Below are positions 1 to 35,014 of a DNA stretch of 35,014 nucleotides, piece after piece; position 1 is the first letter of the stretch; each line of letters starts with the position of its first letter. Where the stretch lies: contig RFHH01000015.1 of NCBI GenBank assembly GCA_003696075.1, forward strand, positions 1-35,014, given 5' to 3'. The notes beneath the pieces were generated by a model that saw nothing but the letters and a program-made list of their open reading frames with translations, had not been told where the DNA came from and did no database searches. Made by a program: the position numbers and the translations under genes. Origin of the DNA: Acidobacteriota bacterium (GTDB lineage Bacteria > Acidobacteriota > Polarisedimenticolia > J045).

Positions 1-1
1 C

Positions 2-1951
2 GAGCCGGACAATCTCGTCCACCGCTTCAACTTCGTCCGGCTGGCCTTCCACTACGGGCGTCTGGCCGAGATCGCACGGGCCCGGCGCGTCGCCGAGGAG
101 ACGCTGGATCGGCCGGCCGAGAGCTGGACCGTCGACCCTCTCGACGACATCTATCCCTGGGACTTCTTCCCGACCCATACGGACTATCGCGCCTACTTCG
201 ACGAGGCCACGCGCATGGTCCAGGGAAACGGAGATCCCGGGCGGCTGGTCCGGCTGATCCTCGCCTCCCTGCACGATTTGCTCGGACTCGCCGGCGGTGA
301 TCTCGACCATCACCGGCGCGCTGTCGAACTCGATCCGGAATTTCCCTTCTTTCGCTGGAACCTCGCTGCGGCGCTGCTCCGCCGCGGCGAGCCGGACGAT
401 CTCGACGAGGCCCAGCGGCTCCTCGAGGACCTGGCCCGGAACACGGTGCTGCTCCGACCGGCCACGCGCGAGCTGGAGGCGCTCGCCGGGCGCGGGCGGG
501 TCGTCCGTCCCCTCGAGGGATTGAAGAGCCGCTGCGAGCGGGCGCCCAAGGGAGGGATCGGGGCGACGCTGGATCTCGAGGGACGCTGCGCCGACCTTCC
601 CGATCTTCCGCGCGTCGCCGCAAAGCTCCCCCCGGCCGCACCGCCCTTCGGACCACCCGCGGCGCCGGCCTCCGTCGAGACGCTGGTCGTGCCGGAGGGT
701 CACGAGCGCATCGACTACGCGGTGACCGCCGTCGTTTCCGTCTGGCGTTCCCGGCGTTTCATCGAGGGTCTGCTCGACGATCTCCTGTCCCAGTCGCTCG
801 GGCCGCGCCTCGAGATCGTTGTCGTCGACAGCGCCTCGCCGGAGGGCGAGGGGCGGATCGTGCTCGACCGTCTCCGGCGCCACCCGAACATCGTCTACCT
901 GCGAACCGACCGGCGCGAGACGTCACACGCCGCCTTCAGCCGGGCTGCGGCGCTCGCCCGGGCGCCCTATCTGGCGCTCGCGAACACCGACGACCGGCAC
1001 CACCCGGAAGCGCTCGAAAGACTGGCCCGCGTGCTCGACGCGAGGCCCGACGTGGGGCTGGTCTACGCCGACTTCTGGGTCACCGTGCGCGAGAACGCGC
1101 GCTTCGACGAAGCTCCGTTCGAGAAGCTCAAGCGCCTCGAGGAGTTCACGCTGTTCGACCTCCTCGCGCACTGCTCCGTCGGACCGCAGCCGATGTGGCG
1201 CAAGGAATTGCACCACCGGCACGGCCTGTTCGACGCCACTCTCGACGTCGCGGGAGACTGGGAGATGTGGCTGCGGTTCGCGCGGGAGGACGTCTTCCTC
1301 CATGTACCCGAGACACTCGGCGTCTACTACTACTCGCCCACGAGCTGCGAGCGCCGCGATCCGCGGCGAGCCAAGCGCGAGAACGAGCACATCCTGCGCG
1401 CGTACGACCCGCTGTGGGCGGAGCAGAACGCCCGCCGGCGGGAAGCTCGGATCGCAGCGCCGCGGCTGGACGAAATCCTGGCGCTGATCGTGCGGGGCGA
1501 TGATCCCGGCCGAGCGGCAGCGAGTGTCGCCGAGCTCCGAAAGGAGCGGCCGCGGCGGCGCGATGTGCGCTTCGCCGTCGTGCGCGCGGACGAAGGGATT
1601 CCCGATGTCCCCGGCGGCCCGCCGGCCGACCCCCCCTCGTGGACGCTCCCGGAGGTGATGTCCGACGGCTGGCCGTGGCGCTACCGGGCGGTCGCGCTGA
1701 TGCCCGCCGGCGCCCGCCTCACCGCACGCCGGCTCGAGGAGCTCGCCGAGCGACTCTTTGCGGGGGAGCGGACCGGGGCCCTGCGCGTCCGGGAAGGCGC
1801 CGGAGAGGTCGTGCTGTTGAGCAGCTCGGCGGTGCTGGACGCGGCCTCCCTGCTGGCGGCGCCGGAGCGGCCGGACGCATGGCTCGACGCCGTCGCCCGC
1901 CGGGGATGGAACGTCGCGGTGTGCGCCGGCGCCGAGACCGGGAACGCCTGA
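2..1951 (+). CDS. TPR-containing family 2 glycosyltransferase (5' partial)
   Basis: The frame is open from the first bases of the window, so the gene starts upstream; 649 residues are visible. The first ~230 residues are helical, with a TPR-like stretch around nt 300-450 (AVELDPEFPFFRWNLAAALL). A GT-A (GT2) catalytic domain follows from about nt 716. It begins with a TAVVSVW strand, then VVVDSASPEGEG and, at nt 983-994, NTDD in place of the usual metal-binding DxD. Downstream are LVYADF and a DWEMWLRF segment typical of polysaccharide GT2 enzymes. The last ~180 residues (from about nt 1420) match nothing I recognise. Its likely role is cytoplasmic transfer of a sugar from a nucleotide donor during surface glycan assembly. 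It is 109 bases upstream of the sugar-nucleotide and phosphoramidate operon and probably serves the same glycan. Acceptor and donor are unknown. Confidence 0.85.
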   Translation, partial: EPDNLVHRFNFVRLAFHYGRLAEIARARRVAEETLDRPAESWTVDPLDDIYPWDFFPTHTDYRAYFDEATRMVQGNGDPGRLVRLILASLHDLLGLAGGDLDHHRRAVELDPEFPFFRWNLAAALLRRGEPDDLDEAQRLLEDLARNTVLLRPATRELEALAGRGRVVRPLEGLKSRCERAPKGGIGATLDLEGRCADLPDLPRVAAKLPPAAPPFGPPAAPASVETLVVPEGHERIDYAVTAVVSVWRSRRFIEGLLDDLLSQSLGPRLEIVVVDSASPEGEGRIVLDRLRRHPNIVYLRTDRRETSHAAFSRAAALARAPYLALANTDDRHHPEALERLARVLDARPDVGLVYADFWVTVRENARFDEAPFEKLKRLEEFTLFDLLAHCSVGPQPMWRKELHHRHGLFDATLDVAGDWEMWLRFAREDVFLHVPETLGVYYYSPTSCERRDPRRAKRENEHILRAYDPLWAEQNARRREARIAAPRLDEILALIVRGDDPGRAAASVAELRKERPRRRDVRFAVVRADEGIPDVPGGPPADPPSWTLPEVMSDGWPWRYRAVALMPAGARLTARRLEELAERLFAGERTGALRVREGAGEVVLLSSSAVLDAASLLAAPERPDAWLDAVARRGWNVAVCAGAETGNA

Positions 1952-1991
1952 CGCCGCTTGCCGCGCGGGCGGCCGGAACCGAGATTGGGTT

Positions 1992-2021
1992 CCGTGGGGG
2001 TCCGCACGGGACCGCACGGGA
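1992..2021. repeat. Short decameric tandem repeat in the gap before the epimerase gene
   Basis: CCGCACGGGA occurs twice in perfect tandem at 2002-2011 and 2012-2021, preceded in register by the diverged copy CCGTGGGGGT (1992-2001). It lies between the glycosyltransferase stop and the ribosome binding site GAGGAGG (2048-2054) of the next gene. Function unknown; it could be a regulator site or chance in GC-rich DNA. Confidence 0.4.
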
Positions 2022-2060
2022 TCGCGGCGTTTTTCGCCGGTCCCGGCGAGGAGGACAGAC

Positions 2061-3047
2061 ATGCGCGTGCTGGTGACCGGAGGCGCCGGCTACGTCGGAA
2101 GCATCCTCGTGGAGCGGCTGCTGCGCGACGGCCACGAGGTCACCGTGGTCGACGCCCTCGTGCACGGGGTCCCTTCCCTCGCCCACGTGGCGTCCGACCC
2201 GCGCTTCGAGTTCGTCTACGGCGATGCGCGTGACGAGCGGGTCGTCCTCCCGCTGGCCCGGCGGGCCGACGCCATCCTTCCGCTGGCCGCGGTCGTCGGC
2301 GCCCCCGCCTGCGACGCCGATCCGTGGCGCGCCCGAACCGTCAACGTCGACGCCATCCGGATGCTCGCCGAGCGCACGTCGCGCGAGCAGCTGATCGTCT
2401 ACCCCACCACCAACAGCGGCTACGGAACGAAGTCGGGCGAGGTCTTCTGCACCGAGGAAACGCCGCTGGAGCCGATTTCCCTCTACGGACGCACCAAGGT
2501 GCAGGCCGAGCGGATCCTGCTCGACCGCGGCGGGGCCATCACGCTGCGTTTGGCGACCGTCTTCGGCATGTCGCCGAGGATGCGGCTCGACCTTCTCGTG
2601 AATCACTTCGTCTGGACGGCCATCACCGAGGGAGCGATCGTCATCTTCGAAAAGGATTTCAAGCGCAACTACGTGCACGTGCGCGACGTGGCCGACTGCT
2701 TCGCGTTCGCGCTCGAGCACGGCGAGGAGATGGCCGGCAGGCCGTACAACGTCGGCCTCGACGACGCCAACTGCTCGAAGGCCGAACTGGCCGAGAAGAT
2801 CCGAGCGCACGTGCCGGGCTTCTACGTCCACTTCGCGGAGTACGGAACCGACCCCGACCGCCGCAACTACATCGTCTCCAACGAGCGCCTGCGGCAGGCC
2901 GGCTTCGAGGCGCGCCGCAGCCTCGACGACGGTATCCGCGAGCTCGTCAAGGGCCTCCGGATGCTCGCAGCCGCTCCTCACCGCAACGCCCCGCCCGTCC
3001 AGGCGCAACGCTTCGGGCGCCCGCAGCTGGAGCCGGCGGCGGTCTGA
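2061..3047 (+). CDS. NAD-dependent sugar-nucleotide epimerase/dehydratase (extended SDR)
   Basis: This is a 328-residue extended short-chain dehydrogenase. The N-terminal Rossmann motif is GGAGYVGS (residues 7-14), and an acidic residue at the end of beta-2 (Asp31) favours NAD over NADP. The active site is the YPTTNS segment (114-119) with Tyr142-xxx-Lys146 (YGRTK). The substrate-domain strand RNYVHVRDVADC is typical of enzymes acting on nucleotide sugars. The ATG follows GAGGAGG by six bases. It lies 13 bases upstream of the HddC-like gene. With the HddC- and GmhB-like neighbours, a plausible job is modifying a GDP-heptose or similar donor (oxidation, C4/C3 epimerisation or dehydration), as SDR enzymes do in the C. 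jejuni capsule locus. The exact substrate cannot be read from the sequence. Confidence 0.88.
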   Translation: MRVLVTGGAGYVGSILVERLLRDGHEVTVVDALVHGVPSLAHVASDPRFEFVYGDARDERVVLPLARRADAILPLAAVVGAPACDADPWRARTVNVDAIRMLAERTSREQLIVYPTTNSGYGTKSGEVFCTEETPLEPISLYGRTKVQAERILLDRGGAITLRLATVFGMSPRMRLDLLVNHFVWTAITEGAIVIFEKDFKRNYVHVRDVADCFAFALEHGEEMAGRPYNVGLDDANCSKAELAEKIRAHVPGFYVHFAEYGTDPDRRNYIVSNERLRQAGFEARRSLDDGIRELVKGLRMLAAAPHRNAPPVQAQRFGRPQLEPAAV

Positions 3048-3060
3048 TCGCGGCGAGCCG

Positions 3061-3801
3061 ATGACCGGGCCCGCCACGTGGCCGCGACGGCTCTCCGAGA
3101 TCCCGGCGCTGGTTCTCGCCGGAGGAGCGGGAACCCGCCTCCGGCCGGCGGTCCCCGACCGGCCGAAGGCGCTGGCCGAGATCGCCGGACGGCCGTTCCT
3201 CGAGCACCTCCTGGAGCGTTTGGCGGCGGAGGGAATCGTCAGGGCGATTCTCTGCACCGGCGTGATGGGCGATCAGGTCGCCCGCTGGGCGGCGCGGTAC
3301 AGCGGACCGGTCGAGCTCGCGCTCTCTCACGAAAGCGAGCCGGCCGGTACCGGGGGCGCCGTCGCGCTCGCCCGGCGGCGGTTCGGTCTCGAACGCACCC
3401 TCGTCCTCAACGGAGACACCTACTTCGAGGCGCCCCTCGCCCCGCTGCTCGCGGCCGCCTCGGCGGCGGGGGCGCCGGGGGCGCTTCTCGCGGTTCGGGT
3501 CCCCGACACCGGACGCTACGGAGCGCTCGAGACCGACGCGGCCGGCCGGGTGCTGCGGTTCGTCGAAAAAGGGCAGCGCGGGCCGGGATTGATCTCGGCA
3601 GGAGCAGCACTGCTCGGCCCAGAGATCCTCGCCGCGATTCCGGACGACCGCCCCGTGTCGCTCGAGGACGAGGTGCTCGCCGCGTGGGCCGGCCGGGGAC
3701 TCGTGGCAGCGGTCGGAGAGGGCCGCTTCGTCGACATCGGCACACCGGAGAGTTATCGCGCGGCCGAAGAGATGTTCGCCGGCACCGGGGGCGTGCGATG
3801 A
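3061..3801 (+). CDS. Sugar-1-phosphate nucleotidyltransferase, HddC-like
   Basis: This 246-residue single-domain NTP transferase has the nucleotide-binding signature GGAGTRL (residues 21-27), RPK (34-36) and the metal-binding NGDT (117-120). Near the C-terminus FVDIGTPESY matches the sugar-phosphate-binding end of this fold. Family knowledge: enzymes of this size and motif set include HddC, the D-glycero-alpha-D-manno-heptose-1-phosphate guanylyltransferase, and RmlA/GCD1-like enzymes. The adjacent GmhB-like phosphatase favours HddC by context. It would make the activated sugar (GDP-heptose) for surface glycan assembly. Its stop overlaps the next start by four bases (ATGA). No HddA kinase or GmhA isomerase is in the window, so the full heptose pathway is not demonstrated here. 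Confidence 0.8.
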   Translation: MTGPATWPRRLSEIPALVLAGGAGTRLRPAVPDRPKALAEIAGRPFLEHLLERLAAEGIVRAILCTGVMGDQVARWAARYSGPVELALSHESEPAGTGGAVALARRRFGLERTLVLNGDTYFEAPLAPLLAAASAAGAPGALLAVRVPDTGRYGALETDAAGRVLRFVEKGQRGPGLISAGAALLGPEILAAIPDDRPVSLEDEVLAAWAGRGLVAAVGEGRFVDIGTPESYRAAEEMFAGTGGVR

Positions 3802-4370
3802 GCGGACCGGTGTTGCTGCTCGACCGCGACGGGACGATCGTCGTGCAGGAGGAGCGTTACCTCACCGAACCGTCACGCCTGCGACTGCTTCCGGGGGCGG
3901 GCGCGGCGCTCGCCCGCCTGCGGCGGGCCGGATACCGCCTCGCGGTGCTGACCAACCAGTCCCCGATCGAACGCGGGCTCCTGACGTGGGAGCGGCTGCG
4001 CGCGATTCACCGCCGGCTCATCGAGGAGCTGGCTCGCCACGGAGCCGAGCTGGACGGCATCTTCGTCTGCCCGCACCGGCCGGAGCGGGGGTGCTCCTGC
4101 CGCAAACCGCAGCCGGGCCTCGTGTGGCAGGCAGCGGCGAAGCTGCGCTTCGACCCGAAAGAGTCCTGGATCATCGGCGACAACGCCTGCGACGTCGAGC
4201 TGGCGCACGCTGTCGGCGCCCGCTCGGTGCTCGTGCTCACCGGCCACGGAGCGGGCCTGCCGGAGGCGGTGCGGGCGCGCGCCGATCTGGTGGTGCCCGA
4301 CCTGGCGGCCGCCGCGGAGCGGATTCAGGCGGAGCTCCGCGCCCCCCGGCGGGAGGAGGTGTTCGCGTGA
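3798..4370 (+). CDS. gmhB: D-glycero-D-manno-heptose 1,7-bisphosphate phosphatase (GmhB-like HAD)
   Basis: This HAD-superfamily phosphatase has 190 residues, close to the E. coli enzyme. The nucleophile motif is Asp9-Arg-Asp11-Gly-Thr13; motif II includes Thr52-Asn53; the zinc loop characteristic of GmhB and the HisB N-terminal domain is C91-x-H93 then C99-x-C101; motif III/IV is Lys103 and Gly-Asp128-Asn. It removes the 7-phosphate of heptose 1,7-bisphosphate, giving the 1-phosphate used by the guanylyl- or adenylyltransferase. The start was chosen at the ATGA overlapping the previous stop. It ends in a GTGA overlap with the glutamine kinase gene. HisB-type histidinol phosphatase is an alternative family reading, but there are no histidine genes here and the locus is glycan-related. 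Confidence 0.85.
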   Translation: MSGPVLLLDRDGTIVVQEERYLTEPSRLRLLPGAGAALARLRRAGYRLAVLTNQSPIERGLLTWERLRAIHRRLIEELARHGAELDGIFVCPHRPERGCSCRKPQPGLVWQAAAKLRFDPKESWIIGDNACDVELAHAVGARSVLVLTGHGAGLPEAVRARADLVVPDLAAAAERIQAELRAPRREEVFA

Positions 4371-6688
4371 GCGTCCTGCTCTCCGGGAAGGCCCGGACGC
4401 TCGAGCGGCTTGCCGGAAAGCTCGAGCACGCGGAGGTGCTGCCGCAGCATCGCTTCAGCGCCGCAGAATGGCGGCGCGGCCGCGAGCGGATTCTGGCGGC
4501 GGTGCTCGCCGAACCGTGGGGCGCGGGGCCGCTCATCGCCCGCAGCAGCGCGCTGGCCGAGGACGGCCGGCGCACCGCCCTGGCCGGCCACTACGCGTCG
4601 GTCGCCGGCGTTCGGGGCAAGGAGGGCCTGGCGGCGGCGATCGACCGCGTGGCGGCGAGCCTCGACGACCCGCAGGGAAGGGACGAGATCTTCGTCCAGC
4701 CCTGGCTCGAGCGGGTCGCGCTCGCCGGCGTGGCCTTCACGCGCGATCCCAACACCGGCGCCGACTACCTGGTCGTCAACTACGACGACAAGAGCGGGAC
4801 GACAGACGCCGTCACCTCCGGACGGAGCAACGAGCTCGAAACCTGGTACCGATTCCGCCGGTCGCCGGTTCCGGCGCCGGAACCGCTGGACCGCGTGGTC
4901 GCGCTGGCTGACGAGCTGATCGAACGACTGGGCGAGGAGGCGCTCGACTTCGAGTTCGCGCTCACGCACGACGGCCGGCTCGTCCTGCTCCAGGTCCGAC
5001 CACTGACCGCTGCGACCGCCGCAGCACGGCCCCCCGGCGAGCAGGCAGCCGTCCTCGCCCGCGTCGCCCGGCGCCTGCTGGAATGGCAGCGACCCCATCC
5101 CTACCTCTACGGTGACCGCACGGTGTTCGGCGTGATGCCGGACTGGAACCCCGCGGAGATCATCGGCATCCGCCCGCGGCCGCTGGCGCTCTCGCTGTAC
5201 CGCGAGTTGGTCACCGACAGCATCTGGGCCTACCAGCGTCACAACTACGGCTACCGCAACCTGCGGAGCTTTCCCCTGCTCGTCGACATCGCCGGCCTTC
5301 CCTATGTGGACGTGAGGGTGTCCTTCAACTCGTTCCTTCCGGCAACGACCGCCCCGGACCTGGCCCGGCGGCTCGTCAACCACTACATCGATCGCCTGGT
5401 GGCGAACCCTGACGAGCACGACAAGGTCGAGTTCGAGATCATCTTCTCCTGCTACACATTCGATCTTCACGAGAGGATGCGGGTCCTCGACGAGGCGGGG
5501 TTCACCGCCGGCGACCGCGAACGGCTCGCCGAGGACCTGAGGGATCTGACGCGGAGAATCATCGACCATCGGAACGGCCTCTGGCTCTCCGACCGGAGGC
5601 GGCTCGACGAGCTGGTCAAGAGGCGCGAGATCATCCTCGAGTCCGACCTCGATCTTCCGGAGAAGATCTTCTGGCTGCTCGAGGATTGCAAGCGATACGG
5701 AACGCTTCCCTTCGCTGGACTCGCACGCGCCGCGTTCATCGCCGTGCAGATGCTGCGCTCCCTCGTGACACTGGGTGTCCTCGACGAGAGCGAGTACGCC
5801 CTGTTCATGGAGAGCGTGGAAACGGTCGGCTCGCGCATGGCCCGCGATCTGGCGACTCTCCCGCGCGCCGCGTTCCTGGCTCGCTACGGGCACCTCCGCC
5901 CCGGCACCTACGACATCCTCTCGCCTCGCTACGACGAGGCCCCGGAGCGGTACCTCTGTCACACCGCCCCGCCGCCGCGCGCGACGAAGCGGTTCACCCT
6001 CGATCTCGGCCAGCTCGGGCGCATCGAGAAGCTTCTGAGCGAACACGGGCTCGGCAAGGACGTGCTCGGCCTGTTCGAGTTCATCCGGGGCGCGATCGAG
6101 GGTCGCGAATACGCCAAATTCGTCTTCACCCGCAGCCTCAGCGACGCGCTCGTGCTCCTCGGACGCCTCGCGGAGCACTGCGGGCTCGACCTCGAGGACG
6201 CCTCCTTCGTGACGATCCAGGCGGTGCAGAAAGCGGTGTCTTCGTGCGAAGACATCGCCGAAGCGCTGCGGGCATCGGCCGAACATGGCCGGCGCCGCTA
6301 CGAGATGACGCGGCAAATCGTCCTGCCGCCGCTGATCGTCGATCCGCGCGAGGTCTGGGATTTTCACCTCCCGCCCTCGGAGCCGAACTTCATCACCCAG
6401 AAGAGAGCGGCCGGGCCGGTGCGTTTCGCCGACGCTCCTCCCTCGGAGCTGCGCGGGGCGATCCTCCTCCTCCCGCGCGCCGATCCCGGGTTCGACTGGA
6501 TCTTCACCCATGGGATCGCCGGCTTCGTCACCGCGTACGGCGGAATCAACTCGCACATGGCGATCCGCGCCGGCGAGCTGGGTATCCCGGCCGTCGTCGG
6601 GGCCGGCGAAAAGCTCTACCGCCGATATGCCGCCGCCCGGGAGCTCGAGATCGACGCTTCGGCGCGACAGGTGAGGATCCTGAGATGA
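4367..6688 (+). CDS. L-glutamine kinase of phosphoramidate biosynthesis (Cj1418-type, PEP-synthase fold)
   Basis: The protein has 773 residues. Residues ~50-215 are an ATP-grasp (PPDK_N) domain with IARSSALAEDG (58-67), FTRDPNTGADYLVV and a closing LLQVRPL. A large middle region (~240-690) carries the block MPDWNPAEIIG (257-267) that I associate with the glutamine-kinase group rather than true PEP synthases. Residues ~695-773 are the swivelling phosphohistidine domain, with GGINSHMAIRAGELGIPAVVG placing the phospho-histidine at His730. There is no C-terminal PEP/pyruvate TIM barrel, so it is not a PEP synthase or PPDK. Known chemistry of Cj1418: ATP phosphorylates the amide nitrogen of L-glutamine, forming a P-N bond. 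The GTG start overlaps the gmhB stop and follows GGGAGGAGGT (4351-4360). The three genes downstream supply the rest of the pathway. Confidence 0.83.
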   Translation: MSVLLSGKARTLERLAGKLEHAEVLPQHRFSAAEWRRGRERILAAVLAEPWGAGPLIARSSALAEDGRRTALAGHYASVAGVRGKEGLAAAIDRVAASLDDPQGRDEIFVQPWLERVALAGVAFTRDPNTGADYLVVNYDDKSGTTDAVTSGRSNELETWYRFRRSPVPAPEPLDRVVALADELIERLGEEALDFEFALTHDGRLVLLQVRPLTAATAAARPPGEQAAVLARVARRLLEWQRPHPYLYGDRTVFGVMPDWNPAEIIGIRPRPLALSLYRELVTDSIWAYQRHNYGYRNLRSFPLLVDIAGLPYVDVRVSFNSFLPATTAPDLARRLVNHYIDRLVANPDEHDKVEFEIIFSCYTFDLHERMRVLDEAGFTAGDRERLAEDLRDLTRRIIDHRNGLWLSDRRRLDELVKRREIILESDLDLPEKIFWLLEDCKRYGTLPFAGLARAAFIAVQMLRSLVTLGVLDESEYALFMESVETVGSRMARDLATLPRAAFLARYGHLRPGTYDILSPRYDEAPERYLCHTAPPPRATKRFTLDLGQLGRIEKLLSEHGLGKDVLGLFEFIRGAIEGREYAKFVFTRSLSDALVLLGRLAEHCGLDLEDASFVTIQAVQKAVSSCEDIAEALRASAEHGRRRYEMTRQIVLPPLIVDPREVWDFHLPPSEPNFITQKRAAGPVRFADAPPSELRGAILLLPRADPGFDWIFTHGIAGFVTAYGGINSHMAIRAGELGIPAVVGAGEKLYRRYAAARELEIDASARQVRILR

Positions 6689-7806
6689 AGCTGGTGGGCC
6701 TGACCCAGCGGATCGACGCCGACGCGCGTGGCGAGAGGCGTGACGCTCTCGAGCGGCGCTGGCACCGTTTTCTCGCCCGCTGCGGTCTCGCCGGAGTGCC
6801 TCTGCCCAACGACGCTGCGGCGGCGGAGGCGCTTCTCGACCGGCTTCCGCTCGCGGGAATCATCCTGACCGGGGGGAACGACCTCGCCGGGGCCGGCGGC
6901 GACGCTCCCGAGCGCGATGCTCTCGAGCGCATACTGATCGAGCGCGCCGAGCGCGAGCGCTGGCCGGTTCTCGGCGTCTGCCGCGGCCTTCAACTCATCG
7001 CCGTTCACCACGGCGCCCGGATCGAGCGTGTCGCCGGTCACGCGGGAACGCGGCATCTCCTGGACGGCCACGGCGTCCCGGCCGAGGTCAATAGCTACCA
7101 CGACTGGGGTGTCCTGGAGTCCCCGCCGCAACTCCTCGTCCGCGCACGCTCTCCCGACGGGGTGATCGAGGCGATCGAGACGCGCGACGGGCGGCTCGCG
7201 GCGATCCAGTGGCATCCCGAGCGAGAGCCATCACCGGCTGCCGCGGACCGGCATCTCCTAGACAGCCTGTTCGGCGGACCGGGACGCCCCGGCGCCTCCG
7301 AAGGCACCGTCTACTGGATCACGGGGCTCTCCGGCGCCGGCAAGACGACGCTCGGCCGCGCGCTGGTGGATCGCCTGCGCGCCGCCGGGCGGCCGGCGCT
7401 CCTGCTCGACGGCGACTCACTGCGGGAGGCCATCGCCGCCGATCTCGGACACGACATGGCCGATCGCCATCGCTCCGCGATGCGCAACGCGAGGCTGTGC
7501 CGGCTGCTCGCCTCCCAGGGCGCCGACGTCGTCTGCTGCACGATCTCGATGTTCGAGGACGTGCGGAGCTGGAACCGCGATCACATCCCCCGCTACCGCG
7601 AGATCTACCTGCGGGCGTCGCTCGCGTTGCTGGAGGCCCGCGATCCCAAGGGAATCTACGCCGCAGCCCGCCGCGGCGAGATCCGGCACGTGTGGGGCGT
7701 CGATCTGCCATGGGAGGAACCGCGCCGTCCCGATCTGGTGATCGACGTCGAGGATCGGTTCGACCCCGACACGCTGGCCGGGCATATCCTCGGAGAACTT
7801 CGATGA
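6685..7806 (+). CDS. Fused gamma-glutamyl-CDP-amidate hydrolase / cytidine diphosphoramidate kinase
   Basis: This 373-residue protein is a two-domain fusion. Residues 1-~197 are a class I glutamine-amidotransferase-like hydrolase (peptidase C26): TGGND 62-66, nucleophile Cys99 in GVCRGLQ, and His177/Glu179 in QWHPE. Residues ~205-373 are an APS-kinase-fold P-loop kinase: Walker A GLSGAGKTT (214-222), LDGD 241-244, RDPKGIY. The segment CCTISMF...WNR..IP.Y.EIYLR replaces the SPY..R...R of true APS kinases and resembles Cj1415. In C. jejuni the separate proteins Cj1417 (releases glutamate from CDP-L-glutamine, leaving cytidine diphosphoramidate) and Cj1415 (phosphorylates its ribose 3'-OH) do these steps. 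Here one chain appears to do both. ATGA overlaps both flanking genes. No ATP sulfurylase is nearby, which argues against sulfate activation. Confidence 0.82.
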   Translation: MKLVGLTQRIDADARGERRDALERRWHRFLARCGLAGVPLPNDAAAAEALLDRLPLAGIILTGGNDLAGAGGDAPERDALERILIERAERERWPVLGVCRGLQLIAVHHGARIERVAGHAGTRHLLDGHGVPAEVNSYHDWGVLESPPQLLVRARSPDGVIEAIETRDGRLAAIQWHPEREPSPAAADRHLLDSLFGGPGRPGASEGTVYWITGLSGAGKTTLGRALVDRLRAAGRPALLLDGDSLREAIAADLGHDMADRHRSAMRNARLCRLLASQGADVVCCTISMFEDVRSWNRDHIPRYREIYLRASLALLEARDPKGIYAAARRGEIRHVWGVDLPWEEPRRPDLVIDVEDRFDPDTLAGHILGELR

Positions 7807-8573
7807 GACGCGGGACGCGCGGGCTGATTCTTGCGGCGGGGCGGGGTTCGCGTCTGGGCCGGCTGACGTCGCGCCGCCCCAAGGCGCTGGTGCCGCTCGC
7901 CGGAAAACCGCTGATCGCCCACCAGCTCGACTCGTTTCGCGAGGCCGGCGTGCACCCCGTCGCCGTCGTGAGCGGCTATCTCGGCGGACAGCTGCGTGAC
8001 CTGGGGGTCGACCTGTTCGAGAATCCCGAATGGTCGCGAACGCAGATGGTCCGCTCGCTCGCCTGCGCCGCGCCTTGGCTGCGTGAAGGCCCGACGGTGA
8101 TCAGCTACGGCGATGTCATCTGCGCGCCGTCCGTGCTGCGCCGGCTGGCCGAGTGTGAAGAAGAGATCGCGGTCGCCTGCGATCTCGAGTGGCGACGGCT
8201 GTGGGAGGCACGATTCGACGATCCGCTGGCGGACGCCGAAACGTTCCGCTTCGCTCCCGACGGCTCCGTCGCCGAAATCGGCCACCGCCCGCGCCGAATC
8301 GCGGAGATCGAGGCCCAGTACATGGGGCTTTTCCGCCTCACGCCCGAGGGATGGCGGCGAATCGAGCAGCGGCTCGCGAGATGGGGCCGCCGCGAGACCG
8401 ACGGCCTCGATGTCACCACGCTGCTCGATCGCCTGATCGAGGACGATGTCCGCGTCGCCGCGGTTCCGGTGCGCGGCGGCTGGATCGAGGTCGATCGGCC
8501 GGGCGATCTCGAGCTTTACGAACGGTGGATCCGGGAGGGGAAGTCGTTCCTGTCGGCCTGCACCAGGAGATGA
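7803..8573 (+). CDS. CTP:phosphoglutamine cytidylyltransferase (Cj1416-type nucleotidyltransferase)
   Basis: This 256-residue nucleotidyltransferase has the NTP-binding signature LAAGRGSRL (10-18) with Lys27 in RPKAL and the metal-site motif SYGD (101-104). The remainder (SRTQMVRSL, DPLADAETF, EAQYMGLFRL) resembles the LicC/phosphocholine-cytidylyltransferase-like subgroup that contains Cj1416 rather than hexose-1-phosphate enzymes. In C. jejuni the enzyme couples L-glutamine phosphate with CTP to give CDP-L-glutamine and pyrophosphate. Its position directly after the kinase and the hydrolase/kinase fusion, overlapping the latter by ATGA, supports that role. Family and context carry this call; nucleotide specificity is not provable by eye. 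A generic phosphosugar or phosphocholine cytidylyltransferase would be the alternative. Confidence 0.78.
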   Translation: MRRGTRGLILAAGRGSRLGRLTSRRPKALVPLAGKPLIAHQLDSFREAGVHPVAVVSGYLGGQLRDLGVDLFENPEWSRTQMVRSLACAAPWLREGPTVISYGDVICAPSVLRRLAECEEEIAVACDLEWRRLWEARFDDPLADAETFRFAPDGSVAEIGHRPRRIAEIEAQYMGLFRLTPEGWRRIEQRLARWGRRETDGLDVTTLLDRLIEDDVRVAAVPVRGGWIEVDRPGDLELYERWIREGKSFLSACTRR

Positions 8574-8575
8574 CG

Positions 8576-9349
8576 ATGGCCAGACCGAGCGGCGATTTCA
8601 CGACCCTGGCGCGTGCTTACGCGCAAAGCCGTCCGGGTTACTCCGAGCGCGTCCTGGAAGCCCTCATCCGGTTCGTCTCGGCGGAGCGACCGGTCCGGGC
8701 GGTGGCCGACATCGGCGCGGGGACGGGCATCTTCAGCCGCATGCTCGCGCGGCACGGCCTGGACGTGACGGCTGTCGAGCCGAACGACGCGATGCGGAGG
8801 GAGGGCATCGCGACGTCCGCCGGCGTCCCGATCCACTGGCACAGCGGCCGCGCCGAGCGGACCGGGCTTCCGGATCGGTGCTTCGACTGGGTGACGGTCG
8901 CCTCGGCTTTCCACTGGGTCGAGTTGCCGGCGGGTCTGATCGAGATTCACCGCATCCTTCGCCCCGGGGGTTACTTGACCGTGCTGTGGAACCCGCGGGA
9001 CATCGACGGGCACCCCCTGCACGAACGGATCGAAGCGGTGATCGAGGAGATCGTGCCGGATCTTCGCCGCGTTTCGTCCGGTTCACGGCGTCACGCGGCC
9101 GACTGGGAGAGCGTGCTCGTTTCGACCGGGCACTTCAGTGATCCGATCCTGTTCGAGGCGCCGCACGAGGAGCGGATGTCCCGGGAACGCTACATGACTG
9201 CGTGGCGCTCCGTGTGCGATATCCAGGAGCAGGCGGGTCCCGAGCGATTCGAGGAGATCCTGCGGCGTATCGCCGAAATCGTCGAAGCGCACGAGGAAAT
9301 CGTCGTCCCCTACCGGACGCGCGCGTGGACCGTGCGCCGTTGCAGTTGA
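8576..9349 (+). CDS. SAM-dependent methyltransferase (class I), candidate for phosphoramidate or glycan O-methylation
   Basis: This 257-residue class I methyltransferase (Methyltransf_11-like) has motif I VADIGAGTGIFS, the acidic end of beta-2 in AVEPNDAMR, and the later strand LRPGGYLTVLWN. The N-terminal FTTLARAYAQSRPGYSE is typical of small-molecule methyltransferases in this group. Two in-frame ATGs are possible, at 8570 (overlapping the previous stop) and 8576; I prefer 8576 because AGGAG (8565-8569) sits six bases before it and directly abuts 8570. In C. jejuni two methyltransferase genes (Cj1419, Cj1420) adjoin the phosphoramidate genes, so this is a reasonable candidate for methylating the phosphoramidate or a precursor. 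Substrate is inferred from position only. It is the last gene of the tightly packed operon. Confidence 0.78.
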   Translation: MARPSGDFTTLARAYAQSRPGYSERVLEALIRFVSAERPVRAVADIGAGTGIFSRMLARHGLDVTAVEPNDAMRREGIATSAGVPIHWHSGRAERTGLPDRCFDWVTVASAFHWVELPAGLIEIHRILRPGGYLTVLWNPRDIDGHPLHERIEAVIEEIVPDLRRVSSGSRRHAADWESVLVSTGHFSDPILFEAPHEERMSRERYMTAWRSVCDIQEQAGPERFEEILRRIAEIVEAHEEIVVPYRTRAWTVRRCS

Positions 9350-9724
9350 TTCGCTACGCCCCTGTCCGGGTCGCTCCCAGCCGAGCAGCTCCAGCGTGCG
9401 GCCGAAACGCGTGCCCCCAGTAGAAGAAGGGGCTAGGCGGCTCGGGGGGCCTTGGAGCCGATCGGGACCGGCGCCCGGATCGAGCGGCAGGACGTGGCAG
9501 CCCGCCGCCGGCACAATCTCGGCCAGCACCGGCACCGCTGCCGAGGCGCCGGCCCGGAGGGCGTTGACGGCCCAGGGCTTTTCACCCAGAATGCTACCTT
9601 CCTTTGACCTGGATCGTTCTTGGAGGTCTCACCGAGGAACGTCCGGGATCGTCGGTGGCGGGGTCGCGAGCGGCCTCCCAGGTCGCGAGCCGAGTCGCCG
9701 CGCCCGGGAAAGGAAGGCGACCAA
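9350..9724. other. 375-base intergenic region between the methyltransferase and peptide transporter genes
   Basis: No convincing gene is present. GCCCC and GGGGC (about 9412-9433) could form a weak stem downstream of the methyltransferase, but no T-tract follows. On the - strand, about 9350-9600, there is an open stretch with GC-rich third positions (reads such as GEKPWAVNALRAGASAAVPV and TRFGRTLELLGW) that may be a decayed coding remnant. On the + strand a possible promoter sits at 9564-9592. AGGAAGG (9711-9717) is the ribosome binding site of the transporter. Confidence 0.5.
9564..9592 (+). promoter_or_regulatory. Possible sigma70-type promoter for the peptide transporter gene
   Basis: TTGACG (9564-9569) and CAGAAT (9587-9592) are separated by 17 bases. 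The -10 matches consensus at four of six positions, including the key A2 and T6. It would give a 5' leader of roughly 125 bases. Assignment is by eye only. Confidence 0.3.
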
Positions 9725-11641
9725 GTGGCGAACAGACACCCGAAGGGGCTCTATCCGCTCTTCTTCACCGAGATGTGGGAGCGCCTGGCCTTCTACCTGA
9801 TGCTGGGCATCCTGTTCCTTTACCTCACCGACCGGGAACGCGGCGGCCTGGGCCTGACGACCGGACAGGCGGGCGAGATCTTCGGGACCTACCTGGCCTT
9901 CGTCTACTTCACACCGTTCCTGGGCGGAATGATCGCCGACCGTGTTCTCGGCTACCGGCGCTCCATCCTCCTCGGCGGGGTGCTGATGGCGCTCGGCTAC
10001 TTCAGCCTCGGCATTCGCAGCCTGCAAACGCTCTACATCGGCCTCGTGCTGATCTGCCTCGGCAACGGCTTCTTCAAGCCGAACATCTCGACGATGGTCG
10101 GCAATCTGTACGAAGCCGGCGATCCGCGCCGCGATGCGGGATTCAACATCTTTTACATGGGCATCAACATCGGCGCGGCGGTCTCCGCTCTCGTCGCGAC
10201 GCCGATCCGCAACCTGTGGAACTTCAACTACGCGTTCGTCGCCGCCGGGATCGGACTGCTCGTGGGTGTGGCGATCCTGTTGAGTCACTGGAAACCGCTC
10301 GAGCGAGGTGACCGGAAATCGCAGCCCGCTCCGGGCGAGACCGGCCTGAAGGAGGTCGCCCTCGTCATCCTCCTGCCGGCGCTCCTCTTCGGTATCCTCG
10401 GCTACTTCCTCGGTACGAAGGTCAAGTTCCTCCACGACACGCTCGGCGGCAGCACGACCGGGTTCCTGCTGGGCGTCGTGCCGATCATCGGCTACTTCGT
10501 GTATCTGGCGAGGACCGCGGAGCCCGAGGAGCGGCCGGGACTTTCCGCGCTGATGCCGGTCTTCCTCGCCGGGGCGACGTTCTTCATGATCCTGCACCTG
10601 AGCGGAGGACTGTTCACCATCTGGGCACGGGACGACACGAACCGCGTGGCGCCGTGGCTGCCGTTCAAACAGGTCTACGCTCAGGTGGCGATGCCGTCCT
10701 ACTACTTCAATGCCGCCCCCGACGTGCCGCGCCCGCGCGAGGAGCTCTTCGTCGACACCGACGACCGCACGGCAACGCTTTTCGGCGCGAAGATCCTCAC
10801 CCAGCAGGCCGTCGACAGGATCCTCGCCGAGCATCCCGACCTCCGGGCCGCCGACCCGGAGAGCACCCCCATGGAGCTGGACTGGCAGGCGTTGGTCTGC
10901 AAGATCTACGACGAGAAGAACGTCAAGATCAAGACGGAAAAGGATGCCCATGGGCACGAGACCCTTTCCGTTCAGATCGAGCCGGAAACCGCTGTACCGT
11001 TGGGGAAGGTGATCTTCCTCCGCTCCGTCGAGGGGCGGGATGCGCCGGTGTTCCTCGTCACCCCGGAGGTGCACCGGAAGGTGTTCGCCAATGCGGCTCC
11101 GGAGGCGCGGCTACCGGCCGGGAAGTTCCTCAAGCTGGCGAATCCGGAGTTGATCACCGGCCTGTTCAACCCGCTGTTCGTCGTCTTGCTGACGCCGCTG
11201 GTGGTCGGATTCTTCGGCTGGCTGATGCGCCGAGGGATCGTGGTGAGCACGGCGAGGAAGATCTTCTACGGCATGTGCCTCACCGCGGCGGCCCTGGGGA
11301 TCATGGCACTCGCCGCGTGGACGTCGCAGGACGGAGCCTACAAGGTCTCCGCATGGTGGATGATCCTGGCCTACCTCGTGGTGACGACCGGCGAGTTGTG
11401 CCTGTCCCCGATGGGGCTGTCGCTGGTGACAAAGCTCTCGCCCGCCCGTTACGCCGGGCTGATGATGGGCGGCTGGTTCCTGGCGACCGCGATCGGTTCG
11501 AAGCTCTCCGGCTTCATCAGCGGGCTGGAGCCGACGACCAACCTGTTCGTCGTGCTGGTCGTGGCGACACTGGCCGTCGCCGGGTTCCTGTTCCTGCTGC
11601 TGCCGTGGCTCGAGCGCACGCTGGAGAAGTACGGCGCCTGA
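9725..11641 (+). CDS. POT/PTR2-family proton-coupled peptide transporter with a large extracytoplasmic insertion
   Basis: This 638-residue membrane protein starts with GTG seven bases after AGGAAGG. The POT hallmark ExxER is in TM1 (EMWER, residues 16-20); FNIFYMGINIG (140-150) matches the PTR2 signature; GELCLSPMGLSLVTKLSP (556-573) is the second signature. It should import di/tripeptides with protons across the inner membrane. Usual bacterial POTs have about 450-500 residues. The excess is a soluble segment of about residues 304-470, between the helix ending SGGLFTIWAR and the helix beginning with the conserved NP (FNPLFVVLL, 481-489). With a cytoplasmic N-terminus that loop (TM7-TM8) faces the periplasm. 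The gene is convergent with rodA and appears to be its own unit. Confidence 0.9.
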   Translation: MANRHPKGLYPLFFTEMWERLAFYLMLGILFLYLTDRERGGLGLTTGQAGEIFGTYLAFVYFTPFLGGMIADRVLGYRRSILLGGVLMALGYFSLGIRSLQTLYIGLVLICLGNGFFKPNISTMVGNLYEAGDPRRDAGFNIFYMGINIGAAVSALVATPIRNLWNFNYAFVAAGIGLLVGVAILLSHWKPLERGDRKSQPAPGETGLKEVALVILLPALLFGILGYFLGTKVKFLHDTLGGSTTGFLLGVVPIIGYFVYLARTAEPEERPGLSALMPVFLAGATFFMILHLSGGLFTIWARDDTNRVAPWLPFKQVYAQVAMPSYYFNAAPDVPRPREELFVDTDDRTATLFGAKILTQQAVDRILAEHPDLRAADPESTPMELDWQALVCKIYDEKNVKIKTEKDAHGHETLSVQIEPETAVPLGKVIFLRSVEGRDAPVFLVTPEVHRKVFANAAPEARLPAGKFLKLANPELITGLFNPLFVVLLTPLVVGFFGWLMRRGIVVSTARKIFYGMCLTAAALGIMALAAWTSQDGAYKVSAWWMILAYLVVTTGELCLSPMGLSLVTKLSPARYAGLMMGGWFLATAIGSKLSGFISGLEPTTNLFVVLVVATLAVAGFLFLLLPWLERTLEKYGA

Positions 11642-11713
11642 TCCCCGGCGGAGCGCGGAACAGCGGGGACCCGGGGCGCTCCGGAGGGCGCTCGGTCCGG
11701 CGGGCCCGGGCCG

Positions 11714-12811
11714 TCAGTCGTTGACGAAGCGCCGGCTGCGCACCGAGCCGACGAGGCCGAACGCGAGGAACGTCGCGGCGACCGAGGAGCCGCCGTAGGA
11801 GACGACGGGCAGCGGAATTCCGATCGTGGGCAGGATTCCGGTCACCATCCCGGCGTTGACGAACACCTGTCCCGCCCACAGGCAGGCGACGGTCACGCAG
11901 AGAAAGGTGCCCAGGGTGTCGCGCGCCATGGCCGCGGTGCCGAAGGTGCGGAGGAGGAGCGAGAAGTAGAGCCCGAGGACGACCAGCACTCCCAGAAAGC
12001 CCGTCTCCTCGGCGATCACCGCGAGGATGAAATCGGTCTCCCGGGCCGGCAGGAAATCGAGGCGCGACTGGCTGCCGCGGAACAGCCCCTTGCCGGCCAC
12101 CCCGCCGGACCCGACCGCGATTCGCGACTGGATCACCTGATAACCGGAGCCTGCGGGATCGCGGCCCGGATCGAAGACGGTGAGGATGCGCTCTTTCTGG
12201 TAGGGCTTGAGGACCAGAAACCACGCCGCCGGGGCGGCGAGCGCCGCCACCAGGGCCAGCGCCACGAGCACCCGCGGCCGGACGCCCGCGAGCCACGCCC
12301 CGCCGACGAAGGCCGGCGCCAGCGTCAGTGCGGTGCCCATGTCCGGCTGGGCGGCGACGAGGGCCGCCGGCACGCCGACGATCAGGCCCAGCTTCACCAA
12401 CCGGCGGAGGTCGAGCTTCCCCGCGATGCGGGCCAGGTAAGCCGACACGGACAAGCAGACCACCGCCTTCATCGGCTCCGAGGGCTGGATTCGGAGGGAT
12501 CCCAGCTCGATCCAGGATCGGGCCCCCGCGATCGGCCGGCCCCGGAACAGGAGGAACACGAGCACCGCGATCCCCCCGAGATACAGGAGGGGCACGGCGT
12601 CCGCCCAGTCGCGGTAGTCGATCCTCTGGACGGCGAGGTAGATCGACACCCCCAGCAGCACGTACCCGAGCTGCCGGAGGCCCGCGCGCCCGAGCCAGCC
12701 GGCGCCGTCGACGTGAGTGGCCGAGGCCACCGCGACCACGCCGATCAGACCCAGAGCGACGAGGTGCGCCAGGGTCGCCAGGTCGCTCCGACGCCCGCCG
12801 AGCAGCGTCAC
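11714..12811 (-). CDS. rodA: Rod-shape-determining SEDS glycosyltransferase RodA
   Basis: This 365-residue polytopic SEDS protein polymerises lipid II glycan strands as the partner of PBP2. Visible landmarks are the WIELGSLRIQPSEPMK block, AAQPDMGTAL, the catalytic-loop region GKGLFRGSQSRLDFLPARETDFILAVIAEE (quoted in parts: GKGLFRGSQSR, LDFLPARETDF), and the C-terminal GIPLPVVSYGGSS. All are classic RodA/FtsW signatures, and LDFLPARETDF favours RodA over FtsW. The GTG start at 12811 overlaps the mrdA stop by four bases and follows AGAGGAGG. It is the last gene of the mre operon; no strong terminator is seen in the 72 bases before the convergent transporter gene. Confidence 0.95.
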   Translation of the reverse strand: MTLLGGRRSDLATLAHLVALGLIGVVAVASATHVDGAGWLGRAGLRQLGYVLLGVSIYLAVQRIDYRDWADAVPLLYLGGIAVLVFLLFRGRPIAGARSWIELGSLRIQPSEPMKAVVCLSVSAYLARIAGKLDLRRLVKLGLIVGVPAALVAAQPDMGTALTLAPAFVGGAWLAGVRPRVLVALALVAALAAPAAWFLVLKPYQKERILTVFDPGRDPAGSGYQVIQSRIAVGSGGVAGKGLFRGSQSRLDFLPARETDFILAVIAEETGFLGVLVVLGLYFSLLLRTFGTAAMARDTLGTFLCVTVACLWAGQVFVNAGMVTGILPTIGIPLPVVSYGGSSVAATFLAFGLVGSVRSRRFVND

Positions 12812-14640
12812 GGCCGCCTCCTCTGTGCGACGCGCACGGCGCCCTCGCGAGGCAGGAGCCCTCTCCGCTCGAGGTATCGCCGCACCACGCGGCCGGCGAT
12901 CGGCGCGGCGGCCTCGCCCCCGTGCCCGCCGTGCTCGACGAGGATCGCCCACGCCAGCACCGGCGCATCCGCCGGGGCGAAACCGACGAACCACGAGTGG
13001 TCCCCCGGATCGGAACCGGCGTCGAGTCCGACGACCTGCGCCGTGCCGGTCTTCCCCGCCACGAGAACGCCGGGAATGCGAGCGGCGCGCGCCGTGCCAT
13101 GCTCCGACTCGACGACGTCGATCATCCCCGAGCGCACTTCTTCCAGCGTCCGAGGGGACAGGCCGACGTCGCGTCCCGGGGGCGGGGCGCCGGGCGGCTC
13201 GTGGAGCGCCGGCCGGGGCCGGCGGCCGCCCGAGGCGATCGTCGCGGCGACGACGGCCATCTGAAGCGGCGTCACCATCAGCGGCCCCTGCCCGATCGAG
13301 ACGGAGATCGTCTCCCCCGGAAACCAGGGTTCGTGGCGCGTGCGCCGCTTCCAGTCGGGATCGGGAACGAGCCCCTCCGCTTCGCCGGCCAGCGGGACCC
13401 CCGTCCGGGAGCCGAGCCCGAAGCGACGCGCCCATGCGGCGATCCGCTCGATGCCGAGCCGATCACCGACGTTATAGAAGAAGATGTTGCACGAGCGGGC
13501 GATCGCCTCCCGCACGCGCAGAGGGCCGTGCCCCCAACGGCGGTGGCAGCGAAAGCGCCGGCCGTGGAAGGTGGCGCTTCCCCGGCAGACGATCCGCTCG
13601 TCGGGCTCGACGACTCCCTCCTCGAGACCGGCAGCGGCCATGACCAGCTTGAAGGTCGACCCGGGCGAATAGAGCCCTCCTATGGCCCGATTCTGGAGCG
13701 CCCGCCGTGGATCGGCGGCGAGGGCCTCCCAGGCCTCCGGGCGCAGGCGGGTCGTGAAGAGGTTCGGGTCGAAAGACGGCGAGGAGAAGAGCGCTTTCAC
13801 GGCGCCGGTCCGCGGATCGAGCATCACCGCGGCTCCCGCGCGCCGGCCGAACTCGCGGGCGAGATCGCGCTGAAGATCGGCGTCGATCGTCAGCCCCAAC
13901 GGACGCCCGTGCTCCGCCCGCCGCACGGTCGCCACGGCGCGGATCGGCCGTCCGCGCGCATTGACCTCCTCGAGAACGATGCCGGGCCGGCCCCGGAGGC
14001 TCCTGTCGAACGCCGCCTCGGCACCGGTCCGGCCCACCCGGTCGCCGGGAAGCAGGCCCTCCTCCTCGGCGAGTTCCTCGCCGGTCACCTCCGACGTGTA
14101 GCCGACGACGTGCGCCGCGGCCGGTCCGAGCGGATAGCTGCGCCGCGCCTCCACGACCACGTCGATCGCCCCCAACTCCGCGCGGTGCGCCTCGATCCGC
14201 GCGGCGACGTCGAGGTCCACGTCCTCCAGCAGCCGGACGGGCAGGAACGCCGGTCGCGACGCCTGCTCCTCGAGCCGCTCCAGGAGCGGAGTCTCGGGTC
14301 GGCCGAGAAGGCGGGCCAGTTCGCGGACCGACGCGGACGGGTCTCGGGTGCGGCGGCGGTCGAGGTACACGGAGAAGGTCGGGCGGTTGCTCGCCAGCAG
14401 TTCGCCGCTGTCGTCGAGCAGGGGACCGCGCACCGGACGCACGATCCGGCGCCTCAGGCGGTTCTCCTCGGCCTTGAGGCGATACTCCCGCCCCTTCACG
14501 ATCTGCAAGTACCAGAAGACGCCGCCGAACAGCAAGAATCCGGCGGCCACCAGGATGCGGAGCAGCAAGAGCCGCCGCTCCAGCATGCGGTTCCGCTGGT
14601 AGTCGCGGTAGGGCTTGAGCTGCCGGTAATCGATGCGCAT
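12808..14640 (-). CDS. mrdA: Penicillin-binding protein 2, elongasome transpeptidase
   Basis: The protein has 610 residues: a cytoplasmic tail, one TM helix (~23-45), the pedestal/dimerisation region (~60-245) and a transpeptidase domain (~250-590). Catalytic motifs are Ser328-Thr-Phe-Lys331 (GSTFK), Ser383-Cys-Asn385 and Lys530-Thr-Gly532. It cross-links peptidoglycan during lateral wall growth with RodA, encoded immediately downstream with a GTGA overlap. Between the SxxK and SxN motifs are Cys352, Cys365, His371 and Cys384, a cluster that could bind zinc, as reported for Acinetobacter PBP2 (recalled, not checked). The start at 14640 lies six bases after the mreD stop. Confidence 0.95.
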   Translation of the reverse strand: MRIDYRQLKPYRDYQRNRMLERRLLLLRILVAAGFLLFGGVFWYLQIVKGREYRLKAEENRLRRRIVRPVRGPLLDDSGELLASNRPTFSVYLDRRRTRDPSASVRELARLLGRPETPLLERLEEQASRPAFLPVRLLEDVDLDVAARIEAHRAELGAIDVVVEARRSYPLGPAAAHVVGYTSEVTGEELAEEEGLLPGDRVGRTGAEAAFDRSLRGRPGIVLEEVNARGRPIRAVATVRRAEHGRPLGLTIDADLQRDLAREFGRRAGAAVMLDPRTGAVKALFSSPSFDPNLFTTRLRPEAWEALAADPRRALQNRAIGGLYSPGSTFKLVMAAAGLEEGVVEPDERIVCRGSATFHGRRFRCHRRWGHGPLRVREAIARSCNIFFYNVGDRLGIERIAAWARRFGLGSRTGVPLAGEAEGLVPDPDWKRRTRHEPWFPGETISVSIGQGPLMVTPLQMAVVAATIASGGRRPRPALHEPPGAPPPGRDVGLSPRTLEEVRSGMIDVVESEHGTARAARIPGVLVAGKTGTAQVVGLDAGSDPGDHSWFVGFAPADAPVLAWAILVEHGGHGGEAAAPIAGRVVRRYLERRGLLPREGAVRVAQRRRP

Positions 14641-14646
14641 CGTCCG

Positions 14647-15114
14647 TCACGACCGGGGCCGGCCGACGGCCGAGCCCAGGGCGAGCCCGAGCAGCATGTT
14701 CCCAACGGCGGCCGCTGTCCAGATCCCGACCCCGGGCAGCTCTCCCACCGGCCGGTCGAACAGCGCCGCCAGGCCGATCTGGAGCCCCCAGTCGGCCACC
14801 GTGGCCGCGGCGTAGGCGGCGGCGGCGGGGAAGGTCTGGGTGAGATCGAGGCGCGACCCGAGCAGCGCCACAGCGTAGGCCGCGACCATGTGCGTGAAGG
14901 CGCGCTGGCCGAACAGGTCCCGCACCCAGGCATCCTCGAGAAGCCCGGTCAACAGCCCGGCGCCGATCGCGGTGCCGCGGCGTCCCCCGAGCGCCGCGAG
15001 AACGGCGACGACGAGGAGCGGATCCAGCCGCAGGCCGGACGGCGCCACGTAGGACATCACGGCGGACAGCGCCAGCGCCCCCAGCGCGAGCGCCCCGAGC
15101 CTCAGCGCGCTCAT
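14647..15114 (-). CDS. mreD: Rod-shape-determining protein MreD
   Basis: This small hydrophobic protein of 155 residues has about five predicted membrane helices, starting at residues 5-25. Sequence conservation in MreD is low. The call rests on size, hydrophobicity, the segment GLLTGLLEDAW (resembling the usual G-L-x-x-D motif of MreD) and position between mreC and mrdA. It links MreC and the SEDS-PBP2 pair to MreB filaments. Its ATG overlaps the mreC stop by four bases. Confidence 0.88.
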   Translation of the reverse strand: MSALRLGALALGALALSAVMSYVAPSGLRLDPLLVVAVLAALGGRRGTAIGAGLLTGLLEDAWVRDLFGQRAFTHMVAAYAVALLGSRLDLTQTFPAAAAYAAATVADWGLQIGLAALFDRPVGELPGVGIWTAAAVGNMLLGLALGSAVGRPRS

Positions 15115-15974
15115 CGGGGGGCTCTCCGGCGCATCGGATCGGCTCCGTCGGCGCTGCCCGGTCCTCCACCCAACGGCGGGATCAGGAGCAGCTCCTCCAG
15201 CCGGTCCGGGTCGAAAGCCACCTCGACCTCGATCCCCCAGGTCAACGGCGAGTCGGCGAAGAGCTCCCTGACGTGGCCGACCAGAAGACCGGGCGGGAAG
15301 ACGCCGTCGAGCCCCGACGTCACCAGGGCGTCCCCCACGGAAACGGGACGAAACCGCGGGACGTAGTCGAGGTGGGCGGTGCCGGCGTTCCCTCCCCGGA
15401 GGATCCCAGCGTAGCGATCGGCCTCGTGGCGGACCGCGACGCCGCTGTCGGGGTCGAGGATCAGGCGGACTTCGGCCGTGCTCCCGGTCACCTCCACGAC
15501 GCGGCCGACCAGGGCCCCCCGGTGAACGGCCACCCAGTCGCGGGCCACCCCGGACGAGGAACCGCGGTCGACCAGCAGGGCGCGGCGGAGCGGCCCCCCC
15601 GGGACCGTGCCGATCACCCGCGCCACCACGCCCTCTCCCCAGCCGGCGTCGCCGCGCAGATCGAGCAGCTCCCGCAGCCGCCGGTTTTCCCGGAAGACCT
15701 CCTCGTAACGCTGTCTTTCCTGTTCGAGGCGGGCGACCCGGGCGGCCAGACGGTCGCGATCCGCCCGCACGCCGACCAGGTCGATGTACCCGTGCCAGAG
15801 CCCGCTGACGCCGCGCGCGACGCCGAGGACGGTCCGGACGAGGGGCGCCGTGGCCACGCGCAACGCGTGGCCGAGAGCCGTGCCGCCCCCCGGGCGCTGG
15901 ATTTGGGCGGCCATCAGCACCAGCAGCGACACGGCCGCGGCGACGAAAACGTATCTGGATTGCCGCTCGCTCAT
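15111..15974 (-). CDS. mreC: Rod-shape-determining protein MreC
   Basis: MreC here has 287 residues: one N-terminal TM helix (~8-25), a coiled coil (~70-105, with the heptad-like RVARLEQERQRYEEVF) and the periplasmic beta-barrel domains that bind PBP2. LVDRGSSSGVARDWVAVHRGALVG is the characteristic first-barrel region, with GDALVTSGLDGVFPPGLLVG in the second. The C-terminal ~25 residues are a Pro/Gly/Arg-rich tail. It lies 30 bases after mreB and overlaps mreD. Confidence 0.94.
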   Translation of the reverse strand: MSERQSRYVFVAAAVSLLVLMAAQIQRPGGGTALGHALRVATAPLVRTVLGVARGVSGLWHGYIDLVGVRADRDRLAARVARLEQERQRYEEVFRENRRLRELLDLRGDAGWGEGVVARVIGTVPGGPLRRALLVDRGSSSGVARDWVAVHRGALVGRVVEVTGSTAEVRLILDPDSGVAVRHEADRYAGILRGGNAGTAHLDYVPRFRPVSVGDALVTSGLDGVFPPGLLVGHVRELFADSPLTWGIEVEVAFDPDRLEELLLIPPLGGGPGSADGADPMRRRAPR

Positions 15975-16004
15975 CTCGCCGCAGCCCGCCGCCCAGCGGG
16001 GGCG

Positions 16005-17036
16005 TCAGTCGATGCAGACTTTCCGCAACAGATCGAAGTCCGTGAGCATCTTCCCGATGCCGAGAGCCACCGCCGCAAGCGGCTCTTCGGCCAGGCTCAC
16101 CGGCAACCCGGTCTCCTCACGGAGGCGCGCGTCCAGATTTCGCAGGAGCGAGCCGCCTCCCGCCAGAATGATGCCGCGATCCCCGATATCGGCCGAAAGC
16201 TCCGGCGGTATCTGCTCCAGCGCAATTCGGGTGGCGTCGACGATCACGGAGACGGTCTCGGCGAGAGCTTCCCGGATCTCCTCGTCCGTGACGGTGATCG
16301 TCTTGGGGATGCCTTCGACGAGGTCCCGCCCGCGGATCTCCATCGTCAGCTCTTCGTCCAGGGGAAACGCCGACCCGAGCTTGATCTTGACCTCCTCCGC
16401 CGTCCGCTCGCCGATCAGCAGGTTGTGCTTCTTCTTGATGTACTGAATGATGGCCTCGTCCATCTCGTTCCCGGCGACGCGGACGGAACGGCTGTAGACG
16501 ACGCCCGCCATCGACAGGACCGCGATGTCGGTCGTCCCGCCGCCGATATCGATGATCATGTTCCCGGTCGGCTCGGTGATGGGGAGGCCGGCGCCGATGG
16601 CGGCCATCGTCGCCTGTTCGACGAGAAAGACTTCGGTGGCCTTCGCCTTGTAGGCGGAGTCGCGGACCGCACGCTTCTCCACCTGCGTGATCTCGGACGG
16701 CACACCGATGACGATCCTGGGGCGCACGCCGAGACGGCGATTGTGGGCACGCTGGATGAAGTACTCCAGCATCTTCTCGGTGTGCTCGAAGTCGGCGATC
16801 ACGCCGTCCTTCATCGGCCGGATCGCGAGAATGTTGCCGGGCGTCCGGCCGAGCATCTCCTTCGCTTCGTGACCGACGGCCTCCACGCGTCCCGTCTTCT
16901 GGTTCACGGCCACGATCGAGGGCTCGTTGACGACGATTCCCTTGCCCGCTGCGAACACGATCGTGTTCGCCGTCCCCAGATCGATCGCGAGATCGTTCGA
17001 GAACAACGACAGCAGCGATCGAGGCCAGAAAGCCAC
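16005..17036 (-). CDS. mreB: Actin-like cell-shape protein MreB
   Basis: This 343-residue MreB is a bacterial actin that orients peptidoglycan synthesis at the inner membrane. Nucleotide-binding motifs are phosphate-1 DLGTANT (19-25), phosphate-2 IDIGGGTTDIAV (162-173) and the adenosine motif LAGGGSLLRN near residue 290. The N-terminus MAFWPRSLLSLF is amphipathic, as in membrane-binding MreB. The GTG start is supported by GAGGAGGAA (17041-17049 on the complementary strand). It is first in the operon mreB-mreC-mreD-mrdA-rodA, with about 140 bases of leader after the predicted promoter. Confidence 0.97.
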   Translation of the reverse strand: MAFWPRSLLSLFSNDLAIDLGTANTIVFAAGKGIVVNEPSIVAVNQKTGRVEAVGHEAKEMLGRTPGNILAIRPMKDGVIADFEHTEKMLEYFIQRAHNRRLGVRPRIVIGVPSEITQVEKRAVRDSAYKAKATEVFLVEQATMAAIGAGLPITEPTGNMIIDIGGGTTDIAVLSMAGVVYSRSVRVAGNEMDEAIIQYIKKKHNLLIGERTAEEVKIKLGSAFPLDEELTMEIRGRDLVEGIPKTITVTDEEIREALAETVSVIVDATRIALEQIPPELSADIGDRGIILAGGGSLLRNLDARLREETGLPVSLAEEPLAAVALGIGKMLTDFDLLRKVCID

Positions 17037-17176
17037 CGCGTTCCTCCTCGGCCGCGGGTCATCGCGGCGCCGCAGCCGCGAGCTCCGTCAGCGTCCCGTG
17101 GGCGTCCGCGCGACGATCCTCCGGGCCAGCGGGCGATGCGCGGTCGAATGCGGAGAATACGGCAAGTTCCGGGCAA

Positions 17177-17205
17177 ATCGTAGCCAATCCAGCCTGCCTT
17201 GACAA
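17177..17205 (-). promoter_or_regulatory. sigma70-type promoter of the mreB operon
   Basis: Read on the - strand, TTGTCA (17200-17205) and TACGAT (17177-17182) are separated by exactly 17 bases. This is the best promoter match in the window. The -35 overlaps a perfect inverted repeat, TTGAC-AATC-GTCAA (17199-17212), which also covers the stop codon of the upstream diguanylate cyclase gene and could be an operator. Confidence 0.5.
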
Positions 17206-17208
17206 TCG

Positions 17209-18660
17209 TCAACCCGCCGGCTGGGGGAGCTGGACCGGCTCGGCGAAGGCGACGCCGTTCTTCCCCGCCCCCTTCACCCGGTACATGGCCGCGTCCGCGG
17301 CCGCCAGGAGCTGCTCGGCCGTGGTGCCGTGCTCGGGGAAGGCGGCCACCCCGATGCTGGCCGAGATCCGCACGTCCAGGCCCAGCGATGCCAGGTAGCG
17401 GTGGCTGCTGATCCGCTCCCGCAGCCGCTCGGCCATCTTCATCGCCCCCTCGGCGCCGGTGTCGGGCAGAACCACCGTGAACTCGTCGCCCCCCCAGCGG
17501 GCGGCGACGTCGATATCTCGCGTGTCGCGCTTCAGGATGTCGCCGACCTCCTCGAGGGTCCGCGATCCCGCCATGTGGCCGTGGACGTCGTTCACCTGCT
17601 TGAAGCCGTCGAGATCGATGAACAGAAGCGAAACGGGGTGCCCGTAGCGGACGGCCCGCTTCGTCTCCCGGCGAAGGTAGTTCTCCATGAACCTGGCGTT
17701 GTACAGACCGGTCAGGTCGTCCGTGACCGTCCGCTCCTCCAGCTTCCGGAAGAGCTGGGCGTTGTCGAGGGCGATCGCCGCCGGTTCGAGCAGCGTGCGG
17801 ATCAGTTCGATGTCGCCGGGACGGAACCGCCCGCCGCGGGGTTCGGCGACGAGCGCGACACCGATGACCCGCCCGCGCGAGATCAGCGGGGCGGAAAGCA
17901 GCGCGGAGGGCGGCTCACCGGGCCACTCGAGCTCCCGGTCGACGCGGGGATCGGTCGCCGGGTCGGCCACGTAGAACGTCTCGCGGGAACGGGCGGTCAC
18001 GCCGGCGATGCCGCAGTCCAGCGGGAGCCAGGCGGCCGGTGGCTCAGCGGGATCCCCTCCGGTGGCATCGGAGATCTCGTCCAACCGGAGAAGCCCGTGA
18101 CGCTCGTCCAGCCGATACAGCCGCCAGTGGCGGGCGCGCACCAGCCGGGCTGCGCGGTCCATGATGAAACGGGAGACCATCTGCGGGTCGAGCAGCGAAC
18201 CGGCGGCGCGGATCGTATCGGAGAGGAGGTCGAGACGGCGGGCCAGCGCGGCGGCCCGGCGGCGCTCTGTCCTCGTCTCCCTGGCCGATTGCGCGGCCTG
18301 GCGCCGCGACTCTCCCAGCGCCGCGAGCACGGCGGCGGGGACCGGTGCCGGCAGGAAGCGGTCGGTGACCGGACGCCAGGCGGCGACCTCCCGCTCGCGA
18401 CCCGGCGGGGCCAGCAGGTACCACCCGGGATTCCGCCCGAGCCGCGCCCGGCGCCGCAGGGCCTCGACCTCCTTCCGCGACGGCGTCGCCGGGCCCAGCA
18501 ACACGAGCGGCCGGATCGGCCAGGGACGCCAGGCCGCCGCCTCGGCGGGGCTCAGGAACCGCACGCTGCCCGCCTCCGCGCCCGTCACCCAGCGGCGGGA
18601 CGCGGCCGGATCGCCGACCACCACCGCCTCGAGGCGATCGCTGGCGCGGTCAGAAGGCAT
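17209..18660 (-). CDS. Diguanylate cyclase with GAF domain and novel N-terminal region
   Basis: This 483-residue protein makes cyclic di-GMP from two GTP. The C-terminal GGDEF domain (~308-470) has an intact active-site GGDEF at 390-394 and the inhibitory I-site Arg381-x-x-Asp384 spaced five residues before it, so product feedback is expected. A GAF-like sensor domain spans ~155-305 (DCGIAGVTARSRETFYVADP, then SAPLISRGRVIGVALVAEP). Residues 1-115 look like a degenerate alpha/beta, receiver-like domain without a recognisable phospho-acceptor context, followed by an Arg-rich helix (~117-150). No signal peptide or TM helix. The ATG at 18660 overlaps the end of the FecR-domain gene by 11 bases, so the two are co-transcribed. 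Longer upstream in-frame starts run antisense-style through the FecR gene and were rejected. Confidence 0.9.
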   Translation of the reverse strand: MPSDRASDRLEAVVVGDPAASRRWVTGAEAGSVRFLSPAEAAAWRPWPIRPLVLLGPATPSRKEVEALRRRARLGRNPGWYLLAPPGREREVAAWRPVTDRFLPAPVPAAVLAALGESRRQAAQSARETRTERRRAAALARRLDLLSDTIRAAGSLLDPQMVSRFIMDRAARLVRARHWRLYRLDERHGLLRLDEISDATGGDPAEPPAAWLPLDCGIAGVTARSRETFYVADPATDPRVDRELEWPGEPPSALLSAPLISRGRVIGVALVAEPRGGRFRPGDIELIRTLLEPAAIALDNAQLFRKLEERTVTDDLTGLYNARFMENYLRRETKRAVRYGHPVSLLFIDLDGFKQVNDVHGHMAGSRTLEEVGDILKRDTRDIDVAARWGGDEFTVVLPDTGAEGAMKMAERLRERISSHRYLASLGLDVRISASIGVAAFPEHGTTAEQLLAAADAAMYRVKGAGKNGVAFAEPVQLPQPAG

Positions 18661-20092
18661 CGACGTAGGCGTACCCCACCTTCCGGGTCTCGTTCCCGGC
18701 GGCGTCCTGGGCGAGGAAGTGGATGGTGTTCTTTCCGTCGCGCCGCAGCTTGATGAGCCAGTTGAAGTGCCCGTCTTCGGCGACATCGACGCGTTCGCCG
18801 TCGATCCACACGAGGGCCCCCGGCTCGGTGCGCCCGTTGACGATCGCGTTGCTGCCGACCACCAGCAGTTCCTCGATCTCGAGCGGGGGCGGTTCCCTGT
18901 CGCCGGGATCGTCGAACTCGCTTCCAGCCAGACGGAACTTGCGCACCTCGGACCAGCGGCCCTCACGTCCGGTGTGATCGACGGCGGCGACGCGCCAGTA
19001 GTAGGTGCCGGTCCGCAACGGAGGCAGATCCACGCGGGTCGCCGACACGTGTTCGATGTCCAGCAGCAGGCGGGTGAACAGCGAGCCGTCCGAGAGCTGA
19101 AGGTGATAGTGATCGGCCTCCGGCACGGCGGTCCAACTCGCCGCCAGCCCCTTGAGAGACGAGGCGAGAAACGTGCGCTGGTCCGGAGGTCCGAGCAGCC
19201 TCGGCGCCTCGAGCAGCCGGTCCCGCGCGACGATCTTCCCCTGGGCCACCGCCAGCCGGGTGTTCTCCCCCACCGTGGTCCGTTCCCCGCCGGTCTCGAC
19301 CTCGACGCTGCCGCGCAGGGCCACCACCTCCGACCGGCCCCGCTCCCGGTCGTGCTGCACCTCGAACTCGCTCGCCCCGGAAGCCCGGACGGAGGCCTGA
19401 TCCGTCGCCACCTCGTGGACGGTGCCTTTCGGCTGGGCATCGTCGGTGGCCGCCACCACGCGCCCCCAGGCGAGGCGCTCCGACACCCGCCCGTCGGCTT
19501 TCGGCTCGGCCGGGTGCAGCTCGCGGATCTCGAGCAGGGTTCCGGGGCTCAGAGTCACCAGGGAGCCGTCGAACGCCAGGAGCTGGGCGCTGCCGCCCTG
19601 GCCGGTGCGGATCTGGTCCCCCTGGGAGAGCACCACCTGCTCGGTGGCCTCCTCCCACAGGAAGTTCCCGGCCCGCTTGATGCGGACGTCCCCCTCGATC
19701 CGCGCGACGCGGACGACCGCCTCGCTCTTCGCGGCTCCCATCCGAGCCGCGAGGCGGGCCAGACCCTCGGCGGCGGCCGCTTCGTCGATGGCGAGGACGT
19801 AGCTGCCCGAGGCCGCCAGCGACTTCGCCTGCTCGAGGTGGTGCTCGGCCAGCTCGAGGTTCGCGAGGCGCGGCCCGGCCGCTCGAGCACGGGCGATCGC
19901 CCGCTCCGCCGAGGCGATCGCCGCCGCCGCCCGCTCCGCGTCGGGGACCGACCCCGACCACCAGCGCCACGCCGCCGCCCCCCCGGCCGCCAGCGCCACC
20001 AGCGCCAGCAGCCACGCCACCGTCCGGTACCTGACGTAGATCCAGTCGAGGCCGAACCGCCGGGCCGAGCGGGGGGTGGGCGTGGCGATCAT
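18650..20092 (-). CDS. Membrane-anchored FecR-domain protein with FnIII- and Ig-like C-terminal domains
   Basis: The protein has 480 residues. One TM helix (~24-43) anchors it, with the remainder predicted periplasmic. An Ala-rich helical hairpin (~50-120) precedes a FecR domain (~128-230: EGDVRIKR, LSQGDQIRTGQGGSAQL, LSPGTLLEI). A fibronectin-III-like segment follows (~300-388: FLASSLKGLAASW, TGTYYWRVAAVD), then a C-terminal Ig-like fold (~402-470: NAIVNGRTEPGALVWIDG, AQDAAGNE). No sigma factor or TonB receptor gene adjoins it, so it is not the classic iron-citrate regulator; such FecR/FnIII proteins are usually of unknown envelope function. The start at 20092 has GGAGGGG upstream (complement of 20103-20109), 10 bases away. 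It is co-transcribed with the diguanylate cyclase. Confidence 0.82.
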   Translation of the reverse strand: MIATPTPRSARRFGLDWIYVRYRTVAWLLALVALAAGGAAAWRWWSGSVPDAERAAAAIASAERAIARARAAGPRLANLELAEHHLEQAKSLAASGSYVLAIDEAAAAEGLARLAARMGAAKSEAVVRVARIEGDVRIKRAGNFLWEEATEQVVLSQGDQIRTGQGGSAQLLAFDGSLVTLSPGTLLEIRELHPAEPKADGRVSERLAWGRVVAATDDAQPKGTVHEVATDQASVRASGASEFEVQHDRERGRSEVVALRGSVEVETGGERTTVGENTRLAVAQGKIVARDRLLEAPRLLGPPDQRTFLASSLKGLAASWTAVPEADHYHLQLSDGSLFTRLLLDIEHVSATRVDLPPLRTGTYYWRVAAVDHTGREGRWSEVRKFRLAGSEFDDPGDREPPPLEIEELLVVGSNAIVNGRTEPGALVWIDGERVDVAEDGHFNWLIKLRRDGKNTIHFLAQDAAGNETRKVGYAYVDAF

Positions 20093-20312
20093 CGACAGCG
20101 ATCCCCTCCGGGGCCGTCTCCGGTGCAGGCCGATCCGTCTCCGAACCCATCCCCAGGGTTCCGGAGGTGCTCGCAGGTAAGTTGGGGCGGCGGGCCCCGG
20201 GGTGCAAACCCAAGAAGGAGCGGCAAGTTGCCGGACCTCCGGCCAGCGGGTAGGCTGCCCGGTCGGCGGCGTCGCGGGAGGACATCCCGGGCGGCGCACG
20301 GAGAGACGGCCC
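20093..20312. other. Divergent regulatory region between the FecR-domain and PpiD-like genes
   Basis: The region is 220 bases without a gene. On the ppiD side are three short self-complementary elements: CGGCAA-G-TTGCCG (20221-20233), CCGG-ACCT-CCGG (20231-20242), which shares bases with the first, and CGGGTA-GGC-TGCCCG (20247-20261). They could form alternative leader hairpins or DNA sites. I could not place a convincing promoter for either direction. Confidence 0.35.
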
Positions 20313-22238
20313 GTGCTCAACAAGCTGCGCGAGAACCTGAAGTACACCAAGTGGATCCTCGTCCTCGTCGCGCTCTCGTTCGCGCTGTTCTTCGGAGTCG
20401 ACTGGTGGAATTCCCGGGGCCGCGGACCGATGCAGGTCACCTGGGTGGCGACCGTCGGCGGCGAACCGATCGGCATCGGCGAGTGCCAGGCGCGCGGGCG
20501 CCAGATCGAGACGCGGTACCGGCGCCTGATGGGCGACCAGTACAGCAAGATCCGCGACCAGTTCGACCCGATGATCGCGGCCCGCGAGGAGTTGATCCGG
20601 TCACGCCTGATCGAGCACGACGCGCGGCGGCTCGGCCTCCGGGTCTCGGACGCGGAGGTCTCCCAGGCCATCCGCGGCATCCGGCTGTTCCAGAACGAGG
20701 ACGGCAGCTTCGTCGGGATGGAGCGCTATCGCCGCATGCTGATGAAGGGGTATTTCCCCCCCTACCGTGACCCCGCCGCGTTCGAGGCCGCGATCCGCCG
20801 CGACCTCCTCGTGGAGAAGTGGCAGCAGCTCATCGCGGCGAGCGTGGTGGTGACCCCCGAGCAGGTGAAGCGCGAGTTCGAGCGGCGTAACGAGAAGGTC
20901 TCCCTCGAGTACTTGGTCCTTCCCTACGAGGAGGCGGCACCCGATGTCAACCCGAAGGACGCCGAGCTGGCCGCGTGGTACGAGGCGCACCGGGACCGGT
21001 ACAGCCAGGGGGAGGCGCGGAGGGCCTCCTTCGTCGCTGTGACCGACAAGGCCGTGGCGTCCACGATCGACATCAGCGACGAGGAAATCGAGGCGTACTA
21101 CCAGCAGAACCGGGACCAGTACAAGCGGCCCGAGCAGCGGAGGGCACGGCACATTCTCGTGCGCGTCGAGCCGGACGCCGACGAGGCGGCGATCGAGGAG
21201 GCCCGCCGGAAGGCGCAGGCGATCCGCGAGAGGATCGACGCCGGAGAGGACTTTGCCGCGCTGGCGCGCAAACTGTCGGAGGACGAAGGGACTCGCGACA
21301 AGGGCGGCGATCTCGGCTTCTTCGCGCGCGGGCAGATGGTTCCCGCCTTCGAGGAGGCGGTGTTCGGCATGAGCCCCGGAGAGGTGGCCGGCCCGGTGCG
21401 CACCCGCTACGGCTTCCATGTCATCCGCCTCGAGGAAGTGCAGGAGGAGGGACTCCAGCCGCTCGAGGAGGTGAAAGAACAGATCCGCGCGCAGCTGCGC
21501 TTCCCCAGGCTCCGCGAGGCCCGGCAGGAACTGGGGAAGAAGCTGGCGGAGCTGGTCGAGAGCGGGAAGTCGCTGGCGGACGCGGCTTCCGAGCTCGGAC
21601 TCGAGGTCCAGGACAGCGGGCTCATCCCCCGCAGCGGGACCTTCCCCGGACTGGGCCCCGTACCGGAGCTCGTCGCCAAGCTGTTCGAGCTCGAGCCCGG
21701 CCAGGCGAGCGGACTGATCTCCGTCCCCACGGCGGACGTCGTGATGGTGCTCGAGGAGGTCGTCCCCGACTATCTGCCGCCGTTCGAGGAGAACCGGGCG
21801 CGCGTCCTCGCGGACTACCGCCGCGAGAAGGCCGCGGAGGTGGCCGAACAGCGTCTGTCGCGCGCGCTGAAGGCGGCGAAGGGGGATCTCGGCAAGGCGG
21901 CCCAGCGCCTGGGCATTTCCCTGCACCGGACCCCGGAGCCGGTGATCCGGGGGACCGCCCTCGAGGGGCTCGGACGGGACCCGGAGGTGGAACGCCTTGC
22001 CTTCACCACCGCGACGGGTGAGGTGGCAGGCCCCATCCGCGCTGCGAGCGGTGTCGTGGCGTTGAAGGTCACGGCCCACGAGAAACCGGATCCGGAGCAG
22101 CTCACCGAGCAGTGGGACGCCATCGTCGGAGCGCTCAAGGCGCCTCGCGTCCAGCGGCTCATCTCCTCACGCCTGGAGACGCTCGCCCAGGAGATCGAGG
22201 TGGTCCGCAACCCGGCGCTCGAAGCGGCGAAGGGCTGA
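20313..22238 (+). CDS. ppiD: PpiD/SurA-type membrane-anchored peptidyl-prolyl isomerase
   Basis: The protein has 641 residues: a short cytoplasmic N-terminus (LNKLRENLKYTKW), one TM helix (~14-30), then a periplasmic SurA_N-like chaperone region (~45-270), a parvulin rotamase domain (~275-378: RARHILVRVEPD, GGDLGFFARGQMVPAFEEAVF, GPVRTRYGFHVIRL) and a C-terminal PpiD-like helical region that returns to pack with the N-domain. It assists folding of secreted and outer-membrane proteins near the Sec translocon. The GTG start has GGAGAG (20300-20305) about seven bases upstream. An in-frame upstream GTG at 20202 would add 37 non-conserved residues before the membrane anchor and was rejected. Divergent from the FecR gene. 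Confidence 0.88.
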   Translation: MLNKLRENLKYTKWILVLVALSFALFFGVDWWNSRGRGPMQVTWVATVGGEPIGIGECQARGRQIETRYRRLMGDQYSKIRDQFDPMIAAREELIRSRLIEHDARRLGLRVSDAEVSQAIRGIRLFQNEDGSFVGMERYRRMLMKGYFPPYRDPAAFEAAIRRDLLVEKWQQLIAASVVVTPEQVKREFERRNEKVSLEYLVLPYEEAAPDVNPKDAELAAWYEAHRDRYSQGEARRASFVAVTDKAVASTIDISDEEIEAYYQQNRDQYKRPEQRRARHILVRVEPDADEAAIEEARRKAQAIRERIDAGEDFAALARKLSEDEGTRDKGGDLGFFARGQMVPAFEEAVFGMSPGEVAGPVRTRYGFHVIRLEEVQEEGLQPLEEVKEQIRAQLRFPRLREARQELGKKLAELVESGKSLADAASELGLEVQDSGLIPRSGTFPGLGPVPELVAKLFELEPGQASGLISVPTADVVMVLEEVVPDYLPPFEENRARVLADYRREKAAEVAEQRLSRALKAAKGDLGKAAQRLGISLHRTPEPVIRGTALEGLGRDPEVERLAFTTATGEVAGPIRAASGVVALKVTAHEKPDPEQLTEQWDAIVGALKAPRVQRLISSRLETLAQEIEVVRNPALEAAKG

Positions 22239-22267
22239 GCGGGAGGAGGCTCCGGACGCCATTCGTT

Positions 22268-22285
22268 CCGCCCGCCGCCGGGCGG
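22268..22285 (+). terminator. Possible stem-loop terminator after ppiD
   Basis: CCGCCCG, loop CCGC, CGGGCGG: a perfect 7-bp GC stem 29 bases after the stop. No T-run follows, so it is only a candidate, perhaps for Rho-dependent or structural termination. Confidence 0.3.
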
Positions 22286-22384
22286 TGACGAAATCGAAAC
22301 CGTCCTTTCGGGAATCGCCGTGGCCGGCGGCCGCCGGCGGTCTCTAGATTCGTTCCTGGACACCGTTCCTTCCGGGGTTCTCCG

Positions 22385-22861
22385 ATGCCGCACCCGAGCT
22401 TGACGACTCTCGAACGAGCGTTGGCCGCGCATCGCGCGGGCCGGCCCCGGGAAGCGCTGGCCCTGGCCGAGGCCGCGTGGAAGATGACCCGGGAAATCCC
22501 GGGGGCGCCGCCCCGCGCGGCGGTGGTGCAAAGCTGGTACGGCTACCTCCTCGCCACCGTCGCCGGAAAGCGGCGGGACGGTATGGAGCTGTGTCGCGAC
22601 GCTCTCAGAAGGGTCTTCTGGGAGCCTCGCTGCTACGAGCTGCTCGCGCGGCTCGAAATCGAGTCGGGCTTCCGCCGAAAGGCGCTGGAGACGATCGAGC
22701 GCGGGCTGCAGGTCGCCCCGGACGATCCCGACCTGCAGGCGATCCGCCGGTGGCTCGGGATCCGGAGGCCGCCGCCCTTCCCGTTTCTCGACCGCGCACA
22801 TCCCCTCAATCGTTGGGTGGGGCGGCTCTTGCACCGTGCCCGCCCGCAGCCGGCCACGTGA
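22385..22861 (+). CDS. Small TPR-repeat protein of unknown function
   Basis: The protein has 158 residues and is almost entirely helical. Repeated helix-turn-helix units suggest about three TPRs (ERALAAHRAGRPREALALAE at ~9-28, CYELLARLEIESGFRRKALE at ~83-102, then ETIERGLQVAPDDPDLQAI). No signal peptide or TM helix; the C-terminal ~30 residues are basic and Pro-rich. TPRs mediate protein-protein contacts; the partner is unknown. TAGATT (22345-22350) may be its -10 element, and a 16-base palindrome lies just upstream. It is convergent with the ETF-QO gene, with 18 bases between the stops. Confidence 0.75.
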   Translation: MPHPSLTTLERALAAHRAGRPREALALAEAAWKMTREIPGAPPRAAVVQSWYGYLLATVAGKRRDGMELCRDALRRVFWEPRCYELLARLEIESGFRRKALETIERGLQVAPDDPDLQAIRRWLGIRRPPPFPFLDRAHPLNRWVGRLLHRARPQPAT

Positions 22862-22879
22862 GGCCGGGCCGGCTCCCTC

Positions 22880-24526
22880 TCACGTCAGCCGGTAGCGGGG
22901 CCCGTCGCCGCCCTCCGGCGGGGTCCAGTAGATCACGCCGTACGGGTCGGCGATGTCGCAGATCTTGCAATGGACACAGTTGGAGAAGTTGAGGTGGAGG
23001 CGCGGTCCTTCCCCGCCGCGGACGATCTCGTACACCCCCGCGGGGCAGAACTTCTCGCACGGATGGCCGTAGGTCTTTCCGCACTCCTCGACGCATAGAT
23101 CCGGCGCCACGACCACGAGGTGGGGCGGCTGGTTCTCCTCGTGCCGCGTTCCCGAGCGGTAGACGTCGGCCATCTTGTCGAACGTGAGGGATCCGTCGGG
23201 AGCGGGGACCTCGTCCTCTCGCGGGAATTCGGCGACCGGCCGCGTGAGCCTGTGGTCTTCCACCGCCGGGTACCTCTCCCGCAGCCCGCGTCCGCCGGTC
23301 ACCAGTTGCAGCGCCGTGTGCGCCAGGCCGTGCAGCAGGCCGCGCTGATACGGCTGGCGGAAGTTCCGGACGCGGTGCAGCTCGCGCCCGACCTCGCCGT
23401 CGCGGATCCTCCGGTCGTATGCCATCAGCCGTGACGCGCTCACGTCGTCCGCCGCGAGAGCGTCGAGCACGACCTCGGCGGCGGCGATTCCCGACTCGAT
23501 CGCCAGGTGGATCCCCTTGAGCCGCATGGCGTTCACGAGACCCGCCGAATCCCCGAGAAGGAGGGCTCCGTCCGTGGCGAGCTTCGGAAGCGACCAGTAG
23601 CCTCCCTCCGGGATCGCCTTGGCGGCGTAGGCCACCATCTCTCCACCCCGCAGCATCTCCGCCACGAAGGGGTGCCGTTTCAACTCCTGCAGCTTTTCGT
23701 GGACGTTCAGCCTCGGATCGGGAGAGTCGAGTCCCACGACCATCCCGATCGACAGGTGATCGTCTCCCATCTCGTAGATGAAGCCGCCGCCGAAGGTGTC
23801 CCGTGCCAGCGGCCAGCCGAGAGTGTGCCAGACGCGGCCGCCTCGAATCCGGCCCGCGGGGAGCTTCCAGACCTCTTTCGCCCCGCCGGCATAGATCATC
23901 GGGTTCCGGCCGTCCCGGAGATGGCGCTCGCGGATGAGGCGCTCGGCGAGCGTTCCCCGCACCCCCTCCGCGAGCAGCGTGACCTTCGCCCGGATGTCGT
24001 ATCCCGGTTCGTAGTTCCCCTTGGGTCTCCCCCTCTTGTCCAGCCCGCGGTCGCCGGTGCGGACCCCGACCACCCGGCCGTCCTCGACCAGGAGGGCAGC
24101 GGCGGCGAACCCGGCGAACAGGTCGATCTCGAGCTTTTCCGCCTCGGCTCCGAGCCACGCGACCAGGCGCTGCAGCGAAACGATCACGCCGCCGTGGTGG
24201 CGCATCGGCCCGGGGACGAACGGAAGCCGGAAGGCCCGCCGCTTCCCGAGGAACAGCATCGCTTCCTCTTCCACCGGACCCTCGACGGGCGCCCCGCGCT
24301 CCCGCCAGTCGGGGATCAGGGCGTCCAGCCCCCGCGGATCCATGACCGCCCCCGAGATCGAGTGCCCTCCGATCTCGGAGGCCTTTTCGAGAACCGCCAC
24401 CGAGGGCGGCTCGAGACCCCGCTCGCGGGCGGACCGCACCAGGTGGATCGCGGCGGCCAGGCCGGCCGGACCGGCCCCCACCACCACGACATCGACGTCC
24501 AGACGTTCCCGCTCGGCCTGTTCCAC
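22880..24526 (-). CDS. Electron transfer flavoprotein:quinone oxidoreductase (ETF-QO)
   Basis: This 548-residue protein is near the usual family length. The FAD-binding GAGPAG is at 17-22, followed by LEKASEIGGHSISGAVMDPRG, the family-specific FAD/quinone region, and LLGDSAGLVNAMRLKGIHLAIESG. The C-terminal [4Fe-4S] ferredoxin-like domain has Cys494 (FCPAGVYE) and Cys517, Cys520, Cys523 (NCVHCKICDI). It is a peripheral membrane enzyme that takes electrons from ETF, fed by acyl-CoA and related dehydrogenases, and reduces the quinone pool. The GTG start at 24526 is supported by GGGAGGAAG six bases upstream on its strand. No etfAB genes are in the window. A possible promoter TTGACG-18-CAACAT lies at 24575-24604 on the - strand. 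Confidence 0.94.
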   Translation of the reverse strand: MEQAERERLDVDVVVVGAGPAGLAAAIHLVRSARERGLEPPSVAVLEKASEIGGHSISGAVMDPRGLDALIPDWRERGAPVEGPVEEEAMLFLGKRRAFRLPFVPGPMRHHGGVIVSLQRLVAWLGAEAEKLEIDLFAGFAAAALLVEDGRVVGVRTGDRGLDKRGRPKGNYEPGYDIRAKVTLLAEGVRGTLAERLIRERHLRDGRNPMIYAGGAKEVWKLPAGRIRGGRVWHTLGWPLARDTFGGGFIYEMGDDHLSIGMVVGLDSPDPRLNVHEKLQELKRHPFVAEMLRGGEMVAYAAKAIPEGGYWSLPKLATDGALLLGDSAGLVNAMRLKGIHLAIESGIAAAEVVLDALAADDVSASRLMAYDRRIRDGEVGRELHRVRNFRQPYQRGLLHGLAHTALQLVTGGRGLRERYPAVEDHRLTRPVAEFPREDEVPAPDGSLTFDKMADVYRSGTRHEENQPPHLVVVAPDLCVEECGKTYGHPCEKFCPAGVYEIVRGGEGPRLHLNFSNCVHCKICDIADPYGVIYWTPPEGGDGPRYRLT

Positions 24527-24662
24527 GTGCTTCCTCCCGCCCGGACCGCGCCGGGACGCGCCCCGGGGCCGCCGATGTTGGACGCCCGGGGCCGCTCGCG
24601 TCAACGCCCGTTGCGCCGGGATGCCCCGGCGGCAAGAATGCCCTGTCTTCGAGGAGAGCCTC

Positions 24663-25541
24663 GTGCCGACGCCTTGCCGACCGCCGCGTTTCGCCGTTCT
24701 CCTCGCGGCCGGGGCGCTGATCGCCGGCGCTTGTGACGACCGGCCGGGCATCGCTCCGGAGATGCGCCGCGGCGCTCTCGCGGCCGTGCCGGGCTCGGTG
24801 TGCCCCGACCCCGTGACGGGCGAGGGACGCGTCACGATGGTCGCCCAGCTGTTCGCGTCCGACGGTTCGCCGGTCACCGAGGGCGAGGTCGTGTTCGAAG
24901 CCGACCGGGGGTTCCTCGAATCGTTCACCGACCCCGACCGGAGCGCGCCGCTGGGCCCGCTGAGCGAACCCCTCGACCAGCTCGGCCGCGCCCGCGTCAT
25001 CGTGCGGGCGCCGAGGACGCCCGGCGACGATGAGCTGCACGTCACCGCCCGCGCGGAACCCGACATCGTCGTCACCCGGGATGTTCCCTGGCCCGAGGCG
25101 CCCCGGCTCGCCTTCTCCGCGGTCCCCTTCTCGCCGACGGAAGGGCAGCTCGTCAGCCTCCACGCCACGCTGTCCTCGGTCTGCAACGTGGTCCGACTGA
25201 GGTTCGTGCTCGAGTTCGACCCCAGCGTGCTGGAGTTCTCGAGCGGCACGGCCGGCGACTCCATCCGCGCCGCGGGCACGACGCCGGGCACGGCGCCGGC
25301 GGCGCTCGATGCGTGGGAAACGGCCCCCGGCCGCGTCGTGGTGGACCTGCGCCAGACCGGTCCCGATCCGGTCGGTTCGGACCTGCCGGGCACCTACGTG
25401 ACGTTGCGGTTCAAGGCCCGCGCGGCGGGAAGCGCGCTTCTCCAGGTACCGAGCTACGCCGTCACGGCCGCCGACGGCCTGGATTACCCGGTCCGGGAGG
25501 TGTCGCTGCCTCCCCTGTCGGTGCAGGCGCCGCCGCCCTGA
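24663..25541 (+). CDS. Predicted lipoprotein with Ig-like and cohesin-type domains
   Basis: The protein has 292 residues. The N-terminus is a signal sequence (RFAVLLAAGALIAGAC) with a probable lipidated Cys24, though the lipobox AGAC is not ideal. Residues ~50-140 look like a bacterial Ig-like beta-sandwich (VTMVAQLFASDGSPVTEGEVVFEA). Residues ~148-285 resemble the cohesin fold (SPTEGQLVSLHATL, VVRLRFVLEFDPSVLEFSSG, LPGTYVTLRFKARAAGSALLQ). Cohesin-type domains occur in many non-cellulosomal surface proteins, so no dockerin system is implied. The GTG start follows GAGGAG (24651-24656) by six bases. Divergent from the ETF-QO gene. Function unknown; probably envelope-exposed. Confidence 0.75.
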   Translation: MPTPCRPPRFAVLLAAGALIAGACDDRPGIAPEMRRGALAAVPGSVCPDPVTGEGRVTMVAQLFASDGSPVTEGEVVFEADRGFLESFTDPDRSAPLGPLSEPLDQLGRARVIVRAPRTPGDDELHVTARAEPDIVVTRDVPWPEAPRLAFSAVPFSPTEGQLVSLHATLSSVCNVVRLRFVLEFDPSVLEFSSGTAGDSIRAAGTTPGTAPAALDAWETAPGRVVVDLRQTGPDPVGSDLPGTYVTLRFKARAAGSALLQVPSYAVTAADGLDYPVREVSLPPLSVQAPPP

Positions 25542-25611
25542 CCGTGGCATCATCGCCGGCGGGAGAGTGCGGCCGGTCGAGCGCGATGGGAGGCCGCGAG
25601 GATGATGGCCC

Positions 25612-26268
25612 ATGAGCCTCCGTCACCGAATCGACGTGATCCGTGTCGAGAGCGAGGAAGATCGGCGTCTCGGCGTCGAGGTGCTCCAAGCCACGTATGC
25701 CCGGGAGAAGAGGTGGGTCGACGATCCCGAGGAGCAGATTCCCCGCGAGGACCTCGGTCGTGACGACGTCTCTTGGTTCGTGGTGCGCGTCGATCGGCGC
25801 CCCGTCGGCATCCTCCGCGTGTTGTACGACCCGCCGCTGGACCTGTACCGGGAATACGATTTCGAGCTGACGGTGAACGGCCTCGACGTCGAGGACTTCG
25901 TCCGCACCAATCGCATCGCGGAGGTGGGCCGGTTCGCGGTGGTGCCGGAGTATCGAAGGTACGTCTCGGTGGTGGCGGCCTTGATGCGGGAAGCGAGCCG
26001 GGAAACGGTGGCCCGCGGATACACCCACTACATCACCGATGTCTTCGAAGACGATCCGCACAGCCCCTACCGGTTCCACACGCGCGTGATGGGTTTCGTT
26101 CCCGTAGCGACGCATCGCGAGGGCGAACTCCGCTCGCGAAGCCGGCGCATCACGCTCGTGCTCGACCTGAAGCAGGCCTACCGGCGGCTTCGCGCGTCCG
26201 GGGGGATGGTGTACCGCCTCCTCACGGAGGGCTGGGACGACCAGCTGCACCGGCTGATGTCCACCTGA
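25612..26268 (+). CDS. GNAT-fold protein resembling LuxI/FeeM-type N-acyl synthases
   Basis: The protein has 218 residues. The layout resembles autoinducer or N-acyl amino acid synthases: an N-terminal AREKRWVDDPEEQ segment, the strand WFVVRVDRRPVGILRVLYDP (55-74), and Glu104-Val-Gly-Arg107-Phe (AEVGRFAVVPEYRR) matching the E-x-x-R-F-x-V core. The acetyl-CoA pyrophosphate loop of ordinary GNATs (R/Q-x-x-G-x-G/A) is not intact (YRRYVSVVA), which fits acyl-ACP-using relatives better. No LuxR-type regulator is beside it. Substrate is therefore unresolved: N-acyl amino acid, N-acyl homoserine lactone or another acyl transfer. The start is the ATG at 25612, 70 bases after the lipoprotein. Its 3' end overlaps the convergent YdcF-like gene by about 91 bases. 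Confidence 0.62.
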   Translation: MSLRHRIDVIRVESEEDRRLGVEVLQATYAREKRWVDDPEEQIPREDLGRDDVSWFVVRVDRRPVGILRVLYDPPLDLYREYDFELTVNGLDVEDFVRTNRIAEVGRFAVVPEYRRYVSVVAALMREASRETVARGYTHYITDVFEDDPHSPYRFHTRVMGFVPVATHREGELRSRSRRITLVLDLKQAYRRLRASGGMVYRLLTEGWDDQLHRLMST

Positions 26269-27059
26269 GGCGCGCCCGTCCCCGCGCTCACCCACCCGCG
26301 CAGGCGGTAGTAGGCCAGGCCGATCAGCTCGTGCAAGGCAGCTCCGCTGCGCGCGAGTGCGGTGACGTCCGGAAGGAGATGCCCGGGCTTGAAACGGCCC
26401 CGCCGCGGCGGCGCCACCGGAACCGCCAGCGACAGGAAACCCTCGCGGGCCAGGCAGCCCCGTGCCCGAGCCATGTGCATGGCCGAGGTGACCACCGCGA
26501 CCCGCGAGAGGCCGCGGGCCCTGAGGATCCGCGCGACCTCCACCGCGTTGAGGTGCGTGTTCGCCGAGCGCGGTTCGACGACGATGCGGGTGGCGGGCAG
26601 CCCCAGCCGGCGCGCTTCCGCGGCCATCCGTCCCGCGGCGGTCTCCTCCGGGGGCCGCCCGGGAGCGCCCCCGCTGAAGATCACGAGCGCTGCCGGCCAC
26701 CGCCGGGACACGGCGAGGGCCCTGTGGAGGCGCCGGAGGCTGGACTCCGACAGGGGTGCGGTCGGCCCCGGATCTCCGAGGACGCCGCCGGCGAGGACGG
26801 CGATCGCCTCGGGAGCCATCTCGTCCTTCCACGGAGGATCGGGGGGCCAGCCCAGGCCGATCCCCGCCGCCGCCTCCTCGAGGTGGGAGGCGACGAGAGG
26901 GCTGGCGAACGCCGCGAGCAGCAGCCACGCGCCGAGCCCCGCCGCGGCGGCGGCGCGGGTACCGATCCGGGGGCTCCGCAGCGAGCCCGCCAGGGCGACG
27001 GCCGCCGCGGCCCCGAGGAGCCACGACCAGCCCAAGGGGGTCCCGAACAGCGTGTCCAT
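26178..27059 (-). CDS. YdcF/DUF218 (ElyC/SanA-like) membrane protein
   Basis: The protein has 293 residues. Two N-terminal hydrophobic helices (~12-27, ~38-55) are followed by the DUF218 domain (~84-255). Its conserved motifs are all visible: VLAGGV (88-93), FSGG (128-131), EPRSANTHLNA (162-172, the usual E-x-x-S-x-N-T-x-x-N-A) and TSAMHMARA (191-199). Family members ElyC and SanA affect envelope and peptidoglycan homeostasis in E. coli; a biochemical activity is not firmly established. The last ~35 residues have no domain character and are encoded opposite the end of the GNAT gene. Confidence 0.86.
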   Translation of the reverse strand: MDTLFGTPLGWSWLLGAAAAVALAGSLRSPRIGTRAAAAAGLGAWLLLAAFASPLVASHLEEAAAGIGLGWPPDPPWKDEMAPEAIAVLAGGVLGDPGPTAPLSESSLRRLHRALAVSRRWPAALVIFSGGAPGRPPEETAAGRMAAEARRLGLPATRIVVEPRSANTHLNAVEVARILRARGLSRVAVVTSAMHMARARGCLAREGFLSLAVPVAPPRRGRFKPGHLLPDVTALARSGAALHELIGLAYYRLRGWVSAGTGAPQVDISRCSWSSQPSVRRRYTIPPDARSRR

Positions 27060-27158
27060 GTTCCCGCAAGGGTAGCCCCGCCTCGCCGCCGCCGCCGGGC
27101 GCTGGACAGCGGCCGGGTGGCGGCCCTAGCTTCGCCGCGGGGGCCCGGAGGACGGCGC

Positions 27159-27476
27159 ATGGCGGATCTGGAGCGTCTCGTCCGCGAGTTCGACGACACC
27201 GGGGTCGAGTCGACCTTCTCCGTCGGATCCCGCACGTACCAGGTCTTTCTCTACCCGAGCCCGGGGCGTGATCGGCCTCGGGTGCGCTGGAACCTGTATC
27301 TGGTCGACCCCTCGGGCCGCTCCCCGGTGCGGGGCCTCGTTTTCGGTGTCGCCCCCGACGTGAGGGAGGCGATCGCCGACGTGGAGCGCGCGGCCGCGGA
27401 GCACGCCGCGACAGGAGAGATCGATCCGCTTCGCTCCCGCACGCGCACCTTCCGTCCGGGACCTCACGCACGCTGA
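27159..27476 (+). CDS. Hypothetical 105-residue protein
   Basis: I do not recognise a family. It is an acidic small alpha/beta-looking protein: an N-terminal helix (LERLVREFDDTG), two or three predicted strands (YQVFLYPSPG, WNLYLVDPSG, VRGLVFGVAPD) and a C-terminal helix (VREAIADVERAAAEHAAT). No signal peptide or TM segment. GGAGG (27147-27151) lies seven bases before the ATG, and TAGCTT (27127-27132) is a possible -10 element. Codon use matches neighbouring genes, supporting a real gene. Confidence 0.65.
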   Translation: MADLERLVREFDDTGVESTFSVGSRTYQVFLYPSPGRDRPRVRWNLYLVDPSGRSPVRGLVFGVAPDVREAIADVERAAAEHAATGEIDPLRSRTRTFRPGPHAR

Positions 27477-27590
27477 GCAGGTCGCGCGGGGCCTTTCCTG
27501 GTGGCCCGCCTCGATCCCGCACTATGATGTCGGGCCGTTGCCCGGTACTCGGCCAACCGGTCCGGTGCCGTGGCAAGGAGGAACGCGTTC

Positions 27591-27830
27591 ATGCCGGAGC
27601 CCAGGATCGCCGGCCGCCGCCCCGCCGTGCTCGAACTTCAGCCGGGAACCTATCACTGGTGCACGTGCGGGAAATCGGCCGGACAGCCCTTCTGCGACGG
27701 CTCGCACGCCGGGACCGAGTTCCGGCCCCTACGTTTCACGATCGAGGAGCCGCGGCGGGTAGCGCTTTGCCAGTGCAAGCGGACGCACGACGCGCCGTTC
27801 TGCGACGGCGCCCACTCAACGATTCCCTGA
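27591..27830 (+). CDS. Tandem CDGSH iron-sulfur domain protein
   Basis: This 79-residue protein carries two CDGSH motifs. The first is [16 protein letters not shown] and the second [16 protein letters not shown]. Each supplies the three-Cys-one-His ligand set of a redox-active [2Fe-2S] cluster. The arrangement resembles the single-chain double-CDGSH proteins (CISD3/MiNT class) rather than the dimeric mitoNEET type. Likely a soluble cytoplasmic electron- or cluster-transfer protein; the partner is unknown. The ATG at 27591 is preferred because AAGGAGG (27575-27581) lies nine bases upstream; an in-frame GTG at 27570 would start before that site. TATGAT (27523-27528) may be a -10. Its end overlaps the convergent uvrA end by about 15 bases. 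Confidence 0.88.
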
Positions 27831-30665
27831 GGCGCGGGCCTTTCTCGAAACGGCCGGCAGCACCCGCCGCAGGAAGCGTCCCGTGTGCGACTCCCGGTGG
27901 AGCGCCACCGCCTCCGGCGGCCCGCAGGCGACGATCCTCCCCCCCGCATCGCCGCCCTCGGGACCGAGATCGATGATCCAGTCGGCGCTCTTGATCACGT
28001 CGAGGTTGTGCTCGATGACCACGATCGTGTTGCCGTCGTCGCGCAGTTTCATCAGAACGTCGAGCAGCTTCCGCACGTCCTCGAAGTGCAGTCCGGTCGT
28101 CGGCTCGTCGAGGATATACAGGGTCCGGCCGGTCGCGCGGCGGGAGAGCTCCTTGGCGAGCTTCACCCGCTGCGCCTCGCCGCCCGAGAGCGTGGTCGCC
28201 TGCTGGCCCAGCCTGATGTAGCCGAGGCCGACGGCCTCGAGCGTCGCCAGCTTCCGTTCCACCTGGGGGACGTTGGCGAAGAACGAGCGGGCCTGTTCCA
28301 CCGTCATGTCGAGAACGTCGGCGATCGACTTTCCCCGCCAGAGGATTTCGAGCGTTTCGGGAGCGTAGCGCCGCCCGCCGCACTCCTCGCAGGTCACGAA
28401 CATATCGGGGAGGAAATGCATCTCGATCCTGACGACGCCGCAACCTTCGCAGGCCTCGCATCGGCCTCTCCGGACATTGAACGAGAAGCGTCCGGGCTTG
28501 TACCCGCGGGCGCGCGCCTCGGGCACGGCGGCGAACAGCTCCCGGATCGGTGCGAACACCCCGACGTAGGTGGCCGGATTGCTCCGCGGGGTCCGGCCGA
28601 TGGGGGACTGGTCGATGTCCACCACCTTGTCGAAGTACTCCAGGCCCTCGATGCGGTCGTGCTCGCCCGGGCGGTCGGTCACGAAGCCGAGATGGCGCCT
28701 CACTGCCGGGTAAAGCGTGTGGTTCACCAGCGTGGACTTGCCCGAACCGGAGACACCGGTGACGCAGGTGAACAGCCCGACCGGGAAACGCACGTCGATG
28801 CCGGCGAGGTTGTGCTGCCTCGCGCCCCTGACGACGAGCCACCGGCCGTCCGGCTTGACGCGTCGCGGTGGCACGGGAATCGAGCGCTTGCCGGAAAGGT
28901 AAAGGCCGGTCAGGGAGCGCGGGTTCTCCGCGATCTTGTCCGGCGGCCCCTCGGCGACCACCTCCCCGCCCTGCTCGCCCGCCCCGGGACCGAGATCGAT
29001 CACGTGATCGGCCGATCGGATCGTCTCCTCGTCGTGCTCGACCACGATCACCGTGTTGCCCAGATCCCTCATCGACCGCAGCGTGTCCAGAAGCCTTCTG
29101 TTGTCCCGCTGGTGCAATCCGATCGACGGCTCGTCGAGGACGTACAGCACGCCGGTGAGCCGCGAGCCGATCTGCGTGGCGAGCCGGATGCGCTGTCCCT
29201 CGCCACCCGAAAGGGTCGCCGCGGACCGGTCCAACGTCAGATAGCCCAGCCCGACGTTGTCGAGGAACCCGAGTCGCTCGTTGATCTCCTTCAGGATCAG
29301 CCGGGCGATCTTCCGCTCGCGCGGCGTCAGCTCGAGACTCTTGAAGAAGCGGCGCGCTTCCGCCACGGTCAGAGCCGTCACCTCGGCGATGTTCTTGCCC
29401 CCGACACGGACGGCGAGCGCTTCGGGCTTGAGCCGGGCCCCGCCGCAGGCCTGGCAGGGCGAGGTGGACATCAGCGCCTCCAGCTCCTCCCTCGTCGCTT
29501 CCGAGGCGGTCTCCCTGAGCTTTCGCTCCAGCCGCGGGATGAGGCCCTCGAACTCCCTCCGGAAGGTGTAGCGGCGCCGCTCGCTCCGGAAGACGAACTC
29601 GTATTCCTTGCCCTCGGAGCCGTACATGATCTCGCGGCGCACCTTGAGGGGGAGGCGCTTCCAAGGGGTCGTCGACGGCAGCCCGTGCGCGCGCAGGATG
29701 CGTCCGATCAGCTCGCGCAGGTACGCCGCCTCGTGACCCGACCAGAAGGCCAGGCCGCCGGAGAGCAGCGGGGCCTCGTCATCCACCACGAGGAGGTCGG
29801 GGTCGAACTCGCGGTGGACACCGAGGCCGCCGCACGTTCCGCACGCGCCGTAGGGCGCGTTGAACGAGAACGAGCGAGGGGCCAGCTCAGGGATCGACAC
29901 GCCGCAGTCCGGACAGGCGAAGTGCTCGGACAGGAGCATCTCCTCGCCGTCGCGCACGATCTTCACCAGGCCGTCCGCCCGCTTGAGGGCGGTCTCGACC
30001 GAGTCGGCGAGACGAGGGCGGACCCCCTCCGAAACCACCAGCCGGTCGACGACCGCCTCGATCGTGTGCGCCTTCTTCGGCTCGAGTTCCGGCGGGGAGT
30101 CGAGCTCGTAGAGCTCGCCGTCGATCCTGGCGCGCACGAATCCCTCGGCCGCCAGACGCCGGAGAACGTCCCGGTGCCGGCCCTTCCGCCCTCGCACCAC
30201 CGGGGCGAGCACCTGGAGGCGGGTCCCCGGGGGACTGGACATGAGTTGATCGACGATCTGCGATGCGCTCTGCCGGCTGATCGGCCGCCCGCAACGGGTG
30301 CAGTGAGGCCTGCCGACGCGGGCGAAGAGAAGCCGGAGGTAGTCGTAGATCTCGGTGACCGTCCCGACCGTCGAGCGCGGGTTGCGCGAAGTGGTCTTCT
30401 GCTCGATCGAAATCGCGGGCGAAAGCCCCTCGATCGACTCCACGTCCGGCTTCTGCATCTGCTCGAGGAACTGCCTCGCGTAGGCGGACAGCGACTCGAC
30501 GTATCGCCTCTGCCCCTCCGCGTAGATCGTGTCGAAGGCGAGGGACGACTTCCCCGATCCCGACACCCCGGTGATGACGACGAGGCGGTTGCGGGGGATC
30601 GTCACGTCGATCCCTTTGAGGTTGTGTTCCGCCGCACCCCTCACGACGATCGCATCGTTGGGCAT
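27816..30665 (-). CDS. uvrA: Excinuclease ABC subunit UvrA
   Basis: UvrA here has 949 residues, full length for the family, with two ABC ATPase modules. Walker A motifs are GVSGSGKSS (33-41) and GVSGSGKST (637-645); ABC signatures are LSGGEGQ (485-491) and LSGGEAQ (826-832); Walker B segments VLDEPSIGL and ILDEPTTGL follow. Zinc modules use Cys251/254/275/278 and Cys736/739/759/762. It scans DNA for bulky lesions and loads UvrB in nucleotide excision repair. Divergent from the downstream lipoprotein gene. Confidence 0.98.
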
Positions 30666-30710
30666 GAAAACCCGCTCCCGTGGCGCCCGGCCGGGGCCGC
30701 GCGAATTTCC

Positions 30711-30740
30711 ATCCTACCAGCCGCCCCCAGCTCCCGGGAA
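30711..30740 (-). promoter_or_regulatory. Possible uvrA promoter
   Basis: On the - strand TTCCCG (30735-30740) and TAGGAT (30711-30716) are 18 bases apart, about 46 bases before the start codon. The -10 is plausible, the -35 weak. No SOS box was recognised. Confidence 0.3.
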
Positions 30741-30816
30741 CCCCGCGCACGGGCGCGCCGCCGGGGGTAGACTCGGGCCCCGCTCCGGACGCGGGAGCGC
30801 GGAGGACGCCGCCAGC

Positions 30817-31449
30817 ATGGGCCACGAACGACGCCGGAAGCCGCTGCCCGGCCTGCTCGCCGCGCTGGCGGCCGGGTGCGCCGCAGCCCCCCCGCCGGGG
30901 CCCTACGTGTGGCGGCCGGTCGGGACCGCCGCCGGGACGGTGTCGGTCAGTCGCCCAGGCGTCGACCTCGAGATCGAGCCGCTCACGGCCCCGGAGCGGG
31001 CGCTCTGGCTGCGCCGGACGCAGGGCCTCGACGAGGACCCGCTGGCGACACGCGGCGGCCGCTACCTGACGCTCCGCGTCCGGCTGCGCGCCACCGGGGA
31101 CCAGCCGGTCCATCTGGAAACGCAGAGCGCGATGCTGTGGGCCGAAGGCGCGCCCCCAGCCAAGCCGCTCGACTACACGCGCGCCTTCGAACTGCTCGAG
31201 GGACCCGATGCGGAACCTCCCGACAGCGACGACGTCGCCCGCCTGATGCGCGGGCTTCTCGACGGGCCTGTGGAGGTGGCTCCGGGAGAGGTGCGCGAGG
31301 GTCTGCTGGTCTTCCCGGAACCGCGCGCGGCGGGGGAGACGCTCGTCCTGGAGTTCCCCTTCCTACAGGTGGGCCCGGCGTCGCATCGCGTCCGGGTCGC
31401 TCTGGGGAAGATCCGCTTGCCGGAGAGGCCGGTTCCCGGAAACCGGTGA
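30817..31449 (+). CDS. Predicted lipoprotein of unknown function
   Basis: The protein has 210 residues. A basic N-terminus and short hydrophobic stretch end in a good lipobox (LAAGC, Cys near residue 21), so it is probably lipidated and periplasmic. The mature part is predicted beta-rich, with strands such as [20 protein letters not shown] and a final [11 protein letters not shown]; it reads like a single Ig-like or DUF-type beta-sandwich. I do not recognise a named family. GGAGGA (30801-30806) lies 10 bases before the ATG; TAGACT (30768-30773) is a possible -10. folD follows after 19 bases, so it may be the first gene of a lipoprotein-folD-coaE unit. Confidence 0.7.
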
Positions 31450-31468
31450 GCATCGCGGAGGATCATCG

Positions 31469-32395
31469 GTGGCAGCACGGTTGCTCGACGGGAAGGAGCT
31501 GGCCCGGAAGATCCGGCGGGAGGTGAGCGCACGGGCGGCGGCGTTCGCCGCGCGGGCGGGGCGTCCTCCGGGGCTCGCGGTGGTCCTCGTCGGTGACGAT
31601 CCGGCCAGCGCGGTGTACGTGCGCAACAAGGAGCGGGCCGCCCGTCGCGCCGGTTTCCGCTCCGAAGTGGTGCGGTTGCCGGCCGACGTCGGCCGCGAGG
31701 ATCTCCTGTCGCGCGTGCGGGCCCTCGGCGAGTCCCCGGAGATCGACGGTCTGCTCGTCCAGCTGCCCCTGCCGGAGCATCTGGATCCCGCGGAGGTGCA
31801 GCGCGCCGTGCCACCCGCCAAGGACGTCGATGGCTTCCATCCCGAAAACGCGGGCCGCCTGCTGCTCGGTCAGCCGGGTGGGCTCGTCCCCTGCACGCCG
31901 CGGGGCGCCCTCGCGCTCATCGAGCTGGCGGGCGCGCGGCTGGAAGGGTCGCGGGCGGTGGTGGTGGGCCGGTCGAACATCGTGGGCAAGCCGCTGGCGC
32001 TGCTGCTTCTGGCGAGGCACGCCACGGTCACGCTCTGCCACTCCCGGACGCCGGACCTGGCGTCCGAGTGCCGCCGGGCGGACGTGCTCGTCTCGGCGGT
32101 GGGCCGACCGGGCCTGATCACCGCGGAGCACGTCAAGCCGGGGGCGGTGGTGATCGACGTGGGCATCAACCGCATCACCGATCCCGGACTCGCGTCGCGT
32201 CTGCTCGCCGGGCAACCGGACCGGCTCGCGCGTTTCGAGGAGACGGGAAGCGCGCTGGTCGGGGACGTGGACTTTCCCTCCGTGCGCGAGGTGGCGGGCG
32301 CGCTGACGCCCGTGCCGGGAGGCGTGGGACCTCTGACCGTGGCCATGTTGCTGGACAACACGCTGCTCGCCGCCGAAGCGGCCGCCCGCCGATGA
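31469..32395 (+). CDS. folD: Bifunctional methylenetetrahydrofolate dehydrogenase/methenyltetrahydrofolate cyclohydrolase
   Basis: This 308-residue FolD interconverts 5,10-methylene- and 10-formyl-tetrahydrofolate with NADP for one-carbon supply. Catalytic Tyr50 and Lys54 (YVRNK) are in the same positions as in E. coli FolD. Other signatures are [23 protein letters not shown], the dinucleotide loop [14 protein letters not shown] and C-terminal [16 protein letters not shown]. The GTG start follows GGAGGA (31457-31462). The stop overlaps the coaE start by four bases. Confidence 0.97.
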
Positions 32396-33060
32396 GCGCG
32401 GAGCGTTCCGGCCGGGGCCCGCTCCGCGTCGGCCTGACCGGCGGGATCGGCAGCGGGAAGAGCACGGTCGCCGCCCTTCTCCGGGCCCACGGCTTGCCGG
32501 TGGTGGACGCCGACGAGATCGTCCACGAGCTGCTCGCGCCGGGGGGAGCGGCCGTCCCGCCCGTCCTCGCCGCCTTCGGCGACGCGGTGCGGGCCCCGGA
32601 CGGGGGTGTCGACCGGAAAGCGCTGGGACGGATCGTCTTCGGCGATGCCGCGGCGAGGCGCCGTCTCGAAGCGATCGTCCATCCCCTGGTGGCCGAGGCG
32701 AGCCGGGAGCGGCTCCGGACCGCGGCCGAGCGCTCGCCGGGAGGTGTCGTCGTCTACGATGCCGCCTTGCTCGTGGAGACCGGCCGGTACGAGGAGTTCG
32801 ATCGTCTCGTCGTCGTGACCGCGCCGCGAGAGGCTCAGATCGCGCGGATCGCGGAGCGCGACGGGCTCTCGCGGAAGGAAGCGGAGGCGCGGGTGGCCGC
32901 GCAGATGCCGCTCGAGGAGAAGGTTCGCCTCGCCGACTACGTGATCGACAACGGTGGACCGCCCGAGAAAACGGCCGAGCAGACCCGACACCTGGTGCGC
33001 CGGCTGTTGGAGGACGCGGCGGCCCTGGCGGCGGGTCTCCCCCTGCCGAAGCGGAAGTGA
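32392..33060 (+). CDS. coaE: Dephospho-CoA kinase
   Basis: This 222-residue kinase performs the last step of coenzyme A synthesis: ATP phosphorylates the 3'-hydroxyl of dephospho-CoA. The P-loop is GGIGSGKS (17-24), with [10 protein letters not shown] as the substrate-binding helix, [10 protein letters not shown] and a lid region with [20 protein letters not shown]. The start is the ATGA overlapping folD. The length is slightly above the E. coli protein because of a C-terminal extension. Confidence 0.96.
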
Positions 33061-33282
33061 CGCGAGGCGCATCCCCGGCGGTGCGAAGCCGGCCCGATCC
33101 CTCGAAAAGCGAGGGTCTTGCACCGGACCCGGCCCGCCGATGCACCTCCTCTCGTCCGGTGTGCATCCCGGCGAGGTCCCGGCCTTCCGGCCCCGGGCAG
33201 CCGCCGGGGGCGAGCGGGTGCGGGAGGCGGCTCCCGGGGAAGCGGGCTAGTCTTTTCCGCCACAGAGGAGGGTGATCCCACG
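33061..33282 (+). terminator. Intergenic region with a stem-loop terminator candidate after coaE
   Basis: CCCTCG (33099-33104), loop AAAAG and CGAGGG (33110-33115) form a perfect 6-bp stem followed by TCTTG. This is the most terminator-like structure in the window, 38 bases after the coaE stop, although the T-tract is short. The rest of the 222 bases holds no gene; TAGTCT (33248-33253) and GAGGAGGG (about 33265-33272) serve the next gene. Confidence 0.4.
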
Positions 33283-34143
33283 ATGCTGCGAAGCGTTTGT
33301 CCGCGCGCGGTGGCGGCCGCCGGGGCGCTCCTGGTCGCGGCCTCCTGCTCCCCCGGCCCGCCCGCCGATCCGGTGGCGGCGCGCCTCGAGGAAGCCGACC
33401 GCATCATCGCCAGCGTCGTCGAACCCGTGCCCGGCGCGCCCTCGACCGCGGACGAGGGACGGCCCGGTCGCTACGAGCCCGTCCCGGGGATCGAACCGCC
33501 GGTGCGGCAATTCGTCGTCGGAGACGAGGAGGGACCGGCGCGGCCGGGGATCGTCCTGGTGCACACGCGGTGGGGCCTGGACGCGGGAATGCGGGACCTG
33601 GCGCGCCGCTTCGCCGAGCGCGGGTTCGCCGTGGCGGTCCCCGACCTCTTCGAGGGGGTCGTCGCCACCAGCCGGATCTCCTCCGAGGAACTCGTGGCGG
33701 GAGTCGGCGAGGAGAGGGCGATCGCGATCCTCCGGGCGGCGGTGGAGGCCCTGGGCGCGCGCGAGGGGGTGGACGCCGAGCGGATCGGCCTGCTCGGGAT
33801 CTCCGTGGGCGGGATCTGGGGGCTACGGTTCGCCGAGACTCACGGTGGGGTCGCGGCGATCGCCTGCGATACGACGCTCCTTCCCGACGACCCGGAAGCC
33901 TTTCCCCGGATCGGCGTGCCGCTCCTGCTCGCCGTCTGCGACCAGCGCGCCGCCTTCGACGGGGCGGCGCGCGATCGGATCCGGCGAGCCGCGGAGCAGG
34001 CCGGGGTCCCCTTCGAGATGGCGGTGATCCAGGGATGCGGGACCGACCTGTTCGACTCCCGGGCGATCGGGTTCAACGCCGTTTCCGAGCAGGAGGCGTT
34101 CGAGCGCGTCGCGGCCTTCTTCGCGGCGCGACTGGGCGGCTGA
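33283..34143 (+). CDS. Dienelactone-hydrolase-fold lipoprotein, probably not a normal hydrolase
   Basis: The protein has 286 residues. A signal sequence ends at a probable lipidation site (LLVAASC, Cys22). Residues ~70-285 follow the dienelactone hydrolase alpha/beta-hydrolase pattern: PGIVLVHTRWGLDAGMRDLA, GFAVAVPDLFEG, then the nucleophile elbow GISVGG with Ser174 where DLH has Cys. At the usual acid and base positions I read VCDQRAAF and GCGTDLFD, so the catalytic His appears to be Thr254 and the Asp is displaced or replaced by Arg222; the DLH Glu of the first loop is Arg96. It may be a non-catalytic binding protein or use other residues. The ATG follows GAGGAGGG. It stands alone, ending four bases from the convergent gene. 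Confidence 0.78.
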   Translation: MLRSVCPRAVAAAGALLVAASCSPGPPADPVAARLEEADRIIASVVEPVPGAPSTADEGRPGRYEPVPGIEPPVRQFVVGDEEGPARPGIVLVHTRWGLDAGMRDLARRFAERGFAVAVPDLFEGVVATSRISSEELVAGVGEERAIAILRAAVEALGAREGVDAERIGLLGISVGGIWGLRFAETHGGVAAIACDTTLLPDDPEAFPRIGVPLLLAVCDQRAAFDGAARDRIRRAAEQAGVPFEMAVIQGCGTDLFDSRAIGFNAVSEQEAFERVAAFFAARLGG

Positions 34144-34147
34144 GAGT

Positions 34148-34594
34148 TCACGGCACGGCGAGGGCGATGAGCCGCCCGTCCGGAAGGCGGAGGTTGGCCC
34201 AGCGCCAGAACCATCGCCCTCCCCGGCGCTCGAGGCGCGCCTCGAGGCGCCCGCGCCGCCGATCCCCCCGCACCCACAGCTCGATCTCGCACCATCCCGC
34301 CCGCGGGCCGGCGTGCAACTCCCCCCGCGGCAGCCAGCCGAATCCGATCACCCCGCCGAGTTCCCGGGCGACGACCGGATCGCGACGCGCCAGGGCGGTG
34401 AGCTGCCGGTAGGGCTCACTGAATCTCAGGCGGACGTCGGCGGGGCGCCACAAGCCGGCCGCCCAGGCGCAAGCGCCGGCCGCGGTCAGAACCAGCGCGG
34501 CCAGGAGCAAGAGGCGGACGGGGAGCGTCAGACCTCGCGGAATCTTTCGGCGCACGGCGGGACGCCGGCGACCGGTGACCGCGGCCGCGTCCAT
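34148..34594 (-). CDS. Small membrane protein resembling cytochrome oxidase assembly factor Coa1
   Basis: The protein has 148 residues: a basic N-terminus, one TM helix (~27-47, LLLLAALVLTAAGACAWAAG) and a ~95-residue soluble domain. The soluble part (ARRDPVVARELGGVIGFGW, then CEIELWVRGDRRRGRLEARL and GRWFWRWANLRLPDGR) has the strand and motif order of the Coa1/Tim21-like domain: a variable helix ending in a Gly turn, then x-G-x-x-G-x-G-x-hydrophobic strands and a Trp. It would be an inner-membrane protein with an external domain. No oxidase genes are nearby. GGAGG lies four bases before the ATG. Confidence 0.6.
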   Translation of the reverse strand: MDAAAVTGRRRPAVRRKIPRGLTLPVRLLLLAALVLTAAGACAWAAGLWRPADVRLRFSEPYRQLTALARRDPVVARELGGVIGFGWLPRGELHAGPRAGWCEIELWVRGDRRRGRLEARLERRGGRWFWRWANLRLPDGRLIALAVP

Positions 34595-34684
34595 CGCACC
34601 TCCGGGGCACGACCCCGTCCGCCCGGCCCGGGATCAGGTGGAGGTTACGCGGAGCCGGCCCGGGAGACCACCGCGATGAGCGGG

Positions 34685-35014
34685 TCACTGGCAGCCGAGA
34701 CCGTTCTCCCCCGCCGCCGAGGCGACTTCCTTCGCCTGCGTTTCCAGGGCGACCAGTTCGGGAACGCGCTTGCGGAGGGCGGCCGCGAGGGGGCGGCCCA
34801 TCCGCCGCTCGATGAAGGCGACCACCTCGGCGACGAAGGGACCGACGTTGGACGAAGACAGCCCGGCCTTCTGGAGCCGGGCGCGGAGGGCCGGAACGCC
34901 GCGGAGGGTGTCGGCAGCCTGGGCACCGAACAAAAACCCCCAGCTCTGGGGAACCCAGGAGACGAGACTCACCTGGACCGCGCGCGGAAGCCTGTCATGG
35001 ATCGCTCCGATGAG
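34685..35014 (-). CDS. Partial hypothetical protein running off the right edge
   Basis: The frame is open to the last base; an internal GTG at 34972 is possible, but 14 further codons upstream in the window are also open, so the true start is probably outside. The visible ~109 residues are mostly helical (VPALRARLQKAGLSSSNVGP, FVAEVVAFIERRMGRPLAAA) with a hydrophobic start (SWVPQSWGFLFGAQAAD). The middle weakly resembles DUF2780-type proteins of unknown function. Nothing more can be said from this fragment. Confidence 0.55.
   Translation of the reverse strand, partial: LIGAIHDRLPRAVQVSLVSWVPQSWGFLFGAQAADTLRGVPALRARLQKAGLSSSNVGPFVAEVVAFIERRMGRPLAAALRKRVPELVALETQAKEVASAAGENGLGCQ

Follow-up and report, generated by a model that had tools for sequence, protein, structure and literature searches.

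P-N bonds in natural glycans have been described mainly from Campylobacter. The C. jejuni enzymes Cj1415-1418 turn glutamine, ATP and CTP into 3'-phospho-CDP-phosphoramidate, which in 2025 was called the likely donor, with Cj1419 and Cj1420 unassigned (PMC11800397). A 2022 review still called the glutamine kinase specific to C. jejuni (PMC9561416). The labels given to Cj1415c and Cj1418c are 'adenylylsulfate kinase' and 'PEP synthase/PPDK' (PMC9112162), the same names that an earlier note on the present DNA had predicted automatic annotation would give to its genes. The locus analysed here lies in the window, the whole 35,014-nt contig RFHH01000015.1 (GCA_003696075.1) of an Acidobacteriota bacterium (GTDB lineage Polarisedimenticolia; J045). 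We have good confidence that its cluster encodes a pathway from glutamine, ATP and CTP to 3'-phospho-CDP-amidate, an activated phosphoramidate, like Cj1415-Cj1418 of C. jejuni; this likeness was set by family models, motifs and published descriptions, not by aligned Campylobacter sequences.

ORF and domain analysis showed that the cluster (4367-9349) is ordered as kinase, fusion of hydrolase and APS-kinase-like domain, nucleotidyltransferase and methyltransferase, with a 4-base overlap between each gene and the next (Table 1). The family scores were far above chance, with E values of 6e-266 for NF004508, 3e-38 for APS_kinase and 1e-21 for NTP_transf_3. The earlier note had described four consecutive genes followed by a methyltransferase. 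All of these predicted enzymes are encoded and the methyltransferase is indeed the last gene, but the hydrolase and the APS-kinase-like domain share one ORF. The cluster was compared with 83 other loci, chosen by the kinase alone (84 with the window; Campylobacter is not among them) and spread over about eleven phyla.

Table 1. Features of the phosphoramidate-type cluster and its upstream context in the window
Feature	Position	Strand	Details
Family 2 glycosyltransferase-domain protein, cut by contig start (context)	2..1951	+	Glycos_transf_2 3.5e-16; frame runs off contig
NAD-dependent sugar epimerase/dehydratase (context)	2061..3047	+	Epimerase 8.8e-33
Sugar-1-phosphate nucleotidyltransferase, HddC/ManC-like (context)	3061..3801	+	NTP_transferase 4.5e-26; NF049965 HddC 104 bits, cut-off 300
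GmhB-like heptose bisphosphate phosphatase (context)	3798..4370	+	NF006506 166 bits, cut-off 178
L-glutamine kinase-like protein	4367..6688	+	773 aa, GTG start; NF004508 884 bits
Fused bifunctional protein, hydrolase + CDP-amidate-kinase-like	6685..7806	+	373 aa, single ORF
N-terminal domain, gamma-glutamyl-CDP-amidate hydrolase-like	6685..7284	+	NF045546 best family, 95 bits; Peptidase_C26
C-terminal APS-kinase-like domain, proposed CDP-amidate 3'-kinase	7285..7806	+	NF004041 167 bits; GLSGAGKTT, ISMF, WNR
Nucleotidyltransferase, proposed phosphoglutamine cytidylyltransferase	7803..8573	+	NTP_transf_3 1e-21
SAM-dependent methyltransferase, proposed phosphoramidate (or sugar) O-methyltransferase	8570..9349	+	Methyltransf_11

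The kinase is laid out as an ATP-grasp, a substrate domain and a C-terminal phospho-His domain. PPDK_N matches residues 54-99, and the mobile domain that carries the phospho-His (PEP-utilizers) spans residues 697-765 of 773. Since the phospho-His domain sits at the C-terminus, there is no room behind it for a PEP/pyruvate barrel. The swivel domain with His730 (codon 6554-6556) and the MPDWNPAEIIG block (residues 257-267, bases 5135-5167) were both located as the earlier note had them, and His730 was invariant in the alignment of related loci (83/83 kinases where covered). The AlphaFold model of the protein resembled rifampin phosphotransferase end to end, with a Z score of 18.4 over 528 residues. 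Family model search gave 884 bits with NF004508/PRK05849, over its cut-off of 501, whereas the best PEP synthase model reached 60 bits against a cut-off of 883; a place among the PEP synthases, which had been named as a refuting outcome, is thus not what the family scores gave. Membership of NF004508/PRK05849, a family to which we take Cj1418 to belong, rather than of the PEP synthases is well supported, and glutamine phosphorylation is the predicted activity. The family name PRK05849 had no match in our literature search.

The hydrolase domain is of the class I amidotransferase Cys-His-Glu type, and its predicted triad was found in place: Cys99 (6979-6981), His177 (7213-7215) and Glu179 (7219-7221), all three invariant in 83/83 hydrolases. 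The best model for the domain was NF045546, the curated gamma-glutamyl-CDP-amidate hydrolase, ahead of PuuD and GMP synthase, and all 29 hydrolases scanned also matched it. As its score of 95 bits lay far below the equivalog cut-off of 250 bits, the domain is described as one that appears to act like a gamma-glutamyl-CDP-amidate hydrolase and not as a member of that family.

The nucleotidyltransferase had been called LicC-like. The LicC-type CTP:phosphocholine cytidylyltransferase (1jyk) was among its solved-structure matches (E 1.6e-9), but its best sequence matches were general sugar-1-phosphate nucleotidyltransferases, and the family model search found no specific model for it. We propose that it is a phosphoglutamine cytidylyltransferase, with CTP and phosphoglutamine as the predicted substrates. 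In 65 of the related loci a methyltransferase belonged to the same subfamily as that of the window, with scores of 115-262 bits.

The kinase gene was accompanied by the hydrolase in 82 of the 83 related loci, by the nucleotidyltransferase in 81, by the APS-kinase-like domain in 72 and by the methyltransferase in 65. The expectation of such a cluster outside Campylobacter was borne out in this Acidobacteriota genome, but not as a lone case, the set being widespread. About a third of the relatives also had a sulfotransferase-fold gene adjoining the cluster, which is a candidate for the unreconstituted transfer step; one example lies at 14519-15859 of locus L078. Several Pseudomonas relatives had flgK/flgL-like genes adjoining the cluster. 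The heptose-type genes did not recur in the other loci; GmhB had no match there, so we do not count the heptose genes as a constant component and treat them as context only.

Family, motifs, architecture and gene company together suggest four steps. The kinase would carry a phosphate of ATP via His730 onto the amide nitrogen of glutamine, and the nucleotidyltransferase would couple the phosphoglutamine with CTP. The hydrolase domain, using Cys99, would then take off glutamate to leave CDP-amidate, and the APS-kinase-like domain of the same polypeptide would phosphorylate the 3' position of CDP-amidate, as APS kinase converts APS to PAPS. The fusion would thus combine the third and fourth steps, and the CDP-amidate formed by its hydrolase domain would serve its kinase domain as substrate. 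Beyond this point the neighbours suggest, more tentatively, that the H2N-P(O)O- group may pass to a hydroxyl of a heptose-type glycan and be methylated by the methyltransferase of the cluster.

The product is probably destined for a surface glycan. Genes for a glycosyltransferase, an epimerase, an HddC-like and a GmhB-like protein lie directly upstream of the kinase, and the GmhB-like gene overlaps the kinase gene by 4 bases. No window ORF matched the sulfotransferase profile derived from the neighbour genes of the relatives, on a contig cut at base 1. Since a search of the contig revealed no gene for a phosphoramidate transferase, we infer the destination only from this company. Three PF13469 matches elsewhere in the assembly were not taken as the transferase; one of them matched the neighbour-derived profile weakly (11.6 bits). 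The genes around this 11.6-bit match look like general metabolism. It is unlikely, though not negligibly so, that the activated phosphoramidate from these enzymes ends up on a flagellin glycan, a lipid or a secreted small molecule instead of a capsule or O-antigen-like surface polysaccharide; the flgK/flgL-like neighbours in Pseudomonas and the lack of a recognised polysaccharide export gene or transferase on the truncated contig speak for such an outlet, while the sugar genes immediately upstream, one of them overlapping the kinase gene, speak against it. No phosphoramidate from Acidobacteriota was found in the literature searched.

The junction between the hydrolase and the APS-kinase-like domain contains neither a stop codon nor ATG, GTG or TTG. 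This fusion was seen once among the 84 loci compared and was absent from the 83 others, and the cluster itself was missing from all 40 further genomes in the class. It is known, then, from a single fragmented draft genome with no relative in the class for comparison, and an assembly or sequencing error might have joined two ordinary neighbour genes. Such an error is improbable, given that the codon-position G+C runs regularly through the junction, that a separate kinase gene would have no start codon there, and that the same domain is fused differently, to the glutamine kinase, in 16 related loci.

In the APS-kinase-like domain of the fusion, the P-loop GLSGAGKTT is present together with the ISMF and WNR motifs that had been reported for it. 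It scored over the cut-off of NF004041 (167 against 127 bits), a family that presumably includes Cj1415, and narrowly under that of apsK TIGR00455 (136.2 against 138.7 bits). A tree separated 73 cluster kinases from 22 APS kinases with support of 97/80 and in 98% of bootstrap trees, so the domain falls outside the APS kinases, a place among which had been named as a refuting outcome. The cluster kinases mostly carry TIS.F and WNR, where APS kinases have ISP[FYH]. WNR was rejected as a sole diagnostic marker, both because a kinase beside a likely ATP sulfurylase gene (locus L031) carries it and because seven cluster kinases are without both motifs. The fused gene was the one APS_kinase-fold gene found in the genome, which is 98.6% complete and yielded no PF01747 and no CysN over the cut-off as ATP sulfurylase. 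From the separate tree group and the lack of a detected ATP sulfurylase, synthesis of PAPS by this domain is unlikely. A sulfation module, in which the domain makes PAPS beside an unrelated PEP synthase-like protein, peptidase C26 and sugar nucleotidyltransferase, could draw on the Pfam label APS_kinase, the sulfotransferase-fold neighbours in relatives and the L031 kinase from the same phylum, but is highly improbable given these two results and the constancy of the glutamine-kinase-like and CDP-amidate-hydrolase-like partners across loci.

The phosphoramidate pathway may have a wider setting. We see even chances that the window is one case of a pan-bacterial phosphoramidate decoration with PAPS-like logic, in which the four enzymes would make 3'-phospho-CDP-amidate, sulfotransferase-fold 'phosphoramidotransferases' would transfer the group and a CysQ-like phosphatase would recycle the leftover 3'-phosphonucleotide, two consecutive steps being fused here. 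The present locus and the related ones point to a capacity shared by many bacteria, among them Acidobacteriota, Pseudomonas, Paenibacillus, Azospirillum and Treponema, with the genes masked by labels like PEP synthase or adenylyl-sulfate kinase. Chitinibacter tainanensis DSM 15459, a cultured relative, also carries the set. Their gene company also suggests enzymes for two steps that were open in the 2025 C. jejuni literature, namely methylation and transfer from the likely donor.

Among known systems, APS kinase (CysC) shares with the C-terminal domain of the fusion its fold, its P-loop and 3'-phosphorylation of a nucleotide-activated group, and differs from it in tree group, in motif and in the company of ATP sulfurylase, none having been found in the present genome. 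Rifampin phosphotransferase (RPH, 5fbu, 5hv1), the closest solved structure to the kinase, is a dikinase built of the same three parts, which likewise ends in the phospho-His domain and lacks the barrel; its substrate differs, and identity in the structural alignment is about 20%. The O-methyl phosphoramidate cluster of the Cobalt Borg is another case from outside Campylobacter, where a glycoconjugate region holds a predicted phosphoglutamine cytidylyltransferase with its partners, but it is a structure-based prediction on an archaeal extrachromosomal element, and its reported fusion involves PEP mutase rather than a hydrolase joined to a kinase (PMC12660748). The O-methyl phosphoramidate pathway of C. 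jejuni matches the present locus in its four enzyme functions, as judged from families and motifs (PMC11800397, PMC3907429), in the pattern of mis-annotation, in the neighbouring methyltransferase and in genes of heptose type. In contrast to C. jejuni, no counterpart of Cj1421/Cj1422 was recognised on the window contig with the profile built from neighbour genes of the relatives, and the predicted system lies in a GC-rich Acidobacteriota host with its hydrolase and 3'-kinase fused. The enzyme set itself is known from C. jejuni; what looks new here is the joining of hydrolase and putative 3'-kinase in one protein.

The kinase encoded by the first gene of the cluster scored 884 bits against NF004508 (cut-off 501), a match far from chance, and at most 60 bits against the PEP synthase models; judged by these profile scores it is not a PEP synthase, an identity thereby ruled out, and the earlier reading as a glutamine kinase was favored. 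The phospho-His domain occupied residues 697-765 of 773, at the extreme C-terminus. The AlphaFold model, built from 28 sequences (mean pLDDT 85), tracked rifampin phosphotransferase across residues 6-773 (Z 18.4, 528 residues aligned) with an rmsd of 9.4, which is high because the domains can swivel; the layout of ATP, substrate, and His domains is common to both proteins. A full-length kinase, 32% identical, was also observed at 664-2988 of MT837632.1, a 9.5 kb record from human faeces labelled Bacteriophage sp., representing either phage cargo or misfiled bacterial DNA.

Related loci were selected by the kinase as sole criterion. A kinase-alignment scan of one genome per species confirmed at least 548 stretches, and the best 80, together with three Acidobacteriota loci, formed the comparison set of 83 loci besides the window. 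His730 was kept in all 83 relatives where covered. Near the kinase were found the hydrolase (82 of 83), the nucleotidyltransferase (81), the APS-kinase-like gene (72), and a methyltransferase of the window subfamily (65; 115-262 bits), many of the contigs being short. Among the 38 long-flank loci, window included, the corresponding counts were 37, 37, 35, and 32. The most frequent order, APS-kinase-like gene, methyltransferase, kinase, hydrolase, and nucleotidyltransferase, occurred in 27 loci. Judged by record titles, the hosts covered about eleven phyla, and the kinase was absent from all 40 other genomes searched of the window's class; this distribution is therefore patchy, likely through horizontal transfer. 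A Treponema kinase copy (L089, 10001-12331) contained one internal stop codon within the matched stretch, reflecting a pseudogene, a sequencing error, or recoding.

The window is one entire contig of a draft assembly (3.29 Mb, 231 contigs, 98.6% complete), in which all genes from base 2 through 9349 ran in a single direction, with 4-base overlaps at four junctions from the GmhB-like gene onward (4367/4370, 6685/6688, 7803/7806, and 8570/8573). Downstream of 9.6 kb lay genes for a POT transporter and for housekeeping proteins (PBP2, MreD, MreC, MreB, a SurA-like chaperone, UvrA, and FolD), so the glycan-type region stops there; it may extend past the left contig end. The hydrolase and the APS-kinase-like enzyme formed a single open frame of 373 residues, in which inspection of the junction found no stop and no ATG, GTG, or TTG, and the codon-position G+C pattern was continuous across it. 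The earlier note had described four consecutive genes; their assigned functions were well supported, and every motif it named was at its stated residue, but the hydrolase and kinase are not separate genes. This fusion occurred in none of the other 83 loci (best 80 of at least 548, plus three), while in 16 of them, mostly Acidobacteriota, the glutamine kinase carried the APS-kinase-like domain as an in-frame N-terminal fusion. The misnamed kinase is thus tied to two distinct pathway enzymes.

Features of the window and of related loci (coordinates local to each locus; for sulfotransferase-fold and CysQ-like genes, examples among others)
Locus	Feature	Coordinates	Position
Window	Glycosyltransferase, cut by contig start	2-1951	same direction as cluster
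Window	Epimerase		between glycosyltransferase and HddC-like gene, same direction
Window	HddC-like nucleotidyltransferase		between epimerase and GmhB-like gene, same direction
Window	GmhB-like phosphatase		directly before cluster, same direction, overlapping kinase gene
L036	Sulfotransferase-fold gene	7251-8636	beside cluster
L045	Sulfotransferase-fold gene	8218-9477	beside cluster
L078	Sulfotransferase-fold gene	14519-15859	beside cluster
L063	CysQ/inositol-monophosphatase-like gene	12890-13705	
L102	CysQ/inositol-monophosphatase-like gene	12887-13702	
L113	CysQ/inositol-monophosphatase-like gene	12662-13705	
L041, L043, L044, L046, L047, L049, L051, L052, L058, L066, L067, L072, L074, L076, L078, L094	APS-kinase-like domain fused to glutamine kinase		

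Against the apsK model the APS-kinase-like domain scored 136 bits, slightly under the cut-off of 138.7; a search of 60 Acidobacteriota genomes found a match over that cut-off in 42, nearly always by a wide margin. In a maximum-likelihood tree of 95 domains, the 73 cluster rows, the window among them, were split from 22 APS kinases (97/80; recovered in 98% of bootstrap trees), a separation only partly independent because the cluster rows were picked by similarity to the window domain. Searches of this 98.6% complete genome found no second APS_kinase-fold gene and neither type of ATP sulfurylase (PF01747; CysN), and sulfate activation was not detectable, so there would be no APS to act on unless the sulfurylase is hidden in the missing part. 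The tree, the sub-cut-off score, and the ATP sulfurylase result together made an ordinary APS kinase unlikely, and the tree agreed with the earlier proposal of a CDP-amidate kinase. At L031 (3094-6059), an APS-kinase-like gene with the WNR motif, adjoining the cluster kinases in the tree, had a sulfotransferase-like gene on one side and, on the other, a likely ATP sulfurylase gene, the latter named by reading its sequence rather than by family scan; this locus may record how the CDP-amidate kinase originated.

A neighbor-derived profile was matched by a protein beside the core genes, nearly always less than 200 bases away, in 25 of the 83 loci; its seed was drawn from some of the same loci, and a few weak matches (21-38 bits) are perhaps due to chance. 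All 13 members scanned matched Pfam Sulfotransfer_3, and the predicted model of one (mean pLDDT 84) had sulfotransferases, many solved with PAP, as top structural matches (best Z 16.1, 235 residues). Sulfotransfer_3 was scarce in control genomes (2 of 14), so the adjacency clearly exceeds background. Given the PAPS-like build of the donor, these neighbors, present in about one third of the related loci, are by sequence, model, and analogy natural candidates for phosphoramidate transferases, which would move the phosphoramidate group from the PAPS-like donor. In about nine of the 83 loci a CysQ-like gene lay inside or adjoining the core, possibly fitting an enzyme that would recycle the 3'-phosphonucleotide by-product. 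Neither gene was found on the window contig. Neighbors in some Pseudomonas loci matched the CDP-glycerol glycerophosphotransferase family, an alternative transferase type. In two Paenibacillus loci (L054, 7113-10001; L071, 2799-5567), an AMP-binding domain fused to a sulfotransferase-like domain was encoded immediately upstream of the kinase gene. In five Pseudomonas-type loci (L055, L056, L060, L065, and L070), flagellar ORFs (flgK/flgL-like, named by eye) lay directly upstream of the cluster, resembling flagellin glycosylation islands.

The families and gene company suggest that the window cluster would phosphorylate glutamine, join it to CTP, remove glutamate, and phosphorylate the CDP-amidate at the 3' position; methylation and transfer to a heptose-type surface glycan are more tentative. 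A 2022 review termed glutamine kinase C. jejuni-specific (PMC9561416). Outside Campylobacter, such a cluster has been described on the Cobalt Borg element (PMC12660748), the only mention in the literature searched, which included few subscription papers; wider prior knowledge is possible. In C. jejuni, Cj1415-Cj1418 convert glutamine, ATP, and CTP into 3'-phospho-CDP-phosphoramidate, termed the likely donor; no function has been assigned to Cj1419 or Cj1420 (PMC11800397). Among all models, NF045546, curated for gamma-glutamyl-CDP-amidate hydrolase, fitted the window hydrolase domain best and also matched all 29 relatives' hydrolases scanned; through this model the domain probably works like Cj1417, although membership is not claimed because its 95 bits fell below the cut-off of 250. 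The proposed likeness of the window cluster to the Cj1415-Cj1418 set was drawn from family, motif, and gene company, and the C. jejuni genes carry misleading names of the same kind (PMC9112162).
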